A stretch of 64,000 nucleotides of DNA from the NCBI RefSeq assembly GCF_017355885.1, contig NZ_JAFEUU010000006.1, positions 124,001 through 188,000 of the forward strand, written 5' to 3'. Positions within the stretch are counted from its first letter, which is position 1, and every line of letters starts with the position of its first letter. Positions 1 to 64,000 of this stretch are shown here, in pieces. The DNA comes from Sabulicella rubraurantiaca. Lineage in GTDB: Bacteria; Pseudomonadota; Alphaproteobacteria; Acetobacterales; Acetobacteraceae. Under the pieces are notes generated by a model. It saw nothing but the letters and a program-made list of their open reading frames with translations. It was not told where the DNA came from and did no database searches. The position numbers were made by a program, and so were the translations under genes.

Positions 1-2
1 TG

Positions 3-53
3 ATCCCGGTGGTGGACTACACGGCGCGGGTGCTGGGCCGCCTCCTCGGCTGA
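3..53 (+). CDS. hrcA: C-terminal end of heat-shock repressor HrcA (partial)
   Basis: Only the last 16 codons and the TGA lie in the window; the gene starts upstream of the edge. The frame reads IPVVDYTARVLGRLLG, which resembles the conserved tail of HrcA, the winged-helix repressor that binds CIRCE operators upstream of groE and dnaK operons. Support comes from this tail plus grpE 0.75 kb downstream on the same strand, since hrcA-grpE is the usual order. The match is short, so the call is an inference that the preceding sequence would settle. Confidence 0.65.
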   Translation: MPVVDYTARVLGRLLG

Positions 54-82
54 GGAGGCCGGCCTCCGGTTAGGCCCACTTC

Positions 83-760
83 ATGCGCCGAATCGCCACG
101 CCTGCCTTTCTGATCCTGCTGGGGCTTCCCGGCCTTCTGTCCCTCCCCGACCTTCCCGGCGTGCCGCGCTGGGCCGTGCTGCTCAATCCCCTGCTGCTTC
201 TGGTGGCCTTCGCCTTCGCCGGCCAGTTCGCCGCGCCCCGCTGCGGACTCCATCTACGCTCGCCCGAGGCCACGCCCGCTTCGCGCCTCCTCCAGGCGGG
301 AAGCGGTGCTTTGCTCGGATTTGCCCTCGCCCTCGCCGGCCATCTTGCACGTTCCTGGTGGCAGGCGGCGCCGGGCCTGCCGCCCTCGGTGATCGAGGGC
401 TGGAGCCTTGCGAGCCTTCGGCTGGGTGTCCTTTACGGCGGGGTGGTGGAGGAGGTGATCCTGCGCTGGGGCGTGATGAGCCTGCTCCTGCTCCCGCTCC
501 GGCGCATCCTGGCCCGGTGGGACGCGGCGCTTCTCCTCGCCATCCTGCTTTCCGCGCTGCTTTTCGCCGCCCTGCACTTGCCGGCGCTGGCCGCGTCCGG
601 AGCGCCGCTGGAAGCAGGCGTGGTGCTCCGCACCCTCCTGCTCAACACGGTGGCCGGGTTGCTCTTCGGCTGGATCTTCGCGCGGCGCGACCTGATCGCC
701 GCCATGCTGGCCCATGCCGGCGCGCATCTCGGCTTCGCCGTCGCTGCGCTGATGGCATGA
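83..760 (+). CDS. CPBP-family intramembrane glutamic endopeptidase
   Basis: A 225-residue polytopic membrane protein of the CPBP (Abi/CAAX-protease, Rce1-like) family. Its signature motifs are present in order: the Glu-Glu pair with Arg four residues on (E123, E124, R128), a His after a hydrophobic helix (H165), an Asn at N188, and a final His pair region (H211, H215). These are the catalytic and metal/water-binding residues of the family. The substrate cannot be told. It lies between the presumed hrcA and grpE, 29 bp after the first and 49 bp before the GrpE start, so it may be cotranscribed with heat-shock genes. Confidence 0.85.
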   Translation: MRRIATPAFLILLGLPGLLSLPDLPGVPRWAVLLNPLLLLVAFAFAGQFAAPRCGLHLRSPEATPASRLLQAGSGALLGFALALAGHLARSWWQAAPGLPPSVIEGWSLASLRLGVLYGGVVEEVILRWGVMSLLLLPLRRILARWDAALLLAILLSALLFAALHLPALAASGAPLEAGVVLRTLLLNTVAGLLFGWIFARRDLIAAMLAHAGAHLGFAVAALMA

Positions 761-809
761 CAGCCATGCTGGGTTGATCCCCCAAGCCGCGCCGACTACC
801 TCCCCACCC

Positions 810-1367
810 ATGAGCGACACGCCAGACCAGCAACCCGCGCCGGAGGCCGTCAACGACGCCGCCGCGCCCGAGGCCCTTCCCGACCCCACGCCAGAGGAAC
901 GCATCGCCGCCCTGGAGGCCAAGGTGGCGGAACTCGAATCCGCACTGCTCTATGCCCGCGCCGAGACACAGAACGCCGCGCGCCGCGGCCGCGAGGAGGC
1001 GGAGAAGGCCCGTCTCTTCGCCGTGCAGAAATTCGCGGCCGACGTGGTGGAGACGGCGGAGAACCTCCGCCGCGGCCTGGAATCCCTGCCCCCCGCCGCT
1101 GAGGACGAGCCGGAACTCCTCGCCAAGCTGCGCGGCGGCTTCGAGGGGGTGGAGCGCTTCATGCTTCAGCGGCTGGAAGCCAATGGCATCCAGCGCAAGC
1201 CTGCCCAGGGCGAGAAGTTCGACCCCGAGTTCCACCAGGCGATGAGCGAGGCCCCAGCCCCCGAGGGCGTGGAGCCCGGCACGGTGCTCCAGGCCTGGAG
1301 CAGTGCCTGGACGCTGAATGGCCGCCTATTGAAGCCGGCCATGGTGGTGGTCGCGGCCAAGGCCTGA
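810..1367 (+). CDS. grpE: GrpE, nucleotide exchange factor for DnaK
   Basis: A 185-residue GrpE: an acidic, Pro/Ala-rich N-terminus, a long helix (AALEAKVAELES onward) and the conserved C-terminal beta domain ending in NGRLLKPAMVVVAAKA. GrpE releases ADP from DnaK in the Hsp70 cycle in the cytoplasm. An earlier in-frame ATG at 774 would add 12 residues; the ATG at 810 is preferred because the family begins with such an acidic tail and the extra residues look non-coding. Its TGA overlaps the next ATG by one base, so the acetyltransferase downstream is translationally coupled. Confidence 0.93.
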   Translation: MSDTPDQQPAPEAVNDAAAPEALPDPTPEERIAALEAKVAELESALLYARAETQNAARRGREEAEKARLFAVQKFAADVVETAENLRRGLESLPPAAEDEPELLAKLRGGFEGVERFMLQRLEANGIQRKPAQGEKFDPEFHQAMSEAPAPEGVEPGTVLQAWSSAWTLNGRLLKPAMVVVAAKA

Positions 1368-1873
1368 TGATCCGGGACATCGGCGAGGCGGATCTTCCTG
1401 CCCTCGCCGCGCTGAACGATTCCGAGGCGTTGCAGGTGAACGCTCTGGGGCTCGAAGGGCTCCGCGCCGCCGCCCGCATCGCCTTCGCGGCGCGCATTGC
1501 TGCGGAGGGCGGCGCCTTTCTCATCGCCTATGACGAGGCAACGCCCGCCCAGGGGCCGAATCATTCCTGGTTCGTCGCGCGCGGCGGGCGCTTCGCTTAT
1601 GTGGACCGGGTGGTGGTGGCGGCCTCGGCGCGGCGCACCGGCCTGGCCCGCGCCCTTTACGCGGACCTCGCTTCCCTGGCGGCGGCGCGCGGCAAGGAGC
1701 TTCTGTGCTGCGAGGTCAATCTCGACCCGCCGAACCCCATCTCTCTTGCCTTCCACGAGATGCTCGGCTTCGCGCCGGCCGGCGAGGCGACCGATCCGCG
1801 CAACGGCAAGCGCGTGCGCTACCTCAGCGCACCGTCATCCGCGATCCTGGCGGCAGCTCGCGGTTCAGGATGA
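1367..1873 (+). CDS. GNAT-family N-acetyltransferase
   Basis: A 168-residue protein with the GNAT fold: an N-terminal strand (MIRDIGEADLPAL), central beta strands ending in YVDRVVVAASARRTGLARAL, where the R/Q-x-x-G-x-A acetyl-CoA loop is seen as RRTGLA, and a C-terminal segment around ISLAFHEMLGF. The acceptor substrate is unknown. Its ATG overlaps the grpE stop by one base. The last 50 bp overlap the end of the convergent lipoprotein gene on the other strand. Confidence 0.85.
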   Translation: MIRDIGEADLPALAALNDSEALQVNALGLEGLRAAARIAFAARIAAEGGAFLIAYDEATPAQGPNHSWFVARGGRFAYVDRVVVAASARRTGLARALYADLASLAAARGKELLCCEVNLDPPNPISLAFHEMLGFAPAGEATDPRNGKRVRYLSAPSSAILAAARGSG

Positions 1874-2015
1874 GCGTGCCGTCCGTGGTGATCTGCCCCA
1901 TCCGGTCCCCGACGCGGCCATAGGGCGTGTCGGGGAAGCCGGAGGCGCCGGGCCGCGTGTCCACCCCGCCGCAAGCGACGAGAAGCAGGGGAAGCAGCAG
2001 GGGCAGAACACGCAT
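1824..2015 (-). CDS. Small predicted lipoprotein
   Basis: A 63-residue protein starting MRVLPLLLPLLLVACGG, a textbook lipoprotein signal with the lipidation Cys at residue 15. The mature part (about 49 residues, PDTPYGRVGDRMG and so on) has no fold I recognise. The ATG at 2015 is chosen over an upstream in-frame ATG at 2063 because it begins the signal peptide. The start lies only 5 bp beyond the stop of the Bug receptor gene on the same strand (2021), so the two are likely cotranscribed. Its 3' end runs 50 bp into the convergent GNAT gene. Confidence 0.7.
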   Translation of the reverse strand: MRVLPLLLPLLLVACGGVDTRPGASGFPDTPYGRVGDRMGQITTDGTLILNRELPPGSRMTVR

Positions 2016-2020
2016 CGCGG

Positions 2021-2986
2021 TCACTCCGGACGGATATTGGCCGCGCGGATCAGGTCGCCCCACAGGCGCGTCTCGCTGGCCAGATAGGCGCCGAGGCTTG
2101 CCGCATCCCCGGTGACGATGTCCACCCCCTGCTGCGCCATGCGCGCCCGCAGCTCGGGGTCGTCCGTGCTGGCCTTCAGCGCAGCGGCGAGGCGCTGCTT
2201 CACCGGCTCCGGCGTCGCGGCCGGGGCGAAGAGCCCCTGCCAGAACACCGCGTCGAAGCCCGGCACTGCATCGGCCACCGGCGGCAGCTCGGGCAACAGC
2301 GATGAGCGCTGGGCGGAGGAGACGGCGAGGCCGCGCGTCGCGCCGTCACGCACCGTCGGCAGTGCTTCAAGCATCGCCTGGAACATCGCGTGGATGCGCC
2401 CCGCGCGCAGCTCCAGCAGCGCCGGCGCGCCGCCGCGGAACGGCACGTGCAGCACGTCGATGCCGGTGCGGTGCGCCAGCAGCGCCTGCGCCAAATGGTT
2501 CACCGCGCCCGTGCCGCTGCTGCCGAAATTCACCTTGCCCGGATTGGCGCGGCAATAGGCGATGAACTCCGCCGTGCTGTTGACGGGCAGCGAGGGATGG
2601 ACGTGCAGCACGAAGGAGGTGCGGTACATCATCCCGATCGGCGCCAGCTCGCGCATCGGCTCGCGCGGGGTCAGGCTGGGCTGCAGCGCGGGGTTGATGG
2701 CGAGTGTCGTGGTCCCGGCCAGGAGCGTGTAGCCGTCGGGCCGCGCCTGGGCGACATGGGTGTTCGCCACGGCGGTCGCAGCGCCGGCGCGGTTGTCCAC
2801 CACCACCGTCTGGCCCAGCTCGCGCTCCATCCGCGCGGCGACGGCGCGGCTGCTCACGTCGGTGACGCCGCCGGGCGGATAGCCGGAAACGAGCGTGATC
2901 GGGCGGCTAGGGAAGCTGTCCTGCGCGCGCGCGGGCAGGGCGGCAAGGATGACGGGCGCGGCCAGCAGGGCGCGGCGTGATGTCAT
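2021..2986 (-). CDS. Bug/TctC-family extracytoplasmic solute-binding receptor
   Basis: A 321-residue periplasmic receptor of the Bug (TctC) family, which binds small carboxylates and related acids for tripartite transporters. It has a signal peptide (MTSRRALLAAPVILAALPARA), the family opening FPSRPITLVSGYPPGG, a VVDNRAGAATAVA segment, and the NFGSSGTGAVNHLAQ and VPFRGGAPAL binding loops. The ATG at 2986 is preferred over one at 3037 because a good GGAGG site lies just before it and the signal peptide starts there. No TctA/TctB membrane genes are near, as is common for this expanded family. The ligand is unknown. Confidence 0.93.
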   Translation of the reverse strand: MTSRRALLAAPVILAALPARAQDSFPSRPITLVSGYPPGGVTDVSSRAVAARMERELGQTVVVDNRAGAATAVANTHVAQARPDGYTLLAGTTTLAINPALQPSLTPREPMRELAPIGMMYRTSFVLHVHPSLPVNSTAEFIAYCRANPGKVNFGSSGTGAVNHLAQALLAHRTGIDVLHVPFRGGAPALLELRAGRIHAMFQAMLEALPTVRDGATRGLAVSSAQRSSLLPELPPVADAVPGFDAVFWQGLFAPAATPEPVKQRLAAALKASTDDPELRARMAQQGVDIVTGDAASLGAYLASETRLWGDLIRAANIRPE

Positions 2987-3066
2987 GGCGTGTTCCTCCG
3001 TTCGCGGCACATTGGATTCCACGCCGCCGCCGCGCAACCGTCATCGGGACGTAACACGTTGCGACT

Positions 3067-3903
3067 ATGTCGCGCCGCATGAACGCGACGCTGGAAATCC
3101 AGTCCCTGTCCCGCCGCTTCGGCAACACCGCCGCGCTGGACGCGGTGAGCCTGTCCATCCCCGCCGGGCAGATGGTTGGCATTATCGGCCGTTCCGGCGC
3201 CGGGAAATCCACGCTGCTGCGGATGATCAACCGCATGGCGGAGCCGGATGCCGGCCGCATCGTGTGGGGCGGGCAGCAGGTGACGGCGCTGCGCGGCCAG
3301 GCGCTGCGCGACTGGCGCACCGGCTGCGCCATGATCTTCCAGCAATTCAACCTGGTGCAGCGCCTCGACGTGCTCACCAACGTGATGATCGGGCGGCTGA
3401 ACCGCAGACGCGGCATCGCGGCCCGCATCACTGCGCTGCTGGGCCGCTTCCCGGATGAGGACCGCGCCCTGGCGCTGTCGGCGCTGGAGCGATTCGACCT
3501 TCTCCCCACCGCGCTTCAGCGCGCGGAGACGCTCTCGGGCGGGCAGCAGCAGCGCGTCGCCATCTGCCGCGCCCTGCTACAGCAGCCGCACACCATCCTG
3601 GCCGACGAGCCCATCGCCAGCCTCGACCCGCGCAACGCCCGCACGGTGATGGAAGCGCTGCGCACGGTGAACCGGCGCGACGACATCACCGTGGTGGTGA
3701 ACCTTCATCACCTCGACGCGGCGCGCGAGTTCTGCGGCCGCATCATCGGCATGCAGGCTGGACGCGTCGTCTTCGATGGCACGCCGGAACAGCTGACCGA
3801 GGCCGCTGCCGAGCGCATCTACGGCGCCCCGACCACGCGCCCCGCACACGGCAGCGAACCGACCGAGGACGCCATTCTCGCCGCCCGCTGGGCGGTCGCC
3901 TGA
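3067..3903 (+). CDS. phnC: Phosphonate-type ABC transporter ATP-binding protein PhnC
   Basis: A 278-residue ATPase with Walker [10 protein letters not shown] (41-49), Q-loop around [10 protein letters not shown], signature LSGGQ (156-160), Walker B ILADE (177-181) and H-loop NLHHLD. Overall layout, including the MIGRLNRR insertion, is that of PhnC, which powers uptake of phosphonates, phosphite or phosphate esters. It leads a five-gene transporter operon. A second ATG at 3079 (MNATLE) is an alternative start; neither has a clear Shine-Dalgarno. It is divergent from the Bug receptor gene, with an 80-bp shared upstream region. Confidence 0.92.
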
Positions 3904-3928
3904 CACGATCCGCAAGGAAGCACAGAGC

Positions 3929-4927
3929 ATGATCAACCGACGCTACCTCGGCGCCCTCGTGCTGGGCGCCACCTTGAGCCCGGCCGCGCTGCGCGCGCAA
4001 TCCGCCCCGGCGCGCCGTTCCCTGGACGAAGGCATCGCCCTGCCCGCACCGGGCCGCCGCCCCTGGGCCGCGCAGGTGCCGCAGCTCCGCATCGGATTGA
4101 TGGGCGGCGAGAACGAGGCCGACCGGCTGGGCCGCTACGGCGCCTACCGCGAGTTGCTGGAGCAGACCTTCGGCGTCCCGGTGCGCCTCTTCCCAGCCAG
4201 CGACTATGCCGGCGTGCTCCAGGCCTTCTCCGCCCGGCAGATCGAATCCGCCTCGCTCGGTCCCTCCGGCTATGCGGGCGCCTGGCTGGACACGCAGGGC
4301 GGCGTCGAGCCGCTTCTCGTGGCGGAGGAGCGCGACGGCTCCATCTCCTACGTGTCGGTCATGGTGACGCGCGCCGATAGCGGCATCACCGACCTCGCGG
4401 GCATGCGCGGCCGCTCCCTCGCCTGGGCGGACGCCAATTCCACCTCCGGCTACCTCGTGCCTCGCTTCGCGCTGCGTCGCGCCGGCATCCCCGTGGAAAG
4501 CGGCCAGTATTTCTCCCGCACCGGCTTCGGCGGCGGACATGAGCAGGCGGTGGTCGCGGTGCTTCAGCGCCAGTACGACGCCGCCGTTACCTGGACCTCG
4601 GGCCAGGGCGACCTCAGCGAGGGCCACACGCGCGGCAACCTTCGCGCCATGGTGGAAAAGAACATGCTGAACATGCGCGACCTGCGCATCGTCTGGCAGT
4701 CCGATCCGATCATCAACGGCCCACTCACCGTGCGGCGCGACCTGCCGCAGGGCTTCAAGGACGACCTCGCCAGTTTCCACCTCGCCCTCCCCAAGACGCA
4801 TCCGCAGATCTATGCGCAGATCGAACGTGGCTCGGGCACCGGCTATCGCACCGTCACGCACGAGCAGTTTGCCTTCCTCGTGGAGATGCGCCGCGAGGAG
4901 ATGGTCGAGCGGCGGCGCCGGGCATGA
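3929..4927 (+). CDS. phnD: Phosphonate-type ABC transporter substrate-binding protein (first PhnD copy)
   Basis: A 332-residue periplasmic receptor. It begins with a signal peptide that has a twin Arg (NRRYLG), then RPWAAQVPQLRIGLMGGEN, the PhnD-like first strand. Further family marks are FPASDYAGVLQAF, the WADANSTSGYLVPRF ligand loop and GGGHEQAVVAVL. A strong AAGGAAG ribosome site precedes the ATG. It is about as similar to the next gene as recent paralogues usually are and overlaps it by ATGA. Ligand is not predictable: phosphonate, phosphite or a phosphate ester are all possible. Confidence 0.9.
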   Translation: MINRRYLGALVLGATLSPAALRAQSAPARRSLDEGIALPAPGRRPWAAQVPQLRIGLMGGENEADRLGRYGAYRELLEQTFGVPVRLFPASDYAGVLQAFSARQIESASLGPSGYAGAWLDTQGGVEPLLVAEERDGSISYVSVMVTRADSGITDLAGMRGRSLAWADANSTSGYLVPRFALRRAGIPVESGQYFSRTGFGGGHEQAVVAVLQRQYDAAVTWTSGQGDLSEGHTRGNLRAMVEKNMLNMRDLRIVWQSDPIINGPLTVRRDLPQGFKDDLASFHLALPKTHPQIYAQIERGSGTGYRTVTHEQFAFLVEMRREEMVERRRRA

Positions 4928-5925
4928 CGCATCCGATGACGGCCCGCCGCGCCCTCCTCCTCGACGCCCTCGCCGCACCTGCCGTGGCGCGGGCCGCGGA
5001 ATGGCGCCCGCGCCGCTCCGCCGAGGGCGAGCATCGGCTGCCCGAGCCCGGCCGGCGCCCCTGGGCCGCGCAGGTGCCACAGATCCGCGTGGGTCTGACG
5101 GGTGGCGAGAACGAGGCCGATCGGCTCGCCCGCTTCGACGGGCTGCGCGCCCTGCTGGAGGAGCGCTTCGAGGTGCCGGTGCGGCTCTACCCCGCCAGCG
5201 ACTATGCGGGGGTGCTGCAGGCCCTCGCCGCACGCCAGGTGGAGTTCGCCTCGCTTGGCTCCTCCGCCTATGCCGGGGCGTGGCTCGACACGAATGGCGC
5301 GGTGATGCCGCTCCTCACCTTCGAGCAGGTGGACGGATCCATCTCCTATGTCTCGGTGGCCGTCGTGCGCGCGGACAGCCCGGCCCGCGACCTGGACGAT
5401 CTGCGCGGCCGCTCCCTCGCCTGGGCCGATCCCAACTCCACCTCCGGCTACCTCCTTCCGCGCTTCGAGCTGCGCCGCGCCGGCATCGGCGTGGAGCCGG
5501 GGCAGTTCTTCGGCCGCACCAGCTTCGGCGGCGGGCACGAACAGGCGGTGGTGGCGATGATGCAGGGCCAGTACGACGCCGCCGTCACCTGGGCCTCCGG
5601 CATGGGCGAGGCGGCGGAAGGATTCACCCGCGGCAACCTCCGCGCTATGGTGGACAAGGGCCTGCTGCGCCCCGGCACCTTCCGCGTGGTGTGGCAGAGC
5701 CGGCCGATCCAGAACGGCCCGCTCACCATCCGCGCCGACCTGTCCGCTTCCTTCCGCGAGGACATCACCGCCTTCTACCTCGCCCTCCCGCGCGAGCGGC
5801 CGGAGATCTTCCGCCAGATCGCGCGTGGCGAGGGGCTGGGCTTCCGCGAGGTGCGGCACGCGGATTACGAGGTCTTCGTGGAGATGCGCCGCGAGGAAGC
5901 TTCGGCACGGCGCCGCCGTTCCTGA
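4924..5925 (+). CDS. phnD: Phosphonate-type ABC transporter substrate-binding protein (second PhnD copy)
   Basis: A 333-residue receptor clearly paralogous to the gene before it. The segments RPWAAQVPQIRVGLTGGEN, YPASDYAGVLQALAARQ, WADPNSTSGYLLPRFELRR and FGGGHEQAVVAMM align one to one. The signal peptide (MTARRALLLDALAAPAVA) again has a twin Arg. Translation is coupled at both ends: ATGA overlap with the first copy and TGATG overlap with phnE. Keeping both copies in one coupled operon suggests two receptors feeding one permease complex, probably with different ligand preference; this is inference. Confidence 0.9.
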   Translation: MTHPMTARRALLLDALAAPAVARAAEWRPRRSAEGEHRLPEPGRRPWAAQVPQIRVGLTGGENEADRLARFDGLRALLEERFEVPVRLYPASDYAGVLQALAARQVEFASLGSSAYAGAWLDTNGAVMPLLTFEQVDGSISYVSVAVVRADSPARDLDDLRGRSLAWADPNSTSGYLLPRFELRRAGIGVEPGQFFGRTSFGGGHEQAVVAMMQGQYDAAVTWASGMGEAAEGFTRGNLRAMVDKGLLRPGTFRVVWQSRPIQNGPLTIRADLSASFREDITAFYLALPRERPEIFRQIARGEGLGFREVRHADYEVFVEMRREEASARRRRS

Positions 5926-6788
5926 TGTCGGCCGCGCTGCGGGCCGCCGAGGCCGCATTCCATGAAAGGCGCCGCCGTCGCCAGGCTTCCGCCTTGCTGG
6001 GCGGGGCCGTGTTGCTCGCCTGCTTCCTCGCCGCCGCGCGCCTGGCGGAGTTCCATCCGGACACGCTGCTGGCCGGGCTGCCGCGCATCGGCGAATACTT
6101 CCTGCGCATTGCGCCCGAGCTGCGCTGGGATTCGCTGCTCAGCGCTTCCGAGATGGAAGGCTCTCTCGCCTTCTGGTTCTACCGGCTGGACCGCTGGTCT
6201 CTGCTGCTGCTGGAAACCGCGCAGATGGCGGCGCTCGCGACGCTGCTCGGCGCCGCCGCGGCGCTGCCGCTCTCCTTCGCCTCCGCGCGCAACCTCGGCG
6301 CGCCGCTGGCGCGCTTCCTCGCGCGGCGCTTCCTGGAAGCCGGGCGCACCGTACCGGAGATCGTCTTCGCGCTGATCCTGATCTGGGCCTTCGGCGTCGG
6401 CGCGCTGCCCGGCATCCTCGCCATCGCGCTGCATACGGCGGGAGCGCTGGGCCGCCTCTTCGCCGACGCCATCGAGAACGTGCCGATGCGCCCCTGGGAA
6501 GGCGTACGCGCCGCCGGCGGAACCTGGGCGGAGGCGTGCCGCTACGCCGTCCTGCCCGCCGCCGCGCCGGACCTGCTCAGCCACGCCATCCTCCGCTTTG
6601 AGGTGAACATCCGCTCCGCCAGCGTCATCGGCTTCGTCGGCGCCGGCGGCATCGGCGAGGAACTCTACCAAGTGATCTCCTTCAACCATTACGAGGAGGT
6701 GAGCGCGATCGTGCTGCTCATCATCCTCGCCGTCATCGCCTGCGACCTGCTGAGCGAGCGGTTGCGCCGCCGGGTGATCGGCGCATGA
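5925..6788 (+). CDS. phnE: Phosphonate-type ABC transporter permease (first PhnE copy)
   Basis: A 287-residue inner-membrane permease. The ATG at 5925 overlaps the preceding TGA by one base. After an Arg-rich N-terminus there are about six hydrophobic segments and the EAA-type coupling loop GVRAAGGTWAEACRYAVLP, which contacts the ATPase. The C-terminal VIGFVGAGGIGEELYQ is the PhnE hallmark. It overlaps the second permease gene by ATGA, so the transporter probably has a PhnE heterodimer. Confidence 0.9.
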   Translation: MSAALRAAEAAFHERRRRRQASALLGGAVLLACFLAAARLAEFHPDTLLAGLPRIGEYFLRIAPELRWDSLLSASEMEGSLAFWFYRLDRWSLLLLETAQMAALATLLGAAAALPLSFASARNLGAPLARFLARRFLEAGRTVPEIVFALILIWAFGVGALPGILAIALHTAGALGRLFADAIENVPMRPWEGVRAAGGTWAEACRYAVLPAAAPDLLSHAILRFEVNIRSASVIGFVGAGGIGEELYQVISFNHYEEVSAIVLLIILAVIACDLLSERLRRRVIGA

Positions 6789-7615
6789 GCGCGGATCTCG
6801 TCGCTGCCTGGCGCGAACGCGTCCCCGGCGCCTTCCCGCGTCCGCGCCCGCTGCGCGTCCTTGCCTGGGCAGGCTTCGCGCTCTGGCTTGGCTTCGCCCT
6901 CTGGTGGTTCGAGGCGACGCCTCTGCGCCTGTGGAACGGGCTGAGCGGCTTCCTCGTTATCATCCGGCTGATGATCCCGCCCTCGCCCGGCGAGCTGTGG
7001 CTGGAGATCCTGAAGGGCATGGGCGAAAGCCTCGCCATGGCCTTTCTCGGCACACTGCTTGCCGCGATCCTCGCCGTGCCGCTCGGCCTGCTGGGCGCGC
7101 GCAACGTGGTGACGAATGCGCTGTTCCGCTTCTCGCTGCGCCGCGTGCTGGACGGGTTCCGCGGCGTGGACCAGCTGATCTGGGCACTGGCCTATGTGCG
7201 CGCCGTCGGGCTGGGGCCGCTGGCCGGGGTGCTGGCCATCACCACCGCCGACATCGCCGTGCTGGCCAAGCTCTATGCCGAGGCGATCGAGAACGCGGAG
7301 CGCCGGCAGACCGAGGGCATCGCCGCCGCCGGCGCTTCCTCCACGCTGGTGGTGCGCTTCGGCCTGCTGCCGCAGGTGCTGCCGGTGATGCTGGGCCACG
7401 CCCTCTACTTCCTGGAAAGCAACACGCGCTCCGCCACCATCCTCGGCGTGGTGGGGGCGGGCGGCATCGGCCTGCAGATCGCCGAGCGCATCCGCGTCCG
7501 ACATTGGGACGAGGTGGCCTTCGTCATCCTTCTCATGGTGGTGACGGTCGCGGCGATGGACTGGCTTTCTGCCCGGCTGCGCCGGAGGCTGATCGGCGCT
7601 ACATCCGCCGGGTGA
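6785..7615 (+). CDS. phnE: Phosphonate-type ABC transporter permease (second PhnE copy)
   Basis: A 276-residue permease, paralogue of the gene before it. It has a hydrophobic anchor near the start (FALWLGFALWWF), a membrane domain, the coupling loop GIAAAGASSTLVVRFGLLP and the PhnE motif ILGVVGAGGIGLQIAERI. Overlap with the previous gene is ATGA. Its own TGA overlaps the GTG start of hemW, so hemW is the last coupled reading frame of this operon even though its function is unrelated. Confidence 0.9.
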   Translation: MSADLVAAWRERVPGAFPRPRPLRVLAWAGFALWLGFALWWFEATPLRLWNGLSGFLVIIRLMIPPSPGELWLEILKGMGESLAMAFLGTLLAAILAVPLGLLGARNVVTNALFRFSLRRVLDGFRGVDQLIWALAYVRAVGLGPLAGVLAITTADIAVLAKLYAEAIENAERRQTEGIAAAGASSTLVVRFGLLPQVLPVMLGHALYFLESNTRSATILGVVGAGGIGLQIAERIRVRHWDEVAFVILLMVVTVAAMDWLSARLRRRLIGATSAG

Positions 7616-8766
7616 ACGAACCCCTCGCCCTCTACATCCACTGGCCCTTTTGCGCCGCCAAGTGCCCGTATTGCGACTTCAACTCGCATGTGCGCGAAGG
7701 CGGCCCGGACCACCCGCGCTTCCGCGCCGCCCTGCTGCGCGAGTTGGCGCACGAGGCGGCGCGGGTGGGGCGGCGTCCCCTCGCTTCCGTGTTCTTCGGC
7801 GGCGGCACACCCTCGCTGATGGAGCCGGAAACCGTGGCGGCGCTTCTGGAGGCGGCGCGCACGCATTTCGACGCCGCGCCCGACATGGAGGTGACACTGG
7901 AAGCCAACCCGACCAGCGTGGAAGCCGGCAAGCTGCACGGCTTCCGCGAGGCGGGGGTGAACCGCCTGTCGCTCGGCGTGCAGAGCCTGGACGAGGAAGC
8001 GCTGCGCTTCCTCGGCCGCCGCCATGATGCGAAGGAGGCAGTGGCGGCGCTGGAGGTGGCGCGCGCCCTGTTCCCGCGCCTGTCCTTTGACCTGATCTAT
8101 GCCCGCCCCGGCCAGGACGAGGCGTCGTGGCGCGCCGAGTTGCGCAAGGCGCTGGCGCTCGCCGCCGACCACCTCTCACTCTACCAGCTGACGATCGAGC
8201 CCGGGACGCGTTTCCACACCGAGCATGCGCGCGGCGCCTTCCGCCTGCCGGAGGATGACGATGCCGCCCGCATGTACGAAGCGACGGCGGAGGAAGCTGC
8301 GCGCTTCGACCTACACGCCTACGAGATCAGCAACTACGCGAAGCCCGGCGCGGAAAGCCGCCACAACCTCGCCTATTGGCGCTATGGCGACTATCTCGGC
8401 ATCGGCGCCGGGGCGCATCAGCGCCTGCTGCTGGATGGCGCCATGCTTGCCACGCGCCGCCACCGCGCGCCGGAGGAGTGGGCCGCGCGTGTCGAGCGCG
8501 ACGGGCATGCGGCGGTGGAGGAAACCGCCCTTTCCCCGCAGGAACGCGGGCGCGAGGCGATGCTGATGGGGTTGCGCCTCGCCGAAGGAGTGGACCCCGC
8601 GCGGGTCGAGCGCCGCGCCGGAACTTCCTTCGCCGAGGTGGTGGACCCCGCCATGCTCTCGGCTCTCGCGGAGGAAGCCCTGCTGGAATGGGAGGGCGGG
8701 CGGCTGCGCGCAACGCCGGAAGGTCGTGCGAGGCTGGACTCCCTGCTGCCGCTGCTGCTACGGTGA
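7612..8766 (+). CDS. hemW: HemW-type radical SAM protein (heme chaperone)
   Basis: A 384-residue radical SAM protein starting at a GTG that overlaps the phnE stop (GTGA). The cluster motif is C14, C18, C21 in CAAKCPYCDFNSH. The residue after Cys-Asp is Phe, as in HemW, not the extra Cys of true coproporphyrinogen dehydrogenase HemN. FFGGGTPSLM, EANPTSVEA, NRLSLGVQSL and YWRYGDYLGIGAGAH are further HemW segments. HemW proteins are now thought to deliver heme to respiratory enzymes, and older annotations call them oxygen-independent coproporphyrinogen oxidase. Confidence 0.9.
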   Translation: MNEPLALYIHWPFCAAKCPYCDFNSHVREGGPDHPRFRAALLRELAHEAARVGRRPLASVFFGGGTPSLMEPETVAALLEAARTHFDAAPDMEVTLEANPTSVEAGKLHGFREAGVNRLSLGVQSLDEEALRFLGRRHDAKEAVAALEVARALFPRLSFDLIYARPGQDEASWRAELRKALALAADHLSLYQLTIEPGTRFHTEHARGAFRLPEDDDAARMYEATAEEAARFDLHAYEISNYAKPGAESRHNLAYWRYGDYLGIGAGAHQRLLLDGAMLATRRHRAPEEWAARVERDGHAAVEETALSPQERGREAMLMGLRLAEGVDPARVERRAGTSFAEVVDPAMLSALAEEALLEWEGGRLRATPEGRARLDSLLPLLLR

Positions 8767-8770
8767 GCCC

Positions 8771-8818
8771 ATGTCCACCATGCGGACCACGCTGCGAATT
8801 ACCCGCCCGGCCGGCTGA
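8771..8818 (+). other. Candidate leader peptide ORF upstream of the ACT-domain gene
   Basis: Fifteen codons, ATG to TGA, reading MSTMRTTLRITRPAG, start 5 bp after the hemW stop. It has four Thr, one Ile and one Leu codon and is followed by three mutually complementary GC-rich segments before the ACT-domain gene. This is the layout of an amino-acid attenuator, but no Shine-Dalgarno is clear and chance ORFs of this size are common, so it is offered only as a candidate. Confidence 0.25.
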
Positions 8819-8821
8819 ACC

Positions 8822-8849
8822 CGCGCCGCGACACGGCGCGTCCGCGCCG
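8822..8849 (+). promoter_or_regulatory. Alternative hairpins (possible attenuator) before the ACT-domain gene
   Basis: The 7-mer CGCGCCG occurs at 8822-8828 and again at 8843-8849, and its exact complement CGGCGCG lies between them at 8834-8840. The middle arm can therefore pair with the first (7 bp, 5-nt loop) or with the last (6 bp, 4-nt loop), but not both. A pyrimidine-rich GTCTTTCCCTT follows. Mutually exclusive hairpins after a short ORF are what attenuators look like; high G+C makes such pairings fairly likely by chance. Confidence 0.3.
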
Positions 8850-8892
8850 TCCGGGTCTTTCCCTTCGCAGCCCGCATCCCAGGACATTCCCC

Positions 8893-9171
8893 ATGACCGA
8901 ATCCGCTCCCGATACCGTCTCCGTGCTTTTCACCCTCCAAGCTGAAGCCGCGCCCGGCATGCTGCCGCGCCTGCTTCAGCCCTTCGCGAAGCGCGACCTC
9001 GTTCCCGACCAAGTGAAGTCGCGCCGCGCCGGCGAGGTGCTGCTGGTGGAACTCGGCATGGACGCCATGCCGGCGAATGAGCTTCACCTCGTGGAAGGCA
9101 ACCTCTCCCAGGTGATCGGCGTGCGGCGCCTTGAGACGATGCGGCGCGCCCGGCTGCGTTCAGCAGCCTGA
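8893..9171 (+). CDS. Small ACT-domain protein (acetolactate synthase small-subunit-like)
   Basis: A 92-residue protein that is little more than one ACT domain. It has a first strand VSVLFTLQAEAAPGMLPRLL, where the PGML turn is the ligand-loop position, a second strand around DQVKSRRAGEVLLVELGM, and a helix ending SQVIGVRRLETM. Layout is like the short regulatory subunit of acetohydroxyacid synthase (IlvM type), which binds branched-chain amino acids. No catalytic subunit gene is in the window, so partner and ligand are inferred. A candidate leader ORF and switchable hairpins precede it. Confidence 0.7.
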   Translation: MTESAPDTVSVLFTLQAEAAPGMLPRLLQPFAKRDLVPDQVKSRRAGEVLLVELGMDAMPANELHLVEGNLSQVIGVRRLETMRRARLRSAA

Positions 9172-9208
9172 TCCGAGCCGGCTGCGCTCGGCAGCCTCAC
9201 GGGACAAA

Positions 9209-9239
9209 GCGCGTTTCCCCCTCTTCGGAGGAAGCGCGC
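9209..9239 (+). promoter_or_regulatory. UUCG-capped hairpin covering the ribosome binding site of the endonuclease III-like gene
   Basis: A long stem: 9209-9216 pairs with 9232-9239 (8 bp, one U-G), a CCC bulge, then CCTC/GAGG closed by a TTCG tetraloop at 9224-9227. The 3' arm contains GGAGGAAG, the only plausible Shine-Dalgarno for the TTG start at 9241. The hairpin could end transcription of the upstream ACT-domain gene, hide the ribosome site, or both. No T-run follows, which favours a translational effect. Confidence 0.45.
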
Positions 9240-9240
9240 C

Positions 9241-9972
9241 TTGACCGACCCCGCCGCCCAATTGCTGGAAGCGCATCGCCGCCTCTGCGCGGAGTTCGGC
9301 TGCCCGCTGTCCTATTTCCACGCGCTGGACCCGTTGGACGAGCTGGTCTCCTCCCTGCTGTCGCACCGCACCCGCAACGCCGACAGCGCCCGCGCCTTTC
9401 GCACGCTGCGAGAGCGCTTCCCCGATTGGGAGGCAGTGCGCGACGCCCCGGTGGAGGAGGTGGAGGACGCCATCGCCGCCTGCACCTGGCCCGAGGCCAA
9501 GGCCCCCGCCCTGCAGCGCACCTTGCACGCGGTGACGGAGCGGCGCGGCGTGCTGGATCTTTCGCACCTCGCTTCCATGACGGCGGAGGAAGCGCGCGAA
9601 TGGCTGCAATCCCTGCCCGGCGTCGGGCCCAAGACCAGCGCGGCCGTGCTGTCCTTCTCGACGATGCGGGGACGTGCCCTGCCGGTGGACAGCCACCATC
9701 ACCGTGTCGCGCAGCGCCTGGGGGTCATCCCGCCGCGCATGGCCGTCGGCCCGTCGCACCGCGTGATGGAGGCGATGCTGCCCGCGGAATGGGGCGCGCA
9801 GGAAGTGTATGACCACCATCAGGTGCTGATGCGCCATGGCCAGAAGACGTGCCATTTCCACGCCCCGGCCTGCGGGCGCTGCGTACTGCTGGATATCTGC
9901 CCCACTGGCCAGTCGCGCCGCGCCAGCCCGTTCACAGCCGAGGCGGAACCGGATTACCCTCCGCCCCCATGA
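9241..9972 (+). CDS. Endonuclease III-like DNA glycosylase/AP lyase
   Basis: A 243-residue HhH-GPD protein from a TTG start. The helix-hairpin-helix LPGVGPKTSAAVL carries the catalytic Lys (K131), the catalytic Asp is D150 in PVDSHHH, and a complete 4Fe-4S loop is formed by C204, C211, C214 and C220 (spacing 6-2-5). It should remove oxidised pyrimidines or related damage in base excision repair. The motif that is LLSAQATD in canonical Nth is LLSHRTRN here, so it may be a divergent member, not the housekeeping enzyme. Its end overlaps the HIT gene by ATGA. Confidence 0.85.
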   Translation: MTDPAAQLLEAHRRLCAEFGCPLSYFHALDPLDELVSSLLSHRTRNADSARAFRTLRERFPDWEAVRDAPVEEVEDAIAACTWPEAKAPALQRTLHAVTERRGVLDLSHLASMTAEEAREWLQSLPGVGPKTSAAVLSFSTMRGRALPVDSHHHRVAQRLGVIPPRMAVGPSHRVMEAMLPAEWGAQEVYDHHQVLMRHGQKTCHFHAPACGRCVLLDICPTGQSRRASPFTAEAEPDYPPPP

Positions 9973-10349
9973 GCGTCTCCGGCCTGCCCCCCTATGACCC
10001 GCAGAACATCTTCGCGCGCATCCTGCGCGGCGAGATCCCGTGCAAGCGCGTCCACGAGGACGAGTTCGCCCTCGCCTTCCACGACATCAACCCGCTGACG
10101 CCGACCCATGTGCTGGTGATTCCCAAGGGCGAATACGTTTCCGCCGCGGATTTTCACGCCAACGCCGGCGACGCGGCCATCGCCGGGTTCTGGCGCGCCG
10201 TGGGGAAGGTGGCGAAGGATCTGGGGCTGGAAGGGAGCGGCTATCGCATCCTGTCCAACATGGGGCCGGATGGCGGGCAGGAAGTGCCGCATTTCCACGT
10301 CCACATCTTTGGCGGCAGGCGGCTGGGCCGCATGATGCCGCGCGAATGA
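9969..10349 (+). CDS. HIT-family (Hint-type) nucleotide hydrolase
   Basis: A 126-residue histidine-triad protein. The catalytic triad motif is HFHVH (H108, H110, H112) followed by IFGGRRLG, and the N-terminus NIFARILRGEIPCKRV and PLTPTHVLVIPK are typical of Hint/PKCI-like AMP-lysine hydrolases. Cytoplasmic; the physiological substrate is usually aminoacyl- or lysyl-adenylates. Its ATG overlaps the preceding stop, and its TGA overlaps the next ATG, both by ATGA. Confidence 0.92.
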   Translation: MSVSGLPPYDPQNIFARILRGEIPCKRVHEDEFALAFHDINPLTPTHVLVIPKGEYVSAADFHANAGDAAIAGFWRAVGKVAKDLGLEGSGYRILSNMGPDGGQEVPHFHVHIFGGRRLGRMMPRE

Positions 10350-11185
10350 GCGAGGAGGCGCGGGCCGCGCTCTCGGCCGCCGGACAATTGCCGGATGCCG
10401 AGCTCGACCTCGCCGAAGTCGCGCTGCAATTCGCGCGCGTGGACGCGCCCGATGCCGACTGGCGCGCGGCGCGCGACCTCCTGTCCCGCATCGCCCGGCG
10501 CGCGGTGGAGGAAGCCTCCGCCGACCCGCGCGCCGATGCGGGCGACACCACGCGCCGCGCCGCCATCCTGTCCCGGCTGCTGCATGGCGAGTTCGGCTTC
10601 GGCGGCGATGCCGAGACCTATGACGACCTGCGCAACGCCAATCTCCTCGCCGTGCTGGAGCGGCGGCGCGGCCTGCCGGTGGCGCTCGGCATCCTCTGGC
10701 TGCACGCGGCGGAGGCGGCGGGCTGGGCAGCGCATGGGGTGGATTTCCCCGGGCATTTCCTGCTGGCGCTGGGACATCCGCGCGGCCAGGTGATCCTGGA
10801 CGTATTCGGCGGCGGTGCGGTGCTCGCCGCGCCGGAGCTGCGCGCCCTGATCAAGCGCATCGAGGGGCCGAAGGCCGAGCTGCGCCCCGGCCTGCTGGTG
10901 CCGATGAGCAAGCGGGGGGTGCTGCTGCGCCTGCAGAACAACATCAAGCTGCGCCGCCTGCGCGCCGGCGACGTGGATGGCGCGCTGCGCTGCACGGAGG
11001 ACATGCTGCGCCTCGCCCCCGACCATGCGGGGCTGTGGCGCGAGGCGGGGCTGATGCAGCACCGGCTGGAACGCATCGGCGCCGCGCTGCAAAGCCTGGA
11101 GCGCGCCCTGGAACTGGAACCACGCGGTGAGGCAGCGCACCGCACCCGCGCCCTGATCGACGAGTTGCGGAACCGGCTGAACTGA
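10346..11185 (+). CDS. SirB1-family protein with transglutaminase-like and TPR regions
   Basis: A 279-residue protein. The N-terminal two thirds match the SirB1/transglut_core2 family (LLHGEFGFGGDAETYDDLRNANLL, RRRGLPVALGILWLHAAE, GVDFPGHFLLAL). The C-terminal part (from about residue 205) has paired helices with TPR spacing (DMLRLAPDHAGLWREAGLM, ALELEPRGEAAHRTRAL). Biochemical function is unproven in the family, and the usual transglutaminase Cys-His-Asp triad is not clearly complete here. Start overlaps the HIT stop by ATGA. Confidence 0.82.
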   Translation: MSEEARAALSAAGQLPDAELDLAEVALQFARVDAPDADWRAARDLLSRIARRAVEEASADPRADAGDTTRRAAILSRLLHGEFGFGGDAETYDDLRNANLLAVLERRRGLPVALGILWLHAAEAAGWAAHGVDFPGHFLLALGHPRGQVILDVFGGGAVLAAPELRALIKRIEGPKAELRPGLLVPMSKRGVLLRLQNNIKLRRLRAGDVDGALRCTEDMLRLAPDHAGLWREAGLMQHRLERIGAALQSLERALELEPRGEAAHRTRALIDELRNRLN

Positions 11186-11207
11186 GGCCGGTTCCGCTTC
11201 GGCTCAG
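11182..11207 (+). terminator. Hairpin over the stop codon of the SirB1-family gene
   Basis: CTGAGGCCG at 11182-11190 pairs with CGGCTCAG at 11200-11207 (8 bp, one bulged base), enclosing the TGA at 11183-11185. It lies between convergent genes. No T-run follows, so it may be a weak or Rho-assisted end. Confidence 0.35.
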
Positions 11208-11275
11208 CCCTCCCGCTGCGCCCGGGTGAAGGCGTCGAAGCGCTGCGGCAGATTGGTAATCTCCGCCCTGCCCGA

Positions 11276-12433
11276 TCAGTCCCGCTGCCAGCGCACGAAG
11301 GCCAGACAGCCCAGCAACAGCGCCGCGACAAAGGTCAGCAGCGCCGCCCCCGCGCCGCCCATCCAGGCCGCAGCACCGGAGATCCATTGCAGCACCGCCG
11401 CGCCGCCGAAGAAGAACATGTTCATGGCCGACAGCGCCCGCCCCGCCTCCTCCTGCCGTACCGAGCCGCGCAGCAAGGAGAAGCACAGAACCTGGAAGGA
11501 GATGGCGAGGCCGAATCCCACCAGCAGCGCCGCGTCCAGCCACACCGGGCCGCGCAGGAACAGCCCCAGCACCAGCAGCGCCGCCACTCCATGGCCCAGC
11601 ACGATCAACCGCCGGACATGCCCGAAATGCGACACCACCCAGCCCGCCAGGGCCGGCCCGGCCACCAGCGCCAGGGTGCAGCCCAGCAGCAGGTGTCCCG
11701 CCTCCAGCCGCTCCAGGCCGCGCACTTCCATCAGCCATGGCCCGCCCCACAACCCGCGCACGCCCAGCACCGCGCCGAAGGACACGAAGGCGATCGCCAT
11801 CAGCCCGCGCAGCCGGGGCGAGGCGGCGATGCGCAGCACCTCCCGCGCATCGCCCAGGATGGAGCGCGCGGCGGTGGTGGCCGGCGCCCATGCGGGGACG
11901 GTCGCGGCCACGGTGCCGACCGCCACTAGTGCGAGGCCGAGGCAGGCCCAGTAGCCGGCGCGCCAGCCTTCCACCTCGATCAGCCAGGCCAAGGGACTCG
12001 CCGTCAGCACCATGCCGCTATTGCCGATGGTCTGGATGATGCCCGACCACAGACCGAAGCGCGGCGCGTCCAGCGAGCGGGCGGCAAAGGTCATCGGGCA
12101 CATCAGCATGCCCGAGCACCCCACGCCGAGCACCACCTGCGCCAGCAGCATGGCAGGCGCGGAGGGGGCCAAAGCCGCCAGCCCCGCCCCCAGCGCCGCG
12201 ATGCCGAGCAGGGTCAGCGCCACGGGCCGCACGCCGTAGCGGTCCAGCGCCACGCCGACCGGGATCATCGCCACGGCGAAGGCGGCGGGAAACGCTCCCG
12301 TGATGGCGGCAAGCTCCTGCGCGGAGACGCCGAGGTCGCGCGACAGCACATCCGCCGCCACGGCGGGCAGGGTGCGGATGGCGTTGGAGAAGACGTGGCC
12401 GAGAGTCAGCGCCAGCAGCGGCAGGACAAACAC
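11276..12433 (-). CDS. MFS transporter
   Basis: A 385-residue major facilitator protein with about 12 hydrophobic segments. The loop 2-3 motif appears as GVALDRYGVRPVAL (G-x-x-x-D-R-x-G), and a central cytoplasmic loop follows TM6. It starts from a GTG only 2 bp after the stop of the flavin dehydrogenase gene, so the two are coupled. A role in exporting or importing the 2-hydroxyacid handled by that enzyme is plausible but only inferred. In the same frame after its stop, 23 more open codons run to a second stop at about 11203. Confidence 0.85.
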   Translation of the reverse strand: MFVLPLLALTLGHVFSNAIRTLPAVAADVLSRDLGVSAQELAAITGAFPAAFAVAMIPVGVALDRYGVRPVALTLLGIAALGAGLAALAPSAPAMLLAQVVLGVGCSGMLMCPMTFAARSLDAPRFGLWSGIIQTIGNSGMVLTASPLAWLIEVEGWRAGYWACLGLALVAVGTVAATVPAWAPATTAARSILGDAREVLRIAASPRLRGLMAIAFVSFGAVLGVRGLWGGPWLMEVRGLERLEAGHLLLGCTLALVAGPALAGWVVSHFGHVRRLIVLGHGVAALLVLGLFLRGPVWLDAALLVGFGLAISFQVLCFSLLRGSVRQEEAGRALSAMNMFFFGGAAVLQWISGAAAWMGGAGAALLTFVAALLLGCLAFVRWQRD

Positions 12434-12435
12434 GC

Positions 12436-13830
12436 TCAGTTCCGGAAGATCTTGCCCGGATTGAGGATGCCCTTCGGGTCCAGCGCCTGCTTGACGCTCC
12501 GCATCACCGCCAGCGCCTCAAGCCCGTGCTCCGCCTCCAGGAATTCGCGCTTGCCGATGCCGACCCCGTGCTCACCGGAGCAGGTGCCGCCCAGCGCCAG
12601 GGCGCGGTGGACGATCTTGCGGTCCAGCTCCCAGGCGCGGTCCAGCGCGGTGGGGTCTTCCTGGTCCACCAGAATCACGGTGTGAAAATTGCCGTCCCCC
12701 ACATGGCCGACGATGGGTGCCGTGAGGCCGCTCGCCTCGATGTCCTCCTTCGCGCCCAAGAGCGCCTCGGCGAGGCGGGAGATGGGCACGCAGACATCGG
12801 TGGCGATGCCGCGATGGTTGGGCTTCAGCGCCACGCAGGCCCAGTAGGCATCGTGCCGCGCCTTCCACAGGCGGTTGCGCGCTTCTGCCTCCCGCGCCCA
12901 GGCGAAGTTGCTGCCGGAATGGTCAGCGGCGATGGCCTGTACCGTCTCCGCCTGCTCCGCCACGCCGGCCTCGGAACCGTGGAACTCCAGGAACAGCGTC
13001 GGAGCGGGCGCCAGCCCCTCCAGCTTGGAGAAGCGGATGCAGGCATCCATCTGCACCTCGTCCAGCAGCTCGATCCGCGCCACGGGCACGCCCACCTGCA
13101 AGGTGGCGATGACGGTGTTGACCGCATCGGCCAGGGTGGGGAACTGGCAGATCGCCGCGCTCATCGCCTCCGGGATGCCGTGCAGCCGCAGCCGGATCCT
13201 GGTGATGACGCCGAGCGTCCCTTCCGAGCCGATGACCAGCCGCGTGAGGTCGTAGCCATTCGCCGCCTTGCGCGCGCGGGAGCCGGTCCAGATCACGCGC
13301 CCATCCGCCAGCACCACTTCCAACTGGAGGACGTTCTCGCGGATCGTGCCGTAGCGCACGGCATTGGTGCCGCTGGCGCGCGTGGCGCACATGCCGCCGA
13401 TGGTGCAGTGGCTGCCGGGGTCCACCGGAAAGAACAGCCCCTGGTCGCGCAGATGGTCGTTCAGCTGCTGCCGCGTGACGCCCGGGCCGATCAGGCAGTC
13501 CATGTCCTCCGCGCTCACCTCCTCGATCGCGTCCATGCGCGACAGGTCGAGCGAGATGCCGCCACGCACCGGGTTCACGTGGCCTTCCAGCGAGGTTCCG
13601 GCGCCGAAGGGCGTCACCGCGACGCCGTGCTGGTGACAGAGCGCGAGGATGCGGCTCACCTCCTCGGTGCTTTCCGCGAAGATGACCGCGTCGGGCATGG
13701 TGGGGGCGGTGGTATCCTCGCCGCGCGCGTGCTGCTGGCGGATCGCGTCGTTCACGCTGAGCCGCTCGCCGAGGAGGGGGCGCAGCGCGGCAATGACGGC
13801 TTCCGCCGGGGACTGGGAAATCTGGGTCAT
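12436..13830 (-). CDS. FAD-linked D-2-hydroxyacid dehydrogenase (GlcD/D-lactate dehydrogenase family)
   Basis: A 464-residue flavoprotein with an N-terminal PCMH-type FAD domain (FAESTEEVSRILALC, VTPFGAGTSLEGH, IGGMCATRASGTNAVRYG, LVIGSEGTLGVIT) and a C-terminal oxidase domain ending GEHGVGIGKREF and LDPKGILNPGKIF. This is the D-lactate dehydrogenase (cytochrome)/glycolate oxidase subunit family, which passes electrons from D-lactate, glycolate or similar acids to the respiratory chain. Start at 13830 has GGAAGGA upstream. It is followed directly by the MFS gene. Confidence 0.9.
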   Translation of the reverse strand: MTQISQSPAEAVIAALRPLLGERLSVNDAIRQQHARGEDTTAPTMPDAVIFAESTEEVSRILALCHQHGVAVTPFGAGTSLEGHVNPVRGGISLDLSRMDAIEEVSAEDMDCLIGPGVTRQQLNDHLRDQGLFFPVDPGSHCTIGGMCATRASGTNAVRYGTIRENVLQLEVVLADGRVIWTGSRARKAANGYDLTRLVIGSEGTLGVITRIRLRLHGIPEAMSAAICQFPTLADAVNTVIATLQVGVPVARIELLDEVQMDACIRFSKLEGLAPAPTLFLEFHGSEAGVAEQAETVQAIAADHSGSNFAWAREAEARNRLWKARHDAYWACVALKPNHRGIATDVCVPISRLAEALLGAKEDIEASGLTAPIVGHVGDGNFHTVILVDQEDPTALDRAWELDRKIVHRALALGGTCSGEHGVGIGKREFLEAEHGLEALAVMRSVKQALDPKGILNPGKIFRN

Positions 13831-14017
13831 GGCGTCCTTCCGGGGCCGCATCATGCCCCCGAAAGCGCCGCGTGGCGACGGGCCGGGTTGCCCTTGCCGC
13901 CCGGTCGTACGCCAGCTTACGGTATCCCCAACCATAACCAGGGAGGACCCGGCGTGCCCATGGCGCGGCGGGATGCGGGGCCCTGCCCGCTCGGAAACGC
14001 CAGGAGACGCCCGGACC

Positions 14018-14980
14018 ATGCTGAAGCGCCGCCAACTCGCCGCCCTCGCCACGCTGCCCCTCGCCGCGCCGGCCTTCGCCCAGGGCGGGTATCCCGACCG
14101 GCCGATCCGCGTGATCGTTCCCTTCCCGGCGGGCGGCGCGACCGACATCTGGGCCCGCCTCGTGACCGAGCCCATGGCCGCCGATCTCGGCCAGCCCATC
14201 GTGATCGACAATCGCGGCGGCGCCGGCGCCATGATCGGCACGGAGGCGGTGGCCCGCGCCGCGCCGGATGGCTACACGCTGCTATTCACCATCTCCTCCT
14301 CCTTCCAGAGCCCGGTGGTGCTGCGCCGCGACCCCTACCGCCTCTCGGACTTCGCGCCGATCGGCAAGATGGGCACCACCTCGCTGGTCTTCTGCGTCGC
14401 CGCCAACCAGCCGCCGCGCACAATGGAGGAGTTCATCAACTACACGCGCGGCAAGTCGCTGAACTATGGCACCTACTCGCCTGGCTCCACCGGTCACGCC
14501 ATGGCGCAGCTTCTCTCCGACACGCACCGTCTCGACATGTCGCCCGTGCACTACCGGGGCGAGGCACCGCTGCTGGCCGACGTGCTGGGCGGGCGCGTCC
14601 CCTGCGCCTTCCATTCCATGACCGGCGCGGGCGAGCATATCCGTTCCGGGCGCGTGCGCCCCCTCGCCGTGCTGGGGCGGGAGCGCATCCCGTCGCTGCC
14701 GCAGGTGCCCACCCTGCTCGAACTCGGGATGATCGAGGATTTCGCGCAGACCGGCTTCCTCGGCATGCTCGGCCCGGCGCGGCTGCCGCAGCCCATCCAT
14801 GCCCGCCTCGCCGAAAGCTACCGCAAGGCGATGGCGCGGCCCGAGGTGGTGTCGCGGCTGCGCGAGATGGACACGATCCCGCAATGGCTCGGCCCGGAGG
14901 AGTTCCGCGCCGACATGGAGCAATACCTGCGCTGGTGGACCGCGCTGGTGGACCGGATGGGGCTGCGGGCGGACGGGTAG
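14018..14980 (+). CDS. Bug/TctC-family extracytoplasmic solute-binding receptor
   Basis: A 320-residue periplasmic receptor with signal peptide (MLKRRQLAALATLPLAAPAFA), then YPDRPIRVIVPFPAGGATDI, VIDNRGGAGAMIGTEAV and LNYGTYSPGSTGHAMAQLL, all standard Bug elements. AGGAG lies about 10 bases before the ATG. It is divergent from the hydroxyacid dehydrogenase gene and is followed after 6 bp by a MarR regulator, so it may serve the catabolic genes around it. Ligand not predictable. Confidence 0.93.
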   Translation: MLKRRQLAALATLPLAAPAFAQGGYPDRPIRVIVPFPAGGATDIWARLVTEPMAADLGQPIVIDNRGGAGAMIGTEAVARAAPDGYTLLFTISSSFQSPVVLRRDPYRLSDFAPIGKMGTTSLVFCVAANQPPRTMEEFINYTRGKSLNYGTYSPGSTGHAMAQLLSDTHRLDMSPVHYRGEAPLLADVLGGRVPCAFHSMTGAGEHIRSGRVRPLAVLGRERIPSLPQVPTLLELGMIEDFAQTGFLGMLGPARLPQPIHARLAESYRKAMARPEVVSRLREMDTIPQWLGPEEFRADMEQYLRWWTALVDRMGLRADG

Positions 14981-14986
14981 GGCACG

Positions 14987-15469
14987 GTGACGGAGGAGGC
15001 AGGGGCGGGGTTCCGCATCGGCTTCCTGGTGCATGACGTGTCGCGGCTGCGCCAGGCGCTGTTCGACGGCGGGATGCGCCCGCACGGGCTGACCCGCGCG
15101 CAATGGTGGATGCTGGTGCAGCTCTCGCGCTCGGCGGACGGGACGATGGCACAATCCGACCTCGCGCGGCTGCTCGGCGTCGGCAAGGTGTCGGTGGGGG
15201 CCACGATCGCGCGGCTGGAGGCGGCGGGCTTCGTGCGCCGCGAGGGCGATGCGTCGGACCGCCGCGTCCGGCGCCTTGCGCTGACTGGGGCGGGGCGGCG
15301 CCTCCAGGCCAAGATGATCGGGCTGCGCGAGGGGCTGAACGACGCCATGACCGCGGGCCTCACGCCGGAGGAGTTGGCCCAAGCCGGGCGGGTGCTGGCG
15401 CGCATGAAGGCCAATCTCAGCGCCGCGCGGCAGGCCAGGCGGGTTCCCCCAATGGAAGAACCGCTCTAG
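14987..15469 (+). CDS. MarR-family transcriptional regulator
   Basis: A 160-residue winged-helix protein starting at GTG 6 bp after the Bug receptor. The DNA-binding part includes LTRAQWWMLVQLS, QSDLARLLGVGKVSVGATIARLEAAGFVRR and the wing DASDRRVRRLALT. The C-terminal helices (TPEELAQAGRVLARMKANL) form the dimer region. MarR proteins usually respond to aromatic or other organic acids. The aldolase gene 32 bp downstream, with its own strong ribosome site, is a likely operon partner or target. Confidence 0.92.
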   Translation: MTEEAGAGFRIGFLVHDVSRLRQALFDGGMRPHGLTRAQWWMLVQLSRSADGTMAQSDLARLLGVGKVSVGATIARLEAAGFVRREGDASDRRVRRLALTGAGRRLQAKMIGLREGLNDAMTAGLTPEELAQAGRVLARMKANLSAARQARRVPPMEEPL

Positions 15470-15501
15470 CCTTCCCCCAGCCCATCCGGAGGAGGAAGCG
15501 C

Positions 15502-16260
15502 GTGGCGAACAAGGTCAAGGAAGCCTGGAAGAGCGGCAAGGCGGTGGTGAACGGGTGGCTCGCCATCCCCAACGCCTTCAGCGCCGAGATGTATGCCCAG
15601 TGCGGCTGGGACAGCGTGACGGTGGACATGCAGCACGGCGTCCAGGACTACCTGTCCTGCGTGGCCTGCTTCCAGGGCATGCAGCCGCATGGCGTGCTGC
15701 CCATGGTGCGCGTGCCGTGGAACGAGCCGGGCATCGTCGGCAAGGTGCTGGATGCTGGCGCCTATGGCGTGATCTGCCCGATGGTGAACACCGAGGCCGA
15801 GGCCCGCGCCCTGGTGCAGTACGCGAAGTACCCGCCCAAGGGCACGCGCTCCAACGGCCCGATCCGCGCCGGCTCCTACGGCTCGGGCGGCACCTACCAG
15901 AAGACCGCGAATGACGAGGTGCTGGTGATCCCGATGATCGAGACGCAGACCGCGCTCGACAATCTGGAAGCCATCCTCGACGTGGAAGGCATCGACGCGA
16001 TCTACGTGGGTCCCTCCGACCTCGGCCTGTCCCTCGGCATGGAGCCGAAGCTGGACCGCGAGGAGCCGGAGATCATGAAGATCTACGAGCGCCTGCTGAA
16101 GGAGACGGATAAGCGCGGCATCGCGGCGGGCCTGCACAACGGCACCCCCGAATACGCGAACAAGATGATCAAGATGGGCTTCAAGCTCGTCACCATCCTG
16201 AACGACGTGGGGCTGATGGTGAACGCCGCGAAGTCTGCGGTGAAGATCGCGCGCGGCTGA
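15502..16260 (+). CDS. HpcH/HpaI-family class II aldolase
   Basis: A 252-residue TIM-barrel enzyme from a GTG start with an excellent GGAGGAGG site. Family elements are GWLAIPNAFSAEMYAQCGWD, VDMQHG (catalytic base region), VRVPWNE, VICPMVNTEAEA (metal-ligand region), PPKGTRS and VIPMIET. The family cleaves 2-keto-3-deoxy acids such as 4-hydroxy-2-oxoheptanedioate or 2-keto-3-deoxy-glucarate to pyruvate plus an aldehyde. With D-tartrate dehydratase next door, a role in sugar-acid breakdown is reasonable. Confidence 0.88.
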   Translation: MANKVKEAWKSGKAVVNGWLAIPNAFSAEMYAQCGWDSVTVDMQHGVQDYLSCVACFQGMQPHGVLPMVRVPWNEPGIVGKVLDAGAYGVICPMVNTEAEARALVQYAKYPPKGTRSNGPIRAGSYGSGGTYQKTANDEVLVIPMIETQTALDNLEAILDVEGIDAIYVGPSDLGLSLGMEPKLDREEPEIMKIYERLLKETDKRGIAAGLHNGTPEYANKMIKMGFKLVTILNDVGLMVNAAKSAVKIARG

Positions 16261-16266
16261 CGCGCC

Positions 16267-16291
16267 GAGGGGGGCCTGCCCGGCCCCCCTC
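16267..16291. terminator. Strong GC hairpin between convergent aldolase and D-tartrate dehydratase genes
   Basis: A perfect 10-bp stem, GAGGGGGGCC at 16267-16276 with GGCCCCCCTC at 16282-16291, and a 5-nt loop. It sits in the 37-bp gap between two converging genes, so it can end transcription from both sides. A weak T-rich stretch (CTTGCCT) follows on the plus strand. Confidence 0.6.
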
Positions 16292-16297
16292 CTTGCC

Positions 16298-17473
16298 TCA
16301 CAGATCCTTGAGCACCGCGTAGAGGTCGTTCTTCGCCTCGAAGCCGATGCCCGGCACGTCCGGCATGCGGATGCGGCTATTCTCCACCGGGGTGGAATCC
16401 GCGAAGCCGCCGAAGGGCGCGAAGACCTCCGGGTAGCTCTCGTTGCCACCCAGCCCCAGCCCCACCGCGATGTTCAGCGCGAATTGATGCCCGCCATGCG
16501 GCACGCAGCGGCGCGGGCTCCAGCCATGGGCGCGCAGCATGTCCAGCGTGCGCAGGTATTCGACGAGGCCGTAGGAAAGGGCCGGGTCGAATTGCAGCAC
16601 GTCGCGATCCGGGCGCAGCCCGCCATGGCGGATCAGGTTGCGCGCATCCTGCATGGAGAACAGGTTCTCGCCCGTGGCGATGGGCGGCAGGTAGTGCTCG
16701 GCCAGCGTCGCGTGGGTGGCGTAGTCCAGCGGGTCCAGTGGCTCCTCGTACCAGCGCAGCCCGAAGCCCTCGATGCTGGCGGCATAGGAGAGCGCGGCAT
16801 GGAGGCCGAAGCGCCCGTTCACGTCCACGCAGAGCCGGTGCCCCTGCCCGTCCAGCAGCTTCAGCACCGCCTCGATGCGGTTCAGATCCAGCAGCAGCGC
16901 CTCGCGCAGAGGCATGCCGGGGCTGCCGCCGATCTTCATCTTCACCACGGAATAGCCGAGACCGAGATAGCGCTTCATCTCCTCGACCAGCGCGTCCACG
17001 TCCTTGCCGGGGTGGTAGTAGCCGCCGGCGGCGTAGATCCATGCCTTCTCGTCGAACTGGCCCTTGTTGTAGCGCTGCGCCAGGAGCTTCCACAGCGGTA
17101 CACCGGCCAGCTTCGCCGTCGCATCCCACAGCGCCATGTCCAGCACGCCCACCGCCACGCTGCGCTCGCCATGGCCGCCCGGCTTCTCGTTCTTCATCAT
17201 GGCGGTCCAGGCCGGGACCGGGTCGAAGCCGCCATCGGCGTGGGCGGGCAGCTCGCCCGCCTCTTCCAGCCGGGGGATGAAGCGCTCCGTCAGGAGGCCG
17301 TGCTGCGCGTAGCGTCCGTTGCTGTTGAAGCCGTAGCCGGTGGCGGAGCGCCCGTCGCCGCTTTCCACCGTGATGGCGACGACGCTCGCCGTCATCTTGG
17401 AGAAGTCGATATAGGCATTGGCGATGGCGCTGCTGATGGGCACCACGCCCTGCCGGATGCTGGTGATCTTCAC
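16298..17473 (-). CDS. tarD: D-tartrate dehydratase-like enolase-superfamily enzyme
   Basis: A 391-residue mandelate racemase-type enolase-superfamily protein. It follows the characterised Bradyrhizobium D-tartrate dehydratase closely, as I remember it: SSAIANAYIDFSKMTAS, GYGFNSNGRYAQHGL, NEKPGGHGERSVAVG, YAAGGYYHPGK and CVPHGGHQFALNIA. Catalytic Lys is in VVKMKIGG (K178/K180), metal ligands D217, E243 and E269, and the His base region is H326/H329. It should turn D-tartrate into oxaloacetate. The GTG at 17473 with GAGGG upstream is preferred to an ATG at 17527 inside the neighbouring gene. Confidence 0.85.
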   Translation of the reverse strand: MKITSIRQGVVPISSAIANAYIDFSKMTASVVAITVESGDGRSATGYGFNSNGRYAQHGLLTERFIPRLEEAGELPAHADGGFDPVPAWTAMMKNEKPGGHGERSVAVGVLDMALWDATAKLAGVPLWKLLAQRYNKGQFDEKAWIYAAGGYYHPGKDVDALVEEMKRYLGLGYSVVKMKIGGSPGMPLREALLLDLNRIEAVLKLLDGQGHRLCVDVNGRFGLHAALSYAASIEGFGLRWYEEPLDPLDYATHATLAEHYLPPIATGENLFSMQDARNLIRHGGLRPDRDVLQFDPALSYGLVEYLRTLDMLRAHGWSPRRCVPHGGHQFALNIAVGLGLGGNESYPEVFAPFGGFADSTPVENSRIRMPDVPGIGFEAKNDLYAVLKDL

Positions 17474-17480
17474 GGAACCC

Positions 17481-18140
17481 TCATGTCTGGCTGGGCGGGT
17501 TCTGCGCCTCGCCGGCACAGGCGGCAAGGGCGGCGCCCTTCCGGAAGATCAGCCGGTCCCAGGTTACTTCGGCGCGCAGCAGTCCATCCTTCGCCTCGGC
17601 GCGATGCAGGCAGGGATGCAGGCAGGCAAGCCCTGCTGCTTCCGCCAGCGCGACGGTTTCCTCCGCCGTCACCTGGAACATGTGGCGGCCAGGCGGGATG
17701 GGTCCGTGACGCAGCGTACGCGCGAGCACCCCGCCATGGCGCAGCAGCGCGGTCACGCGCGGCATGCCGCGTGCGCGTTCCGCGGCGTCGAGATGCATCC
17801 AGACCGCCGTGGCCAGGATGGTGTCAAAGGATGCATCCGGAGGCAGGCTGGCGAGATCCGGCAGGGAATCGTCCAGCCAGGCGATGCCCGGGTCGGGATG
17901 CAGCGCCATGGCGCGGCGCCTCAGTTCCGCCGTCGGCTCCACCGCCGTGACCTGGTGGCCCAGCGCGGCAAGGCCCGCCGCGTCCCGGCCGGTGCCCGCG
18001 CCGATGTCGAGCACCGAGGCCGGCGCCCGCGGCAGATAGGGAAGAAGATGCGCCTTCGCGCGGGCGAAGGGAACGCTCTCGTACAGCCGGGAGAGGGTAT
18101 CCGCCTCCTCCGCGTAGCCTGCGCTCCCCGGGACGCTCAA
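17481..18140 (-). CDS. Class I SAM-dependent methyltransferase
   Basis: A 219-residue Rossmann methyltransferase with motif I VLDIGAGTGRDAAGLAALG, motif II VTAVEPT and motif IV FDTILATAVWMHL. A TTG start at 18140 overlaps the preceding TGA (TTGA) and has GAGAAGG before it, which sets the start. Substrate is unknown. It lies 7 bp before tarD on the same strand and is coupled to the CoA transferase, so the three probably form one operon. Confidence 0.82.
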   Translation of the reverse strand: MSVPGSAGYAEEADTLSRLYESVPFARAKAHLLPYLPRAPASVLDIGAGTGRDAAGLAALGHQVTAVEPTAELRRRAMALHPDPGIAWLDDSLPDLASLPPDASFDTILATAVWMHLDAAERARGMPRVTALLRHGGVLARTLRHGPIPPGRHMFQVTAEETVALAEAAGLACLHPCLHRAEAKDGLLRAEVTWDRLIFRKGAALAACAGEAQNPPSQT

Positions 18141-19309
18141 ATGGCCTTCTCGTTGCGGAGCGCGGCGATCTCCTCGGCGGAAAGGCCGAACTCGCGCAGA
18201 ACCTCCTCCGTGTGCTGGCCGCGCTCGGGCGTCGGGTTGCGGGCGCATTCGACGCCCTGGATCTGCATGGGCGCGCGCACCAACTGGATCTCGCCGAGTT
18301 GCGGGTGCTGCACCGGCATCGCCATGCCCAGGTGCCTCACCTGCTCGTCGGCGAAGACCTGGTCCATGGAATAGACCGGGCCGCAGGGCACGCCGGCCTC
18401 GTTGAACGCGCGCACCCATTCGTCGGTGCTGCGCATCTCCATGCGCTTCTGGATGATGGCGTTGGTCTTGGCGCGGTTCTGTGAGCGCAGCTTGTCGGTG
18501 GCGAGGTCAGGGTCCTTCGCCTCCTCCTCGATGCCCAGCACGGCGACGATGCGCTTCCACATCTCGCCGCCGCCGCCGGCGATGTTCACCACGCCGTCCT
18601 TCGTCTGGAACAGCCCGGTGGGGATGGTGGTCGGGTGGTCGTTGCCCGCCTGCTTCGGCACCTCGCCCTTCATGGTCCAGCGCGTGGCCTGGAAATCCAT
18701 CATGGCGATCATCGCCTCCAGCAGGGAGACGTGCACCCAGCGTCCCTTGCCGGTGCTCTCCCGCTCCAGCAGCGCCACCATGATGCCGAGGGCGCAGTAG
18801 AGCCCGGCCGTGAGGTCGGCCACCGGGATGCCGGCGCGCACCGGCCCCTGGCCGGGCAGGCCGGTCACGCTCATCAGCCCGCCCATGCCCTGGGCGATCT
18901 GGTCGAAGCCCGGACGCTTGGCATAGGGCCCGTCCTGCCCGAAGCCGGAGATGGAGCCGAGCACGATGCGCGGATTGATGGCGGCGAGCGTGTCGTAATC
19001 CACCCCCAGCCGGTGCTTCACGTCGGGGCGGTAATTCTCCACCACCACGTCGGCCTTCTCGACGAGGCGGTGGAAGAGCCTGCGCCCCGCCTCGCTCTTC
19101 AGGTTGATGGTGATGCCGCGCTTGTTGCGGTGGACGTGCTGGAAATCCGGCCCGTGGCGCTCGCCGCCCAGCCCCTTGCCCGTGTCCACCTCGTCCGTCG
19201 CCTCGACCTTGATGACGTTGGCGCCCCAATCGGCCAGCTGCCGCACGCAGGTCGGCCCGGAGCGGACGCGGGTGAGGTCGAGCACGGTGAAGCGGCTGAG
19301 GGGCATCAT
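18137..19309 (-). CDS. CaiB/BaiF-family (class III) CoA transferase
   Basis: A 390-residue class III CoA transferase. FTVLDLTRVRSGPTCVRQLADWGANVIKVE is followed by RNKRGITINLKSEAG, VVVENYRPDVKHRLG, SGFGQDGPYAKRPGFD and VADLTAGLYCALG, with the catalytic Asp in the FQHVHRNKRG/ENYRPDV region typical of the family. It moves CoA between carboxylic acids, for example formyl-, succinyl- or itaconyl-type donors. It is first in the CoA transferase-methyltransferase-tarD run and divergent from the enoyl-CoA hydratase. Confidence 0.9.
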   Translation of the reverse strand: MMPLSRFTVLDLTRVRSGPTCVRQLADWGANVIKVEATDEVDTGKGLGGERHGPDFQHVHRNKRGITINLKSEAGRRLFHRLVEKADVVVENYRPDVKHRLGVDYDTLAAINPRIVLGSISGFGQDGPYAKRPGFDQIAQGMGGLMSVTGLPGQGPVRAGIPVADLTAGLYCALGIMVALLERESTGKGRWVHVSLLEAMIAMMDFQATRWTMKGEVPKQAGNDHPTTIPTGLFQTKDGVVNIAGGGGEMWKRIVAVLGIEEEAKDPDLATDKLRSQNRAKTNAIIQKRMEMRSTDEWVRAFNEAGVPCGPVYSMDQVFADEQVRHLGMAMPVQHPQLGEIQLVRAPMQIQGVECARNPTPERGQHTEEVLREFGLSAEEIAALRNEKAI

Positions 19310-19391
19310 GGGTGGGACGTCTCCTGGGTTGGCGCCCGCATCTTCCACCGCGCGCCGAAGGCTGCAACCCTGCCGGGGAAAGGGGAACCGC

Positions 19392-20171
19392 ATGTCCGAG
19401 GAACTTCTGGTCGAGCGCCGCGAGGGCATCGTCCATGTCACGCTCAACCGCCCCCAGGCGCGCAATGCCCTCACCTTCGGCATGTATGAGGGCTTGGCGA
19501 AGCTGGCCGCCGAGGCGAGCGCCGATGATTCCGTGCGGGCGGTGATCCTGACCGGCGCGGGCGAGAAGGCCTTCGCCGCCGGCACCGACATCTCCGAGTT
19601 CCGGAACTTCCGCACGGCCGAGGACGCGATCGGCTACGAGGCGAAGATCGACCGCATCCTGACGGCGCTGGAGGATTGCACGAAGCCCACCATCGCTGCC
19701 ATTTCCGGGGCCTGCACCGGGGGTGGCGCCGCCATCGCCGCGGTGTGCGACCTGCGCATCGGCGCGGCCAATGCGCGCTTCGGCTTCCCCATCGCGCGGA
19801 CGCTGGGCAACACGCTGTCCATGGTGAACCACGCGCGCATGGCGGCGCTGATTGGCCCGGCGCGCGTCACCGACCTCATCTTCACCGCGCGCCTCATGGA
19901 GGCGGAGGAGATGAAGCAGGCCGGGCTGCTCTCCGAGATCCTGCCTGACCACGCCGCGCTGCAGGCCCGTGCCTGGGAGCTGGCGCAGACCGTGGCGGGC
20001 CACGCGCCGCTGACGCTGCGCGCCACCAAGCAGGCGCTGCGCCGCCTGCGCGACGCCAGCCGCGCCATCCATGGCGACGACCTCGTAGCCATGTGCTTCA
20101 CCTCGCGCGACTTCGCCGAGGGAGTGGAAAGCTTCCTGGCGCGGCGCCCCGCCAAGTGGGAGGGGCGCTGA
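19392..20171 (+). CDS. Enoyl-CoA hydratase/isomerase family protein
   Basis: A 259-residue crotonase. It shows VHVTLNRPQARNALT, AFAAGTDISEF (first oxyanion-hole strand), and AISGACTGGGAAIAAVCDLRIG (second, GGG motif), then FGFPIARTLGNTLS. The position that carries one catalytic Glu in true enoyl-CoA hydratases falls in the NTLSMVNHARM stretch and is not obviously Glu, so the exact reaction is uncertain. It is divergent from the CoA transferase with an 82-bp gap, suggesting joint use in CoA-thioester catabolism. Confidence 0.88.
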   Translation: MSEELLVERREGIVHVTLNRPQARNALTFGMYEGLAKLAAEASADDSVRAVILTGAGEKAFAAGTDISEFRNFRTAEDAIGYEAKIDRILTALEDCTKPTIAAISGACTGGGAAIAAVCDLRIGAANARFGFPIARTLGNTLSMVNHARMAALIGPARVTDLIFTARLMEAEEMKQAGLLSEILPDHAALQARAWELAQTVAGHAPLTLRATKQALRRLRDASRAIHGDDLVAMCFTSRDFAEGVESFLARRPAKWEGR

Positions 20172-20233
20172 TCCCGGCTTCCGCCGGAGGGCGGGCGGGG
20201 TAGCTTCTGGTCATTCCGGCTCCGGAGCCTTGC

Positions 20234-20704
20234 ATGACCGCCCCCGACCCTTCCGACGACTTGGCCCGGCTGCGCGCCCTGCGCCGGGCCCGTCCCGCCC
20301 ACCGGCCGCATCCGGCCCTGGGCTGGGGCGACCGCGTGGCCGACCGCGTGACCGGGCTCGTGGGGTCCTGGCGCTTCATCATCGTGCAGAGCGTGATGCT
20401 GGTGCTTTGGATGGTCGCCAACATCCTGGCCTGGAACCACGCCTGGGACCCCTACCCGTTCATCCTGCTCAACCTCGTCCTGTCCTTCCAGGCCGCCTAC
20501 ACGGCGCCCATCATCATGATGAGCCAGAATCGGCAGGCCGAGATCGACCGCGCGCACGCGCATCACGATTACGAGATCAACGTGAAGGCGGAGCTGGAGA
20601 TCGAGGCGCTGCACGCCAAGGTGGACGCGCTGCGGGAGGTGGAGATGCTGCGCCTCATCAGGCTGGTGGAAACGCTGCTGGAGGAGCGGCGCGGCCAGGC
20701 CTGA
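20234..20704 (+). CDS. DUF1003 membrane protein
   Basis: A 156-residue protein with two predicted transmembrane helices (FIIVQSVMLVLWMVANILAW; PFILLNLVLSFQAAYTAPIIMM), then a charged helix (NRQAEIDRAHAHHDYEINVKAELEIEALHAKVD) that may form a coiled coil. This order, with the conserved QNRQAE.DR segment, is that of DUF1003. Function unknown; located in the inner membrane. It converges tightly on the DUF1232 gene, whose stop begins at the next base. Confidence 0.87.
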   Translation: MTAPDPSDDLARLRALRRARPAHRPHPALGWGDRVADRVTGLVGSWRFIIVQSVMLVLWMVANILAWNHAWDPYPFILLNLVLSFQAAYTAPIIMMSQNRQAEIDRAHAHHDYEINVKAELEIEALHAKVDALREVEMLRLIRLVETLLEERRGQA

Positions 20705-21094
20705 TCAGCGTCCCAGCGCGGCCCAGCCCAGCAGCACCAGCAGGGCCAGCCCCGCCATGGCCCAGGGCCAGAGCGGCGAGCGCGGCGGCTCCGCGGCCTC
20801 GGCCGGGCGGCCCACCACCGGGCGGCCACCGCGATGCGCGATCACCTGGTCCATCACCGGCCCTGGCACCATCTTCGCCGCCAGCCCGAGCAGCAGCGGC
20901 ACCACCACGAGGTCGTCCAGCCAGCCGGCAAAGGGCACCACGTCGGGCAGGAAATCGATGGGCCAGATGGCGTAGGCGGCGGCCAGCACCGCCACCGCCT
21001 TGGCGCGCAGCGGCGTGCGCGGGTCGCGCAGCGCCGTCCAGAGCACCGACAGCAGCCCGGGCAGGCGCCGCAGGCGAAGGAGGAGGCCGATCAC
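20705..21094 (-). CDS. DUF1232 (YkvA-type) membrane protein
   Basis: A 129-residue protein starting at a GTG that overlaps the uup stop (GTGA). The core AVAVLAAAYAIWPIDFLPDVVPFAGWLDDLVVV is the DUF1232 signature (YxxxPxDxxPD). A C-terminal hydrophobic helix (PLWPWAMAGLALLVLLGWAAL) anchors it in the membrane. Function unknown. An upstream ATG at 21238 inside the ABC-F frame is rejected as start because the sequence before the GTG has no family similarity. Confidence 0.85.
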   Translation of the reverse strand: MIGLLLRLRRLPGLLSVLWTALRDPRTPLRAKAVAVLAAAYAIWPIDFLPDVVPFAGWLDDLVVVPLLLGLAAKMVPGPVMDQVIAHRGGRPVVGRPAEAAEPPRSPLWPWAMAGLALLVLLGWAALGR

Positions 21095-22899
21095 CCTTCC
21101 AGCTCCTCGCGCAGCATCTCCAGGCGCAGCCATTCCCCCTCGGCCGCTTCCAGCGCCGCCTCGCGTTCTGCGAGGCCCTTGGTGCGCGTCTCGAAACCTT
21201 TGGGGTCGCGGGCATAGAGCCCCGGATCGGACAGCCATTCGCGCAAGACGGCGATCTCCTTGCCCAGCCGCTCCATCGTGGCTGGCAAAGTCTCCAACGC
21301 GTGACGATCCTTGAAGCTGAGCTTGCCGCGCGAAGGGGCAGGGGCGGGCGGCGCGGCGGGCTTCGGCGCGGCCGGGGCGGCGCGCGGCGCCTTGGCCGCC
21401 TCCACCCCCGCGCCGCGCTGCGCCAGCAGGTCGGAATAGCCACCCGCATACTCCACCCAGCGCCCCTCGCCCTCGGCAAAGATCACCGAGGTGCAGACGC
21501 GGTCCAGGAAGTCGCGGTCATGGCTCACCACCAGCACCGTACCGCCGTAATCGGCCAGCATCTCCTCCAGCAGGTCCAGCGTTTCCAGGTCCAGGTCGTT
21601 GGTCGGCTCGTCCAGCACCAGCAGGTTGGAGGGTGCGGCGAGGGCACGCGCCAGCAGCAGCCGCCCGCGCTCCCCGCCCGAGAGCTTTCCGACCGGGGTG
21701 CGCGCCTGCTCCGGTCCGAACAGGAAGTCGCCCATGTAGCCGATGACATGGCGCGGCTGGTTATTCACCCAGACCTGGTCGCCGCGCCCCTCGGTCAGCG
21801 TGTCCGCCAGTGTGGCGTTCGGGTCGAGGGCGGCGCGCATCTGGTCCAGCGTCGCCATCTGGAGATTCGTGCCCAGCCGCACCGTGCCGGAATCGGGCGG
21901 CAGCGCGCCGGTCAGCATCCGCAGCAGCGTCGTCTTGCCGGCGCCGTTGCGCCCCACCAGCCCGACGCGGTCGCCCTTGAGGATGCGCGTGGAGAAGTCG
22001 CGCACCACCGGCGCGCCGCCGAAGGATTTCGCGATGCCTTCCGCCGCGACGACCAGCGCGCCGGAGGGCGTGGCCTCCGCCGCCTCCAGCTTCACGTTCC
22101 CCTGCGGCTTCACGCGGTCCCGCCGCGCCTGCCGCAGCGCCTGGAGTTCGCCGACGCGGCGCATGTTGCGCTTGCGGCGGGCGGAGACGCCGTGGCGCAG
22201 CCAATGCTCCTCCCGTGCGATCTGCCGGCCGAGCTTGTGGGCGGCCTGCTCCTCCTCCGCCAGCACCGTCTCGCGCCACTCCTCGAAGGCGGCGAAGCCC
22301 CGATCCAGGCGCCGCGTCGTGCCGCGGTCCAGCCACAGCGTCGCGCGCGACAGCCGGCCCAGGAAGCGCCGGTCATGCGAAATCAGCACCAGCGCGCCGC
22401 GCATCGAAGCCAGCTCCTCCTCCAGCCATTCGATGGCCGGCAGGTCGAGGTGGTTGGTCGGCTCGTCCAGCAGGAGGATGTCCGGCTCCGGCGCCAGGGC
22501 GCGGGCGAGCGCAGCCCGGCGTGCTTCGCCACCGGAGAGGCGCGATGGGTCCTCCTCGCCCGAAAGGCCGAGCGATTCCAGCAGGTGACGGGCGCGATAC
22601 GGGTCGTCGGCCGGGCCGAGGCCGGCCAGGGCATAGTCCAGCACTGTCGCGTGGCCGGACAGGTCCGGCTCCTGCGGGAGGTAGCGCATCGTCGTGCCGG
22701 GCTGGACGAAGCGCGTGCCGCTTTCCGCTTCCAGTTCTCCCGCTGCGATGCGCAGCAGGGTGGACTTGCCGCTTCCGTTGCGCCCCACCAGCGCTAGGCG
22801 CTCGCCCGGCGCGACGGAAAGCGCGGCGCCGTCCAGCAGCGGCTTGCCGCCCAGGGTGAAGCGGATGGCATCAAGGATGAGGACAGGGGGCGCGGCCAT
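21091..22899 (-). CDS. uup: ABC-F family ATPase, Uup-like
   Basis: A 602-residue soluble protein with two ABC domains: Walker A GRNGSGKST then LSGGEARR and LLLDEPTNHLD in the first; GRNGAGKTT, LSGGERGR and LVLDEPTNDLD in the second. A linker (EEQAAHKLGRQIAREEHWLRHGVSARRKRN) joins them. An Ala/Pro-rich stretch leads to a C-terminal coiled coil (ATMERLGKEIAVLREW, EREAALEAAEGEWLRLE), as in Uup. Such proteins bind ribosomes or DNA and affect transposon excision. ATG at 22899 fits the family start. Confidence 0.92.
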   Translation of the reverse strand: MAAPPVLILDAIRFTLGGKPLLDGAALSVAPGERLALVGRNGSGKSTLLRIAAGELEAESGTRFVQPGTTMRYLPQEPDLSGHATVLDYALAGLGPADDPYRARHLLESLGLSGEEDPSRLSGGEARRAALARALAPEPDILLLDEPTNHLDLPAIEWLEEELASMRGALVLISHDRRFLGRLSRATLWLDRGTTRRLDRGFAAFEEWRETVLAEEEQAAHKLGRQIAREEHWLRHGVSARRKRNMRRVGELQALRQARRDRVKPQGNVKLEAAEATPSGALVVAAEGIAKSFGGAPVVRDFSTRILKGDRVGLVGRNGAGKTTLLRMLTGALPPDSGTVRLGTNLQMATLDQMRAALDPNATLADTLTEGRGDQVWVNNQPRHVIGYMGDFLFGPEQARTPVGKLSGGERGRLLLARALAAPSNLLVLDEPTNDLDLETLDLLEEMLADYGGTVLVVSHDRDFLDRVCTSVIFAEGEGRWVEYAGGYSDLLAQRGAGVEAAKAPRAAPAAPKPAAPPAPAPSRGKLSFKDRHALETLPATMERLGKEIAVLREWLSDPGLYARDPKGFETRTKGLAEREAALEAAEGEWLRLEMLREELEG

Positions 22900-22995
22900 G
22901 GGGGCGCGATTGGGGCGCGGGGACACGCGCGTCAAGGCTTGCGCCCGGCGCCGCCCCGGCCTTCCATCGCAGGGAAAGCGGAGGGGCAAGACAGC

Positions 22996-23733
22996 ATGTT
23001 CGACTTCAACGGCAAGCGCGTCGTGGTGTGCGGCGGTTCCAAGGGCATCGGCCGCTCGGTCGCGCTGGGCTTCGCCCAGGCGGGCGCCGCCGTCTCCATC
23101 TGCGCCCGCGGCGCCGAGGCGCTGGAGCGCACCCGTGCCGAACTTGGCACCAAGGGCCACGCCGCTTCCTGCGACCTGTCGGACGGTGTGGCGGTGCGCC
23201 GCTACATCGCCGAGGCGGAGAAGGCGCTGGGCGGCATCGACGTGCTGGTGAACAACGCCTCCGGCTTCGGCGCCTCGGACACGGAGGAAGGCTGGGCGGC
23301 CTCGCTCAACGTGGACGTACTGGCGACCTTTCGCGCCACCCGCGCGGCGCTGCCGGCGCTGAAGGCGTCGCGCGGCTCGATCGTCAACCTCTCCTCCATC
23401 TCCGGCTATGGCCCCTCCCTGCGGACACCGGCCTATGCGGCGGTGAAGGCGCTGCTGATCAACTACACCCAGTCCCAAGCGGCGATGTTCGCCTCGGACG
23501 GCATCCGGGTGAACGGCGTCGCCCCCGGCTCCATCGAGTTCCCCGGCGGCTCCTGGGAGAAGCGCAAGTCGGAGGACCCGACGCTCTACAACCGCATCCT
23601 GAACTCCATTCCCTTCGGCCGCCTCGGCACGCCGGAGGAGGTGGCGAATGTGGTGCTGTTCCTGTCCTCGCCGCTGGCTTCCTGGGTCACGGGGCATACG
23701 GTGGTGGTGGATGGGGGGCAGCTTCTGGGCTGA
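22996..23733 (+). CDS. Short-chain dehydrogenase/reductase
   Basis: A 245-residue SDR with the nucleotide loop GGSKGIGRS, NNAS, catalytic Ser in LSSISGYG and the YAAVK motif (Tyr and Lys), and a C-terminal GRLGTPEEVANVVLFLSSPLASWVTGHTVVVDGG. Substrate unknown; cofactor likely NADP(H) or NAD(H). ATG at 22996 has GGAGGGG upstream. Its last 47 bp overlap the end of the convergent SDR gene. Confidence 0.9.
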   Translation: MFDFNGKRVVVCGGSKGIGRSVALGFAQAGAAVSICARGAEALERTRAELGTKGHAASCDLSDGVAVRRYIAEAEKALGGIDVLVNNASGFGASDTEEGWAASLNVDVLATFRATRAALPALKASRGSIVNLSSISGYGPSLRTPAYAAVKALLINYTQSQAAMFASDGIRVNGVAPGSIEFPGGSWEKRKSEDPTLYNRILNSIPFGRLGTPEEVANVVLFLSSPLASWVTGHTVVVDGGQLLG

Positions 23734-24493
23734 TCGTGAAGCGGTGCAGCCGCGCCGCCCGGTCGGCGAGCGGTGCGGGCAGCAGCAGCAGGAGACGCAG
23801 CAGCAGCCCCAGTGCGGCGGGCACGGCAACGCGCCCGCGCCCGCGCTCCACGGCCCGCCAGATGCGGCGGGCCATCGCCTCGGCGCTGATCTCGCCGGGA
23901 TGCGGCCCGGCATAGCGCGCACTCATCGCGCTGCCGAAGAAGCCCGGCGCGGCCACCGTCACCCCCACGCCATCGGGTGCCAGCTTCGCCCGCAGCGCCT
24001 CGCCCCAGGTCCAGAGCCCCGCCTTGCTGGCGCAATAGGCCGGGCTGTCCGGCAGGCCCAGGAACCCCGCGACGGAGCCCACCAGCACCACCCGCCCCGA
24101 CCGCCGCGCGATGAGGCGAGGCAGCAGCGGCGCCACCGTGTTCATCGCCCCCAGCAGGTTCACGGCGACCGTCCGCGCGGCCAGCTCCGGCGCCTCCAGC
24201 CCACCCTCCGGTGGCGTTCCGGAGGACACGCCCGCCGCCGCGATGACATGGGTGAAGGGCTGCCCCGAATCCCAGGCGAGGAGGCGTCCCGCCATCGCCG
24301 CCGCGTCGCGCACATCCAGCAGCGCGGTGTCCAGCTCGGCGCCGCGCGCCCTGCATTCCGCCGCCACCGCCTCCAGCGCCGCCGCGTCCCGCGCGACGAG
24401 GCGCAGCATCACCCCCGGCGCGGCGAGGTGCCGCGCCAGCGCCGCGCCCAAGCCGCGCGAGGCGCCGGTGATCAGGACGCACCTTGCCGCCAT
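23687..24493 (-). CDS. Short-chain dehydrogenase/reductase, divergent type
   Basis: A 268-residue SDR with GASRGLGAALARHL, AAAGVSSG in place of the usual NNAG, GSVAGFLGLPDSPAYCASKAG (catalytic Ser, Tyr and Lys) and APGFFGSAM. A hydrophobic C-terminal stretch (ALGLLLRLLLLLPAPLADRAARL) suggests membrane association. It lies next to, but faces away from, the capsule export operon, so a role in polysaccharide or lipid metabolism is possible, not shown. Confidence 0.85.
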   Translation of the reverse strand: MAARCVLITGASRGLGAALARHLAAPGVMLRLVARDAAALEAVAAECRARGAELDTALLDVRDAAAMAGRLLAWDSGQPFTHVIAAAGVSSGTPPEGGLEAPELAARTVAVNLLGAMNTVAPLLPRLIARRSGRVVLVGSVAGFLGLPDSPAYCASKAGLWTWGEALRAKLAPDGVGVTVAAPGFFGSAMSARYAGPHPGEISAEAMARRIWRAVERGRGRVAVPAALGLLLRLLLLLPAPLADRAARLHRFTISPEAAPHPPPPYAP

Positions 24494-24586
24494 CTCCCAC
24501 TTTCTCCGCGAATTGTTGATCGGGCTCAGCCCGTATAGGTTGAGGAAGAGGGCCGTCGAAGCCCGCCTATCCCGGGAAGGTTGATG

Positions 24587-24976
24587 ATGGTGCTGCGCCG
24601 GTTCTTGTTTCTACCCCTCTTGCTGATCGTGTCCGCCTGTTCGTCGCTCCCCAGCTTCTCCGACGTGTCGGCGGCGTTCCAACCCGATCCGGGCCGCACC
24701 ATGTCCGCCGCGCCGCTGCCCCTGCCCGCGGCCTCCGCCACTGCGGCCGCCAATGACCCGGTCGCCGTCTTCGCCGCCTCCGCTGCGCCCGGCCAATCCG
24801 GCGTGGCCGGGGGGCAGCCGGTGCGCCTCGCCCGGGTCTTCCATGCGGCGAGCGGGCGGCAATGCCGCGAGGTGATCCTGGGCGCCGGCTTCAACGAACG
24901 GGCGCAGGTCGCCTGTCAGGACCCGGATGGCGCCTTCCGCAGCGCCCGGCCCCTTCTGCAGGGCGCGTCGCGCTGA
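24587..24976 (+). CDS. Predicted lipoprotein at the head of the capsule export operon
   Basis: A 129-residue protein with signal MVLRRFLFLPLLLIVSACSS and lipidation Cys at residue 18. The mature part is Ala/Pro-rich up to about residue 75, then a compact segment (PVRLARVFHAASGRQCREVIL, ERAQVACQDPDGAFRSARPLL) with two Cys that could form a disulfide. I do not recognise the family. ATGs at 24584 and 24587 and a TTG at 24581 are all possible; 24587 has the best spacing from GGGAAGG. It precedes kpsM by 8 bp, so it is probably part of the export operon. Confidence 0.7.
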   Translation: MVLRRFLFLPLLLIVSACSSLPSFSDVSAAFQPDPGRTMSAAPLPLPAASATAAANDPVAVFAASAAPGQSGVAGGQPVRLARVFHAASGRQCREVILGAGFNERAQVACQDPDGAFRSARPLLQGASR

Positions 24977-24984
24977 CCCACGCC

Positions 24985-25788
24985 ATGCGCCCGGGCCCCA
25001 TCCTCCCCGAGCCCAGCCTGTCCCGCGCCCTGCGCGTCCAGTTCAACGTGCTGGGCGCACTGATCATGCGGGAGATGCACGCGCGCTTCGGGCGGGAGAA
25101 TCTCGGCTATGTCTGGCTCTTCGTGGAGCCGATGATCCTGGCCGGCTGCGTTGCCACGCTGCATCACATCGCGGGACACGGGCTGCCGGGCGGGCTCGCG
25201 CCCTTTCCCTTCTACGTGCTGTCCTACACGCCCTACTACCTGCTGCGCTCCATCGTGACGCGCGCCTCCACGGCGCTCGAAGCGAATGCCGCACTCTTCT
25301 TCCACGCGCGGGTGCGGCTGCATGACGTGCTGATGGCGCGCACCGTCCTGGAATGCGCCGCCGTGCTGGTGGCGCTGACGATTTTCCTCACGGGCGTCGG
25401 CATCCTCACCGACAACTGGCCGCGCGAACCTCTGGGCATCGCGATGGGCCTCGTCCTGATGGCGCTGCTGATGCACGGCGTCGCGCTGCTCGTCGCCTCG
25501 CTGGGGGTGCTGGGGGCCCACAACGTGGACCGCATCGTGCACCCCGCCACCTACCTGTCCCTGCCGGCCTCGGGCGCCTTCTTCATGGTCTGGTGGTTCC
25601 CGGCCGAGATGCAGGAGATGATCCTCTGGATCCCCACGGTCCACGTCTACGAATTCGTGCGCCATTCCTTCTACGGCGACGTCGTGCCCTTCCATTACGA
25701 CATCAGCTACCTCGGCGCCTGGATCCTCGTCACCAACACGCTCGGCCTCGTCGCCCTGCGCGCGGCGCGGCCGCATCTCGAGACGTGA
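24985..25788 (+). CDS. kpsM: Capsule polysaccharide ABC transporter permease KpsM
   Basis: A 267-residue ABC-2 type permease with about six transmembrane helices. ALIMREMHARFGRENLGYVWLFVEPM is the typical cytoplasmic-to-TM1 segment of KpsM/CtrC, and VYEFVRHSFYGDVVPFHYD is the conserved loop before the last helix. With KpsT it moves the lipid-linked or free capsular chain across the inner membrane. ATG at 24985 lies 8 bp after the lipoprotein gene, and kpsT follows 3 bp after its stop. Confidence 0.9.
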   Translation: MRPGPILPEPSLSRALRVQFNVLGALIMREMHARFGRENLGYVWLFVEPMILAGCVATLHHIAGHGLPGGLAPFPFYVLSYTPYYLLRSIVTRASTALEANAALFFHARVRLHDVLMARTVLECAAVLVALTIFLTGVGILTDNWPREPLGIAMGLVLMALLMHGVALLVASLGVLGAHNVDRIVHPATYLSLPASGAFFMVWWFPAEMQEMILWIPTVHVYEFVRHSFYGDVVPFHYDISYLGAWILVTNTLGLVALRAARPHLET

Positions 25789-25791
25789 GCG

Positions 25792-26439
25792 ATGCTGCGC
25801 CTGGAGGGAGTCTGGAAAAGCTACCGCGTGCGGGGGCGCGACAAGGAGGTGCTGCGCGGGGTGGACGCGGCGGTGTGGAAGGGCGATGCCATCGGTATCC
25901 TCGGCCGCAACGGCGCAGGCAAGTCCACGCTGATGCGCCTCATCGCGGGCGTCGAGCATCCCAACGCGGGCCGCATCCAGCGGGAGATGAGTATCTCCTG
26001 GCCGCTGGGCTATGGCGGGGCGCTGCACGGCAACCTGTCCGGCGCGGACAATGTCCGCTTCGTGGCGCGCATCTACGGCCGCCCGGTGGACTGGACGCTC
26101 GGCTTCTGCGAGGAGTTCGCCGAACTCGGCGAGCACATGCGGATGCCGGTCCGCACCTACTCCTCGGGCATGCAGTCGCGCCTGGCGCTGGCGCTGTCGC
26201 TCGCGGTGGATTTCGACTGCTACCTGGTGGACGAGATGGTGGCGGCGGGCGATGCCCGCTTCGCCGGGCGCGGGCGGGAGGAGCTGATGGCCCGCCGCGG
26301 CCGCGCCGCCCTCATCCTCGTCTCCCATTCGGAGGAACTGGTGAGGAATTTCTGCACCAGCGCCGCCGTGCTCCAAGACGGGAAGCTGCACTTCCATGAA
26401 GATCTGGACCAGGCTTTCGCCGCCTATCGTGCGCTCTGA
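25792..26439 (+). CDS. kpsT: Capsule polysaccharide ABC transporter ATPase KpsT
   Basis: A 215-residue ATPase of the usual KpsT size. Walker A is GRNGAGKST (38-46), the signature is YSSGMQSRL (SSGMQ at 124-128), Walker B is YLVDE (144-148) and the H-loop is LVSHSEE. The SSGM form of the signature and the GYGGALHGNLSG segment are those of polysaccharide exporters. It energises KpsM. If kpsE starts at the ATG used here, the two reading frames overlap by 44 bp. Confidence 0.92.
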   Translation: MLRLEGVWKSYRVRGRDKEVLRGVDAAVWKGDAIGILGRNGAGKSTLMRLIAGVEHPNAGRIQREMSISWPLGYGGALHGNLSGADNVRFVARIYGRPVDWTLGFCEEFAELGEHMRMPVRTYSSGMQSRLALALSLAVDFDCYLVDEMVAAGDARFAGRGREELMARRGRAALILVSHSEELVRNFCTSAAVLQDGKLHFHEDLDQAFAAYRAL

Positions 26440-27643
26440 AGGGGTGCGCGGCGCACAGCCGCCCACGCTGCGACGCGAGGCGCCAGCGCCCTCCGCCGCG
26501 CCGCCGCTCAATATCGGCCGGCTGCTGCCGCCGCAGACGCGGCCGCGGCGCGGCATCTTCGGCCCGATCCGGCGCTTCCCCTTCACCTTCGCCGTCATCC
26601 TGCCGACGCTGCTCGCCGCGCTCTACCTCTTCGCGGTGGCGGCGCCGCAATACATCAGCGAGTCCCGCTTCACCCTGCGCGGGCAGCAGCGCAACGCCGT
26701 CTCCCTGCTCGGCGAGGCGCTGAACCAGGCCGGGTTCCGCGCCGCCTCGGAGGATGCGACGGCGCTGCGCGACTTCCTGCTGTCACACGACGCCGTGCGC
26801 CTTCTGCGCGAGAGGCTCGACCTCGTTTCCCTGTTCCGCCGCCCCGAGGCCGATCCGCTGGCGCGGCTGTGGTGGGAGGAGCCGGAGGCGGAGCGTCTGC
26901 TGTGGTATTTCCGCCGGCAGGTGAAGGCGGAGATCGACCAGAACAGCGGCGTCACCACGCTGCAGGTCCGCTCCTTCCGTCCGGCCGACAGCCTGGAGGT
27001 GTCGCGCCTCCTCCTCTCCCTCGGCGAGGATCGAGTGAACGAGATGAACCGCCGCCTGCTCGACGATTCCGTGCGCGCCGCGCGGCTCGAGCTGGAACGG
27101 GCGGAGGAGCGCGCGAAGGAGACAGGCGCCGCGCTGACCGCCTTCCGGCAGCGCGAGCAGTCGCTCGACCCCTCGCGCTCCATCGCCATCAACGTGGAGG
27201 CACTGGGGCGGCTGGAAGGCGAGGTGACGCGGCTGCGCACGGAGCTGCAGCAGGCCCAGTCCTTCGCCCGCCCCAACGCGCCGCAGATCCAGAGCCTGCG
27301 CAGCCGCATCGAGGGGGCGGAGCAGCAGCTGGCGGAGGAGCGGCGTCGCCTCGCCGCCGCCGGCACCGGCCTGACGGAGCAATTGGCCGCCTATGAGCGG
27401 CTGCGGCTGGAAGGGGAGTTCGCGGCCCGCGCCCTCGCCTCCGCCACGATGCAGCTGGAGCGCGCGATGGTGGACGCGCAGCGCCAGCAGCTTTTCCTGG
27501 TGCGGGTGGTGGAGCCGAACCTCGCGGAGCGTTCGCTCTTCCCGCGTCCCATCCTCGGCACGGTCTACGTGTTCGCGGGGCTTTCGCTGCTTTATGGTCT
27601 GGGCTGGTTGCTGGTCGCCGGCGTGAAGGAACACGCCGCGTGA
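26396..27643 (+). CDS. kpsE: Capsule export inner-membrane protein KpsE/CtrB (polysaccharide co-polymerase type)
   Basis: About 415 residues. A first transmembrane helix (FTFAVILPTLLAALYLFAVAAPQY) is followed by a large periplasmic domain with long coiled coils (RLELERAEERAKETGAALTAFRQ; LRSRIEGAEQQLAEERRRL), then a second helix (PRPILGTVYVFAGLSLLYGLGWLLVAG). ESRFTLRG and FPRPILGT are KpsE/CtrB marks. It bridges the KpsMT pump to KpsD. The start is uncertain: ATG 26396 overlaps kpsT by 44 bp, while GTG 26429 or 26444 would shorten a poorly conserved N-terminus. Confidence 0.88.
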   Translation: MKIWTRLSPPIVRSEGVRGAQPPTLRREAPAPSAAPPLNIGRLLPPQTRPRRGIFGPIRRFPFTFAVILPTLLAALYLFAVAAPQYISESRFTLRGQQRNAVSLLGEALNQAGFRAASEDATALRDFLLSHDAVRLLRERLDLVSLFRRPEADPLARLWWEEPEAERLLWYFRRQVKAEIDQNSGVTTLQVRSFRPADSLEVSRLLLSLGEDRVNEMNRRLLDDSVRAARLELERAEERAKETGAALTAFRQREQSLDPSRSIAINVEALGRLEGEVTRLRTELQQAQSFARPNAPQIQSLRSRIEGAEQQLAEERRRLAAAGTGLTEQLAAYERLRLEGEFAARALASATMQLERAMVDAQRQQLFLVRVVEPNLAERSLFPRPILGTVYVFAGLSLLYGLGWLLVAGVKEHAA

Positions 27644-27657
27644 CCCGGGGGATTCCG

Positions 27658-29400
27658 ATGAAGTATTTCGTGACGCGCGCCATGCTGGCCGCGCTGGCCG
27701 GGTTCGCGCTCGCGGGCGGGGCGGCGGCGCAGAACATGCTGCCGGTACTGACGCCGCAGCAGGCGCAGCAGCTGCAGCAATTCCAGCAGCAGCAATCGCT
27801 GATCGGCCAGCCGCCCGGCGCCCCCACCGTCGCCCGCGCCGGCCAGACGACCGAGGCCGAGGCCGGCGTCAGCGCCGCCCCGGCGCTGGGCGAGGCGCCG
27901 CGCAACACGGGCGGCCCCACCGCCGTGTTCGGCGCCGGCATCTTCACGCGCGAGGCCACGGCGGCCTCCGACGCGCCGAACCCCAACTACATCATCCAGC
28001 CCGGGGATCGCGTTTCCGTCCGCGTCTGGGGCGCGGTGGATGCGGAAGGCATCATGCCTGTGGATTCCGCGGGCAACATCTTCCTGCCCAATATCGGCCC
28101 CGTGCGCCTCGTCGGCACCCGCGCCGGCGACGTGCAGCGCGTGGTGGAGGGCGAGGTCCGCCGCATCTACACCCAGCAGGTACAGGTCTATGCCGTGCTG
28201 CTATCCACGCAGCGCATCGGCGTCTTCGTCACCGGCTTCGTCCGCACCCCCGGCCGCTTCGGTGGCTCGGCCGCGGATTCCGTCATCGACTTCCTGCAGC
28301 GAGCGGGCGGGGTGGACCCCACGCGCGGCTCCTTCCGCGACATCTCGATCATGCGCGGCGGCCGCGCCATCGCCACGGTGGACCTCTACCGCTTCCTGCT
28401 CGAGGGGCGCCTGCCGCCGGTGCGGCTGCAGGAGGGCGACACGTTGCTGGTGGGCCGCCAGCGCGCCCTGGTCGGCGCCGATGGGGCGGTGCGCAACAAC
28501 TTCCTGTTTGAGGTGCCGGGCCGCACCATGTCGGGGCGTGAGCTGGTGGACTATGCGCGTCCGCTGCCCTCCGCCACCAACGCCATCATCACCGGCAACC
28601 GCGACGGTCGCCCCTTCTCCCGCTACGCCACGCTGGCGGAGCTTTCCTCCATCCCGCTCTCCGACCAGGACGTGGTGACCTTCATCACCGACCGCCCGGC
28701 CCAGACCGTGCGGGTGATGGTGGAAGGCAGCCGCATCGGGCCCTCCGTCCTCGTGGCCGATCGCGATGTGACGCTGTGCCAGGCCCTCGACTACATCGCG
28801 GTGGATCCGGGCCTCGCCGACACCAACAGCATCTACCTGCTGCGGCCGCGTGTCGCGCAGCAGCAGCGCCGCGCGATGGAGGAGGCGATCGAGCGTCTGG
28901 AGCGCCAGCTCTTCACCGCCGTCTCCGCCACCACGGGCGTCGCCAATATCCGCTCGCAGGAGGCGAATCTCGTCGCCTCCTATCTCCAGCGCGCCCGCCG
29001 CACCCAGCCCGAGGGGCGGGTGGTCGTGTTTGACTCCAATGGCCGGTGCTCCTCAGTGCGGCTGGAGAACGAGGATGTGATCGTGATCCCCGAGCGTTCC
29101 TCCACCGTCCTCGTCTCCGGCGAGGTGACGGCGCCGCGCGCCGTGGTGTGGAACCGGGACATGAGCATCAACGATTACGTCCAGCAGGCGGGCGGCTACA
29201 CGCAGCGCGGTTCCTCGCGCAACGTGATGATCCGCCGCGCCTCGGGCGAGCTGGTGCTGGACCCGCGCGAAGGCCCGCGCCCGGGTGACGAGCTGATCGC
29301 CATGCCGCGCCTGGACCCCAAGCTGTTCCAGATCGCGACGGATTTCTCGCAGCTGATCTTCCAGGCCGCCTTCGCGGCGCGGACGGTGCAGAACTGGTGA
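27658..29400 (+). CDS. kpsD: Capsule export outer-membrane channel/periplasmic protein KpsD-like
   Basis: A 580-residue protein with signal peptide MKYFVTRAMLAALAGFALAGG then AAAQ. A Gln-rich stretch (residues about 35-50) is followed by the polysaccharide-export domain (NYIIQPGDRVSVRVWGAVDAEG, VDSAGNIFLPNIGPVRLVG) and SLBB repeats (VFVTGFVRTPGRFGG; VLVSGEVTAPRAVVWNRDMSINDYVQQAGG). ATG at 27658 with GGGGGA upstream is preferred over a GTG at 27640 that overlaps the kpsE stop. It is last in the operon and is followed by a UUCG hairpin. Confidence 0.9.
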   Translation: MKYFVTRAMLAALAGFALAGGAAAQNMLPVLTPQQAQQLQQFQQQQSLIGQPPGAPTVARAGQTTEAEAGVSAAPALGEAPRNTGGPTAVFGAGIFTREATAASDAPNPNYIIQPGDRVSVRVWGAVDAEGIMPVDSAGNIFLPNIGPVRLVGTRAGDVQRVVEGEVRRIYTQQVQVYAVLLSTQRIGVFVTGFVRTPGRFGGSAADSVIDFLQRAGGVDPTRGSFRDISIMRGGRAIATVDLYRFLLEGRLPPVRLQEGDTLLVGRQRALVGADGAVRNNFLFEVPGRTMSGRELVDYARPLPSATNAIITGNRDGRPFSRYATLAELSSIPLSDQDVVTFITDRPAQTVRVMVEGSRIGPSVLVADRDVTLCQALDYIAVDPGLADTNSIYLLRPRVAQQQRRAMEEAIERLERQLFTAVSATTGVANIRSQEANLVASYLQRARRTQPEGRVVVFDSNGRCSSVRLENEDVIVIPERSSTVLVSGEVTAPRAVVWNRDMSINDYVQQAGGYTQRGSSRNVMIRRASGELVLDPREGPRPGDELIAMPRLDPKLFQIATDFSQLIFQAAFAARTVQNW

Positions 29401-29410
29401 GGGATTTCGG

Positions 29411-29430
29411 GTGACCGCTTCGGCGGTCAC
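29411..29430. terminator. UUCG-capped hairpin after kpsD
   Basis: A perfect 8-bp stem, GTGACCGC at 29411-29418 with GCGGTCAC at 29423-29430, closed by a TTCG tetraloop. It starts 10 bp after the kpsD stop and 10 bp beyond the end of the convergent aldehyde dehydrogenase gene, so it can serve both operons. ATTTTC follows on the plus strand. Confidence 0.65.
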
Positions 29431-29440
29431 GCAGCCATTT

Positions 29441-30772
29441 TCAGGGCTTCAGCCCCACGAGCCGCCGCGCCAGCTTGCGCGCGAAGTCGCCGCGCGGCGG
29501 ATCGAGCAGCCGCGCCAGGGCGACGCGCCCGTGCCGCACCCGGGCGCGCGGGTTCGAGAACTCGCGGAACCCGGCCTCGCCGCCGCGCCTCCCGAAGCCC
29601 GAGGCGCCGACGCCGCCAAAGGGCAGGCCTGGCATGGCCGCGTGCTCCATGGCGCGGCCCACGACCAGCGCACCGGATTTCGTGCCGGCAGCCACCGCCT
29701 CCTCCTCCGCCCGCGTCGCGCCGAACAGCGCGATGGCAAGCGGGTGCGGCCGGGCGGCGATCCAGCGCAGCGCGGCCGGAAGATCGGCGCATTCCTCCAC
29801 GGCCAGCACGGGGCCGAAGATTTCCTCCGCCGCCAGCGCACCCTGCGCAGGGGCGAGGCGCAGTGGTGTCGTTCCCTCGCCCAGCGTTTCGGTTTCGGTG
29901 CCCCCGGCGATGCGCTCCAGCCTCGCGCCCTGCGCCGGATTAATCACCGACGTTTCCGCTGCGCCGATGCCGGTGGCGCGGCAGGCAGCATGAAAATCCG
30001 CGGCCCGGTGGCCCACCAGCAGCACCGTGTCCGGAGCGATGCAGGTCTGGCCCGCATTTACCGCCTTGGCCGCCAGGATGGCCCGCGCCGCCTCGCGCAG
30101 ATCGGCCCCCGGCAGCACCAGGGACGGGCACTTTCCGCCCAGTTCCAGCGTCAGCGGCGTGAGGTTGGCCGCAGCCGCCGCCATGACGCGCCGCCCCGTC
30201 TCCGTGCCGCCGGTGAAGACCAGATGGTCCCAGGGCTGGGTCGCGAAGTCGCGCGCCACCTCCACCCCGCCCTGCACCACCAGCCCCATTCGCGGCCCCC
30301 ACGCCTCGGCCACGATCTCCCCCAGCAGCGCGGCGACGCGCGGCGTGGCTTCGGAAGGCTTGAGGCAGACGCGATTGCCGGCCGCCACGGCCTCCAGCGC
30401 CGGAACCAGGGCAAGCTGCAGCGGGTAGTTCCAAGGGGCCATCACCCCCACCACCCCCTTGGGCACGTATTCCACCCAGGCACGGGCGGGCAGGAAGGGC
30501 AGGGGGACGGAGACGCGCTGCGGCTTCGCCCAGCGACGGAGGTGCCGCGCCGCGTATCGCGCCGCCTCCGCCACCACCAGCACGTCGGCCAGCAGCGTGT
30601 CTTCCGCCGCGCGGCCGCCGAAATCCGCATCCGCCGCCGCCACCGCATCCTCCGCACGCCGCAGCACGGCGGCCCGCAGCCTCTCGAGCGCGGCGCGGCG
30701 GGCGGCAAGGTCCGGTGCGCCGTCCTCTGCCTCCGCAGCGCGCAGCGCCGCCAGCGCCACGGCGGGCGTCAC
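29441..30772 (-). CDS. Aldehyde dehydrogenase of the carotenoid operon (probable C30 carotenoid-aldehyde oxidation)
   Basis: A 443-residue NAD(P)-dependent aldehyde dehydrogenase, shorter than the 480-500 typical of the superfamily and like the coniferyl-aldehyde group. It has APWNYPLQL (N115), KPSEATP (K138), FTGGTETG, catalytic Glu E210 in LELGGKCPS and catalytic Cys C244 in NAGQTCIAPD. The GTG start overlaps the hpnE stop (GTGA). As last gene of the carotenoid operon it probably oxidises a C30 apo-carotenoid aldehyde to the acid, as aldehyde dehydrogenases do in other C30 pathways; inferred from context. Confidence 0.85.
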   Translation of the reverse strand: MTPAVALAALRAAEAEDGAPDLAARRAALERLRAAVLRRAEDAVAAADADFGGRAAEDTLLADVLVVAEAARYAARHLRRWAKPQRVSVPLPFLPARAWVEYVPKGVVGVMAPWNYPLQLALVPALEAVAAGNRVCLKPSEATPRVAALLGEIVAEAWGPRMGLVVQGGVEVARDFATQPWDHLVFTGGTETGRRVMAAAAANLTPLTLELGGKCPSLVLPGADLREAARAILAAKAVNAGQTCIAPDTVLLVGHRAADFHAACRATGIGAAETSVINPAQGARLERIAGGTETETLGEGTTPLRLAPAQGALAAEEIFGPVLAVEECADLPAALRWIAARPHPLAIALFGATRAEEEAVAAGTKSGALVVGRAMEHAAMPGLPFGGVGASGFGRRGGEAGFREFSNPRARVRHGRVALARLLDPPRGDFARKLARRLVGLKP

Positions 30773-31977
30773 CGCAGCGCCTTCGCGGCGGCGAGGCCGG
30801 ACAGCGTGGCGGATTCGATGGTCGCGGGCAGGCCGGGCCAGGTCCAATCGCCGGCCAGGACGAGGTTCGCGAGCGGGCGGCGCGGCGGCGTGGGAATCGC
30901 CCCTGGCTCGTGGCGCGGCGTGGCGCGGCGCTCCTTCACCGCCCGGCAGGGGGGTGTTTCCTCCGGCCATTCGCCGGGCAGGGCGAAGGCGGCGGCGGCC
31001 TCGCGGATCTCCGCCCAGGCACGGGGCGCGAGCGTGTCCACCTCCTCGCGCGCCTCGGCATCGCCGGCGCTGACGGTGACGGAGACGCCCTCAGGCCGCA
31101 CCAGCACCCATTGGCACAGCGCGCCCACCATGCCGATGAAGCGCACCGGGCCGGGGCCGGTGCGGGCGAAATGCAGGTTCACGATCGGGGCATGGCGCTC
31201 CGGTGCCAGGACATGGGTGAGGAGGCGCACTGCCTCCCAGGGCGGCACGGCCAGCACCACCGAATCGCCCTCCTCCAGCGCCACCGTGCCCGAATGCAGG
31301 TGCAGCGACGTGACGCGCCCGCCCGCGCGGTCCAGCTTCCGCAGCCGGTCCTCCGTCACCACCGTCCCGCCGAAGCGCCGGATCGCCGCCAGGGCCGGCT
31401 CCACGAGATCAGGCCCCAAGCCCCGCCGGGCGACGAGGAGCCGTGTGGCCCCCGGCGCGCCCAGCCGCCGCAGCACCTGTGCCAGCCGCCGCGTCCCTGC
31501 CTCGCCGACCGGGGTGTTGAGCGCCGCGACGGTCAGCGGGTCCACGAAGCCGCGCAAGAATTCCGGGTGGCGCGACATCGCCTCGGCCACGCTGCGGTCG
31601 CGCCCCGGCAGGGTCATCGCCAGGAGCGAAACCACCGCCCCGGCCGAGACTCCAGCCGGGCGCCGGTCGCGCCGCCACCAGCCGAAGGGCGACAGTGCGA
31701 CGAGGCGCCGCGACCCGTCGGCACGGTCCAGCACCGGCAGCCCGTCCGGCTCCGGCTCGATCCAGCCATCCCGCGCGCCGATCTCCTCCAGGAAGCGCAG
31801 CGCGGCGCGGTTGGCGCCGATCAGCGCATGAGTGCCGTTGTCGGTGCCGTCGGGCAGGGCGCGCGCCCGCCCGCCCGCGCCGGGCGAGCCCTCGTGCAGC
31901 GTGACCGGGCGGCCCGCCTTCAGCAGGGAATGGGCAGCGACGAGGCCGGCGACGCCGCCGCCGACGACATGGATCAT
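30769..31977 (-). CDS. hpnE: HpnE, hydroxysqualene dehydroxylase-type FAD protein
   Basis: A 402-residue FAD/NAD(P)-binding amine-oxidase-fold protein. IHVVGGGVAGLVAAHSLL and EGSPGAGGRARAL form the dinucleotide site, the segment DNGTHALIGANRAALRFLEEIGA is typical of HpnE, and the C-terminus NLVLAGDWTWPGLPATIESATLSGLAAA binds FAD. HpnE reduces hydroxysqualene to squalene. It overlaps the fused synthase gene by ATGA, so the three activities HpnC, HpnD and HpnE are encoded back to back. A desaturase-like role in the carotenoid route is also conceivable. Confidence 0.87.
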   Translation of the reverse strand: MIHVVGGGVAGLVAAHSLLKAGRPVTLHEGSPGAGGRARALPDGTDNGTHALIGANRAALRFLEEIGARDGWIEPEPDGLPVLDRADGSRRLVALSPFGWWRRDRRPAGVSAGAVVSLLAMTLPGRDRSVAEAMSRHPEFLRGFVDPLTVAALNTPVGEAGTRRLAQVLRRLGAPGATRLLVARRGLGPDLVEPALAAIRRFGGTVVTEDRLRKLDRAGGRVTSLHLHSGTVALEEGDSVVLAVPPWEAVRLLTHVLAPERHAPIVNLHFARTGPGPVRFIGMVGALCQWVLVRPEGVSVTVSAGDAEAREEVDTLAPRAWAEIREAAAAFALPGEWPEETPPCRAVKERRATPRHEPGAIPTPPRRPLANLVLAGDWTWPGLPATIESATLSGLAAAKALR

Positions 31978-33584
31978 CGCCCCGTCACCGCGAAGGCGGC
32001 CATGCGCAGCTTCTCCATGCCCGACAGACGCGCGCGCACCCGCGCCCCCGCCCAGCCACGCGCCCGCATCCGGTCGAGGAGGCGGCGATACCCCCACATC
32101 ATCACCCGTGCCGGGCGCAGCGCCGCCACGTCATGCTGTGCGAGTTCCGCCTCGGCCACGGCGAAGCCCTGCACGGCGCGTTCGGAGAGCGTCTCGCAGA
32201 TTGCGGGGAAGGCAGGGTGGGCGACGATCTCGCGCGCCGGCCCGTCCGGGATGCCAGCTGCCGCCAGCAACGTGAGCGGGATGTAGACCCGCTCCCGCAG
32301 CGCGTCCTCGTCCACGTCGCGCAGGATGTTGGTGAGCTGGAAGGTGTGGCCCAGCGCCAGCCCCCAGGCTTCCGCCTCCGGCGCGCCGAAGATGCGCACG
32401 CTCATCGCGCCCACCGAACCGGCAACGCGGCGGCAGTAGAGGTCCAGCGCCGCTTCGTCCGGCAGGCGCAGCCGGTCGGCGGCATCCGTCTCCATCCCCG
32501 CCACCATCGCCTCGCACTCGGCGCGCGGGATGCGGAAGGCGGTGCAGGCCCAGGCCAGTTCGCGCGACAGGGCGCAATCCGGCCGGTCCAGCTTCGCCCG
32601 CCACGCGAGGAGGAGGCGGCGCTTCTCCGCCTCCGGCATGGCGCCGTCGGCGATGTCGTCCACGTCGCGGCAGAAGGCATAGACGGCCCAGAGGGCGCGG
32701 CGCCGCTCGCCCTTCAGCACCGCCATGCCGCGCGCGAAGGAGGAGCCGGCGCGCCGCACCCGCGACGCGACCAGCGCGGAATCGGAGGGTGGCGGCGTCA
32801 GCAGAGCCTTCGCGAAATCGGTCTTGCCCAGCGCCACCCGCCCGGTCACCGGATCCGCCGCGCGCAGCTTCGCCAGGAGGCGCCGCGCGCAGGCCATGGT
32901 CATGGCGGATTGCCAGGCAAGGCGTCGGTTGCGGCACAGGCGGGGCAGGGCAGCGGCGCGGTCCAGCGCCGCCTCCACCCGGTCCAGCGCCGCATCCAGC
33001 ACGGCACGGCGCGGCGCAGCGTTGGCGGGGTCGAAGAAGGCATCCTCGCCACCGGCCAGGGAAAGCCAGTCCTGCGGGATATAGACGCGGCCGATCTTGG
33101 TCCGGTCCTCCGCCGCGTCCTGGATGTGGTTCAGAAGCTGCAGCGCCGTGCACAGCCCATCCGCCGCCGCCTCGCCCTCCGGCGTCGCGTCGCCATGCAG
33201 GCGCAGCAGCATCCGCCCGACCGGGTCGGCGGAGCGGGTGCAGTAATCCTCCAGCGCCGCCCAGTCCGGGTAGCGCGCCATCGTGGAATCCTGGCGGAAG
33301 GCGGAGAGCATGCGCCGCGCCTCCATCGTGCCGACCTCCAGCCGGTGCAGCGCGGCGGCCTCGGGCAGCTCCGTGGCGGGGTCGTCCAGTGCTGCCTCCA
33401 TCGCGTCCAGGCGGCGCAGCTTCTCCTCCGGAGCCAGCTCGGCGCTGTCGGCGATATCATCCGCCATGCGGACGAAGCGGTAGAAGGCCATCACCCGCCC
33501 CCGAAGCTCGGGGGCGAGGATCAGTGAGGCGGTGGGGAAGTTCTCGGTGTCGTGGGTGCGGTTGGGCGCGCCGGGGGCCTTCAT
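31974..33584 (-). CDS. hpnC-hpnD: HpnC-HpnD fusion: two-domain squalene/phytoene synthase-family protein
   Basis: One uninterrupted 536-residue frame holds two complete synthase domains. Residues 1 to about 260 are HpnC-like: Asp motifs DDIAD (42-46) and QDAAED (155-160) within LLNHIQDAAEDRTKIGRVYIP. Residues about 270-536 are HpnD-like: GSSFARGMAVL, DVDDIAD (307-313) and LRDVDED (421-427) within QLTNILRDVDEDALRERVYIP. HpnD makes presqualene diphosphate from two farnesyl diphosphates and HpnC converts it to hydroxysqualene; they are normally separate genes. The short junction is ALLTPPPSDSALVASRVRR, near base 32790. Both ends overlap neighbours by ATGA. No broken motif is seen in either half. 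Confidence 0.9.
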   Translation of the reverse strand: MKAPGAPNRTHDTENFPTASLILAPELRGRVMAFYRFVRMADDIADSAELAPEEKLRRLDAMEAALDDPATELPEAAALHRLEVGTMEARRMLSAFRQDSTMARYPDWAALEDYCTRSADPVGRMLLRLHGDATPEGEAAADGLCTALQLLNHIQDAAEDRTKIGRVYIPQDWLSLAGGEDAFFDPANAAPRRAVLDAALDRVEAALDRAAALPRLCRNRRLAWQSAMTMACARRLLAKLRAADPVTGRVALGKTDFAKALLTPPPSDSALVASRVRRAGSSFARGMAVLKGERRRALWAVYAFCRDVDDIADGAMPEAEKRRLLLAWRAKLDRPDCALSRELAWACTAFRIPRAECEAMVAGMETDAADRLRLPDEAALDLYCRRVAGSVGAMSVRIFGAPEAEAWGLALGHTFQLTNILRDVDEDALRERVYIPLTLLAAAGIPDGPAREIVAHPAFPAICETLSERAVQGFAVAEAELAQHDVAALRPARVMMWGYRRLLDRMRARGWAGARVRARLSGMEKLRMAAFAVTGR

Positions 33585-34678
33585 GCCGTCCTTGTGGCGG
33601 GATATGCGCGGCCTTTCCAGCCCGCCTTGATCCCGAGCGCCGAGCGGAAGAGCGCCGTCCACTGGATCGCCAGCGCCACCAGCACGGTCAGCGGATGCAG
33701 CGGCACGGTCCACCACGGCTCGCCGGTGCGGATCGTCACGGCGGCGCGCAGGGCGAACATCAGTAGGATGGTCAGCAGGGCCTCCGCATCCGGCAGCAGC
33801 GCCCAGGGCCAGAGATGCGCGCCGGCCAGCAGGACAGTCCAGATCGGCAGGCCGATCGGCGTCGCCATCCCCTCGCGCGCATTCTTGATGAAGCCGGCCC
33901 AAGAGGGGATGAAGCCCTCATACATGCGGCAGGTGGCGAGCGGCGCGCCGTCCAAGATCTCCGTGTCGTGGCCGCGGCTGCGGAATAGCCGGGCCAGGGC
34001 GATGCCGTCATGCAGCACCCCCTTGATCGCGCCATGCCCGCCAATCGCCGCATAGGCGCGGCGCTCCACCAGGATGAGCTGCCCGCAGGCGGCGGCGAGG
34101 CTGGGCCGGCGGCTCGTCGCCCGCCCGCCGAAGGGCAGGTAGCAGATCAGCAGGAAGTTGATGAAGGGCACGGTCAGCGCCTCGCCCAGCGAGAAGATGA
34201 GCTGCCGCGGCACGCCCGAGACCATGGCGATGCGCTTCGCCGCCGCATGGGCGGCCATGGCGCAGGCGGCATGGGGGGCGAGGCGCACATCGGCGTCAAT
34301 GAACAGCAGATGCGTGCCCTGGGCCGCCTCGGCCAGCCGGGCGCAGGCATGCACCTTGCCGGTCCATCCCGGCGGCAGGGAAGGGGCCTCGACCAGCCGC
34401 ACCCGCGCGTCGCGCGCGGCATAGCTGGACACGATGGCGGCGGTGTCGTCGGTGGAACCGTCATCCATCACCACCACCTCCACCGCGCAGCCGGTGGAGG
34501 CGAGGGCGGCATCGAGGCAGGCGCCGATATTCGCCGCCTCGTTGCGCACCGGGACGAGGATGGACACGAGCGTCCCCTCGGGCGGCGTGCCGCGCGGACG
34601 CGCCATGCGGAGCAGATTGATGGTACCGAAGACGACCGGCATCAGGGCTAAGGCGAGGGCGACGTGGGCGTATTCCAT
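33581..34678 (-). CDS. Family 2 glycosyltransferase of the carotenoid operon (CrtQ-like)
   Basis: A 365-residue membrane glycosyltransferase. An N-terminal helix (YAHVALALALMPVVFGTINLL) leads to a GT-A domain with SILVPVRNEAANIGACLDAAL, VVMDDGSTDDTAAIV, GKVHACARLAEAA, FIDADVRLAP and LHDGIALARLFRSRGHD. C-terminal hydrophobic helices anchor it. In C30 pathways an enzyme of this kind attaches a sugar to the carotenoid acid. It overlaps the fused synthase gene (ATGA) and the acyltransferase gene (TGATG). Sugar and acceptor are inferred. Confidence 0.85.
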   Translation of the reverse strand: MEYAHVALALALMPVVFGTINLLRMARPRGTPPEGTLVSILVPVRNEAANIGACLDAALASTGCAVEVVVMDDGSTDDTAAIVSSYAARDARVRLVEAPSLPPGWTGKVHACARLAEAAQGTHLLFIDADVRLAPHAACAMAAHAAAKRIAMVSGVPRQLIFSLGEALTVPFINFLLICYLPFGGRATSRRPSLAAACGQLILVERRAYAAIGGHGAIKGVLHDGIALARLFRSRGHDTEILDGAPLATCRMYEGFIPSWAGFIKNAREGMATPIGLPIWTVLLAGAHLWPWALLPDAEALLTILLMFALRAAVTIRTGEPWWTVPLHPLTVLVALAIQWTALFRSALGIKAGWKGRAYPATRTA

Positions 34679-35487
34679 CAGCTTCCCTTCGGTGCGCCGG
34701 TGTCGTGACGCGGATCGAACGCCTCGCCGCGCAGACGGGCGCGCAGGCGCTGCCACAGACCGTAGATCCCGCCCATGCCTTCCTGCGCCTCGGTCAACGC
34801 CTGGAACCGCGTAGGGTCGCGGCTGATCGAATCCTCGGCCAGCCGGTCCATCACCGCTTCCAGCGCCGCGCGCATCCGCTCGGCCCGCGCCGTGCGGTCG
34901 AGTGCCAGAAGTTCGGAGGCGGGGATGGGCGGGCCGAAACCGGCCAGCGCCTCTGCCGCGCGCTCGCCCCAGAACGGGTATTCCAGCGCCAAGGGCAGGA
35001 ACACGGCGCCGGGCGCGATCTCCGGCAAGTAGGACAGGCCGGGGGCGATGGGGACCGGGCGTTCGCGCGCGTCGCTGAAGCGGCCGGGCGCGTTCATCCA
35101 CAGCATGTGCGACGGATCGGCCAGCACGCTGCGCGCCGTGCGGAGAAAAGCGGCGGCGCCGCGCGCGCTGTTCTGCTCGATCCCGAACACGCCGATGCGC
35201 CGCATGAAGCCATAGCGCGCCAGCGCCGCCGCATCCATCGGCACGTAGCCCAGCCGCCCGGGAAACAGACGCTGCGCCAGCAGGAGAAAGGACACGCCAT
35301 CCCACCAGGAGGGGTGATTGGCGTAGATGACCAGCGGCACACCTTCCGGCGCTTCGGGCATGCCCCAGCGCGCCACGCGCAGGGCGCGCATCCGGCGCGT
35401 GAAGAAGCGCAGGAAGGCGCGGTGGAAGAAGCGGACGTAGCGTTCGTCCCGCAGGGCAACCGGATCGCCGCCCCGCTTCGCGCTCAC
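34678..35487 (-). CDS. PlsC-type acyltransferase of the carotenoid operon
   Basis: A 269-residue lysophospholipid-acyltransferase-family protein. The catalytic H-x4-D is NHPSWWD (H58, D63), and later blocks are IGVFGIEQNSARGAAAFLR and LPLALEYPFWGER. The GTG start overlaps the desaturase stop (GTGA). In staphyloxanthin synthesis a fatty acid is added to the sugar by CrtO, a different and smaller enzyme; here this PlsC-type protein could play that part. Glycerolipid acylation is the alternative. Confidence 0.83.
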   Translation of the reverse strand: MSAKRGGDPVALRDERYVRFFHRAFLRFFTRRMRALRVARWGMPEAPEGVPLVIYANHPSWWDGVSFLLLAQRLFPGRLGYVPMDAAALARYGFMRRIGVFGIEQNSARGAAAFLRTARSVLADPSHMLWMNAPGRFSDARERPVPIAPGLSYLPEIAPGAVFLPLALEYPFWGERAAEALAGFGPPIPASELLALDRTARAERMRAALEAVMDRLAEDSISRDPTRFQALTEAQEGMGGIYGLWQRLRARLRGEAFDPRHDTGAPKGS

Positions 35488-37067
35488 CCCGCCAGCTCCG
35501 CCTCGCGCCGCCCGGCATCGCGCGCCTCCTCGCTCATGCCCCGCCCGCCGAGATCGGTGTCGAGGCTGTCGGCAGCGATCCAGCCGGACATCATCACCAT
35601 GGGCATGCCGGGACCCGGATGCGCCGCCCCGCCCGCGAGGTAGAGCCCCTTCACCTGCTTCGAGCGATTGCCCGGCTTGAAGGCGCCGAGGAAGGAGCCG
35701 TGGCTCGCCAGCCCATAGATCGCCCCGTTCAGCACGCGGTAGCGCTCGTGGATGTCCACCGGCGTCAGGCGCCGCTCCACCACGATCCGATCCTCGATGT
35801 CGCCGAGGCCGGCGGTGCGCTTCAGCTTGTCCAGGATGACCTGCCGGTAGCCGGGGAAGATCTTGTCCCAGTCATGATGCGGCCGCAGATGGGGCGTGTG
35901 CACCAGCACGTAGAGCGCCTCACCGCCCGGTGGCGCCGTCTCCGGCTCGGTCACGGCGGTGGCGGCGAGGTAGGCGGTCGGGTCCGGCGCCGGCTCGCCC
36001 TTCTTGTAGATGCTGTCGAACTCCTCCTCCGCGTCGCGGGAGAAGACGAAGCAGTGATGCGCCAGGTGCTCGTAGCGGCGGTTCAGCCCGAGATACAGCA
36101 CGACGCCGGAGCAGGCGGGCTCGAATCCCTTTTTGCCATAGGCCTCGCCCGCCGCGCCGCCGACGAGTTCCGTGTAGGTGCGGATCGCGTCCATGTTGGA
36201 GATCACGGCGTCGCAGGCGATGCGCTCGCCCGAGGCGGTGTGGACCGCGACAGCCTTGCCGTTCTCGACCTCGATGCGCGTGGCGTCGGTGGAGGGGCGG
36301 AGATCGGCGCCGAGTTCCCCAGCCAGCTTCGCCAGACCCTCGGCCACGGCGCGCGTGCCGCCGACCGGGTACCACACGCCCTCGCTCGCCTGCATGTCGC
36401 CGATGGAGGCGAGGACGGCGGGGGCGAGATAGGGGTTGGAGCCGACATACTGGCAGAAATGGTCGAGCATCTGCGCCAGGCGCTCATCCGGCACGTGGCC
36501 GCGGATGACCCGCGCCACGGTCTGCCCCATGCGCAGCGCCAGCACGTCCTTCAGCGTGTCGGCGCGCATGTTGGCGCGCATGTTCAGCGTGTCGCCGATG
36601 CCCTCGACCGACTTCCAGAAGAAGAACTTCTCCGACACGCCATGCAGGTGGCGGGAGATGCGCTGGAACTTCCGGTAGCCATCGCCCGCGCCGCTGCCGG
36701 GGGCGAAGCGGTCCATCTCGGCCGCCATCGCCTCCACGTTCTCGCGCAGATCGATCCAGGTGCCGTCGTCGAAGAAGCAGCGCCATTGCGGGTCGAGGCG
36801 GATCAGCGGCAATTCCCGCGCCTGGTCGCGCCCCGCCTCGGCATAGATGCGGCGCAGGACGCGCGGCACGGTGAGGATGGTCGGCCCCATGTCGAAGCGG
36901 AACGACCCCGAGCCATCCGGCGCGTCGAGGGAAAGCTGCGCCGCCTTGCCGCCCAGCCATGGATTCTTGTCCAGCAGCGTGACGCGATGGCCGCGCGCGG
37001 CGGCGGTGCAGGCTGCGGCGAGTCCGCCAAGGCCGGCGCCGATCACGACGACGTGGGAAGTGGTCAT
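35484..37067 (-). CDS. Carotenoid desaturase/oxygenase-type flavoprotein (CrtI/CrtN family)
   Basis: A 527-residue FAD protein: VVVIGAGLGGLAAACTAAARGHRVTLLDKNPWLGGKA at the N-terminus, FRFDMGPTILTVPRVLRRIYAEAG, FCQYVGSNPYLAPAVLASIGDMQASEGVWYPVGGTRAV, and C-terminal GLYLAGGAAHPGPGMPMVMMSGWIAAD, all phytoene desaturase-family marks. It is either the dehydrosqualene desaturase or the terminal methyl oxygenase of the C30 route; motifs alone do not decide. It ends in a GTGA overlap with the acyltransferase gene. Confidence 0.87.
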   Translation of the reverse strand: MTTSHVVVIGAGLGGLAAACTAAARGHRVTLLDKNPWLGGKAAQLSLDAPDGSGSFRFDMGPTILTVPRVLRRIYAEAGRDQARELPLIRLDPQWRCFFDDGTWIDLRENVEAMAAEMDRFAPGSGAGDGYRKFQRISRHLHGVSEKFFFWKSVEGIGDTLNMRANMRADTLKDVLALRMGQTVARVIRGHVPDERLAQMLDHFCQYVGSNPYLAPAVLASIGDMQASEGVWYPVGGTRAVAEGLAKLAGELGADLRPSTDATRIEVENGKAVAVHTASGERIACDAVISNMDAIRTYTELVGGAAGEAYGKKGFEPACSGVVLYLGLNRRYEHLAHHCFVFSRDAEEEFDSIYKKGEPAPDPTAYLAATAVTEPETAPPGGEALYVLVHTPHLRPHHDWDKIFPGYRQVILDKLKRTAGLGDIEDRIVVERRLTPVDIHERYRVLNGAIYGLASHGSFLGAFKPGNRSKQVKGLYLAGGAAHPGPGMPMVMMSGWIAADSLDTDLGGRGMSEEARDAGRREAELAG

Positions 37068-37077
37068 GCGGTGGTCC

Positions 37078-38637
37078 TCACTGCGCGGCGAGCGACGGCT
37101 CGGCCGTGACGGGAATTTGCAGATCCTGCTGCACGAGCTTCGCGGTGATGCGCGCGCCCTCGTAGATCACCGGCAGGCCGGAGCCCGGATGCGTCCCCCC
37201 GCCGACGAGGTAGAGGCGCTCCGTGTCGTTGAACCGGTTGCGCGGGCGGAAGGACAGCATCTGCAGCAGGTCGTGCGACAGGTTGAAGGTGGCGCCGTAG
37301 CCCACCGCGTAGTCGTCGCGCCAGGCCTGCGGCGTCACCATGCGCTCGTGCCGGATGCGGCTTTCGATGTCGTGCAGCCCCAGCGCCTTCAGCCGGTCCA
37401 GCGCCGCCTGCCGGAAGCACGGCGCCTCGCTTTCCCAGTCGAGGCCGGAGCGCAGATTGGGCACGGGCACCAGCACGTAGAGGGAGGAATGCCCCGGCGG
37501 CGCCATGGAGGCATCGGTGGCGACGGGGTTCTGCACATAGGTCGAGGGCTCGTCCGGCAGCACGCCGGCCTCGATCTGCGCGATGTTGCGCTGGTATTCG
37601 CGGCTGAGCAGGATCGTGTGGTGCGCAAGCTCCGGAAAGCGCCCCTCCACGCCCAGGTAGAGCATGAAGGTGGAGCAGGAATAGCGCGCGCGCTCGATCT
37701 TGCGGTCGTTCCAGTCGCGCCGCAGCGCATCGGGAATCAGGCGCGGCACGGCATGGGCGAAGTCGGCATTCAGCACCACCGCGTCGCCCTCGACATGGCG
37801 CCCCGCCGCCTCAACCCCCGTGGCGCAACGCCCGCTGAAGGACACGCGATCCACTGGCGAGTTCAGCCGGATCTCCACGCCGAGGCGCTCCGCCACGCGG
37901 GCCATCGCCTCGCTCACCGCACCGCAGCCGCCGCGCGGGTGGAACACGCCGAACTCGTATTCCAGGAAGCTCAGGATGGTGAACATGGAGGGGCAGCGGA
38001 AGGGCGACATGCCCAGGTATTTCGTCTGGAAGGAGAAGGCGAGGCGGATGCGCGGGTCGCGGAAGTAGCGGCGCAAATCGCCATCCACCATCTTGTGCGG
38101 ACGCAGGTGACGCAGGGAGCGCAGCATGTCCGCCCCCATCATCGCCCGCGCCGCCAGGAAGGGACGCTCCAGCGCCGGGCGGAAGGCGGCCAGCTTCTCG
38201 CGGTTGTCGCGCATGAAGCGCCGCACCCCGGCCGCATCGCCCGGCGAGATGGCGCGGATCGCCGCCTCCATCCGGTCCATGTCGGGCGTCGCATCCAGCA
38301 CCGCGTTGCCGCCATCCCCCTCGAAGACGAGGCGGTATTGCGGGTCGAGGCGGATCATTTCTACCTCCTCCTCCAGATCGGCGCCGCAGGAGGTGAAAAT
38401 TTCCTGGAGAATGCGCGGATAGAGGAAGAAGGTCGGCCCCAGATCGAAGCGGTAGCCGCCGGGCGCCTCCAAGGTGCGGGTGCGGCCGCCGACGACGGCG
38501 TCCTTCTCCAGCACGGTGACGCGCGCCCCGCCGGCGGCCAGCTGCATGGCCGCGGCCAAGCCACCCGGCCCCGCTCCGACCACGACGACATGAGGTCGCT
38601 GCCGTCGCAGCGCGGGGGCGGGAAGGGGTGCGTTCAT
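37078..38637 (-). CDS. Carotenoid desaturase/oxygenase-type flavoprotein, second copy (CrtN/CrtP family)
   Basis: A 519-residue FAD protein, first gene of the carotenoid operon. VVVVGAGPGGLAAAMQLAAGGARVTVLEKDAVVGGRTRTL, RFDLGPTFFLYPRILQEIF, LAFSFQTKYLGMSPFRCPSMFTIL and FGVFHPRGGCGAVSEAMA, then LYLVGGGTHPGSGLPVIYEGARI. The SFQTKYLGMSPF block is CrtN-like. Two such genes in one operon fit a desaturase plus an oxygenase that makes the 4,4'-diapo-aldehyde. ATG at 38637; a candidate promoter lies just upstream. Confidence 0.87.
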   Translation of the reverse strand: MNAPLPAPALRRQRPHVVVVGAGPGGLAAAMQLAAGGARVTVLEKDAVVGGRTRTLEAPGGYRFDLGPTFFLYPRILQEIFTSCGADLEEEVEMIRLDPQYRLVFEGDGGNAVLDATPDMDRMEAAIRAISPGDAAGVRRFMRDNREKLAAFRPALERPFLAARAMMGADMLRSLRHLRPHKMVDGDLRRYFRDPRIRLAFSFQTKYLGMSPFRCPSMFTILSFLEYEFGVFHPRGGCGAVSEAMARVAERLGVEIRLNSPVDRVSFSGRCATGVEAAGRHVEGDAVVLNADFAHAVPRLIPDALRRDWNDRKIERARYSCSTFMLYLGVEGRFPELAHHTILLSREYQRNIAQIEAGVLPDEPSTYVQNPVATDASMAPPGHSSLYVLVPVPNLRSGLDWESEAPCFRQAALDRLKALGLHDIESRIRHERMVTPQAWRDDYAVGYGATFNLSHDLLQMLSFRPRNRFNDTERLYLVGGGTHPGSGLPVIYEGARITAKLVQQDLQIPVTAEPSLAAQ

Positions 38638-38664
38638 GCCTGTGCTTGCGGTCGTGGTCCCTGG

Positions 38665-38694
38665 TGTAAATGCGGGCAGGCGGGAAGGCTGCAA
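38665..38694 (-). promoter_or_regulatory. Candidate sigma-70 promoter of the carotenoid operon
   Basis: On the minus strand TTGCAG (38689-38694) and TTTACA (38665-38670) are separated by 18 bases, 28 bp before the ATG at 38637. Similarity to consensus is fair for the -35 and weak for the -10 box. It lies in the only sizeable gap before this operon (77 bp after the acyl-CoA dehydrogenase stop). Confidence 0.3.
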
Positions 38695-38714
38695 GGGCAC
38701 GGAAGGTTTTTCCG

Positions 38715-40295
38715 TCACCCGAGCAGCGCCAGCACCGCCTCGGGCGAAGCCGCCTCCTCGCACCGCGCCAGCGCCCGGGGCAGGAGCCGCGCCATGGCGA
38801 AATCCGCGAGCGGCGCGTAGCGCCCATCCAGCGCCGCCGCGCGGGCGAGCCGCGCCGAGCCCAGCACCCATCCCGCCGCCTCCAGATAGGCGGCGGCGGA
38901 GGCGGAAGCCTCCTCCAGCGAGGCCGTGCAGAGCCGGCTCGTCGCCCGCTCCAGCTCCCCGGCGGCGGGGACGAGGCGCGCATCTGCCTCCCGCGCCTCC
39001 GCGATCAGCTCGCGCATCCCCGCCCCCTGGTCGCGCCCCAGCTTCCGGGTGACGAGGTCGAGGGCCTGGATGCCGTTGGTGCCCTCGTAGATCGGGGCGA
39101 TGCGGCTGTCGCGCAGCACCTGCGCCGCCCCCGTCTCCTCGATGAAGCCCATGCCGCCATGCACCTGCACGCCCAGGCTCGCCGCCTCGACGCCGCGATC
39201 GGTGCACCAAGCCTTCACGATGGGTGTCAGCAGGGCAAGGCGCGCTTCGTCGCCCCGGTCGGCGCAGACCGCCGCCTCCAGCGCCAGGAAGCGGCCCATC
39301 AGCGTGGTGGCGCGCATCTCAGCCAGCATCCGCGCCACGTCGGGATGCCGCGCGATGGGCCGCCCGCCCTGCTCGCGCCCCGCCGCGTAGGCTTCCGCCA
39401 GTTCCAGCGCCCGCGCCCCGGCCGCCACGCCCTCGATCCCCACCTGGAGCCGGGCGTTGTTCATCATGGCGAACATGGCGGGGAGGCCGCGATGCGGTTC
39501 CCCGATCATCTCCGCCACCGCGCCCTCGAAATACATGGTGCAGGTGGGCGAGGCGTGGATGCCCAGCTTGTGCTCGATGCCGCCGCATCGCACCGGGTTG
39601 CGCGATCCGTCGGGCAGGAATTTCGGACAGGCGAAGAGCGAGATGCCGCGCGATCCCGGCGGCGCATCCGGCAGCCGCGCCAGCACGAGGTGGAGCGTGT
39701 TTTCCGCGAGGTCGTTCTCGCCATAGGTGATGAAGATCTTCTGGCCGTGCAGGGCGAAGCGCCCATCGCCGAGCGGCTCCGCCCGCGTGCGGATGGCGCC
39801 GAGGTCGGAGCCCGCCTGCGGCTCCGTCAGGTTCATCGTGCCATTCCAGGCGCCGCTGACGAGCGGCGGCAGGAGGCGCGCCGCCTGCTCCTCCGTCCCG
39901 AAGCGCTCCAGGCACTCCACCGCGCCCGCCGTCAGTGTCGGGCAGAGCGAGAAGGCCATGTCCGCGGTCGCCAGCAATTCCTTCAGCGCGGCCCAGAGGG
40001 CGAAGGGCAGGTCCTGCCCGCCATGCGCCGCCCCGGCGCAGAGCGACTGCCAACCCCCCTCGCGCCACGCCGCGTAGGCTTCGCGATAGGCGGGCGGGCA
40101 TTGCACCGCCCCGTCGCGGAACACCGCGCCCTGCCGGTCCGCCTCCATGCGGTGTGGTGCCACCACCTCGCGGCAGAAGCGCGCGATCTCCTCCACTAGC
40201 GCCGACACCTCCTCCGGCGCCAGCTCGCCCGGCATGGGGCAGAGGCGCGTGAGGGCGAAGGCGATATCCTCCGTCTGGGTCGTGTGTCTGCTCAT
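38715..40295 (-). CDS. Acyl-CoA dehydrogenase family protein
   Basis: A 526-residue flavoprotein of the long acyl-CoA dehydrogenase type. It has GTMNLTEPQAGSDLGAIRTRA (FAD and substrate loop), GQKIFITYGENDL, HKLGIHASPTCTMYFEG, QVHGGMGFIEETGAAQVLRDSRI and the IYEGTNGIQALDL region with the catalytic Glu. A C-terminal extra helical domain follows. It is somewhat shorter than the roughly 590 residues common in this subgroup. Start overlaps the stop of the sarcosine-oxidase-like gene by ATGA, so the two are coupled. Substrate unknown. Confidence 0.9.
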   Translation of the reverse strand: MSRHTTQTEDIAFALTRLCPMPGELAPEEVSALVEEIARFCREVVAPHRMEADRQGAVFRDGAVQCPPAYREAYAAWREGGWQSLCAGAAHGGQDLPFALWAALKELLATADMAFSLCPTLTAGAVECLERFGTEEQAARLLPPLVSGAWNGTMNLTEPQAGSDLGAIRTRAEPLGDGRFALHGQKIFITYGENDLAENTLHLVLARLPDAPPGSRGISLFACPKFLPDGSRNPVRCGGIEHKLGIHASPTCTMYFEGAVAEMIGEPHRGLPAMFAMMNNARLQVGIEGVAAGARALELAEAYAAGREQGGRPIARHPDVARMLAEMRATTLMGRFLALEAAVCADRGDEARLALLTPIVKAWCTDRGVEAASLGVQVHGGMGFIEETGAAQVLRDSRIAPIYEGTNGIQALDLVTRKLGRDQGAGMRELIAEAREADARLVPAAGELERATSRLCTASLEEASASAAAYLEAAGWVLGSARLARAAALDGRYAPLADFAMARLLPRALARCEEAASPEAVLALLG

Positions 40296-41395
40296 GCGGC
40301 GACGCTCTCCCTGCCGGCGGCCCAGCGCGACAGCGCCGTCGCCTCCTCACGCCCGGCCAGGGTAGCGGCGAGGCGCAGCCCCAGCACGGGGCCGAACTTA
40401 AATCCGTGGCCCGAGAAGCCGCTCATGACGAAGGCGCGGCGATTCATCTTTTCCAGGATGAACTCCTCGCGCGGCTCCACGTCATAGAAGCAGATCGCCT
40501 CGCCCTCCCGCGCCCAATCCTCGATGCCGCGCACCCGCCGCGCGGCGAGGGAAAGGATGCGCTCCACTTCGCGCCCATCCGGCGTGCGGTCGGGGTCATC
40601 CGGATCGCCGAGTAGGGAAAAGGAATGGTCGCCGACCTTGAGCGGCGTCCCCGCTACGGGCGGGACGAGGTAGAATCCACCTGCAGGCGACAGGTCGAGC
40701 AGCATCGGCATGCGCGACCAACGCTCATCGCCCGGGCGCAGACGCACGATCACCTGCGCCGAGGGCGTGACCCGGCCGCGCAGGGTGGGAAGCAGGCGCG
40801 AGGCCCAGGGGCCGGCCGCCACGACCAGCATGTCGGCGGAAAGCCGCGTCCCGTCCTCCAGCACCAGAGCCTCGTCCACCTCCCGCACGCGTGCGCGCCG
40901 GAAGGCGACGCCGTTCCCGCGCAGATGCTCCGCGAGGGCGGCGACGATGCGCCCGGCCAGCAACACGCCCCCCGTTTCCATGTGTAGGGCGTCGGTGATG
41001 CCGGCGCCGCGCAGCAGCGGGAAGCGAGCTTCCACGGCTGCCGCTGACAGGTCCTGCATCGCGTGCCCAGCCACACGCAGCGCGGCGCGGCTGTCGCGCA
41101 GCCAGTCGCCGCCGCCCTCGTCCAGCGCCAGCACGCCCGTCGGGACGTGCAGTACCTCGCCCAGGTCGCGCCACAGCGCGTCCCACGCCTCGTAGGCCTC
41201 GTCCACCATCCGCATGTAGCCGCGCTGGGCGCCATAGGCGTGGCGGATCAGGCGGTGGTCGTCCACGGAGGAGCCGCGCGGGTTGGGCACCGTGTCCTGT
41301 TCCACCACCGTCACGGCGAAGCCCTCACGCCGGAGGCCCCATGCGGCGCAAAGCCCCATGATGCCGGCGCCAAGGACGAGGGCGGTTCGTGTCAT
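40292..41395 (-). CDS. Sarcosine oxidase/N-methyltryptophan oxidase-like FAD enzyme
   Basis: A 367-residue DAO-family oxidase. ALVLGAGIMGLCAAWGLRREGFAVTVVEQD is the FAD-binding N-terminus, followed by SSVDDHRLIRHAYG. The C-terminus AICFYDVEPREEF then SGFSGHGFKFGPVLG matches monomeric sarcosine oxidase, and C302 is placed where that family attaches FAD covalently. It probably demethylates an N-methyl amino acid with release of formaldehyde and hydrogen peroxide. It is 4 bp from the Bug receptor gene upstream on the same strand. Confidence 0.87.
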   Translation of the reverse strand: MTRTALVLGAGIMGLCAAWGLRREGFAVTVVEQDTVPNPRGSSVDDHRLIRHAYGAQRGYMRMVDEAYEAWDALWRDLGEVLHVPTGVLALDEGGGDWLRDSRAALRVAGHAMQDLSAAAVEARFPLLRGAGITDALHMETGGVLLAGRIVAALAEHLRGNGVAFRRARVREVDEALVLEDGTRLSADMLVVAAGPWASRLLPTLRGRVTPSAQVIVRLRPGDERWSRMPMLLDLSPAGGFYLVPPVAGTPLKVGDHSFSLLGDPDDPDRTPDGREVERILSLAARRVRGIEDWAREGEAICFYDVEPREEFILEKMNRRAFVMSGFSGHGFKFGPVLGLRLAATLAGREEATALSRWAAGRESVAA

Positions 41396-41399
41396 GCGT

Positions 41400-42362
41400 T
41401 CAGTCGAGCTTGATGCGCGCCTCGCGGATCACCCGCGCGTAGCGCTCCGCGTCGCGGCGCAGCAGCGCCGCCGCATCGGCCGAACTGCCCCCGCCAACGA
41501 TGAAGCCGCTTTCGCGCAGCCTTGCCCGCGCGGTGGGATCGACGAGGGCGCGATTGGTGGTGGCGACCCAGCGCTCAGTGACGGATTCCGGCAGCCCGCC
41601 GGGGCCGATGATCATGTACCAGACATTGGCGTTGAAGCCGGGAAAGCCGCTCTCGTCCACGGTGGGCAGGTCGGGCAGCCATTCCACGCGCTGCGGCATG
41701 GTGACGGCGATGGCGCGCACCCGCCCGGCGCGGATATGCGGCAGGTAGGTAGGCAACGTGTCCATCGCGATGTCGATGCGCCCCGCCAGCACTTCCGTCA
41801 CCGCCTGACCGGTGCCGCGGAACGGCACATGGACCATGGAAAGCCCGGCCTGGGAGGAAAGAAGCTCCGCCGCCAGATGCTGCTGCGTGGCGACGCCGGA
41901 GGAGGAGTAGTTGAGCTTGCCCGGATTGGCCCTCGCATGCGCCAGGAAGCCCTGGAAGTCGCGCACCGGGCTGCTGTTGGGCACCACCACCACCAGCGGC
42001 ACCGTGCCGGCCAGGATCACGGGCGTCTGGTCGCGCAGGATGTCGTAGGGCGGCGGGTTCATCAGCGGCGGCACCACGGCGGAGGCGCTGACCGTGGTCA
42101 TCGCCATGGTGTAGCCATCCGGCCGCGACCGCGTGACCTGTCCGATGCCCAGCGTGCCCGAGGCCCCGGCGCGGTTCTCGATCGCCAGCGCTTGGCCGAA
42201 CTCCTCCTGCAGGGTGGGCTGGAGGGCGCGGGCGATGATGTCCGTCCCGCCACCCGGGGCGAAGGGGATGATGAAGTTGACCGGACGCGTCGGGTAGGTG
42301 CCTTGGGCCCGCGCCACCATGGGCGCTGCCAGGGCGGCAAGGAGGAGGGGGCGGCGGAGCAT
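41400..42362 (-). CDS. Bug/TctC-family extracytoplasmic solute-binding receptor
   Basis: A 320-residue periplasmic receptor: signal peptide MLRRPLLLAALAAPMVARA, YPTRPVNFIIPFAPGGGTDI, AIENRAGASGTLGIGQV, LNYSSSGVATQQHLAAELL and VPFRGTGQAVTEVL. It heads a run with the sarcosine-oxidase-like and acyl-CoA dehydrogenase genes. A short inverted repeat (TCCCT at 42372-42376, AGGGA at 42385-42389) overlaps its ribosome site. Ligand not predictable. Confidence 0.93.
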   Translation of the reverse strand: MLRRPLLLAALAAPMVARAQGTYPTRPVNFIIPFAPGGGTDIIARALQPTLQEEFGQALAIENRAGASGTLGIGQVTRSRPDGYTMAMTTVSASAVVPPLMNPPPYDILRDQTPVILAGTVPLVVVVPNSSPVRDFQGFLAHARANPGKLNYSSSGVATQQHLAAELLSSQAGLSMVHVPFRGTGQAVTEVLAGRIDIAMDTLPTYLPHIRAGRVRAIAVTMPQRVEWLPDLPTVDESGFPGFNANVWYMIIGPGGLPESVTERWVATTNRALVDPTARARLRESGFIVGGGSSADAAALLRRDAERYARVIREARIKLD

Positions 42363-42420
42363 GGACGGACTTCCCTATGTTTTCAGGGAGCCTAACCGGC
42401 GGCGCGCCGCCGCGTCCATG

Positions 42421-43308
42421 TCACGCCTGCTTTCGCTCGATCAGGGAGCGGCGGATCTTCCGGCCACGCTGGATGCGGTCCACGATGAACTCCTCCTGCC
42501 CCCAGCGTATGGCGCGGCCGAAGGCGTGCGCATCCTCGGTGAAGCGGGCCAGCATCTCCAGCACCGCCTCGCGGTTGTTGAGGAAGACGTCGCGCCACAT
42601 CGCCACGTCGCTGGCGGCGATGCGAGTGAAGTCGCGGAAGCCGGAGGCGGCGAATTTCAGCACGCTCTCCCGCGTTTCCTCGCTGAGGTCGTCGGCGGTG
42701 CCGCAGATGGTGAAGGCGATGAGGTGCGGCAGGTGGGAGACGATAGCCACCACCTTGTCGTGCGTCGCCGCATCCATCGTCTCCACGGTGGAGCCGCAGC
42801 GGCGCCAGAATTCCCGCACCGTTTCCACCGCCGCCGAGTCGCCATTCGGCAGGGGGGTGACGATGCAGTAGCGCCCCTCGAACAGCGTCGGGAAGCCGGC
42901 ATCGGGGCCACTATGCTCCGTGCCCGCCATGGGGTGCGCGGGAACGAGGCGGACGCCCGGCGGGCAGAGCGGCAGGAGGTCGCGGATGACACTGCCCTTG
43001 GTGGAGCCGACATCGGAGAGGATGGCGCCGGGCGCGAGGTTCGGCGCGATGTGCCGCATCACCCCGGCATAGGCGCCCACCGGCACGCAGAGGATAACGC
43101 CGTCGGCGTCCTTCACCGCCTCGGCCGCGTCCTCCTCCACCCGGTCGGCAAAGCCCAGCTCGCGCACGCGCGCCAGCGTGGCGGCGGAACGCGCCGTCAC
43201 CACCACCTCCCGCGCCAGCTCGCCGCTCTCGCGATTGCGGCGGGCGATGGAGGAGCCGATCAGCCCCGCGCCGACGAGACAGAGGCGCTGGAAGATGGGC
43301 GTGGTCAC
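42421..43308 (-). CDS. tyrC: Prephenate/arogenate dehydrogenase
   Basis: A 295-residue TyrA-family enzyme from a GTG start. It shows LCLVGAGLIGSSIARRNRE (NAD(P) site), GVILCVPVGAY, LSDVGSTKGSVI and LVPAHPMAGTEHSGPDAG (substrate site), and DKVVAIVSHLPHLIAF. It converts prephenate to 4-hydroxyphenylpyruvate or arogenate to tyrosine; the cyclohexadienyl dehydrogenase (TyrC) layout without a mutase or ACT domain fits alphaproteobacteria. It follows hisC; its start overlaps the end of a 55-codon frame that begins on the hisC stop. Confidence 0.9.
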   Translation of the reverse strand: MTTPIFQRLCLVGAGLIGSSIARRNRESGELAREVVVTARSAATLARVRELGFADRVEEDAAEAVKDADGVILCVPVGAYAGVMRHIAPNLAPGAILSDVGSTKGSVIRDLLPLCPPGVRLVPAHPMAGTEHSGPDAGFPTLFEGRYCIVTPLPNGDSAAVETVREFWRRCGSTVETMDAATHDKVVAIVSHLPHLIAFTICGTADDLSEETRESVLKFAASGFRDFTRIAASDVAMWRDVFLNNREAVLEMLARFTEDAHAFGRAIRWGQEEFIVDRIQRGRKIRRSLIERKQA

Positions 43309-43472
43309 GCTCCGCCCCGCGCAAAGAAGCCAGCCGCCCGTCGGCCTTCATCCGGCCGCAACGCGGACGGCGCGCGGCTCGAAACCGCCCAGCCCGCGCC
43401 CCACGTCTGAGGCGCGCAAGCCAAGCATCCGAAGACCGCGCCCGGCGCCTGAGGGCACAAAACAAACTTCAT
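43305..43472 (-). CDS. 55-codon bridging frame between hisC and tyrC (hypothetical)
   Basis: A 55-residue frame begins with an ATG overlapping the hisC TGA (ATGA) and ends in a TGA overlapping the tyrC GTG (GTGA). It therefore fills the whole 160-bp gap with coupling geometry at both ends. The product ([48 protein letters not shown]) has no known domain and an odd Trp/Cys/Ala-rich composition. It starts inside a perfect palindrome. It could be a real coupling peptide or a dispersed intergenic repeat that happens to be open. Confidence 0.3.
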
Positions 43473-43498
43473 GCGGACTTCGTCCGCATGAAGTTTGT
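43462..43498 (-). terminator. Perfect 17-bp palindrome on the hisC stop codon, terminator-like on the minus strand
   Basis: Bases 43462-43478 and 43482-43498 are exact reverse complements with a 3-nt loop. The arm nearer hisC encodes its last residues, and the stop codon lies in the other arm. On the minus strand TTTGTTTTGTG follows, a T-rich tail rare in this G+C-rich DNA. It looks like an intrinsic terminator or attenuator between hisC and tyrC. Confidence 0.7.
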
Positions 43499-44563
43499 GA
43501 GCGCATCGATCACCATCTGGCATTCCTCGGCGGTGCCGACGGTGATGCGCAGGCAGGAGGGCAGGGCGTAGCCGCCGACCATGCGCGCGATGATGCCGCG
43601 CGCGCGCAGCGCCGCATCGGCGGCCTTGGCCCCCTCCGCCGTGCCGAAATCGGCGAGCACGAAGTTGCAGGCGCTCGGCCAGGCCTTGATGCCTGCCGCT
43701 TCCAGCCCCGCCGAGAGCTTGGCGCGCCATTCCTCGTTATGCGCCACGCTCTTCTCGATCCAGCCCGGCTCGGCCAGGGCGGCGATGCCGGCTTCCATGG
43801 CGGCGGCGTTCACGTTGAACGGGCCGCGGATGCGCGCCATCACATCGGCCACATTGGGCGGCATGTAGGCCCAGCCCAGCCGCATCCCGCCCAGGCCGAA
43901 GATCTTGGAGAAGGTGCGCGTCATCACCGTGTTGCCCGAGGCGTCCACCAGCTTCTGGCCGGGGTCATAGTCGGGATCGGTGACGTATTCGGCATAGGCG
44001 GCGTCGAGGATCAGCAGGATGTCGTCGCGCAGCCCGGCGCGCAGCCGCTCCACCTCGCTCCGCGGCAGCAGCGCGCCGGTCGGGTTGTTGGGATTCACGA
44101 GACAGACGAGCTTGGTGCGCGGCCCCACCGCCGCCAGCATCGCGTCCACGTCGGCGACGAGGTTGCGCTCGGGCACCTTGATGACGTGGCAGCCGGCATA
44201 GCGGCCGGTCAGCTCGTACATCACGAAGCCGTGGGCGGGCATGATCAGCTCCGTCCCCTCGCCGCCATAGGCGAGGATCAGGTAGGCGATCAGCTCGTCC
44301 GAGCCGTTGCCGCAGACGATGCGCGCGGGGTCGAGGCCGAATCGCGCGCCGATCGCCTCGCGCAGCCGGGTCGCGCCGCCATCGGGATAGCGATGCGCCT
44401 CGCGCGCCATCGCCGTGATCGCCTCCACCGCCATGGGGGGCGGGCCGAAGGCGCCCTCGTTGGAGGAAAGCTTGATGATCCGGTTCACCCCCGGCAGCTT
44501 CGACTCGCCGCCGACATAGGGCTCGATGGACAGGATGGAGGGGCGGGGGAGCAGCGCGGTCAT
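43469..44563 (-). CDS. hisC: Histidinol-phosphate (aromatic) aminotransferase
   Basis: A 364-residue class I/II PLP aminotransferase. Key segments are [46 protein letters not shown] and [19 protein letters not shown] with the PLP lysine. It fits HisC; in alphaproteobacteria this enzyme type also transaminates phenylpyruvate and hydroxyphenylpyruvate. Sitting between chorismate mutase and prephenate dehydrogenase genes, it probably works for both His and Phe/Tyr. Its ATG overlaps the mutase stop by ATGA, and its own stop lies inside a perfect palindrome. Confidence 0.92.
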
Positions 44564-45321
44564 GCGGCACCTCGTTCGGGAAGGGCATAGCGGCCGAGCA
44601 CGGCGGCGCCGGGCGGCGCCGTCTCGGCCTCCAGCAGGGCGCGGGTCATCCCCGCCTCGCGCCGGGCGATCAGGACGCGGGCACCGGGATGGCGCGCGGC
44701 GATGGCGGCGCGGCTTTCCTCCGGTGCTTCCAGCCGGAACAGCACGCGGTCATGGCCTGAGGCATCGGCCGGGTTCAGCGCTACCACCGCGGCCTCCAGC
44801 GGCGGCTCGCCGGGATGGAGGAAGGGCAGGCGCGCGATGACCTGAAGCTGCTGCGCGTCGAAGCGGGTCCACCACGCCTCCTCCTCCGCCTCGCCCTCGC
44901 GCGGCCAGGGCAGGAGGGCGGCGGCGGTCCCGCCCCCGGCCACGGCGCTGAGCGCGGCGGCCAGGCTGGGCTGCGGACGCAGGGGGGTGCCGGTGCCGAA
45001 ATGCTCGGCGGCGAGGCGGGCCAGGGCGGGGTCGGGCGGCACCGCCACGGAGAAGCCACCCTGCTGCGCGACGGAGGCGGCGAAGATTTCCCGCCAGATG
45101 CGGACCAGGGCGGCGCGCGGCAGATTCCCCTCGTGCCGGCGGAGCAGGCGGCGCAGGATCGCCGCCTCCCGCCCCGGGCGCAGCACGGTGCCGTTGGGCT
45201 TGGCGGCGCTGGCGGCAAGCCGCGCCACGGTGGCGGCGCGACGCATCAGGAGGGCGTGCATCTCGTCATCCAGCGCGTCCAGCTCGGCGCGGATTCCAGC
45301 CAATGTCTCGGTGTCTGCCAT
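44560..45321 (-). CDS. Chorismate mutase with a degenerate prephenate dehydratase-like C-terminus
   Basis: A 253-residue protein. Residues 1 to about 90 are an AroQ-type chorismate mutase ([53 protein letters not shown]). The rest resembles the fold pattern of prephenate dehydratase ([34 protein letters not shown]) but lacks the clear TRF-type active-site block and the ESRP signature of PheA's ACT domain. It may be a PheA relative that kept only mutase activity, with the tail regulatory. ATG at 45321; coupled to hisC. Confidence 0.75.
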
Positions 45322-45400
45322 TCTTTCCCCGGCATAGCGGTCCCCCCGCCGCCCGCCAAGTTGCCCCAGGGCGGCCACGGCCCTATCTGCTCTCCCCAAG

Positions 45401-46549
45401 ATGAGCCCGCTCGCCCCCTTTCCGGTCGTGGAGCACCAGCGCGTCGTGCTGGAGGAAGGGCTGACGCTCGACTGCGGGGTGACGATCCGGCCGCTCGCCG
45501 TCGCCTTCCGCACCTATGGCACGCTGAACGAGGCGCGCTCCAACGCCATCCTGGTCTGCCACGCCCTGACGGGCGACCAATACCTGGCCGAGACGCAGCC
45601 CGTCACCGGCAAGCCCGGCTGGTGGTCCAACCTGGTCGGTCCCGGCCTTCCGGTGGACACGGACCGGTTCTTCGTCATCTGCGCCAATGTGCTGGGCGGC
45701 TGCATGGGCTCCACCGGCCCGCGCGAGGAGATGACGGACGCGGACGGGAACGGGCTCGGCCGGCCCTGGGGCACGGATTTCCCCACCGTCACCATCCGCG
45801 ACATGGTCCGCGCCCAGAAGAAGCTGGTGGACCACCTGGGCATCACCCGGCTGCTGGCGGTGATCGGCGGCTCCATGGGGGGGATGCAGGTGCTGGAATG
45901 GGCCGCGACCTACCCGGACGCGGTGCTGGCCGCCGCGCCCATCGCCTGCGCCACCCATCACAGCGCCCAGAACATCGCCTTCCACGAGGTCGGGCGCGCC
46001 GCCATCCATTCCGACCCGGACTGGAAGGGCGGCCGTTACTGGGAGGATGGGCGCATCCCGGCCCAGGGCCTGTCCGTCGCGCGCATGGTCGCCCACATCA
46101 CCTATCTGAGCGAGGCGGCGCTGATGCGGAAATTCGGCCGCCGCCTCCAGGGCGCCAAAGCGGTGACCTTCCTGGAGGACGTGTTCCAGGTCGAAAGCTA
46201 CCTGCGCTACCAGGGCTCCACCTTCGTGCGGCGCTTCGACGCGAATTCCTACCTCACCATCACCCGCGCCATGGATTATTTCGACCTGTCGCAGGAGCAC
46301 GGTTCGGTCCCGGCCGCCTTCGCCGGCACGCCGACGCGGTTCTTCGTCGCCAGCTTCAGCAGCGACTGGCTCTTCCCCACGAGCGAGAGCCGCGCCCTGG
46401 TGCGCGCCCTGAACGCTGCCGCCGCCCGCACCTCCTTTGTCGAGGTCCCCACCGACAAGGGCCACGACGCCTTCCTGCTGGACGAGCCGGATTTCCACCG
46501 TGCCCTCGGCGGGTTCCTGCGCGGCGCGGCGCGGGAGGCGGGGCTGTGA
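45401..46549 (+). CDS. metX: Homoserine O-acetyltransferase (MetX)
   Basis: A 382-residue alpha/beta-hydrolase acyltransferase. The nucleophile is S158 in GGSMGGMQ, with the catalytic Asp D322 in SSDWLFP and His H355 in [32 protein letters not shown] and [13 protein letters not shown] are MetX blocks. It acetylates (or succinylates) homoserine in methionine synthesis. No SAM-type riboswitch was recognised in the 79 bp upstream. Its stop overlaps the GTG of the DinB gene. Confidence 0.93.
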
Positions 46550-47109
46550 GCGGCGCGGTGCTGCTGCTGGCCCAGGCGCGCAACAATGCCTGGGCCAATC
46601 TGCGCCTTCACAAGGCCTGCGAGGCGCTGAGCCAGGAGGAGTTCGAGGCCCCGCGCACCGGCTTCTTCCCCTCCATCCGCGCGACGCTGAACCACATCCT
46701 CGTCATCGACCGCTTCTACGTGGATGCGATGGAGGGCGGGACGCTCGGCCCCGCCGCCTGGGCCGATCCCGAGCCGTGCCGGACGGTGGCGGAACTTCGC
46801 CCGGCCCAGGCGGAGATGGACCGCCGCCTCGTCGCCTTCTGCGAGGGGCTGGACGACGCGTCGTTGGGCCGCATCATCCGCGTCAACCGCATCACCCGCG
46901 TGCAGGAGGAGCGGGCGGACCGGCTGCTGCTGCACGTTTTCCAGCACCAGGTCCACCATCGCGGCCAGGCCCATGCCATGCTCTCCGGCACCTCCGTGAA
47001 GCCGCCGCAGCTGGATGAGTTCTTCAGCCGGGGCGAGGCGCGGCTGCGCGCGGCGGAATTCGCCAAGCTCGGCTGGACCGAGGACACGGTGTTCGGGGAT
47101 TTCCGCTGA
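46546..47109 (+). CDS. DinB-family protein
   Basis: A 187-residue four-helix DinB/YfiT-type protein from a GTG overlapping the metX stop (GTGA). The metal-binding His pattern is visible as [11 protein letters not shown] in helix 2 and [17 protein letters not shown] in the last core helix. Many such proteins are thiol-dependent transferases, for example for bacillithiol or mycothiol. Its position between metX and metW, coupled to both, hints at a link to sulfur metabolism. Specific activity unknown. Confidence 0.87.
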
Positions 47110-47744
47110 TGCCCGACGGCCATATCCGCTACGTCGCCAAGAACATGCGCCTCGACCTCCGCCTCATTGCGGAGATGATCCCCGAGGGCGCGCGCGTGCT
47201 GGATATCGGCTGCGGCGACGGCTCGCTGATGGCGCATCTCGTCGAGGTGAAGCGCGCGGATGCGCGCGGCATCGAGATCGACATGCAGGCGGCGACGGAT
47301 GCGGTGGCGCAGGGCCTGTCAGTCATCCATGGCGATGCCGACAACGACCTCGCCTTCTATCCGGACGGTGCCTTCGACTACGTGGTGCTGTCGCGCACGC
47401 TCCAGGCCGTCGAGCGCCCGCGCGAGGTCTTGCGGCAGATGCTGCGCATCGGCCGATACGCCATCCTGTCCTTTCCGAATTTCGGCCACTGGCAGGTGCG
47501 CTGGAAGCTGCTTTCCACCGGGCGCATGCCGGATACGGAGATGTGGTCGCGCCCCTGGTACGAGACGCCGAACATCCATCCCTGCACCATCCTCGACTTC
47601 GTCGCCCTGGCGGAGATGGATGGCTACGTGATCGAGCGCTGGCTGGCGGTGGACGAGAAAGGTCTGCGCGCGCCGTGGCGCCGTTCCGTGCGCCTCGCCA
47701 ACCTTTTCGGCGAACAGGCGCTTTTCCTGCTGCGGCGGAAATAG
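47109..47744 (+). CDS. metW: MetW, methionine biosynthesis methyltransferase-fold protein
   Basis: A 211-residue MetW. RLIAEMIPEGARVLDIGCGDGSLMAHL is the SAM-fold motif I, GIEIDM the acidic loop, and DYVVLSRTLQAVERP, AILSFPNFGHWQVRWKLL and GRMPDTEMWSRPWYETPNIHPCTI are highly specific to MetW. MetW partners MetX in homoserine acetylation. ATG overlaps the DinB gene stop by one base (TGATG). Confidence 0.93.
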   Translation: MPDGHIRYVAKNMRLDLRLIAEMIPEGARVLDIGCGDGSLMAHLVEVKRADARGIEIDMQAATDAVAQGLSVIHGDADNDLAFYPDGAFDYVVLSRTLQAVERPREVLRQMLRIGRYAILSFPNFGHWQVRWKLLSTGRMPDTEMWSRPWYETPNIHPCTILDFVALAEMDGYVIERWLAVDEKGLRAPWRRSVRLANLFGEQALFLLRRK

Positions 47745-47775
47745 CGGGCCGTTTTCCGCGGCGCACGACAAAGGC

Positions 47776-47805
47776 TTGATTTTGGCAAGCCGCTTGGAGT
47801 GCAAT
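47776..47805 (+). promoter_or_regulatory. Candidate promoter with an inverted repeat upstream of phaB
   Basis: TTGATT (47776-47781) and TGCAAT (47800-47805) are 18 bases apart, about 36 bp before the phaB ATG. An inverted repeat, GGCTTG at 47773-47778 and CAAGCC at 47786-47791, overlaps the -35 box and could be an operator. Both are weak pattern matches. Confidence 0.3.
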
Positions 47806-47840
47806 CGCCACGGCCTCGGAATGGCTGGGAGGAATCGGAA

Positions 47841-48563
47841 ATGGCACGTTTGGCGCTCGTCACTGGCGGGCAGCGCGGCATCGGCGCTGCGATCAGCGAA
47901 GGGCTGAAAGCCGCGGGGCGTACCGTCGTCGCCAGCTATGCCGGCAATGACGAAGCAGCGCGCGCCTTCACCGAGCGCACGGGCATCCCCACGGTCAAGT
48001 TCGACGTGTCGGACTACGACGCCTGCGTCGCCGCCGTGCAGAAGGTGGAAGCGGAGCACGGTCCGGTGGAGATCCTGGTGAACAACGCTGGCATCACCCG
48101 CGACGCGGTGATGAAGAAACTGTCCCGCCAGATGTGGGACGACGTCATCGATACGAATCTCGGCTCCTGCTACAACATGTGCAAGGCGGTGTGGGACGGC
48201 ATGACGGCGCGCAAGTTCGGGCGCATCGTCAATATCGGCTCCATCAACGGGCAGGCGGGGCAGTACGGGCAGGTGAACTATGCCGCCGCCAAGTCCGGCA
48301 TCCATGGCTTCACCAAGGCGCTGGCCCAGGAGGGCGCGCGCAACCAGATCACGGTGAACGCCATCGCCCCCGGCTATGTGGACACGGAGATGGTGCGCGC
48401 CGTGCCGCAGGACGTGCTGGAGAAGATCATCGCCCGCATCCCGCGCGGCCGTCTCGGGACGGCGGAGGACATCGCGCGCGGCGTCGTCTTCCTGACGGCG
48501 GACGATGCCGACTTCATCACGGGCTCCACGCTGAGCATCAATGGCGGGCAGCACATGTACTGA
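47841..48563 (+). CDS. phaB: Acetoacetyl-CoA reductase (PhaB)
   Basis: A 240-residue SDR with TGGQRGIG, NNAGITRD, catalytic S134, Y147 and K151. The block NIGSINGQAGQYGQVNYAAA then KSGIHGFTKALAQE is the PhaB hallmark, distinguishing it from FabG. It reduces acetoacetyl-CoA to (R)-3-hydroxybutyryl-CoA with NADPH for polyhydroxyalkanoate synthesis. GGGAGGA precedes the ATG. phaA and phaC are not in the window. Confidence 0.9.
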   Translation: MARLALVTGGQRGIGAAISEGLKAAGRTVVASYAGNDEAARAFTERTGIPTVKFDVSDYDACVAAVQKVEAEHGPVEILVNNAGITRDAVMKKLSRQMWDDVIDTNLGSCYNMCKAVWDGMTARKFGRIVNIGSINGQAGQYGQVNYAAAKSGIHGFTKALAQEGARNQITVNAIAPGYVDTEMVRAVPQDVLEKIIARIPRGRLGTAEDIARGVVFLTADDADFITGSTLSINGGQHMY

Positions 48564-48649
48564 GCGGTGCGCCGGGGCGTGGTCCACGCGAACGGATCGC
48601 GCTCCGGTTGCTTCACCGCTTCGGTGAGGGCGTCGCCGCGGTTCGGGCT

Positions 48650-48793
48650 CTAGTCCCGCTCCTCAGGCTCGTTCCGTCCGTCCTCGTGACCCGGCTCGTC
48701 CCGGGCCGCGTCTTCGGCGGAGCGGCGACGGGTTTCGTCGCGGCTCTGGAAATATTCGCTCAGGCGGATGTTGAGGCAGTTTTCGTCGGGCAT
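48650..48793 (-). CDS. 47-residue acidic small protein downstream of lepA (hypothetical)
   Basis: An ATG-to-TAG frame of 47 residues: MPDENCLNIRLSEYFQ then a highly charged tail (SRDETRRRSAEDAAR, DEPGHEDGRNEPEERD). Codon use looks coding, with G/C mostly at third positions. It begins 69 bp after the lepA stop on the same strand. No clear Shine-Dalgarno precedes the ATG, which lowers confidence. No known domain. The rest of the 300-bp gap between phaB and lepA holds a short hairpin (48613-48627) and nothing else I can name. Confidence 0.45.
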   Translation of the reverse strand: MPDENCLNIRLSEYFQSRDETRRRSAEDAARDEPGHEDGRNEPEERD

Positions 48794-48862
48794 GGCGACT
48801 TGAACGCCGAGGGCGCGCCGGGGTGGTACCCGCCCCCCGCGGCCCAGCCATGAAGCCCTGCG

Positions 48863-50671
48863 TCAGCTATCCATCTTGAGGGCGGCGATGAAGGCGCTCT
48901 GCGGGATCTCGACCTTCCCGAACTGGCGCATCTTCTTCTTGCCCTCCTTCTGCTTCTCCAGAAGCTTCCGCTTGCGGGTGATGTCGCCGCCATAGCACTT
49001 GGCCGTGACATCCTTGGAGAGTGCCGAGATCGTCTCGCGCGCGATGACGCGCCCGCCGATCGCCGCCTGGATGGGAATGCGGAAGAGCTGCCGGGGGATC
49101 AGGTCCTTCAGCTTCTCGCAGATTTGCCGACCGCGCTTCTCCGCCGCCGAGCGATGCGCCATGAAGGCCAGCGCGTCCACCGGCTCGTTGTTCACGAGGA
49201 TGGAGATGCGGACCAGGTCGCTCTCGGCATAGCCGTCCATGCTGTAGTCGAAGGAGGCGTAGCCGCGGCTGACGCTCTTCAGCCGGTCGTAGAAGTCGAA
49301 CACCACCTCGTTCAGCGGCAGGCGGTAGACGGCCATGGCGCGGTTGCCGACATAGGTCAGCTCCACCTGCTGGCCGCGGCGCTCGTTGCACAGGGTCAGG
49401 ATGGGGCCCAAGTGCTCGTCGGGCACGAAGATCGTCGCCTTGATCCAGGGCTCCTGGATGGCGCGGAACTTGGTCGGGTCCGGCATGTCGGCGGGGTTGT
49501 GCAGCTCCTCGATCGTGCCGTCATTCATCTCGAGCTTGTAGACGACGGAGGGCGCCGTCGCGATCAGGTCGAGGTTGAACTCGCGCGACAGACGCTCCTG
49601 GATGATCTCCAGGTGCAGGAGGCCCAGGAAGCCGCAGCGGTAGCCGAGGCCCAGCGCCAGCGACGTCTCCTGCTCGAAGTGGAAGGAGCTGTCGTTGAGC
49701 CGCAGCTTGCCCAGCGCGTCGCGCAGCTTGTCGAAATCATCCGCATCCACCGGGTAGAGGCCGCACCACACCACGGGGATCGAGGGCTTGAAGCCCGGCA
49801 GTGCCTCGGGCGCGGGGTTGCGGTCATCGGTGATGGTGTCGCCGACGCTGGTATCGGCCACGGTCTTCATCGCGGCGGTGAGGTAGCCCATCTCGCCCGG
49901 GCCCAGGCTGTCCACCGGCACCATCTTGGGCGTGAACACGCCTACCTGGTCCACCGTGTAGGTGGCGCCGTTCGACATCATGCGGATCTTCTGGCCCTTG
50001 CGCAGGTGGCCGTCCTTCACCCGCACCAGGATCACCACGCCCAGGTAGCTGTCGTACCAGCTATCCACCAGCAGCGCCTTGGTCGGCCCCTTGCCGTCGC
50101 CCTTCGGTGCGGGCAGGCGCGTGACGATGGCCTCCAGGACGCCCTCGATGTTCAGCCCGGTCTTGGCGCTGATCTCCACTGCATCGGAGGTGTCGAGGCC
50201 GATCACGTCCTCGATCTGCTGCTTCACCCGCTCTGGCTCCGCCGCCGGCAGGTCGATCTTGTTCAGCACCGGCACGATCTCGTGCCCCGCATCGATCGCC
50301 TGATAGACATTCGCCAGCGTCTGCGCCTCGACCCCCTGGGACGCGTCCACCACCAGCAGCGACCCTTCGCAGGCGGCGAGCGAGCGCGACACCTCGTAGG
50401 CGAAGTCCACGTGGCCCGGCGTGTCCATCAGGTTCAGCGTGTAGGTCTGGCCGTCCTTCGCCTTGTAGCGGATGCGGACGGTCTGCGCCTTGATGGTGAT
50501 GCCGCGCTCGCGCTCGATCTCCATGTTGTCGAGCAGCTGTTCCTTCATGTCGCGGTCGGCCACCGTCCCCGTGCTCTGGATCAGGCGGTCGGCGAGCGTG
50601 GACTTGCCGTGGTCGATATGCGCCACGATGGAAAAGTTGCGGATGAGGTCGAGCGGCGTTTCGGAGGTCAT
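48863..50671 (-). CDS. lepA: Elongation factor 4 (LepA)
   Basis: A 602-residue translational GTPase of standard LepA length. G motifs are AHIDHGKST (G1), GITIKAQ (G2), DTPGHVDF (G3), NKIDLP (G4) and SAK (G5). LepA-specific regions include [19 protein letters not shown] and the C-terminal [25 protein letters not shown]. It remodels stalled or elongating ribosomes, especially at high ionic strength or during initiation. The ATG at 50671 begins [22 protein letters not shown]; longer frames upstream lack similarity. Confidence 0.96.
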
Positions 50672-50726
50672 GGAAGCCCGGCAGGGGAAGGGATTGCCGG
50701 GGGACATAGGGCATGGGGCCGCGAAG

Positions 50727-51884
50727 TCAAAGCGCGCGCGGCAGGAGCGGCGCCAACCGCGCCATCGCCCAGGCCCCCAGCAGGGGTCCCACCCCCAGCA
50801 GCGCGAAGGAAGCCCCCCAGCCAAGCGCCGGCACCGCCCAGGCCATGAGTTGGATCGCCGGCACGGTGAGCAGGAAGCCCATCGCCGTCTGCACCGTCAG
50901 CATGGTTCCCACGAGGTCCGGCCGGGCGCAAAGCGTGGTGCAGGCGCTGAACTGCGCGGAATCCGCCACCACGGACACGCCCCAGATCGCCGCCAGCGGC
51001 CAGACCAGCCAGTCCGGCGCGAAGCCGATGGTGATGGCGCAGCCACCGGAGACCAGCATCGCCGCGGCGGCCATGCGCGCGCGGTTGAAGCGGTCGGCCA
51101 ATAGTCCCAGCCCGACGCAGCCAAGGGCGCCACTGCCCACCACCAGCGCGGTGAGCAGCCCCGCCTCCTCCCCTGCGCCGCGCGAAGCGAGGAACAGCCC
51201 GACCCAGGCCCACATGGCGTAGAGTTCCCACATGTGTCCCAGGTAACCGAGATTGGCGAGGCGCAGCCGCCGGTCGCGCCACGCCTCCAGCGCCTGGCGC
51301 GGGTCGAAGGGCGGGCGGCGCACCACCAGCGGGCCTTCGCGGAAGGGCAGGATGCACAGCCCCCCGAGCAGCGACGCCGCCCCGGCGGCCAGATACACCA
51401 CGTGCCAATCCGGCCTCCCCAGCAGCCCGGGCACGGCGTGCGGCGCGGCGGAACCCAGCGTCACCGCCCCCACAACGAGGCCGATCAGGAGGCCGATATC
51501 GCCTCGCGCCCAGCCGGAGGCGAGCTTCATCCCGACAGGATAGATCCCGGCCACGCAGGCCCCGGCCAGGAAGCGCAGCGCATAGGCCCCCGGCCCGGCG
51601 GGCTCGATGAGGGCCTGCGCCATGGTCGCGAGCCCGGCCAGGGAGGCGGAGCCCAGAAACAGGGCGCGCGCGGGGAAACGGTCCGCCGCCGCCAGCACGG
51701 CGGAAACCAGCGTCCCCGCCACGAAGCCGCCTTGCACCGCGGCGACCAGCCAGCCTGCCTCGCCCCGCGTCACCGCGCCGGCTTCCAGCAAGGCAGGCAC
51801 CGCCGCCGTCCCCGCGAACCAGACGGCGAGGGACAGGGTGATGCCCAGCAGCAGCAGTGCCAGGCTACGTGCCTTGCCCGGCAT
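50727..51884 (-). CDS. MFS transporter
   Basis: A 385-residue membrane protein with about 12 hydrophobic segments ([22 protein letters not shown] first) and an MFS loop motif [12 protein letters not shown] between TM8 and TM9. [14 protein letters not shown] resembles the first helix of a subgroup often annotated as nitrate/nitrite or general MFS permeases; substrate cannot be named. It lies 3 bp beyond the stop of the secreted-protein gene on the same strand, so the two are probably cotranscribed. Confidence 0.85.
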
Positions 51885-51887
51885 CGG

Positions 51888-52268
51888 TCAGGCCAGGCAG
51901 CAGATCTGCGTCGCCCCCCGCAGCACCTCATCCGGGATGCGCTGCTCCGAATATCCCACGGGGAAGGAATGCGTCTGCCCGCCCCGCAGCAGGTACCCCT
52001 GCGGGCTGGTGGTGGAGGTGGCTCCGGGCGCGCGGAACGCGATGCGGAAGGGGCGCGCCACACTCGGGCTGCGATTCTGCACCTGCACCTCGTAGCTCCA
52101 GGTGTGGTCTGTGCCGGGCTTGGCGGTGATGCCGGCGATGCCCAGGCATCCGGCCGCCATGCAGTCGTGTTCCTGCATGGGGCTGCCCAGCGCCATGGCC
52201 GGAGCGCCGGGCAGGGAGGCGGCGGCTGCGGCGAGGATGGCGGTGGCCAGGGCGATGCGCGGGATCAT
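51888..52268 (-). CDS. Small secreted protein of unknown function
   Basis: A 126-residue protein with a signal peptide (MIPRIALATAILAAAAASLPGAPAMA) and a mature domain of about 100 residues with four Cys (DCMAAGCLG and QICCLA at the ends), so two disulfides are possible. The middle (WSYEVQVQNRSPSVARPFRIAFRAPG) looks like a beta-sandwich repeat. I do not recognise the family. Its ribosome site lies in one arm of a perfect inverted repeat. Confidence 0.75.
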   Translation of the reverse strand: MIPRIALATAILAAAAASLPGAPAMALGSPMQEHDCMAAGCLGIAGITAKPGTDHTWSYEVQVQNRSPSVARPFRIAFRAPGATSTTSPQGYLLRGGQTHSFPVGYSEQRIPDEVLRGATQICCLA

Positions 52269-52274
52269 GGCGGG

Positions 52275-52294
52275 TTCCTTTCCTTGGAAAGGAA
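52275..52294 (-). promoter_or_regulatory. Perfect inverted repeat hiding the ribosome binding site of the secreted-protein gene
   Basis: On the minus strand TTCCTTTCC is followed by AA and then GGAAAGGAA, a perfect 9-bp repeat, 6 bases before the ATG at 52268. The second arm is the Shine-Dalgarno sequence. Closed, the mRNA hairpin (8 bp plus a CAAG loop) would block ribosome binding, as in RNA thermometers or trans-acting-factor switches. Confidence 0.45.
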
Positions 52295-52354
52295 GCTAGG
52301 CCCCGCCGCCGCGCCGCGCCAATCCGCTGGCGCGATCGCGGCCTTCGGTTCCGC

Positions 52355-54826
52355 CTATGCCCGAAGCTGCGCCCCGGTCGCCTTGCCCACCGCGCCCACC
52401 ACCTTCTGTCCCGCTGCCTCGATCTCGGCATCGGTCAGGGTGCGCTCGCGCGGCTGCAGCACCACCTGGATGGCGAGGCTCACCTTGCCCTCCGGCAGCT
52501 TGTCGCCGGCATAGCGGTCGAACAGCACCACCTCGGCGATCAGGGTCTTGTCCGCGTTCTGCGCCGCACGCAGCAGCTTCTCCGCCGGCACGCCCTCATC
52601 CACCAGGAAGGCGAAGTCGCGCCGCACCGGCTGGAAGGTGGAAAGCTCCGGCGCGGCCTTGCGGCGGCGCTTCGGCTCGGGGACTGCATCCAGGAACACC
52701 TCGAAGGCCACGGCGCCTTCCGGCAGGTCCAGCGCGGCGCAGAGGCGCGGGTGCAGCTGACCGAACTGCGCCAGCACGGTCTTCGGCCCCTGGCGCACCA
52801 CGCCGGAGCGGCCGGGGTGGTAGTGGCCCGGCGCGTCGGCGGTCACCTGCAGGGCGGCCATGGGCACGGAAAGCGCCTCCAGCACCGCCATCGCATCGCC
52901 CTTCGCGTCCAGCGCGTCCACCGAGCGGGCGGGCGCAGCCCAGCTGGCCGGGGTGCGGCCGGCCCGCAGCCCGCAGGCCATCGCCAGCTGCCCCGCCGGG
53001 CTGGTGTCGCGGTACCCGCCGCCCAGCTCGCCCAGCGCCACGTCGGGGAAGCCGCGCGCCGCATTCGCCGCCGCCGCCAGGGCCAGCGTGGCCAGCGGCG
53101 TGGGCCGCATCTGGTCGAGGTCGGAGGCGATGGGATTTTCCAGCCGCAGCGAATCCGGCACCTCGCCAAAGCGGGCGGCCACGTCCCGCGCCGTGAAGCC
53201 GTAGGTGACGCATTCCAGCAGGCCGCGCGCCGCCAGCACGCGCCGCGCCAGGGACGCACGCGCCTGCTTCGCGTCCAGCGAGGGCGCGGGCACCACGGAG
53301 GACACGGGCAGCGACACGGAGGGCACGGCGTCCAGCCCGCCCAGGCGCAGCACCTCCTCCACCAAATCGCACTCGGCCTCCACCGCTGCGCAACCCTCGG
53401 CGGCCTTGCGCGCGCGGGCAGGGTCCAGCTTGGGGTCCTGGTCGAGCACGATCGGCGCGGCGATGTCGTTGCGCCAGGAGGGCACCTGCACCGTGACCGA
53501 AGCCGCGTCGCGCGACTCCACGGCGAAGCCCAGGCGTTCGAGGCGCGACACGGCCTCGTCGGCCGGCAAGTCGAGCCCGCCCAGCCCAGCGACGCGCTCG
53601 AAGCGCAGCGTGGCGGTGCGGCGCCAGTCCGGCTCTGCGCCGGCCTCCGTGACCGTGCTTGCCTCGCCGCCGCAGAGATCCTGGATCATGCGCGTCGCGC
53701 CCTCCAGCGCCTCGCGCATCAGGGCAGGGTCGAGGCCGCGCTCGTTGCGGGAGCGGGCATCAGTGAAGATGCCATGCCGCCGGCCTGAGAGCGCGATCCG
53801 CACCGGGTCGAACAGGGCGCATTCGATGAAGACCTCGGTGGTGGTCTCGTCGCAGCCCGAATGCTCGCCGCCGATGATGCCGCCAAGCGATTCCGGCCCC
53901 GCCGCGTCGGCGATGATGCCGTCCTCCTCCGTCAGCGCGTAGGTCTTGCCGTTCAGCGCCACGAGCTCCTCGCCCGGCCGGGCGAAGCGCATGGTCAGCA
54001 CATCGCCCTTCACCTTCTGGACGTCGAAGACGTGAAGCGGGCGCCCGAGGGCGATGGTGAACCAGTTGGTCACGTCCACCAGCGCCGAGATTGGGCGCAG
54101 CCCGGCCGCGGTCAGCCGGTCCTGCAGCCATTGCGGCGAGGGGCCGTTGCGCACGCCGCGCACGGTGCGGCCCAGCGCCCAGAGGCAGGCCTGCGGATCG
54201 GCGATCTCCCAGCGGAGCGGCGTCTCGAAGCGCGGCTCGACCTTCGCGGCGTGCCAGGGCTTCAGCGTACCGAGGCCGGCGGCGGCAAGGTCGCGCGCCA
54301 CGCCGCGCACGGAGAGCGCGTCGCCGCGATTGGGCGTGACCTTCACCTCGATGATGGGATCGTCGAGACCGGCATAGTCCACGTAGCGCGTGCCGACCGG
54401 CGCATCCTCGGGAAGCTCGACGATGCCCGAATGGTCGTCGCCCAGCCCCATCTCGCGCGAGGAGAGCATCATCGCCTCGCTCTTCACGCCGCGGATCTCG
54501 CCGGGCTTCAGCGTGATGCCAGTGCCGGGGATGAAGGCGCCGGGCAGGGCGGCGACGCCGACCATGCCAGTGCGCGCATTGGGCGCGCCGCAGACCACGG
54601 AAAGCTCGCGCCCGTCGCCAAGATCCACGCGCAGGGCGCGCAGCCGGTCGGCATTGGGGTGCTGCACCGCCTCGACCACGCGGGCGATGCGGAACTCGCC
54701 CAGCGCCTCGGCCGGGTTCTCCACGCCCTCCACCTCGATGCCGATGGCGGAGAGGGTGGTGGTGATCTCGTCGAGAGTGGCGCTGGTGTCGAGGAACTCG
54801 CGCAGCCAGCTGAGTGGGAACTTCAT
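52355..54826 (-). CDS. pheT: Phenylalanyl-tRNA synthetase beta subunit
   Basis: An 823-residue PheT. It has the N-terminal tRNA-binding OB fold (IARVVEAVQHPNADRLRALRVDLG), the B3/B4 editing region (DARSRNERGLDPALM), the B5 domain, the catalytic-core-like B6/B7 region (LENPIASDLDQMRPTPLATL) and the C-terminal B8 ferredoxin-fold anticodon domain (FQPVRRDFAFLVDEGVPAEKLL, SLAIQVVLQPRERTLTDAEIE). It pairs with PheS as alpha2beta2. Gap to pheS is 4 bp. Confidence 0.96.
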   Translation of the reverse strand: MKFPLSWLREFLDTSATLDEITTTLSAIGIEVEGVENPAEALGEFRIARVVEAVQHPNADRLRALRVDLGDGRELSVVCGAPNARTGMVGVAALPGAFIPGTGITLKPGEIRGVKSEAMMLSSREMGLGDDHSGIVELPEDAPVGTRYVDYAGLDDPIIEVKVTPNRGDALSVRGVARDLAAAGLGTLKPWHAAKVEPRFETPLRWEIADPQACLWALGRTVRGVRNGPSPQWLQDRLTAAGLRPISALVDVTNWFTIALGRPLHVFDVQKVKGDVLTMRFARPGEELVALNGKTYALTEEDGIIADAAGPESLGGIIGGEHSGCDETTTEVFIECALFDPVRIALSGRRHGIFTDARSRNERGLDPALMREALEGATRMIQDLCGGEASTVTEAGAEPDWRRTATLRFERVAGLGGLDLPADEAVSRLERLGFAVESRDAASVTVQVPSWRNDIAAPIVLDQDPKLDPARARKAAEGCAAVEAECDLVEEVLRLGGLDAVPSVSLPVSSVVPAPSLDAKQARASLARRVLAARGLLECVTYGFTARDVAARFGEVPDSLRLENPIASDLDQMRPTPLATLALAAAANAARGFPDVALGELGGGYRDTSPAGQLAMACGLRAGRTPASWAAPARSVDALDAKGDAMAVLEALSVPMAALQVTADAPGHYHPGRSGVVRQGPKTVLAQFGQLHPRLCAALDLPEGAVAFEVFLDAVPEPKRRRKAAPELSTFQPVRRDFAFLVDEGVPAEKLLRAAQNADKTLIAEVVLFDRYAGDKLPEGKVSLAIQVVLQPRERTLTDAEIEAAGQKVVGAVGKATGAQLRA

Positions 54827-54830
54827 GGGG

Positions 54831-55901
54831 TCACATGCCCTCGTGCAGCGTGGCGGGGGCCAGCGGGTTCGAGCCGTAGTGCTTCAGCCAGCGCACGTCG
54901 CCCTCGAAGAAGGGGCGCAGGTCGGCCATGCCGTGCTTCAGCATGGTGATGCGCTCGATGCCCATGCCGAAGGCGAAGCCCTGCCACTCGCGCGCGTCCA
55001 GGCCGCAATTCGCCAGGACGCGCGGATGCACCATGCCGCTGCCCAGGATCTCCAGCCAGTCGCCGCCGCCGCCGAGTTCGCCGGTCTTGCGGTTCCAGCC
55101 GATATCCACCTCCATCGAAGGCTCGGTGAAGGGGAAGTAGGAGGAGCGGAAGCGCACCGGCAGGTCGCCGATGCCGAAGAAGGCGCGCAGGAAATCCGTC
55201 AGGCAGCCCTTGAGGTGGCCCAGCGTGATGAAGCGGTCGATCACCAGCCCCTCGACCTGGTGGAACATGGGCGAATGCGTCGCGTCATGGTCGGAGCGAT
55301 AGGTGCGGCCGGGCGCGATGACGCGGATCGGCGGCTCCTGGCTGATCATGGTGCGGATCTGCAGCGGGCTCGTCTGGGTGCGCAGCACGGTGCGCCGCCC
55401 CTCGATCGTGCCGGGCAGGTAGAACGTGTCCTGGTCCTGCCGCGCCGGATGGTGGTCGGGGATGTTGAGCGCGGCGAAATTGTACCAGTCGCCCTCGATG
55501 TCCGGCCCCTCGACCACGCGGAACCCCATGGCGCCGAAGATCGCCGTCAGCTCCTCGATCGTGCGGGAGATGGGATGGATGGCGCCGCTGGGCGCGGGGC
55601 GCGCTGGCAGCGTCACGTCCACCCGCTCGGCGGCGAGGCGCGCGTCGAGCGCTGCCTCCTCCAGCACCGCGCGGCGGGATTCGATCGCGGCTTCCAGACG
55701 CTGCTTCAGCGCGTTCAGCGCCGCGCCACGCTCCTTGCGCTGATCGGCCGGCACGGCGCCCAGGCCCTTCAGCAGCGTGGTCAGCGCGCCGGACTTGCCC
55801 AGCGCCGCGACCCGCACCGCGTCCAGCCCGCGCAGGTCGGCGGCGGAGGCGAGGTCGGATTCGGTGCGGGCCAGCAGGGCGTCGAGGTCGTCGGTCATCA
55901 T
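54831..55901 (-). CDS. pheS: Phenylalanyl-tRNA synthetase alpha subunit
   Basis: A 356-residue PheS with an N-terminal coiled coil (about 1-90) and a class II catalytic core: HPISRTIEELTAIFGAMGF, FRSSYFPFTEPSMEVDIGW (motif 2 region) and FAFGMGIERITMLKHG (motif 3). It charges tRNA-Phe together with PheT. Two ATG codons in tandem mark the start. A strong intrinsic-terminator hairpin lies between it and rplT upstream. Confidence 0.96.
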   Translation of the reverse strand: MMTDDLDALLARTESDLASAADLRGLDAVRVAALGKSGALTTLLKGLGAVPADQRKERGAALNALKQRLEAAIESRRAVLEEAALDARLAAERVDVTLPARPAPSGAIHPISRTIEELTAIFGAMGFRVVEGPDIEGDWYNFAALNIPDHHPARQDQDTFYLPGTIEGRRTVLRTQTSPLQIRTMISQEPPIRVIAPGRTYRSDHDATHSPMFHQVEGLVIDRFITLGHLKGCLTDFLRAFFGIGDLPVRFRSSYFPFTEPSMEVDIGWNRKTGELGGGGDWLEILGSGMVHPRVLANCGLDAREWQGFAFGMGIERITMLKHGMADLRPFFEGDVRWLKHYGSNPLAPATLHEGM

Positions 55902-55915
55902 TGGCTCACATCACG

Positions 55916-55949
55916 AAAAAGGGCCGCGAACGCTCGCGCGCCGCGGCCC
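55916..55949 (-). terminator. Intrinsic terminator or attenuator between rplT and pheS
   Basis: On the minus strand GGGCCGCG (55942-55949) pairs with CGCGGCCC (55921-55928), 8 bp of G and C, and is followed directly by TTTTTCG (T-run at 55916-55920). It ends rpmI-rplT transcription or lets part of it through to pheS. No phenylalanine-rich leader peptide was found beside it. Confidence 0.7.
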
Positions 55950-55975
55950 CTTGGTCTGCGTTCGCCCCTACCGCG

Positions 55976-56341
55976 TCAAGCGGCGGCGGGCTTCGCGGCC
56001 TTGGCCTGCTCGACGATCGCGGCAAACGCGGCCGCATCCTCGTAGGCGATGGCGGCCAGCACCTTGCGGTCCATCTCCACGCCCGCGGCCTTCAGCCCGG
56101 CGATGAAGGTGGAGTAGGTCATGCCGTGCTCACGCACCGCAGCGTTGATGCGCTGGATCCACAGGCCGCGGAACTCGCGCTTCTTGTTGCGGCGGTCGCG
56201 ATAGGCGTACTGGAGCGCCTTCTCGACGCGCTGCAGCGCGGCGCGGTAGGTGGTGGAGGACCGGCCCACATACCCCTTGGCGAGGTTCAGGACCTTCTTG
56301 TGGCGGGCATGGGCAGTGACGCCCCGCTTCACACGAGCCAT
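55976..56341 (-). CDS. rplT: 50S ribosomal protein L20
   Basis: A 121-residue L20: basic N-terminal helix ([27 protein letters not shown]), then [33 protein letters not shown], the conserved 23S rRNA-binding and assembly region. Follows rpmI with an 18-bp gap. L20 often represses its own operon by binding the mRNA; no such site could be judged here. Confidence 0.97.
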
Positions 56342-56359
56342 GTCTTGATCTCCTCTCGC

Positions 56360-56566
56360 TTACCGGGGCAGGCCGTAGGGCAGCCACTGCTTCACCGTCT
56401 TGGCGTCCATGTCCGTGAGGACCTGGGAGCCGCGGTTCTGCCGCTTGGCCTTCTGCGAGCGAGCGGACAGGTTGTGCCGCTTCTTGCCGGGGCCGGCGAG
56501 GACCTTGCCCGTCGCCGTGATCTTGAAGCGCTTCTTCGCGCTCGAGGTCGTCTTCATCTTGGACAT
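56360..56566 (-). CDS. rpmI: 50S ribosomal protein L35
   Basis: A 68-residue L35 with [40 protein letters not shown] and the C-terminal [12 protein letters not shown] at 56566 begins the family start; sequence before it is unrelated. The usual infC-rpmI-rplT-pheS-pheT order is kept except that infC is not upstream, where a lipoprotein gene lies instead. Confidence 0.96.
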
Positions 56567-56714
56567 TCGGGCCCTCCTGTCGGTGGGTTGGGGCATCCCG
56601 GGCGACGGCACCACGCCGAAGGGGGACGCATCCCGGCCGGGCTGTCCAAAGGCCGGCGGCGCGGGGGAAGGCGGGCGTGTAGCGGCGCGCCCGCCTGGAG
56701 TCAAACCGCGTTGC

Positions 56715-57311
56715 TCACCGCGGCAGGGCGGCAAGATGCGGCACGTTCGCCGGCGGCATCGGAATCGCCGAGATGGCCAGCGGACGCGAGGCGACAGGCT
56801 GCGCCGGCGGGGGCGGGGTGGGCGGCGCCCCGTCCAGCGGCGGCAGGCCCGGGATCTCGCTCGTATAGTCAGGGACGACGCGGGCCTGCGCCCCTGCGAT
56901 GACAAGGACCCGCGCCCCCACGGGCAGGGGGTCGCGGTCGCGCTGGGTCACGCTCACCAGCTCGGGCCGGTCGGTGCGGCGGATGATGTATTCGGTGCCG
57001 TCGCTCGCCGTCGCGGCGCGCTCGGACACCGCGCCCAGCATGCCGCCCACCAGGGCGCCGCTCACCGCGCCGAGGGTGCTGGCCATGGGATGCCCGCCGG
57101 AGGCCGCGCCCAGCGCCCCGCCCGAGGCGCCACCCACCGCCGCCCCGGCATGGCCATCGGTCGTGATGGCGATGCGGCGGGCGCCGATCACCACGCCCTG
57201 CTGCACCGGATTGGCCTGTTGCACGGCGCGGCTGGCGTATTCGTCAGGATTGTAGCGGGTGCCGCACCCGATCAGGGTCAGCGCCAGGAGGAAGATTGGG
57301 GCTGCTTTCAT
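56715..57311 (-). CDS. Glycine-zipper outer-membrane lipoprotein (SlyB/Pcp-like), copy 1
   Basis: A 198-residue protein with lipoprotein signal [16 protein letters not shown] (lipidation C16). The central region [30 protein letters not shown] followed by [15 protein letters not shown] is a glycine-zipper pair as in SlyB/Pcp outer-membrane lipoproteins, then [34 protein letters not shown] Pro-rich tail follows. It is a clear paralogue of the next gene upstream. Role in envelope integrity is inferred from the family. Confidence 0.85.
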
Positions 57312-57405
57312 GCCGCGGCACTTATCGCCCCGGCTCTCGCCTCTCAACTTCGTGACCATACGGATGGCGTATTTTTGCCACAATCGCGCCTTAATTTGTT
57401 CCGGT

Positions 57406-58053
57406 TCAGCCAGGGGGCGGCGGAGCAGGAACAACGGGCGGCGGCGGCACCAGCAACGGCGACAAGTCGAGAGGCGAAGCGGCCATCGGAGCCAGGCTTG
57501 CGGGCGCCTCGGCCGGGGCGGGCGGAGGCGTGGCCGCGACCGGTGCAGCGGCAGCCGCGGAAGATGGAGCGACCGCCACGGCAGGGGCGGGCGTTTCCAG
57601 GTAATCCGGCACCACCCGCGCCTGCGCCCCCGTGATCACCAGCACGCGCGTCCCGACCGGAATGGGATCGCGGTCACGCTGGGTGACGCTCACCAGCTCG
57701 TCCTTGTCGGCGCGCTGGATCACGTATTCCACCCCATCCGTGTTGGCCGTGGCCCGCTCCGCCGCCGTGCCAACCAGACCGCCGACCAGGGCGCCGCCCA
57801 CTGCGCCCAGCGCGCTGGTCAGGGTGTTGCCGCCGGAGGCGCCGCCGACCACGCCGCCTGCCGCCGCGCCGGCCGCGGCCCCCGCCGCTCCCTCGGCCGA
57901 GATGGCGACGCGGCGCACGCCGACCACCGTGCCGCGCTGCACCGGATTGGCCTGCTGCACGGCGCGCACGGCGTATTCATCGGCGCTGTAGCGGCTGCCG
58001 CAGCCGGCCAGCAGCAGGGCAAGGGGGAGAAGAAGGGAGAAGGGGCGCGTCAT
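57406..58053 (-). CDS. Glycine-zipper outer-membrane lipoprotein (SlyB/Pcp-like), copy 2
   Basis: A 215-residue paralogue of the gene before it: signal MTRPFSLLLPLALLLAGC (lipidation C18), [20 protein letters not shown], glycine zipper GAAAGAAAGGVVGGASGG, and [34 protein letters not shown]. The tail is longer and richer in Ala and Pro. The two copies lie in tandem 94 bp apart, so they look like a local duplication that has diverged. Confidence 0.85.
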   Translation of the reverse strand: MTRPFSLLLPLALLLAGCGSRYSADEYAVRAVQQANPVQRGTVVGVRRVAISAEGAAGAAAGAAAGGVVGGASGGNTLTSALGAVGGALVGGLVGTAAERATANTDGVEYVIQRADKDELVSVTQRDRDPIPVGTRVLVITGAQARVVPDYLETPAPAVAVAPSSAAAAAPVAATPPPAPAEAPASLAPMAASPLDLSPLLVPPPPVVPAPPPPG

Positions 58054-58146
58054 GGCGGCGGGACATTGGCCGCGCCGGCCGCGCGCCTCAAGTCCGGCAT
58101 GCCCCCCATGCTCGCGGCGCGCGGGGCGAGGGTCTATATCCCCGCC

Positions 58147-58968
58147 ATGCGCCTTCCCTTCCGCAAGATGCACGGCCTGGGCAACGACTTCGTCGTGGTG
58201 GACGCGCGTGAGCGTCCGACGGGGCTCACCGAGTCGGCGATCCGCGCCATCGGGGACCGGCATCGCGGCGTCGGCTTCGACCAGCTGGTGACGCTGGAGC
58301 GGGATGCGGCGGGCGCCGACCTGTTCATCCGCTTCCACAACAACGATGGCAGCGAGGCCGGGGCCTGCGGCAACGGAACGCGCTGCGCCGCCGCGCTGGT
58401 GCTGGACGAGACGGGGCGCGACCGGCTTTCCATCCGCACCACTGGCGGCACTCTGGCCGCCGAGCGCCTGCCGGGCGGGTTGTTCCGCGTGGACATGGGC
58501 GCGCCGCGCCTCGACTGGCGCGACGTGCCGCTGGCGCGGGAATGCGACACGCTGCACGTGCCCATGGCGGCGGATGGGGTGACCGACGGCGCCGCCTGCT
58601 CCATGGGCAATCCGCACGTCACCTTCTTCGTGGACGATCTGGACGCGCTGGACATCCCGCGCATCGGCCCGGCGCTGGAGCACGATTCCTGGCTGCCCGA
58701 CCGCGGCAATATCGGCTTCGCGCAGATGCGCGGGCGCGACCGCATGCGCCTCGTGGTGTGGGAGCGCGGGGCGGGGCTGACGCTGGCCTGCGGCTCCGGC
58801 GCCTGCGCGGCGGCGGTGAACGCGCTTCGCCGCGGCCTCGCCGATCGCGCGGTGACGATCGAGATGCCGGGCGGCGAGCTGCGCCTCGAATGGCGCGAGG
58901 CGGACGGCCATGTGCTGATGGCCGGCCCGGTCGCCACTGCCTTCACCGGCGAGATCGCGCTTGGCTGA
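58147..58968 (+). CDS. dapF: Diaminopimelate epimerase
   Basis: A 273-residue DapF. MHGLGNDFVVVD, the two catalytic Cys blocks (AGACGNGTRC with C74, and LACGSGACAA), and GNPHVTFFVDDLD are present. It interconverts LL- and meso-diaminopimelate for lysine and peptidoglycan. The ATG at 58147 fits the family start. It overlaps mtaB by 8 bp, starting a dapF-mtaB-ftsY operon common in alphaproteobacteria. Confidence 0.95.
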   Translation: MRLPFRKMHGLGNDFVVVDARERPTGLTESAIRAIGDRHRGVGFDQLVTLERDAAGADLFIRFHNNDGSEAGACGNGTRCAAALVLDETGRDRLSIRTTGGTLAAERLPGGLFRVDMGAPRLDWRDVPLARECDTLHVPMAADGVTDGAACSMGNPHVTFFVDDLDALDIPRIGPALEHDSWLPDRGNIGFAQMRGRDRMRLVVWERGAGLTLACGSGACAAAVNALRRGLADRAVTIEMPGGELRLEWREADGHVLMAGPVATAFTGEIALG

Positions 58969-60148
58969 GGCGCTGAGCTTCGGCTGCCGCCTGAACGCGG
59001 CGGAAAGCGAGGCGATGCGCCGCCTCGCCGAGCGCAGCGGCTGGGCGGGGGCGCTGGTGGTCAATACCTGCGCCGTCACCGCCGAGGCCGAGGCCCAGGC
59101 GCGCCAAGCCATCCGCCGTGCGGCGCGGGAGGCGCCCGGCCGCCCCATCCTGGTCACGGGCTGCGCGGCGCAGATCGCCCCCGATGCCTGGGCTTCCCTG
59201 CCCGGCGTGGCGCGGGTGATCGGCAACGGGCGCAAGCTGGACCCGGCAGCCTGGGACGCGCCGCCCGCGCCGATCACCGTGGCGGACAAGGTGGTGCCGG
59301 CCGCCTCCGCCGGAACGCGGGCCTTCCTGGCGGTGCAGCAGGGCTGCGACCACCACTGCACCTTCTGCGTCATCCCGCAGGGGCGTGGCCCCTCGCGCGG
59401 CCTTCCCATTGCGGAGGCGGCGGGCGAGGCGGCGGCGCTGGCGGAACGGCACCGCGAGATCGTGCTGACGGGGGTGGACCTCGCCAGCCACCCGGACCTG
59501 CCGGGGCTGATCCGGGCGGTGCTGCGCGCGGCGCCGGGCCTCGCGCGGCTGCGGCTTTCCTCGCTGGACCCGGCCGCACTGGATGACCGGTTCTGGGCGG
59601 TCTGGGCGGAGGAGGAGCGGCTGGCCCCCGCCCTGCACCTGTCGGTCCAGCATGCGGACGATCTGATCCTGAAGCGCATGCGGCGCCGCCACCGCCACCT
59701 GGACCTTCTGGCACTGGCCCGGCGCGCCCGCGACCTTCGCCCCGGCGCCGCGTTGGGTGGGGACCTGATCGCAGGCTTCCCCACCGAAACGGAGGCGCAG
59801 CACGCATGGCTCGAAGCGTTCATCGCGGAGGCGGGCCTCGCCTTCCTTCACGTCTTTCCCTATTCGCCACGCCTGGGCACGCCGGCCGCGCGCATGCCGC
59901 CCTTGCCCGTCCCGCTCCGGCGCGATCGCGCGGCGCGGCTGCGCGCGGCGGGGCTGCGCGAGCGGGCACGGTTCCTGGCAGGGCGTATTGGCGCGGAGGA
60001 GGAGGTGCTGATGGAAGGCAAGGGCTTGGGCATGACCGCGCATGGCGCCGCGCTGCGGCTTTCCGGCAACCCCGCGCCGCCCGGCACGCTGCTGCGCGCC
60101 CGGGTGACCGGCACGGATGGCGCCACCCTGTCCGGGGAGCACATCTGA
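58961..60148 (+). CDS. mtaB: tRNA-t6A37 methylthiotransferase (MtaB)
   Basis: A 395-residue methylthiotransferase. The N-terminal cluster Cys are C9, C37 and C68; the radical SAM Cys are C129, C133 and C136 in GCDHHCTFC. GVDLASH and GGDLIAGFPTETEAQ are further marks. It makes ms2t6A at tRNA position 37. The start is a TTG inside dapF, 8 bp before its stop; the N-terminal sequence SFGCRLNAAES fits the family, so the TTG is credible. TGATG overlap with ftsY. Confidence 0.92.
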   Translation: MAEALSFGCRLNAAESEAMRRLAERSGWAGALVVNTCAVTAEAEAQARQAIRRAAREAPGRPILVTGCAAQIAPDAWASLPGVARVIGNGRKLDPAAWDAPPAPITVADKVVPAASAGTRAFLAVQQGCDHHCTFCVIPQGRGPSRGLPIAEAAGEAAALAERHREIVLTGVDLASHPDLPGLIRAVLRAAPGLARLRLSSLDPAALDDRFWAVWAEEERLAPALHLSVQHADDLILKRMRRRHRHLDLLALARRARDLRPGAALGGDLIAGFPTETEAQHAWLEAFIAEAGLAFLHVFPYSPRLGTPAARMPPLPVPLRRDRAARLRAAGLRERARFLAGRIGAEEEVLMEGKGLGMTAHGAALRLSGNPAPPGTLLRARVTGTDGATLSGEHI

Positions 60149-61401
60149 TGGCCCTGCGCGACCTATGGCGCCGCATGACCGGCCAGGGCGAGGCCCCGCC
60201 CGCCGAGGCGCCGGAATCCCGCGCCGATGCGCCCCTGGCCGATGCCCCGCTTGCGGACGCTCAGGTGCCGCAGCCTCCCTCCGACCCGTCGCCGGAGCCG
60301 CTGACGCCCGAGCCGCCGAGCGAGCCCGCCCCGCCGCCGGTGATCGAGCCGCCGGCGCCGGAAAATCCGCCCGCCCCGCCGCCCGAGATGCCGCCGCCCT
60401 CGGTGCCGGAGCCGATGCGCGACCCCGTCCCGCCCGAGATCAGCCCCCCGGTGATCGAGCCGCCGGGCGGGCCGCTGCGGATGGGCGGGTTCTTCGCCAA
60501 GCTCAAGCAGGGGCTGTCGCGCTCCACCGCCAAGCTCACGGATTCCATCACCGGTGTCTTCACCAAGCGCAAGCTGGACGACGCCGCGCTGGAGGAGCTG
60601 GAGGAGACGCTGATCGCCGCCGATCTCGGTGTGAAGGCGTCGGGCCGCGTGGTGGAGGGCTTCCGCCGCACCCGTTTCGGCCGCGAGGCGACGGACGAGG
60701 AGATCAAGGGCGCGCTGGCGGATGAGATCGCCGCCATCCTCGGCCCCGTGGCGAAGCCGCTGGTGATCGACCGCAGCCTCAGGCCGCATGTCGTGCTGGT
60801 GGTGGGCGTGAACGGCACCGGCAAGACCACCACCATCGCCAAGCTGGCCGAGCAGTATCGCGCCGAAGGGATGAAGGTCGTGATGTGCGCCGGCGACACC
60901 TTCCGCGCCGCGGCGGTGGAGCAGCTCCAGGTCTGGGGCGGACGCACGGGGGCGGAAGTGGTGGCGCCGGCCAAGGATGGCGCCGATGCCGCCGGCCTCG
61001 CCTTTGACGCGCTGACCCGCGCGCGGGAGGTGGGCGCCGACGTGCTGCTCGTGGACACGGCCGGGCGGCTGCACAATAAAACCGCGCTGATGGAGGAGCT
61101 TCGCAAGATCGTCCGCGTGATAAAGCGCCAGGACGCGGCGGTGCCCCATTCCGTCCTGCTGGTGCTGGACGCGACCACCGGCCAGAACGCCGTCTCCCAG
61201 CTGCGCGTCTTCACCGAGATGGTGGATGTCACCGGCCTCGTCGTCACCAAGCTCGACGGTTCCGCCAAGGGCGGCGTCGTGGTGGCGCTGGCCGAGGAGT
61301 TCGGCACGCCCATCCACGCCGTCGGCGTCGGCGAGACGGCGGCCGATCTGCGCCCCTTCGAGGCGCGCCACTTCGCCCGCGCCCTGGTCGGGCTGGAATA
61401 A
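60148..61401 (+). CDS. ftsY: Signal recognition particle receptor FtsY
   Basis: A 417-residue FtsY. A Pro/Glu-rich acidic N-terminal region (about 15-110) precedes the N domain (GFFAKLKQGLSRSTAKLTDSITGVF) and G domain with GVNGTGKTTTIAKL (G1), DTFRAAAVEQL, DTAGRLHN (G3) and TKLDGSAKGG (G4). It docks SRP-ribosome complexes at the membrane. The Pro repeats in the acidic region are unusually long for the family. Confidence 0.95.
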   Translation: MALRDLWRRMTGQGEAPPAEAPESRADAPLADAPLADAQVPQPPSDPSPEPLTPEPPSEPAPPPVIEPPAPENPPAPPPEMPPPSVPEPMRDPVPPEISPPVIEPPGGPLRMGGFFAKLKQGLSRSTAKLTDSITGVFTKRKLDDAALEELEETLIAADLGVKASGRVVEGFRRTRFGREATDEEIKGALADEIAAILGPVAKPLVIDRSLRPHVVLVVGVNGTGKTTTIAKLAEQYRAEGMKVVMCAGDTFRAAAVEQLQVWGGRTGAEVVAPAKDGADAAGLAFDALTRAREVGADVLLVDTAGRLHNKTALMEELRKIVRVIKRQDAAVPHSVLLVLDATTGQNAVSQLRVFTEMVDVTGLVVTKLDGSAKGGVVVALAEEFGTPIHAVGVGETAADLRPFEARHFARALVGLE

Positions 61402-61431
61402 TCCTTCCCTGATTCGCTAGGCTGGGCCCGA

Positions 61432-61449
61432 CGCCTTCGGGGGAAGGCG
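61432..61449 (+). terminator. Hairpin after ftsY
   Basis: CGCCTTC (61432-61438) pairs with GAAGGCG (61443-61449), a perfect 7-bp stem with a GGGG loop, 30 bp after the ftsY stop and 16 bp before the next start. No T-run follows; it may end the operon or affect translation of the next gene. Confidence 0.35.
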
Positions 61450-61465
61450 ATGGGGAATCCTTATC

Positions 61466-61975
61466 ATGGTGGACCGGCGGGGGTTGCTGGGCCTTTCCAC
61501 GCTGCTGGCGCTTGCCGGCTGCGGCACGTCGCGCGCGCCGCGCATTCCGGGCGTGCCCGAGCCGGGGCCGGGCCTCGACCTGTCCTGCGTCCCCTATGCC
61601 CGCAGCCGCTCCGGCATCCAGCTTCGCGGCGATGCCTGGCAATGGTGGGACGCCGCCGCCGGGCGCTACGCGCGCGGCAGCCGGCCGGAGCCGGGCTCTG
61701 TGCTGGTCCTGGCCCGCACCTCGCGCCTGCCGCAGGGCCACCTCGCCGTGGTGCGCCGCGTCACCTCCTCGCGCGAGATCCGGGTGGACCACGCCAACTG
61801 GGCCAGCGGTAGCGGCCGAGGCCGCGTCGCCGAGGACCAGCCGGTGCTGGATGTCTCGCCGGGCAATGACTGGACGCTCCTGCGCGTCTGGTATCCGCGC
61901 GTGGGGGATTACGGCGCCACCTCCTTCGCGGCGCATGGCTTCATCGCGCCGCGCCTCGCCTTCGCCGCAGCGTGA
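61466..61975 (+). CDS. CHAP-domain lipoprotein (putative cell-wall amidase)
   Basis: A 169-residue protein with lipoprotein signal MVDRRGLLGLSTLLALAGC (lipidation C19). The CHAP domain shows catalytic Cys C41 in LSCVPYARSRSG, the RGDAWQWWDAAAG segment, and His H92 in GHLAVVRRV, followed by VDHANW. CHAP enzymes cleave peptidoglycan peptides or glutathionylspermidine. A membrane-anchored hydrolase acting on the wall is the likely role. Confidence 0.82.
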   Translation: MVDRRGLLGLSTLLALAGCGTSRAPRIPGVPEPGPGLDLSCVPYARSRSGIQLRGDAWQWWDAAAGRYARGSRPEPGSVLVLARTSRLPQGHLAVVRRVTSSREIRVDHANWASGSGRGRVAEDQPVLDVSPGNDWTLLRVWYPRVGDYGATSFAAHGFIAPRLAFAAA

Positions 61976-61997
61976 AGCTATAGGCCGCGAAACCCCG

Positions 61998-62011
61998 CTT
62001 TCCTGGGAAAG
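61998..62011 (+). promoter_or_regulatory. Inverted repeat overlapping the ribosome site of the Bug receptor gene
   Basis: CTTTCC (61998-62003), TG, GGAAAG (62006-62011): a perfect 6-bp inverted repeat. The second arm is the Shine-Dalgarno for the ATG at 62017. Too short a loop for all six pairs to form at once. Confidence 0.25.
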
Positions 62012-62016
62012 ACGCC

Positions 62017-62988
62017 ATGACCATCGGCCGCCGCGCCGCCCTCGCCTTGCCTGCCTTGGCCCTGCCGGGTGTGGCCTCTGCGCAGCCCGCCTGGCCCGAC
62101 CGCCCGGTGCGGGTGGTCGTCGGCTTCCCGGGCGGCTCCACCCCGGACATCGCCGCCCGCGCCGTCGCCACCCACCTGCAGACCGTGCTGGGCCAGCCTG
62201 TTGTGGTGGACAACCGCGCCGGGGGTGGCGGCACGATCGGCGCCGATGCCGTGGCCAAGGCGCATGACGGCCACACGCTGGGCGTGACCATCGGCGGCCC
62301 CGGTTCCATCGCGCGCATCCTCAACCCGCAGCTTTCCTACGACCCGGTCGCCGATCTGCGCCCCGTCTCGCTGCTGGCGCGCATGCCCTTCGTCCTGTCG
62401 GTGAACCCCGGCGTGCCGGTGCGCAACGTGGCGGAACTCATCGCCCATGCCCGCGCCAATCCCGGCAAGCTGAACTACGGCTCGGTCGGCGCCGGCTCCA
62501 CCGGCCATCTCATCATGGCCGAGTTCGCGGCCCGGCATGGCCTGGAAATGGTCCATGTTCCCTTCCGCTCCGTGCCGCAGAGCGTGATGGAGGTGGTGGC
62601 CGGGCGCATCGAGATGACGGCTGCCGCCGCCGGCGCGGTGGTCGGCCAGGCGCGGGGCGGGCAGGTGCGGGCCATCGGCGTTTCCGGCGCGGGGCGCATG
62701 GCCCAGCTTCCCGACGTGCCCTCCCTGGCCGAGCAGGGGGAGCCCGCGGGCGACATCTATGCCTGGATCGGCCTCTTCGCCCCGGCCAATACCCCGGAGG
62801 AGCGCGTCGCCCGCCTCGCCACGGAGGCGGGACGCGCCATGACCAACGCCGAGACGCGCCGCGTCCTCGAAGCGGCGGGGTTTGAGCCGCTGGGCAGCGA
62901 CGCCGCGACGCTGGCGGCGCTGATCCGCGACGAGGTCGCCTTTTGGGGCCCGGTGGTGCGCCGCCTGAACATCCGGCCCGAGAGTTGA
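62017..62988 (+). CDS. Bug/TctC-family extracytoplasmic solute-binding receptor
   Basis: A 323-residue receptor: signal peptide MTIGRRAALALPALALPGVA then SAQ, WPDRPVRVVVGFPGGSTPDI, VVDNRAGGGGTIGADAV, LNYGSVGAGSTGHLIMAEF and VPFRSVPQSVMEVV. It is the fourth stand-alone Bug receptor in the window, with no TctA or TctB gene near. GGAAAG before the ATG gives the start. Ligand not predictable. Confidence 0.93.
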   Translation: MTIGRRAALALPALALPGVASAQPAWPDRPVRVVVGFPGGSTPDIAARAVATHLQTVLGQPVVVDNRAGGGGTIGADAVAKAHDGHTLGVTIGGPGSIARILNPQLSYDPVADLRPVSLLARMPFVLSVNPGVPVRNVAELIAHARANPGKLNYGSVGAGSTGHLIMAEFAARHGLEMVHVPFRSVPQSVMEVVAGRIEMTAAAAGAVVGQARGGQVRAIGVSGAGRMAQLPDVPSLAEQGEPAGDIYAWIGLFAPANTPEERVARLATEAGRAMTNAETRRVLEAAGFEPLGSDAATLAALIRDEVAFWGPVVRRLNIRPES

Positions 62989-63020
62989 GGGAAACGGCAA
63001 GCGACCCCATCTTGGACCCC

Positions 63021-64000
63021 ATGGCCGAGATGTCCCGCCGCGCCGCGCTGAAAGGCGCGGCCGCCCTGCCCCTGGTTCCGCTGGCCGCCCCGGCCCTGGC
63101 CTCCACCCCCGCCACCGCGGGCGCGCGGCCCGAATCCGATCCGACCGACGCCCCGCGCATCCAGGAGCGCCCGCTCTTCGGCGCCGTCCACTGGACGCTG
63201 CCGAACGGGCTGCGTGTGGTGCTGGCGGAGAACCGCCGCGCCCCCGTCGCCGCGCATTACCTCTACGTCTCCGCCGGCGCGGGCGAGGACCCGCATGGCC
63301 GCTCCGGCCTCGCGCATTTCCTTGAGCACATGATGTTCAAGGGATCGCCCAACATCCCCTCCGGCGCGCTGTCGCGCACTGTCTCGGCCGAGGGCGGGCA
63401 GGACAACGCCTTCACCTCGCGCGACGTCACCGGCTACTTCCAGATCGTGGAGGCGAGCCGCCTGCCGCTGATGATGCGGATGGAAGCCGACCGCCTTGGC
63501 TCCGTGCTCATCCCCGAAGCGGAAGTGGAGCCGGAGCGCGGCGTGATCTTCGAGGAGCGACGCTCCCGCATCTCCGCCAATCCGCGCGCCCGCTTCATGG
63601 AGCGCTTCGACGCCACCATGTGGGGCCCGCAGCATTGGCGCGGCCGCCCGCTGATCGGGTGGGAGGAGGAGATCCGCGCCATCACCCGGCAGGACATGGT
63701 GGACTTCCACGCCGCGCGATACGCGCCGTCCAACTGTGTGCTGGTGGTGGCGGGCGACGTGCGCGAGGCCGATCTGCGCCGCTGGGCCGAGGAGTTCTAC
63801 GGCGCCATCCCGAAGCGCGAGGCGCCGGGGCGCCACCGTGCCGCGCCCCCCGCGCGCTCGCCCGAGGCGCGCCTCGTCGCGCACGACCCGGCAGTGCGTG
63901 AGGCCAGCTTCCTGCGCGCCTTCGCTGCCCCCTCCGTCACTTTCGGCGAGACGCAGATGTCCGACCCGCTGGAAGTGGCCGCGCATGCGCTCGGCAGCGG
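63021..64000 (+). CDS. M16-family zinc peptidase, N-terminal part (runs off the window)
   Basis: The first 326 residues of an M16 peptidase. A Tat-type signal (MAEMSRRAALKGAAALPLVPLAAPALA) is followed by GAVHWTLPNGLRVVLAENRRAP, the inverted zinc motif HFLEHMMFKGS (H-x-x-E-H), NAFTSRDVTGYFQ and the distal Glu region EVEPERGVIFEERRSR. These are the metal ligands and base of pitrilysin-like processing peptidases. ATG at 63021 or 63030 could be the start. Usually a second, inactive M16 gene follows, beyond the edge. Confidence 0.9.
   Translation, partial: MAEMSRRAALKGAAALPLVPLAAPALASTPATAGARPESDPTDAPRIQERPLFGAVHWTLPNGLRVVLAENRRAPVAAHYLYVSAGAGEDPHGRSGLAHFLEHMMFKGSPNIPSGALSRTVSAEGGQDNAFTSRDVTGYFQIVEASRLPLMMRMEADRLGSVLIPEAEVEPERGVIFEERRSRISANPRARFMERFDATMWGPQHWRGRPLIGWEEEIRAITRQDMVDFHAARYAPSNCVLVVAGDVREADLRRWAEEFYGAIPKREAPGRHRAAPPARSPEARLVAHDPAVREASFLRAFAAPSVTFGETQMSDPLEVAAHALGS

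Follow-up and report, generated by a model that had tools for sequence, protein, structure and literature searches.

A fused hpnC-hpnD gene in a carotenoid-type operon of Sabulicella rubraurantiaca and its predicted part in squalene supply

Sabulicella rubraurantiaca carries hpnC and hpnD joined in one reading frame within a pigment-type operon. We read the product, with a probability of about 0.85, as a bifunctional HpnC-HpnD enzyme, shared by relatives of this organism, that together with hpnE gives squalene for a C30 carotenoid and most likely for hopanoids. The HpnD half would join two farnesyl diphosphates (FPP) to yield presqualene diphosphate, the HpnC half would convert this intermediate to hydroxysqualene, and the product of the overlapping hpnE gene would reduce hydroxysqualene to squalene. 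From squalene, the other proteins encoded by the operon (CrtI-like enzymes, an aldehyde dehydrogenase, a glycosyltransferase, and an acyltransferase-like protein) may then make a C30 carotenoid acid that carries sugar and acyl groups, and the fusion most likely also feeds squalene-hopene cyclase (Shc). The fusion is real, of a known kind, and of evolutionary consequence; what seems new here is a pigment-operon fusion that appears to be the sole enzyme of its type in the cell and probably serves hopanoids as well.

Results

Layout of the fused frame

Positions refer to the window, the whole 64,000-nucleotide stretch of contig NZ_JAFEUU010000006.1 that was analyzed. The earlier note had described a continuous 536-codon frame, for which it gave no strand; the frame runs on the minus strand from 33584 to 31974 as a single ATG-to-stop frame of 536 residues, with the following features.

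31974..33584, minus strand: fused hpnC-hpnD gene, 536 aa, stop within the span, without internal stop or frameshift
32799..33557, minus strand: HpnC domain, residues 10-262, TIGR03464 match
33447..33461, minus strand: first Asp-rich motif of the HpnC half, DDIAD, residues 42-46; D42, D43, and D46 invariant (n = 39 proteins)
33105..33131, minus strand: second Asp-rich motif of the HpnC half, NxxxDxxxD, residues 152-160; N152, D156, and D160 invariant (n = 39)
32760..32798, minus strand: junction, residues 263-275, between the model matches; conservation below either domain
31995..32759, minus strand: HpnD domain, residues 276-530, TIGR03465 match
32646..32660, minus strand: first Asp-rich motif of the HpnD half, DDIAD, residues 309-313; D309, D310, and D313 invariant (n = 39)
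32304..32330, minus strand: second Asp-rich motif of the HpnD half, NxxxDxxxD, residues 419-427; N419, D423, and D427 invariant (n = 39)

Pfam SQS_PSY matches the protein in two stretches, and the profile matches and motifs bear out the order proposed previously, HpnC then HpnD, with both Asp-rich motifs in each half. The junction, placed earlier near base 32790, corresponds to the gap of 13 residues between the two model matches (approximately bases 32760-32798). Motif invariance was scored on an alignment of 39 fused proteins. Mean identity to the S. rubraurantiaca protein was 0.49 for the junction versus 0.69 and 0.73 in the domains. The pN/pS ratio was approximately 0.5 in the junction and 0.14-0.36 for both domains (two pairs compared). 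The length of the junction is kept: in 36 of the 39 proteins the fixed points are separated by 33 residues.

Family assignment and predicted structure of the two halves

The whole chain scored 314.2 bits to TIGR03464 and 337.5 bits to TIGR03465, past the cut-off in both cases by summing the two domains. We did not accept these NCBIfam passes as full HpnC and HpnD membership because the halves scored alone, at 231.6 and 242.2 bits, did not reach the respective curated cut-offs of 250.45 and 278.6. The best family is nonetheless distinct for each half: the HpnC half gave 231.6 bits to HpnC versus 107.9 to HpnD, and the HpnD half 242.2 bits to HpnD versus 93.9 to HpnC and 94.9 to the nearest CrtB model. 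On the basis of best family and intact Asp-rich motifs, the former belongs with HpnC and is predicted to form hydroxysqualene, and the latter belongs with HpnD and is predicted to synthesize presqualene diphosphate. Since curated cut-offs were missed, the names HpnC, HpnD, and HpnE depend on the best-family margin, the neighboring genes, and the logic of the genome. The nearest solved structure to the HpnC half by sequence is that of HpnC (4hd1). An AlphaFold model of the fused protein was obtained with a pLDDT of 92.6 and a pTM of 0.90, the latter value hinting that the two domains may adopt a fixed arrangement.

The surrounding operon

The fused gene lies in an overlapping minus-strand operon that holds the gene set of a squalene-route C30 carotenoid cluster: squalene genes, CrtN/CrtP-type genes (an assignment left combined), a glycosyltransferase gene, and an acyltransferase gene occur together.

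29441..30772, minus strand: aldehyde dehydrogenase, PF00171; GTGA overlap with hpnE
30769..31977, minus strand: hpnE, hydroxysqualene dehydroxylase, TIGR03467 239 bits, below the cut-off of 283.05
33581..34678, minus strand: family-2 glycosyltransferase, PF00535; ATGA overlap with hpnCD
34678..35487, minus strand: acyltransferase-like protein, weak hit to PF01553 (18.6 bits, below the cut-off of 23)
35484..37067, minus strand: CrtI-family desaturase/oxidase b, TIGR02734 397 bits, past cut-off
37078..38640, minus strand: CrtI-family desaturase/oxidase a, TIGR02734 526 bits, past cut-off; start codon chosen in the analysis
38715..40295, minus strand: acyl-CoA dehydrogenase-like gene, upstream, PF00441/PF02770/PF02771

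As reported previously, an overlapping hpnE follows the fusion; its start overlaps the hpnCD stop codon (ATGA, 31977-31974), and it is the sole HpnE match in the genome at E <= 1e-10. From the operon setting, the aldehyde dehydrogenase is a candidate C30-aldehyde oxidizer, and the glycosyltransferase and acyltransferase-like protein may have CrtQ-like and CrtO-like roles, respectively. The acyltransferase-like protein also matches a Microvirga gene in the equivalent place that is annotated as a member of the lysophospholipid acyltransferase family. Among 80 named loci, 59 had enough flanking sequence; hpnE stands beside the fusion in all 59, and hpnE, the glycosyltransferase gene, the acyltransferase gene, and both CrtI genes do so in 57. 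The crt genes were absent next to the fusion in five named loci (L064, L076, L096, L098, and L104), and a homologue of the acyl-CoA dehydrogenase-like gene is upstream in many related loci. C30 dioate pigments are known from older reports on Roseococcus. Our search of the open literature returned no paper on a Roseomonas C30 carotenoid or a Roseococcus diapocarotene.

The fusion as sole copy and the supply of hopanoids

The S. rubraurantiaca genome yielded three SQS_PSY matches, two of which are the fused protein. The third gene (contig C24) was rejected as a separate HpnD or CrtB, having 55 bits to HpnD and no other family at E <= 0.001; we take it to resemble the NDUFAF6-like group. No other HpnC or HpnD was found in this genome, and the fusion appears to be the sole source of both. 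Shc, past cut-off, is encoded approximately 46 kb from the fusion in an hpnA-hpnB-shc cluster without hpnC, hpnD, or hpnE.

Of the 88 genomes with a fusion, 80 were searched for separate copies. None of these 80 had a gene apart from the fusion that scored above 156 bits to HpnC, a separate HpnD past cut-off was present in four, and the remaining 76 had no other candidate by either measure. Second SQS_PSY copies were judged by score alone, except for that in G365, which was tested and is nearest a CrtB model, NF045921 (398 bits, below the cut-off of 500). Shc was present in 58 of the 80 genomes, and on these two measures 54 of the 58 had neither HpnC nor HpnD as a separate copy; the argument from squalene supply does not apply to the other 22, which have no Shc. 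Of the hopanoid clusters that we read, 16 were without hpnC/D/E and four, chosen on purpose, were without hpnC alone. Because Shc is kept, separate HpnC and HpnD are scarce, and hopanoid clusters are without hpnC or hpnC/D/E, the fusion in the carotenoid operon probably feeds hopanoid synthesis as well, and such a shared supply argues that it makes hydroxysqualene.

Alternative readings of the fused protein

The fusion could instead be a CrtM-like synthase that makes dehydrosqualene directly, with the second domain a helper and squalene not a product. The best PDB matches of the AlphaFold model include CrtM-like and HpnC structures with CrtM-type enzymes at the top, and both halves miss the HpnC and HpnD cut-offs, as this proposal would have it. 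We consider it very improbable given that each half is more than 100 bits nearer its own Hpn family, that hpnE adjoins the fusion in 59 of 59 loci, and that Shc occurs in so many fused genomes (58/80), mostly (54) without another HpnC or HpnD. There is equally little to recommend a protein with a single active half, the other having turned structural or regulatory, a fate with precedent among other fused enzymes. Neither half alone reaches its cut-off, and in three of the 80 genomes (G344, G393, and G152) the match of the HpnC half to its model is incomplete, with a score of approximately 150 bits that CrtB-like genes also attain; however, none of the 39 proteins departs from the Asp/Asn motif residues in either half, purifying selection is similar on both (two pairs), and 76 of 80 genomes offer no other candidate (HpnD cut-off; 156 bits to HpnC). 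The results are most consistent with the bifunctional HpnC-HpnD reading.

Distribution and origin of the fusions

Within the family Acetobacteraceae, at least 89 of 397 genomes contain a full-span fusion, which is also present in all 80 named loci returned and, at the genus level, in 18 of 21 genomes, the three without it being 57-84% complete. The fusion is the usual state in one branch of this family. Outside the branch its occurrence is scattered, with at least 14 of 385 class-sample genomes, in six other families; a phylum sample of 398 genomes gave no further full-span frame among the matches listed. Trees of the fusions covered here reject one clade, and hence one shared origin, for all of them. 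One fusion event probably lies behind those of the Roseomonas/Roseococcus group, the Microvirga plasmid, and one further family.

Separate neighboring hpnC-hpnD pairs share a frame with a single stop between the genes in 7 of 37 cases, a selected sample in that several of the seven were fetched because of that look. Although a single base could join such pairs, a sequencing artefact, assembly error, or stop read-through as the source of the long frame, including the sequencing error or frameshift between domains considered earlier, is refuted by scores of relatives, assembled separately, in which this frame is likewise open, and by the kept junction length. An apparent Azospirillum fusion, a single tblastn stretch over both domains (H3-H9), was dropped on account of a stop between hpnC and hpnD, read in one record (A. 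brasilense Sp7, L142). Together with a published hpnCDE deletion, this stretch had at first resembled in vivo proof for a fusion.

Discussion

The earlier note took the genes to be normally separate and so implied that the fusion is rare. Its interpretation holds in that the fusion and hpnE are best read, from sequence, as two proteins that would convert FPP to squalene; the implied rarity does not, as the counter-case named in the note, fusions already common and described, largely applies: the fusion is usual in a family branch, and the kind was reported in 2017. The available part of that report (PMC5462960) places fused hpnCD in Acidobacteria subdivision 2, Actinopolyspora/Blastococcus (Actinobacteria), and Rhodospirillum centenum. 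In that text the fusions likewise combine HpnC and HpnD, HpnC first, in one gene of approximately double length, but they are treated among hopanoid genes whereas the Sabulicella fusion lies in a C30-carotenoid operon, the groups named there do not include the family of Sabulicella, and, unlike them, the Sabulicella type appears to have replaced the hopanoid copies.

The HpnCDE-squalene route to C30 carotenoids has been published for Methylobacterium (PMC10448405) and Azospirillum (PMC13274349). Methylobacterium extorquens AM1 similarly combines HpnCDE with CrtN/CrtP-type, glycosyltransferase, and acyltransferase steps, but its hpnC and hpnD are unfused and form a cluster with the hopene cyclase gene, and the tailoring genes are elsewhere (PMC10448405). 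A plasmid hopanoid cluster of Roseomonas marmotae encodes HpnC, HpnD, and HpnE in the order seen in Sabulicella, and its genes overlap as well; there, however, hpnC and hpnD are two genes (275 and 318 bits, respectively, past cut-off), followed by shc.

A broader idea, which we regard as doubtful, is that the fusion forms a two-site squalene hub with direct transfer of presqualene diphosphate from one packed domain, HpnD, to the other, HpnC, that this benefit accounts for fusions having arisen repeatedly and independently, and that the hub in the pigment operon displaced hopanoid hpnCDE in stages, with hpnC lost first. If so, the hopanoid membranes of the Roseomonas/Roseococcus group would depend on a carotenoid gene. 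The four genomes with a separate HpnD yielded no separate HpnC. An active HpnD of this kind would have to pass its product to the HpnC domain of the fusion in trans, so covalent channeling is not obviously required.

The open literature searched held no biochemistry on fused HpnCD. As a natural single-chain candidate for conversion of FPP to hydroxysqualene, the protein suits tests of site-to-site hand-over of presqualene diphosphate and could serve as a compact building block for making squalene. The hopanoid clusters without hpnC or hpnC/D/E in fused genomes suggest that the enzyme of one pathway took over the supply of another, and surveys seeking hpnCDE beside shc would overlook such likely hopanoid makers.

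The Microvirga ossetica plasmid (NZ_CP016619) carries the same fused gene (52% identity) in the same order, CrtI, CrtI, acyltransferase, glycosyltransferase, hpnCD, and hpnE, with an aldehyde dehydrogenase gene close by on the opposite strand; it differs in adding a methyltransferase gene and ispH. The record labels the fusion only as a squalene/phytoene synthase family protein.

A single frame encoding HpnC and HpnD

The earlier note described an uninterrupted 536-codon frame, and this frame was confirmed on the minus strand:

33584 to 31974, minus strand: fused hpnC-hpnD gene (hpnCD), one open reading frame of 536 residues with an ATG start, uninterrupted up to its stop codon

The SQS_PSY model of Pfam matched two stretches of the protein, and the NCBIfam search placed the HpnC model at residues 10-262 and the HpnD model at residues 276-530, in agreement with the proposed order of the two domains and with a junction of ∼13 residues between the model matches. 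Both Asp-rich motifs were present in each half, as had been claimed, and the key residues (D42, D43, D46, N152, D156, and D160 in the HpnC half; D309, D310, D313, N419, D423, and D427 in the HpnD half) showed no variation in an alignment of 39 fused proteins from the group. The overlapping hpnE gene said to lie 3' of the fusion was also found, with ATGA common to the two genes. For two pairs compared, pN/pS was 0.14-0.36 per domain and ∼0.5 in the junction. An AlphaFold2 model built on the 39-row alignment was nearly all helical (mean pLDDT 92.6), and its pTM of 0.90 suggests that the packing of the two domains is settled; the top PDB matches were the CrtM-like synthases 8isa and 2zco and Alicyclobacillus HpnC (4hd1), with alignments spanning about one domain's length.

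The whole chain scored above the NCBIfam cut-offs for HpnC and HpnD because each model's score adds up both domains. Scored alone, the HpnC half (231.6 versus 250.45), the HpnD half (242.2 versus 278.6), and the hpnE product (239 versus 283.05) fell below their cut-offs. The rival Hpn model gave 107.9 bits on the HpnC half and 93.9 bits on the HpnD half, each being far nearer its own family; as a yardstick, the separate HpnC and HpnD of Roseomonas marmotae scored 275 and 318, both above cut-off. Judged by these scores, the two halves and HpnE are divergent family members, so context counts for their naming.

Distribution of the fusion

The fused frame is real and no artefact. When the protein was searched in 397 Acetobacteraceae genomes, at least 89 rows, counting Sabulicella rubraurantiaca itself and the distant genome G001, carried both domains in one stop-free frame (matches listed down to E ∼5e-54), bearing out the absence of a stop or frameshift between the domains. 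Four further family genomes (G305, G115, G120, and G308) had partial matches, with the G120 match and one G305 piece starting at contig base 1. Within the genus, 18 of 21 genomes had the one-frame fusion, the remaining three being 57-84% complete, and all 80 named loci returned were fused (among others Roseococcus, Rubritepida, Rhodovarius, Belnapia, Siccirubricoccus, Roseicella, Paracraurococcus, Neoroseomonas, and Falsiroseomonas). A class sample of 385 genomes yielded the one-frame fusion in 14 genomes of six other families, plus a fifteenth (G596) broken by a contig end. No additional full-span stop-free frame was found among the matches listed for a phylum sample of 398 genomes, where a stop separates the two domains in G970 and G777. 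On these counts the fusion is usual within one branch and scattered elsewhere.

The rarity implied by the earlier note was not supported. PMC5462960 (2017) describes a fusion of hpnC with hpnD in the majority of Acidobacteria genomes of subdivision 2, and a fused hpnCD in Actinobacteria and Rhodospirillum centenum as well; the fusion as a kind was thus already known. In a search of an open literature library, no paper was found that describes the fusion in Acetobacteraceae, places fused hpnCD within a carotenoid operon, or treats a replacement of the hopanoid hpnCDE.

The carotenoid operon

The glycosyltransferase gene overlaps hpnCD by ATGA, hpnE overlaps an aldehyde dehydrogenase gene by GTGA, an acyltransferase-like gene overlaps its neighbours on both sides, and two CrtI-family genes lie upstream. 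For 59 of the 80 named loci the flanks were long enough, with >5 kb on the upstream side of the fused frame and >1.5 kb on the downstream side. All 59 had hpnE beside the fusion, 57 had hpnE with the glycosyltransferase, the acyltransferase, and both CrtI genes, and 52 had the aldehyde dehydrogenase gene as well. No crt genes were seen beside the fusion at five loci (L064, L076, L096, L098, and L104). The operon fits the squalene route to C30 carotenoids demonstrated genetically in Methylobacterium extorquens (PMC10448405) and Azospirillum brasilense (PMC13274349). Both of these species encode HpnC and HpnD in separate genes, as was read directly for Azospirillum in strain Sp7 (L142).

Three further observations were made:

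38715-40295, minus strand: acyl-CoA dehydrogenase-like gene upstream of the carotenoid operon, kept in many relatives
26396-29400, plus strand: polysaccharide export pair convergent with the operon, a BexC/CtrB/KpsE-like protein (below its cut-off) and a Poly_export/SLBB protein
2676-12898 of L143, a 0.98-Mb plasmid of Microvirga ossetica (another order of Alphaproteobacteria): carotenoid operon with fused hpnCD, including ispH and a methyltransferase gene

The gene order on the Microvirga plasmid is that of the window, and horizontal transfer is possible.

Probable squalene supply for hopanoids

The S. rubraurantiaca genome (99% complete) gave three SQS_PSY matches, namely the two fusion halves and a 289-residue protein on another contig (55 bits to HpnD), together with one HpnE match and a squalene-hopene cyclase (Shc) above cut-off on the contig of the fusion. 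Its Shc cluster reads hpnA-hpnB-shc, whereas that of R. marmotae reads hpnA, glycosyltransferase, hpnC, hpnD, hpnE, shc. The fusion appears to be the sole source of squalene in S. rubraurantiaca. In 80 of the 88 fused genomes (G001 left out), the fused HpnC halves scored 150-236 bits, those of G344, G393, and G152 (∼150 bits) covering part of the HpnC model only. None of the 80 had a separate gene above 156 bits to HpnC, and one of the separate genes, when tested, proved CrtB-like. A separate HpnD exceeded the cut-off in four (G162, G205, G330, and G202), the remaining separate HpnD matches among those listed scoring at most 199. Shc was above cut-off in 58 of the 80, including these four, and by the score measures used 54 had Shc without a separate HpnC or HpnD.

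Twenty Shc neighbourhoods were examined, roughly 5-6 kb on each side and shorter at contig ends. Near shc in the 16 picked across different genera, S. rubraurantiaca among them, there was no hpnC, hpnD, or hpnE; the other four, from the genomes with a separate HpnD and picked since a hit adjoined shc, retained hpnD and hpnE and lacked hpnC. From these present-day states we infer a stepwise replacement of the hopanoid hpnCDE by the fusion: with the fusion in place in the carotenoid operon, hpnC of the hopanoid cluster would have been lost first, and hpnD and hpnE later. The loss pattern supports the predicted formation of hydroxysqualene by the fusion, because the hopanoid genes would be idle without it. 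The pattern is a worthwhile evolutionary observation, with the testable prediction that the single gene hpnCD supplies pigment and hopanoids alike. No Shc was found in 22 of the 80 genomes, where the fusion would therefore serve carotenoids only. The hopanoid clusters of G205, G162, G330, and G202 (L194-L197) comprise hpnA, hpnB, hpnD, hpnE, shc, hpnG, and hpnH without hpnC, and the fused protein is the only HpnC found in these genomes.

Number of origins

Trees were built for the HpnC (86 rows) and HpnD (85 rows) domains from hand-picked rows; the fused loci L004-L113 (110 in all) were represented by 28. The Roseomonas-group, Microvirga, and family f15 fusions clustered as 33 rows in both trees (support 81 in the HpnC tree with long branches removed and 99 in the HpnD tree). 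Apart from them stood the fusions of families f51 (next to unfused Azospirillum), f122, and f124 and that of G001, which sits among unfused relatives from its own family. After removal of the long-branch rows L123 and L173, and of L124 in the HpnD tree, a single clade of all fused rows was rejected (45 rows, AU p 1.7e-81; 44 rows, 1.5e-14). At least eight changes between the fused and unfused states were counted in the HpnC tree and at least seven in the HpnD tree; some could be fissions. The fusion is mechanically easy, since 7 of 37 neighbouring separate hpnC-hpnD pairs share a frame with one stop between them, a proportion that is not a rate, several of the seven having been chosen because of this appearance. 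Rows of families f33 and f133 also had long branches and were of unsure placement. The f33 loci (L168-L170) carry strongly diverged SQS_PSY fusions of two domains, each with an HpnE-like gene behind it; the fusions lie on branches of ∼2-2.7 changes per column and may represent a different enzyme.
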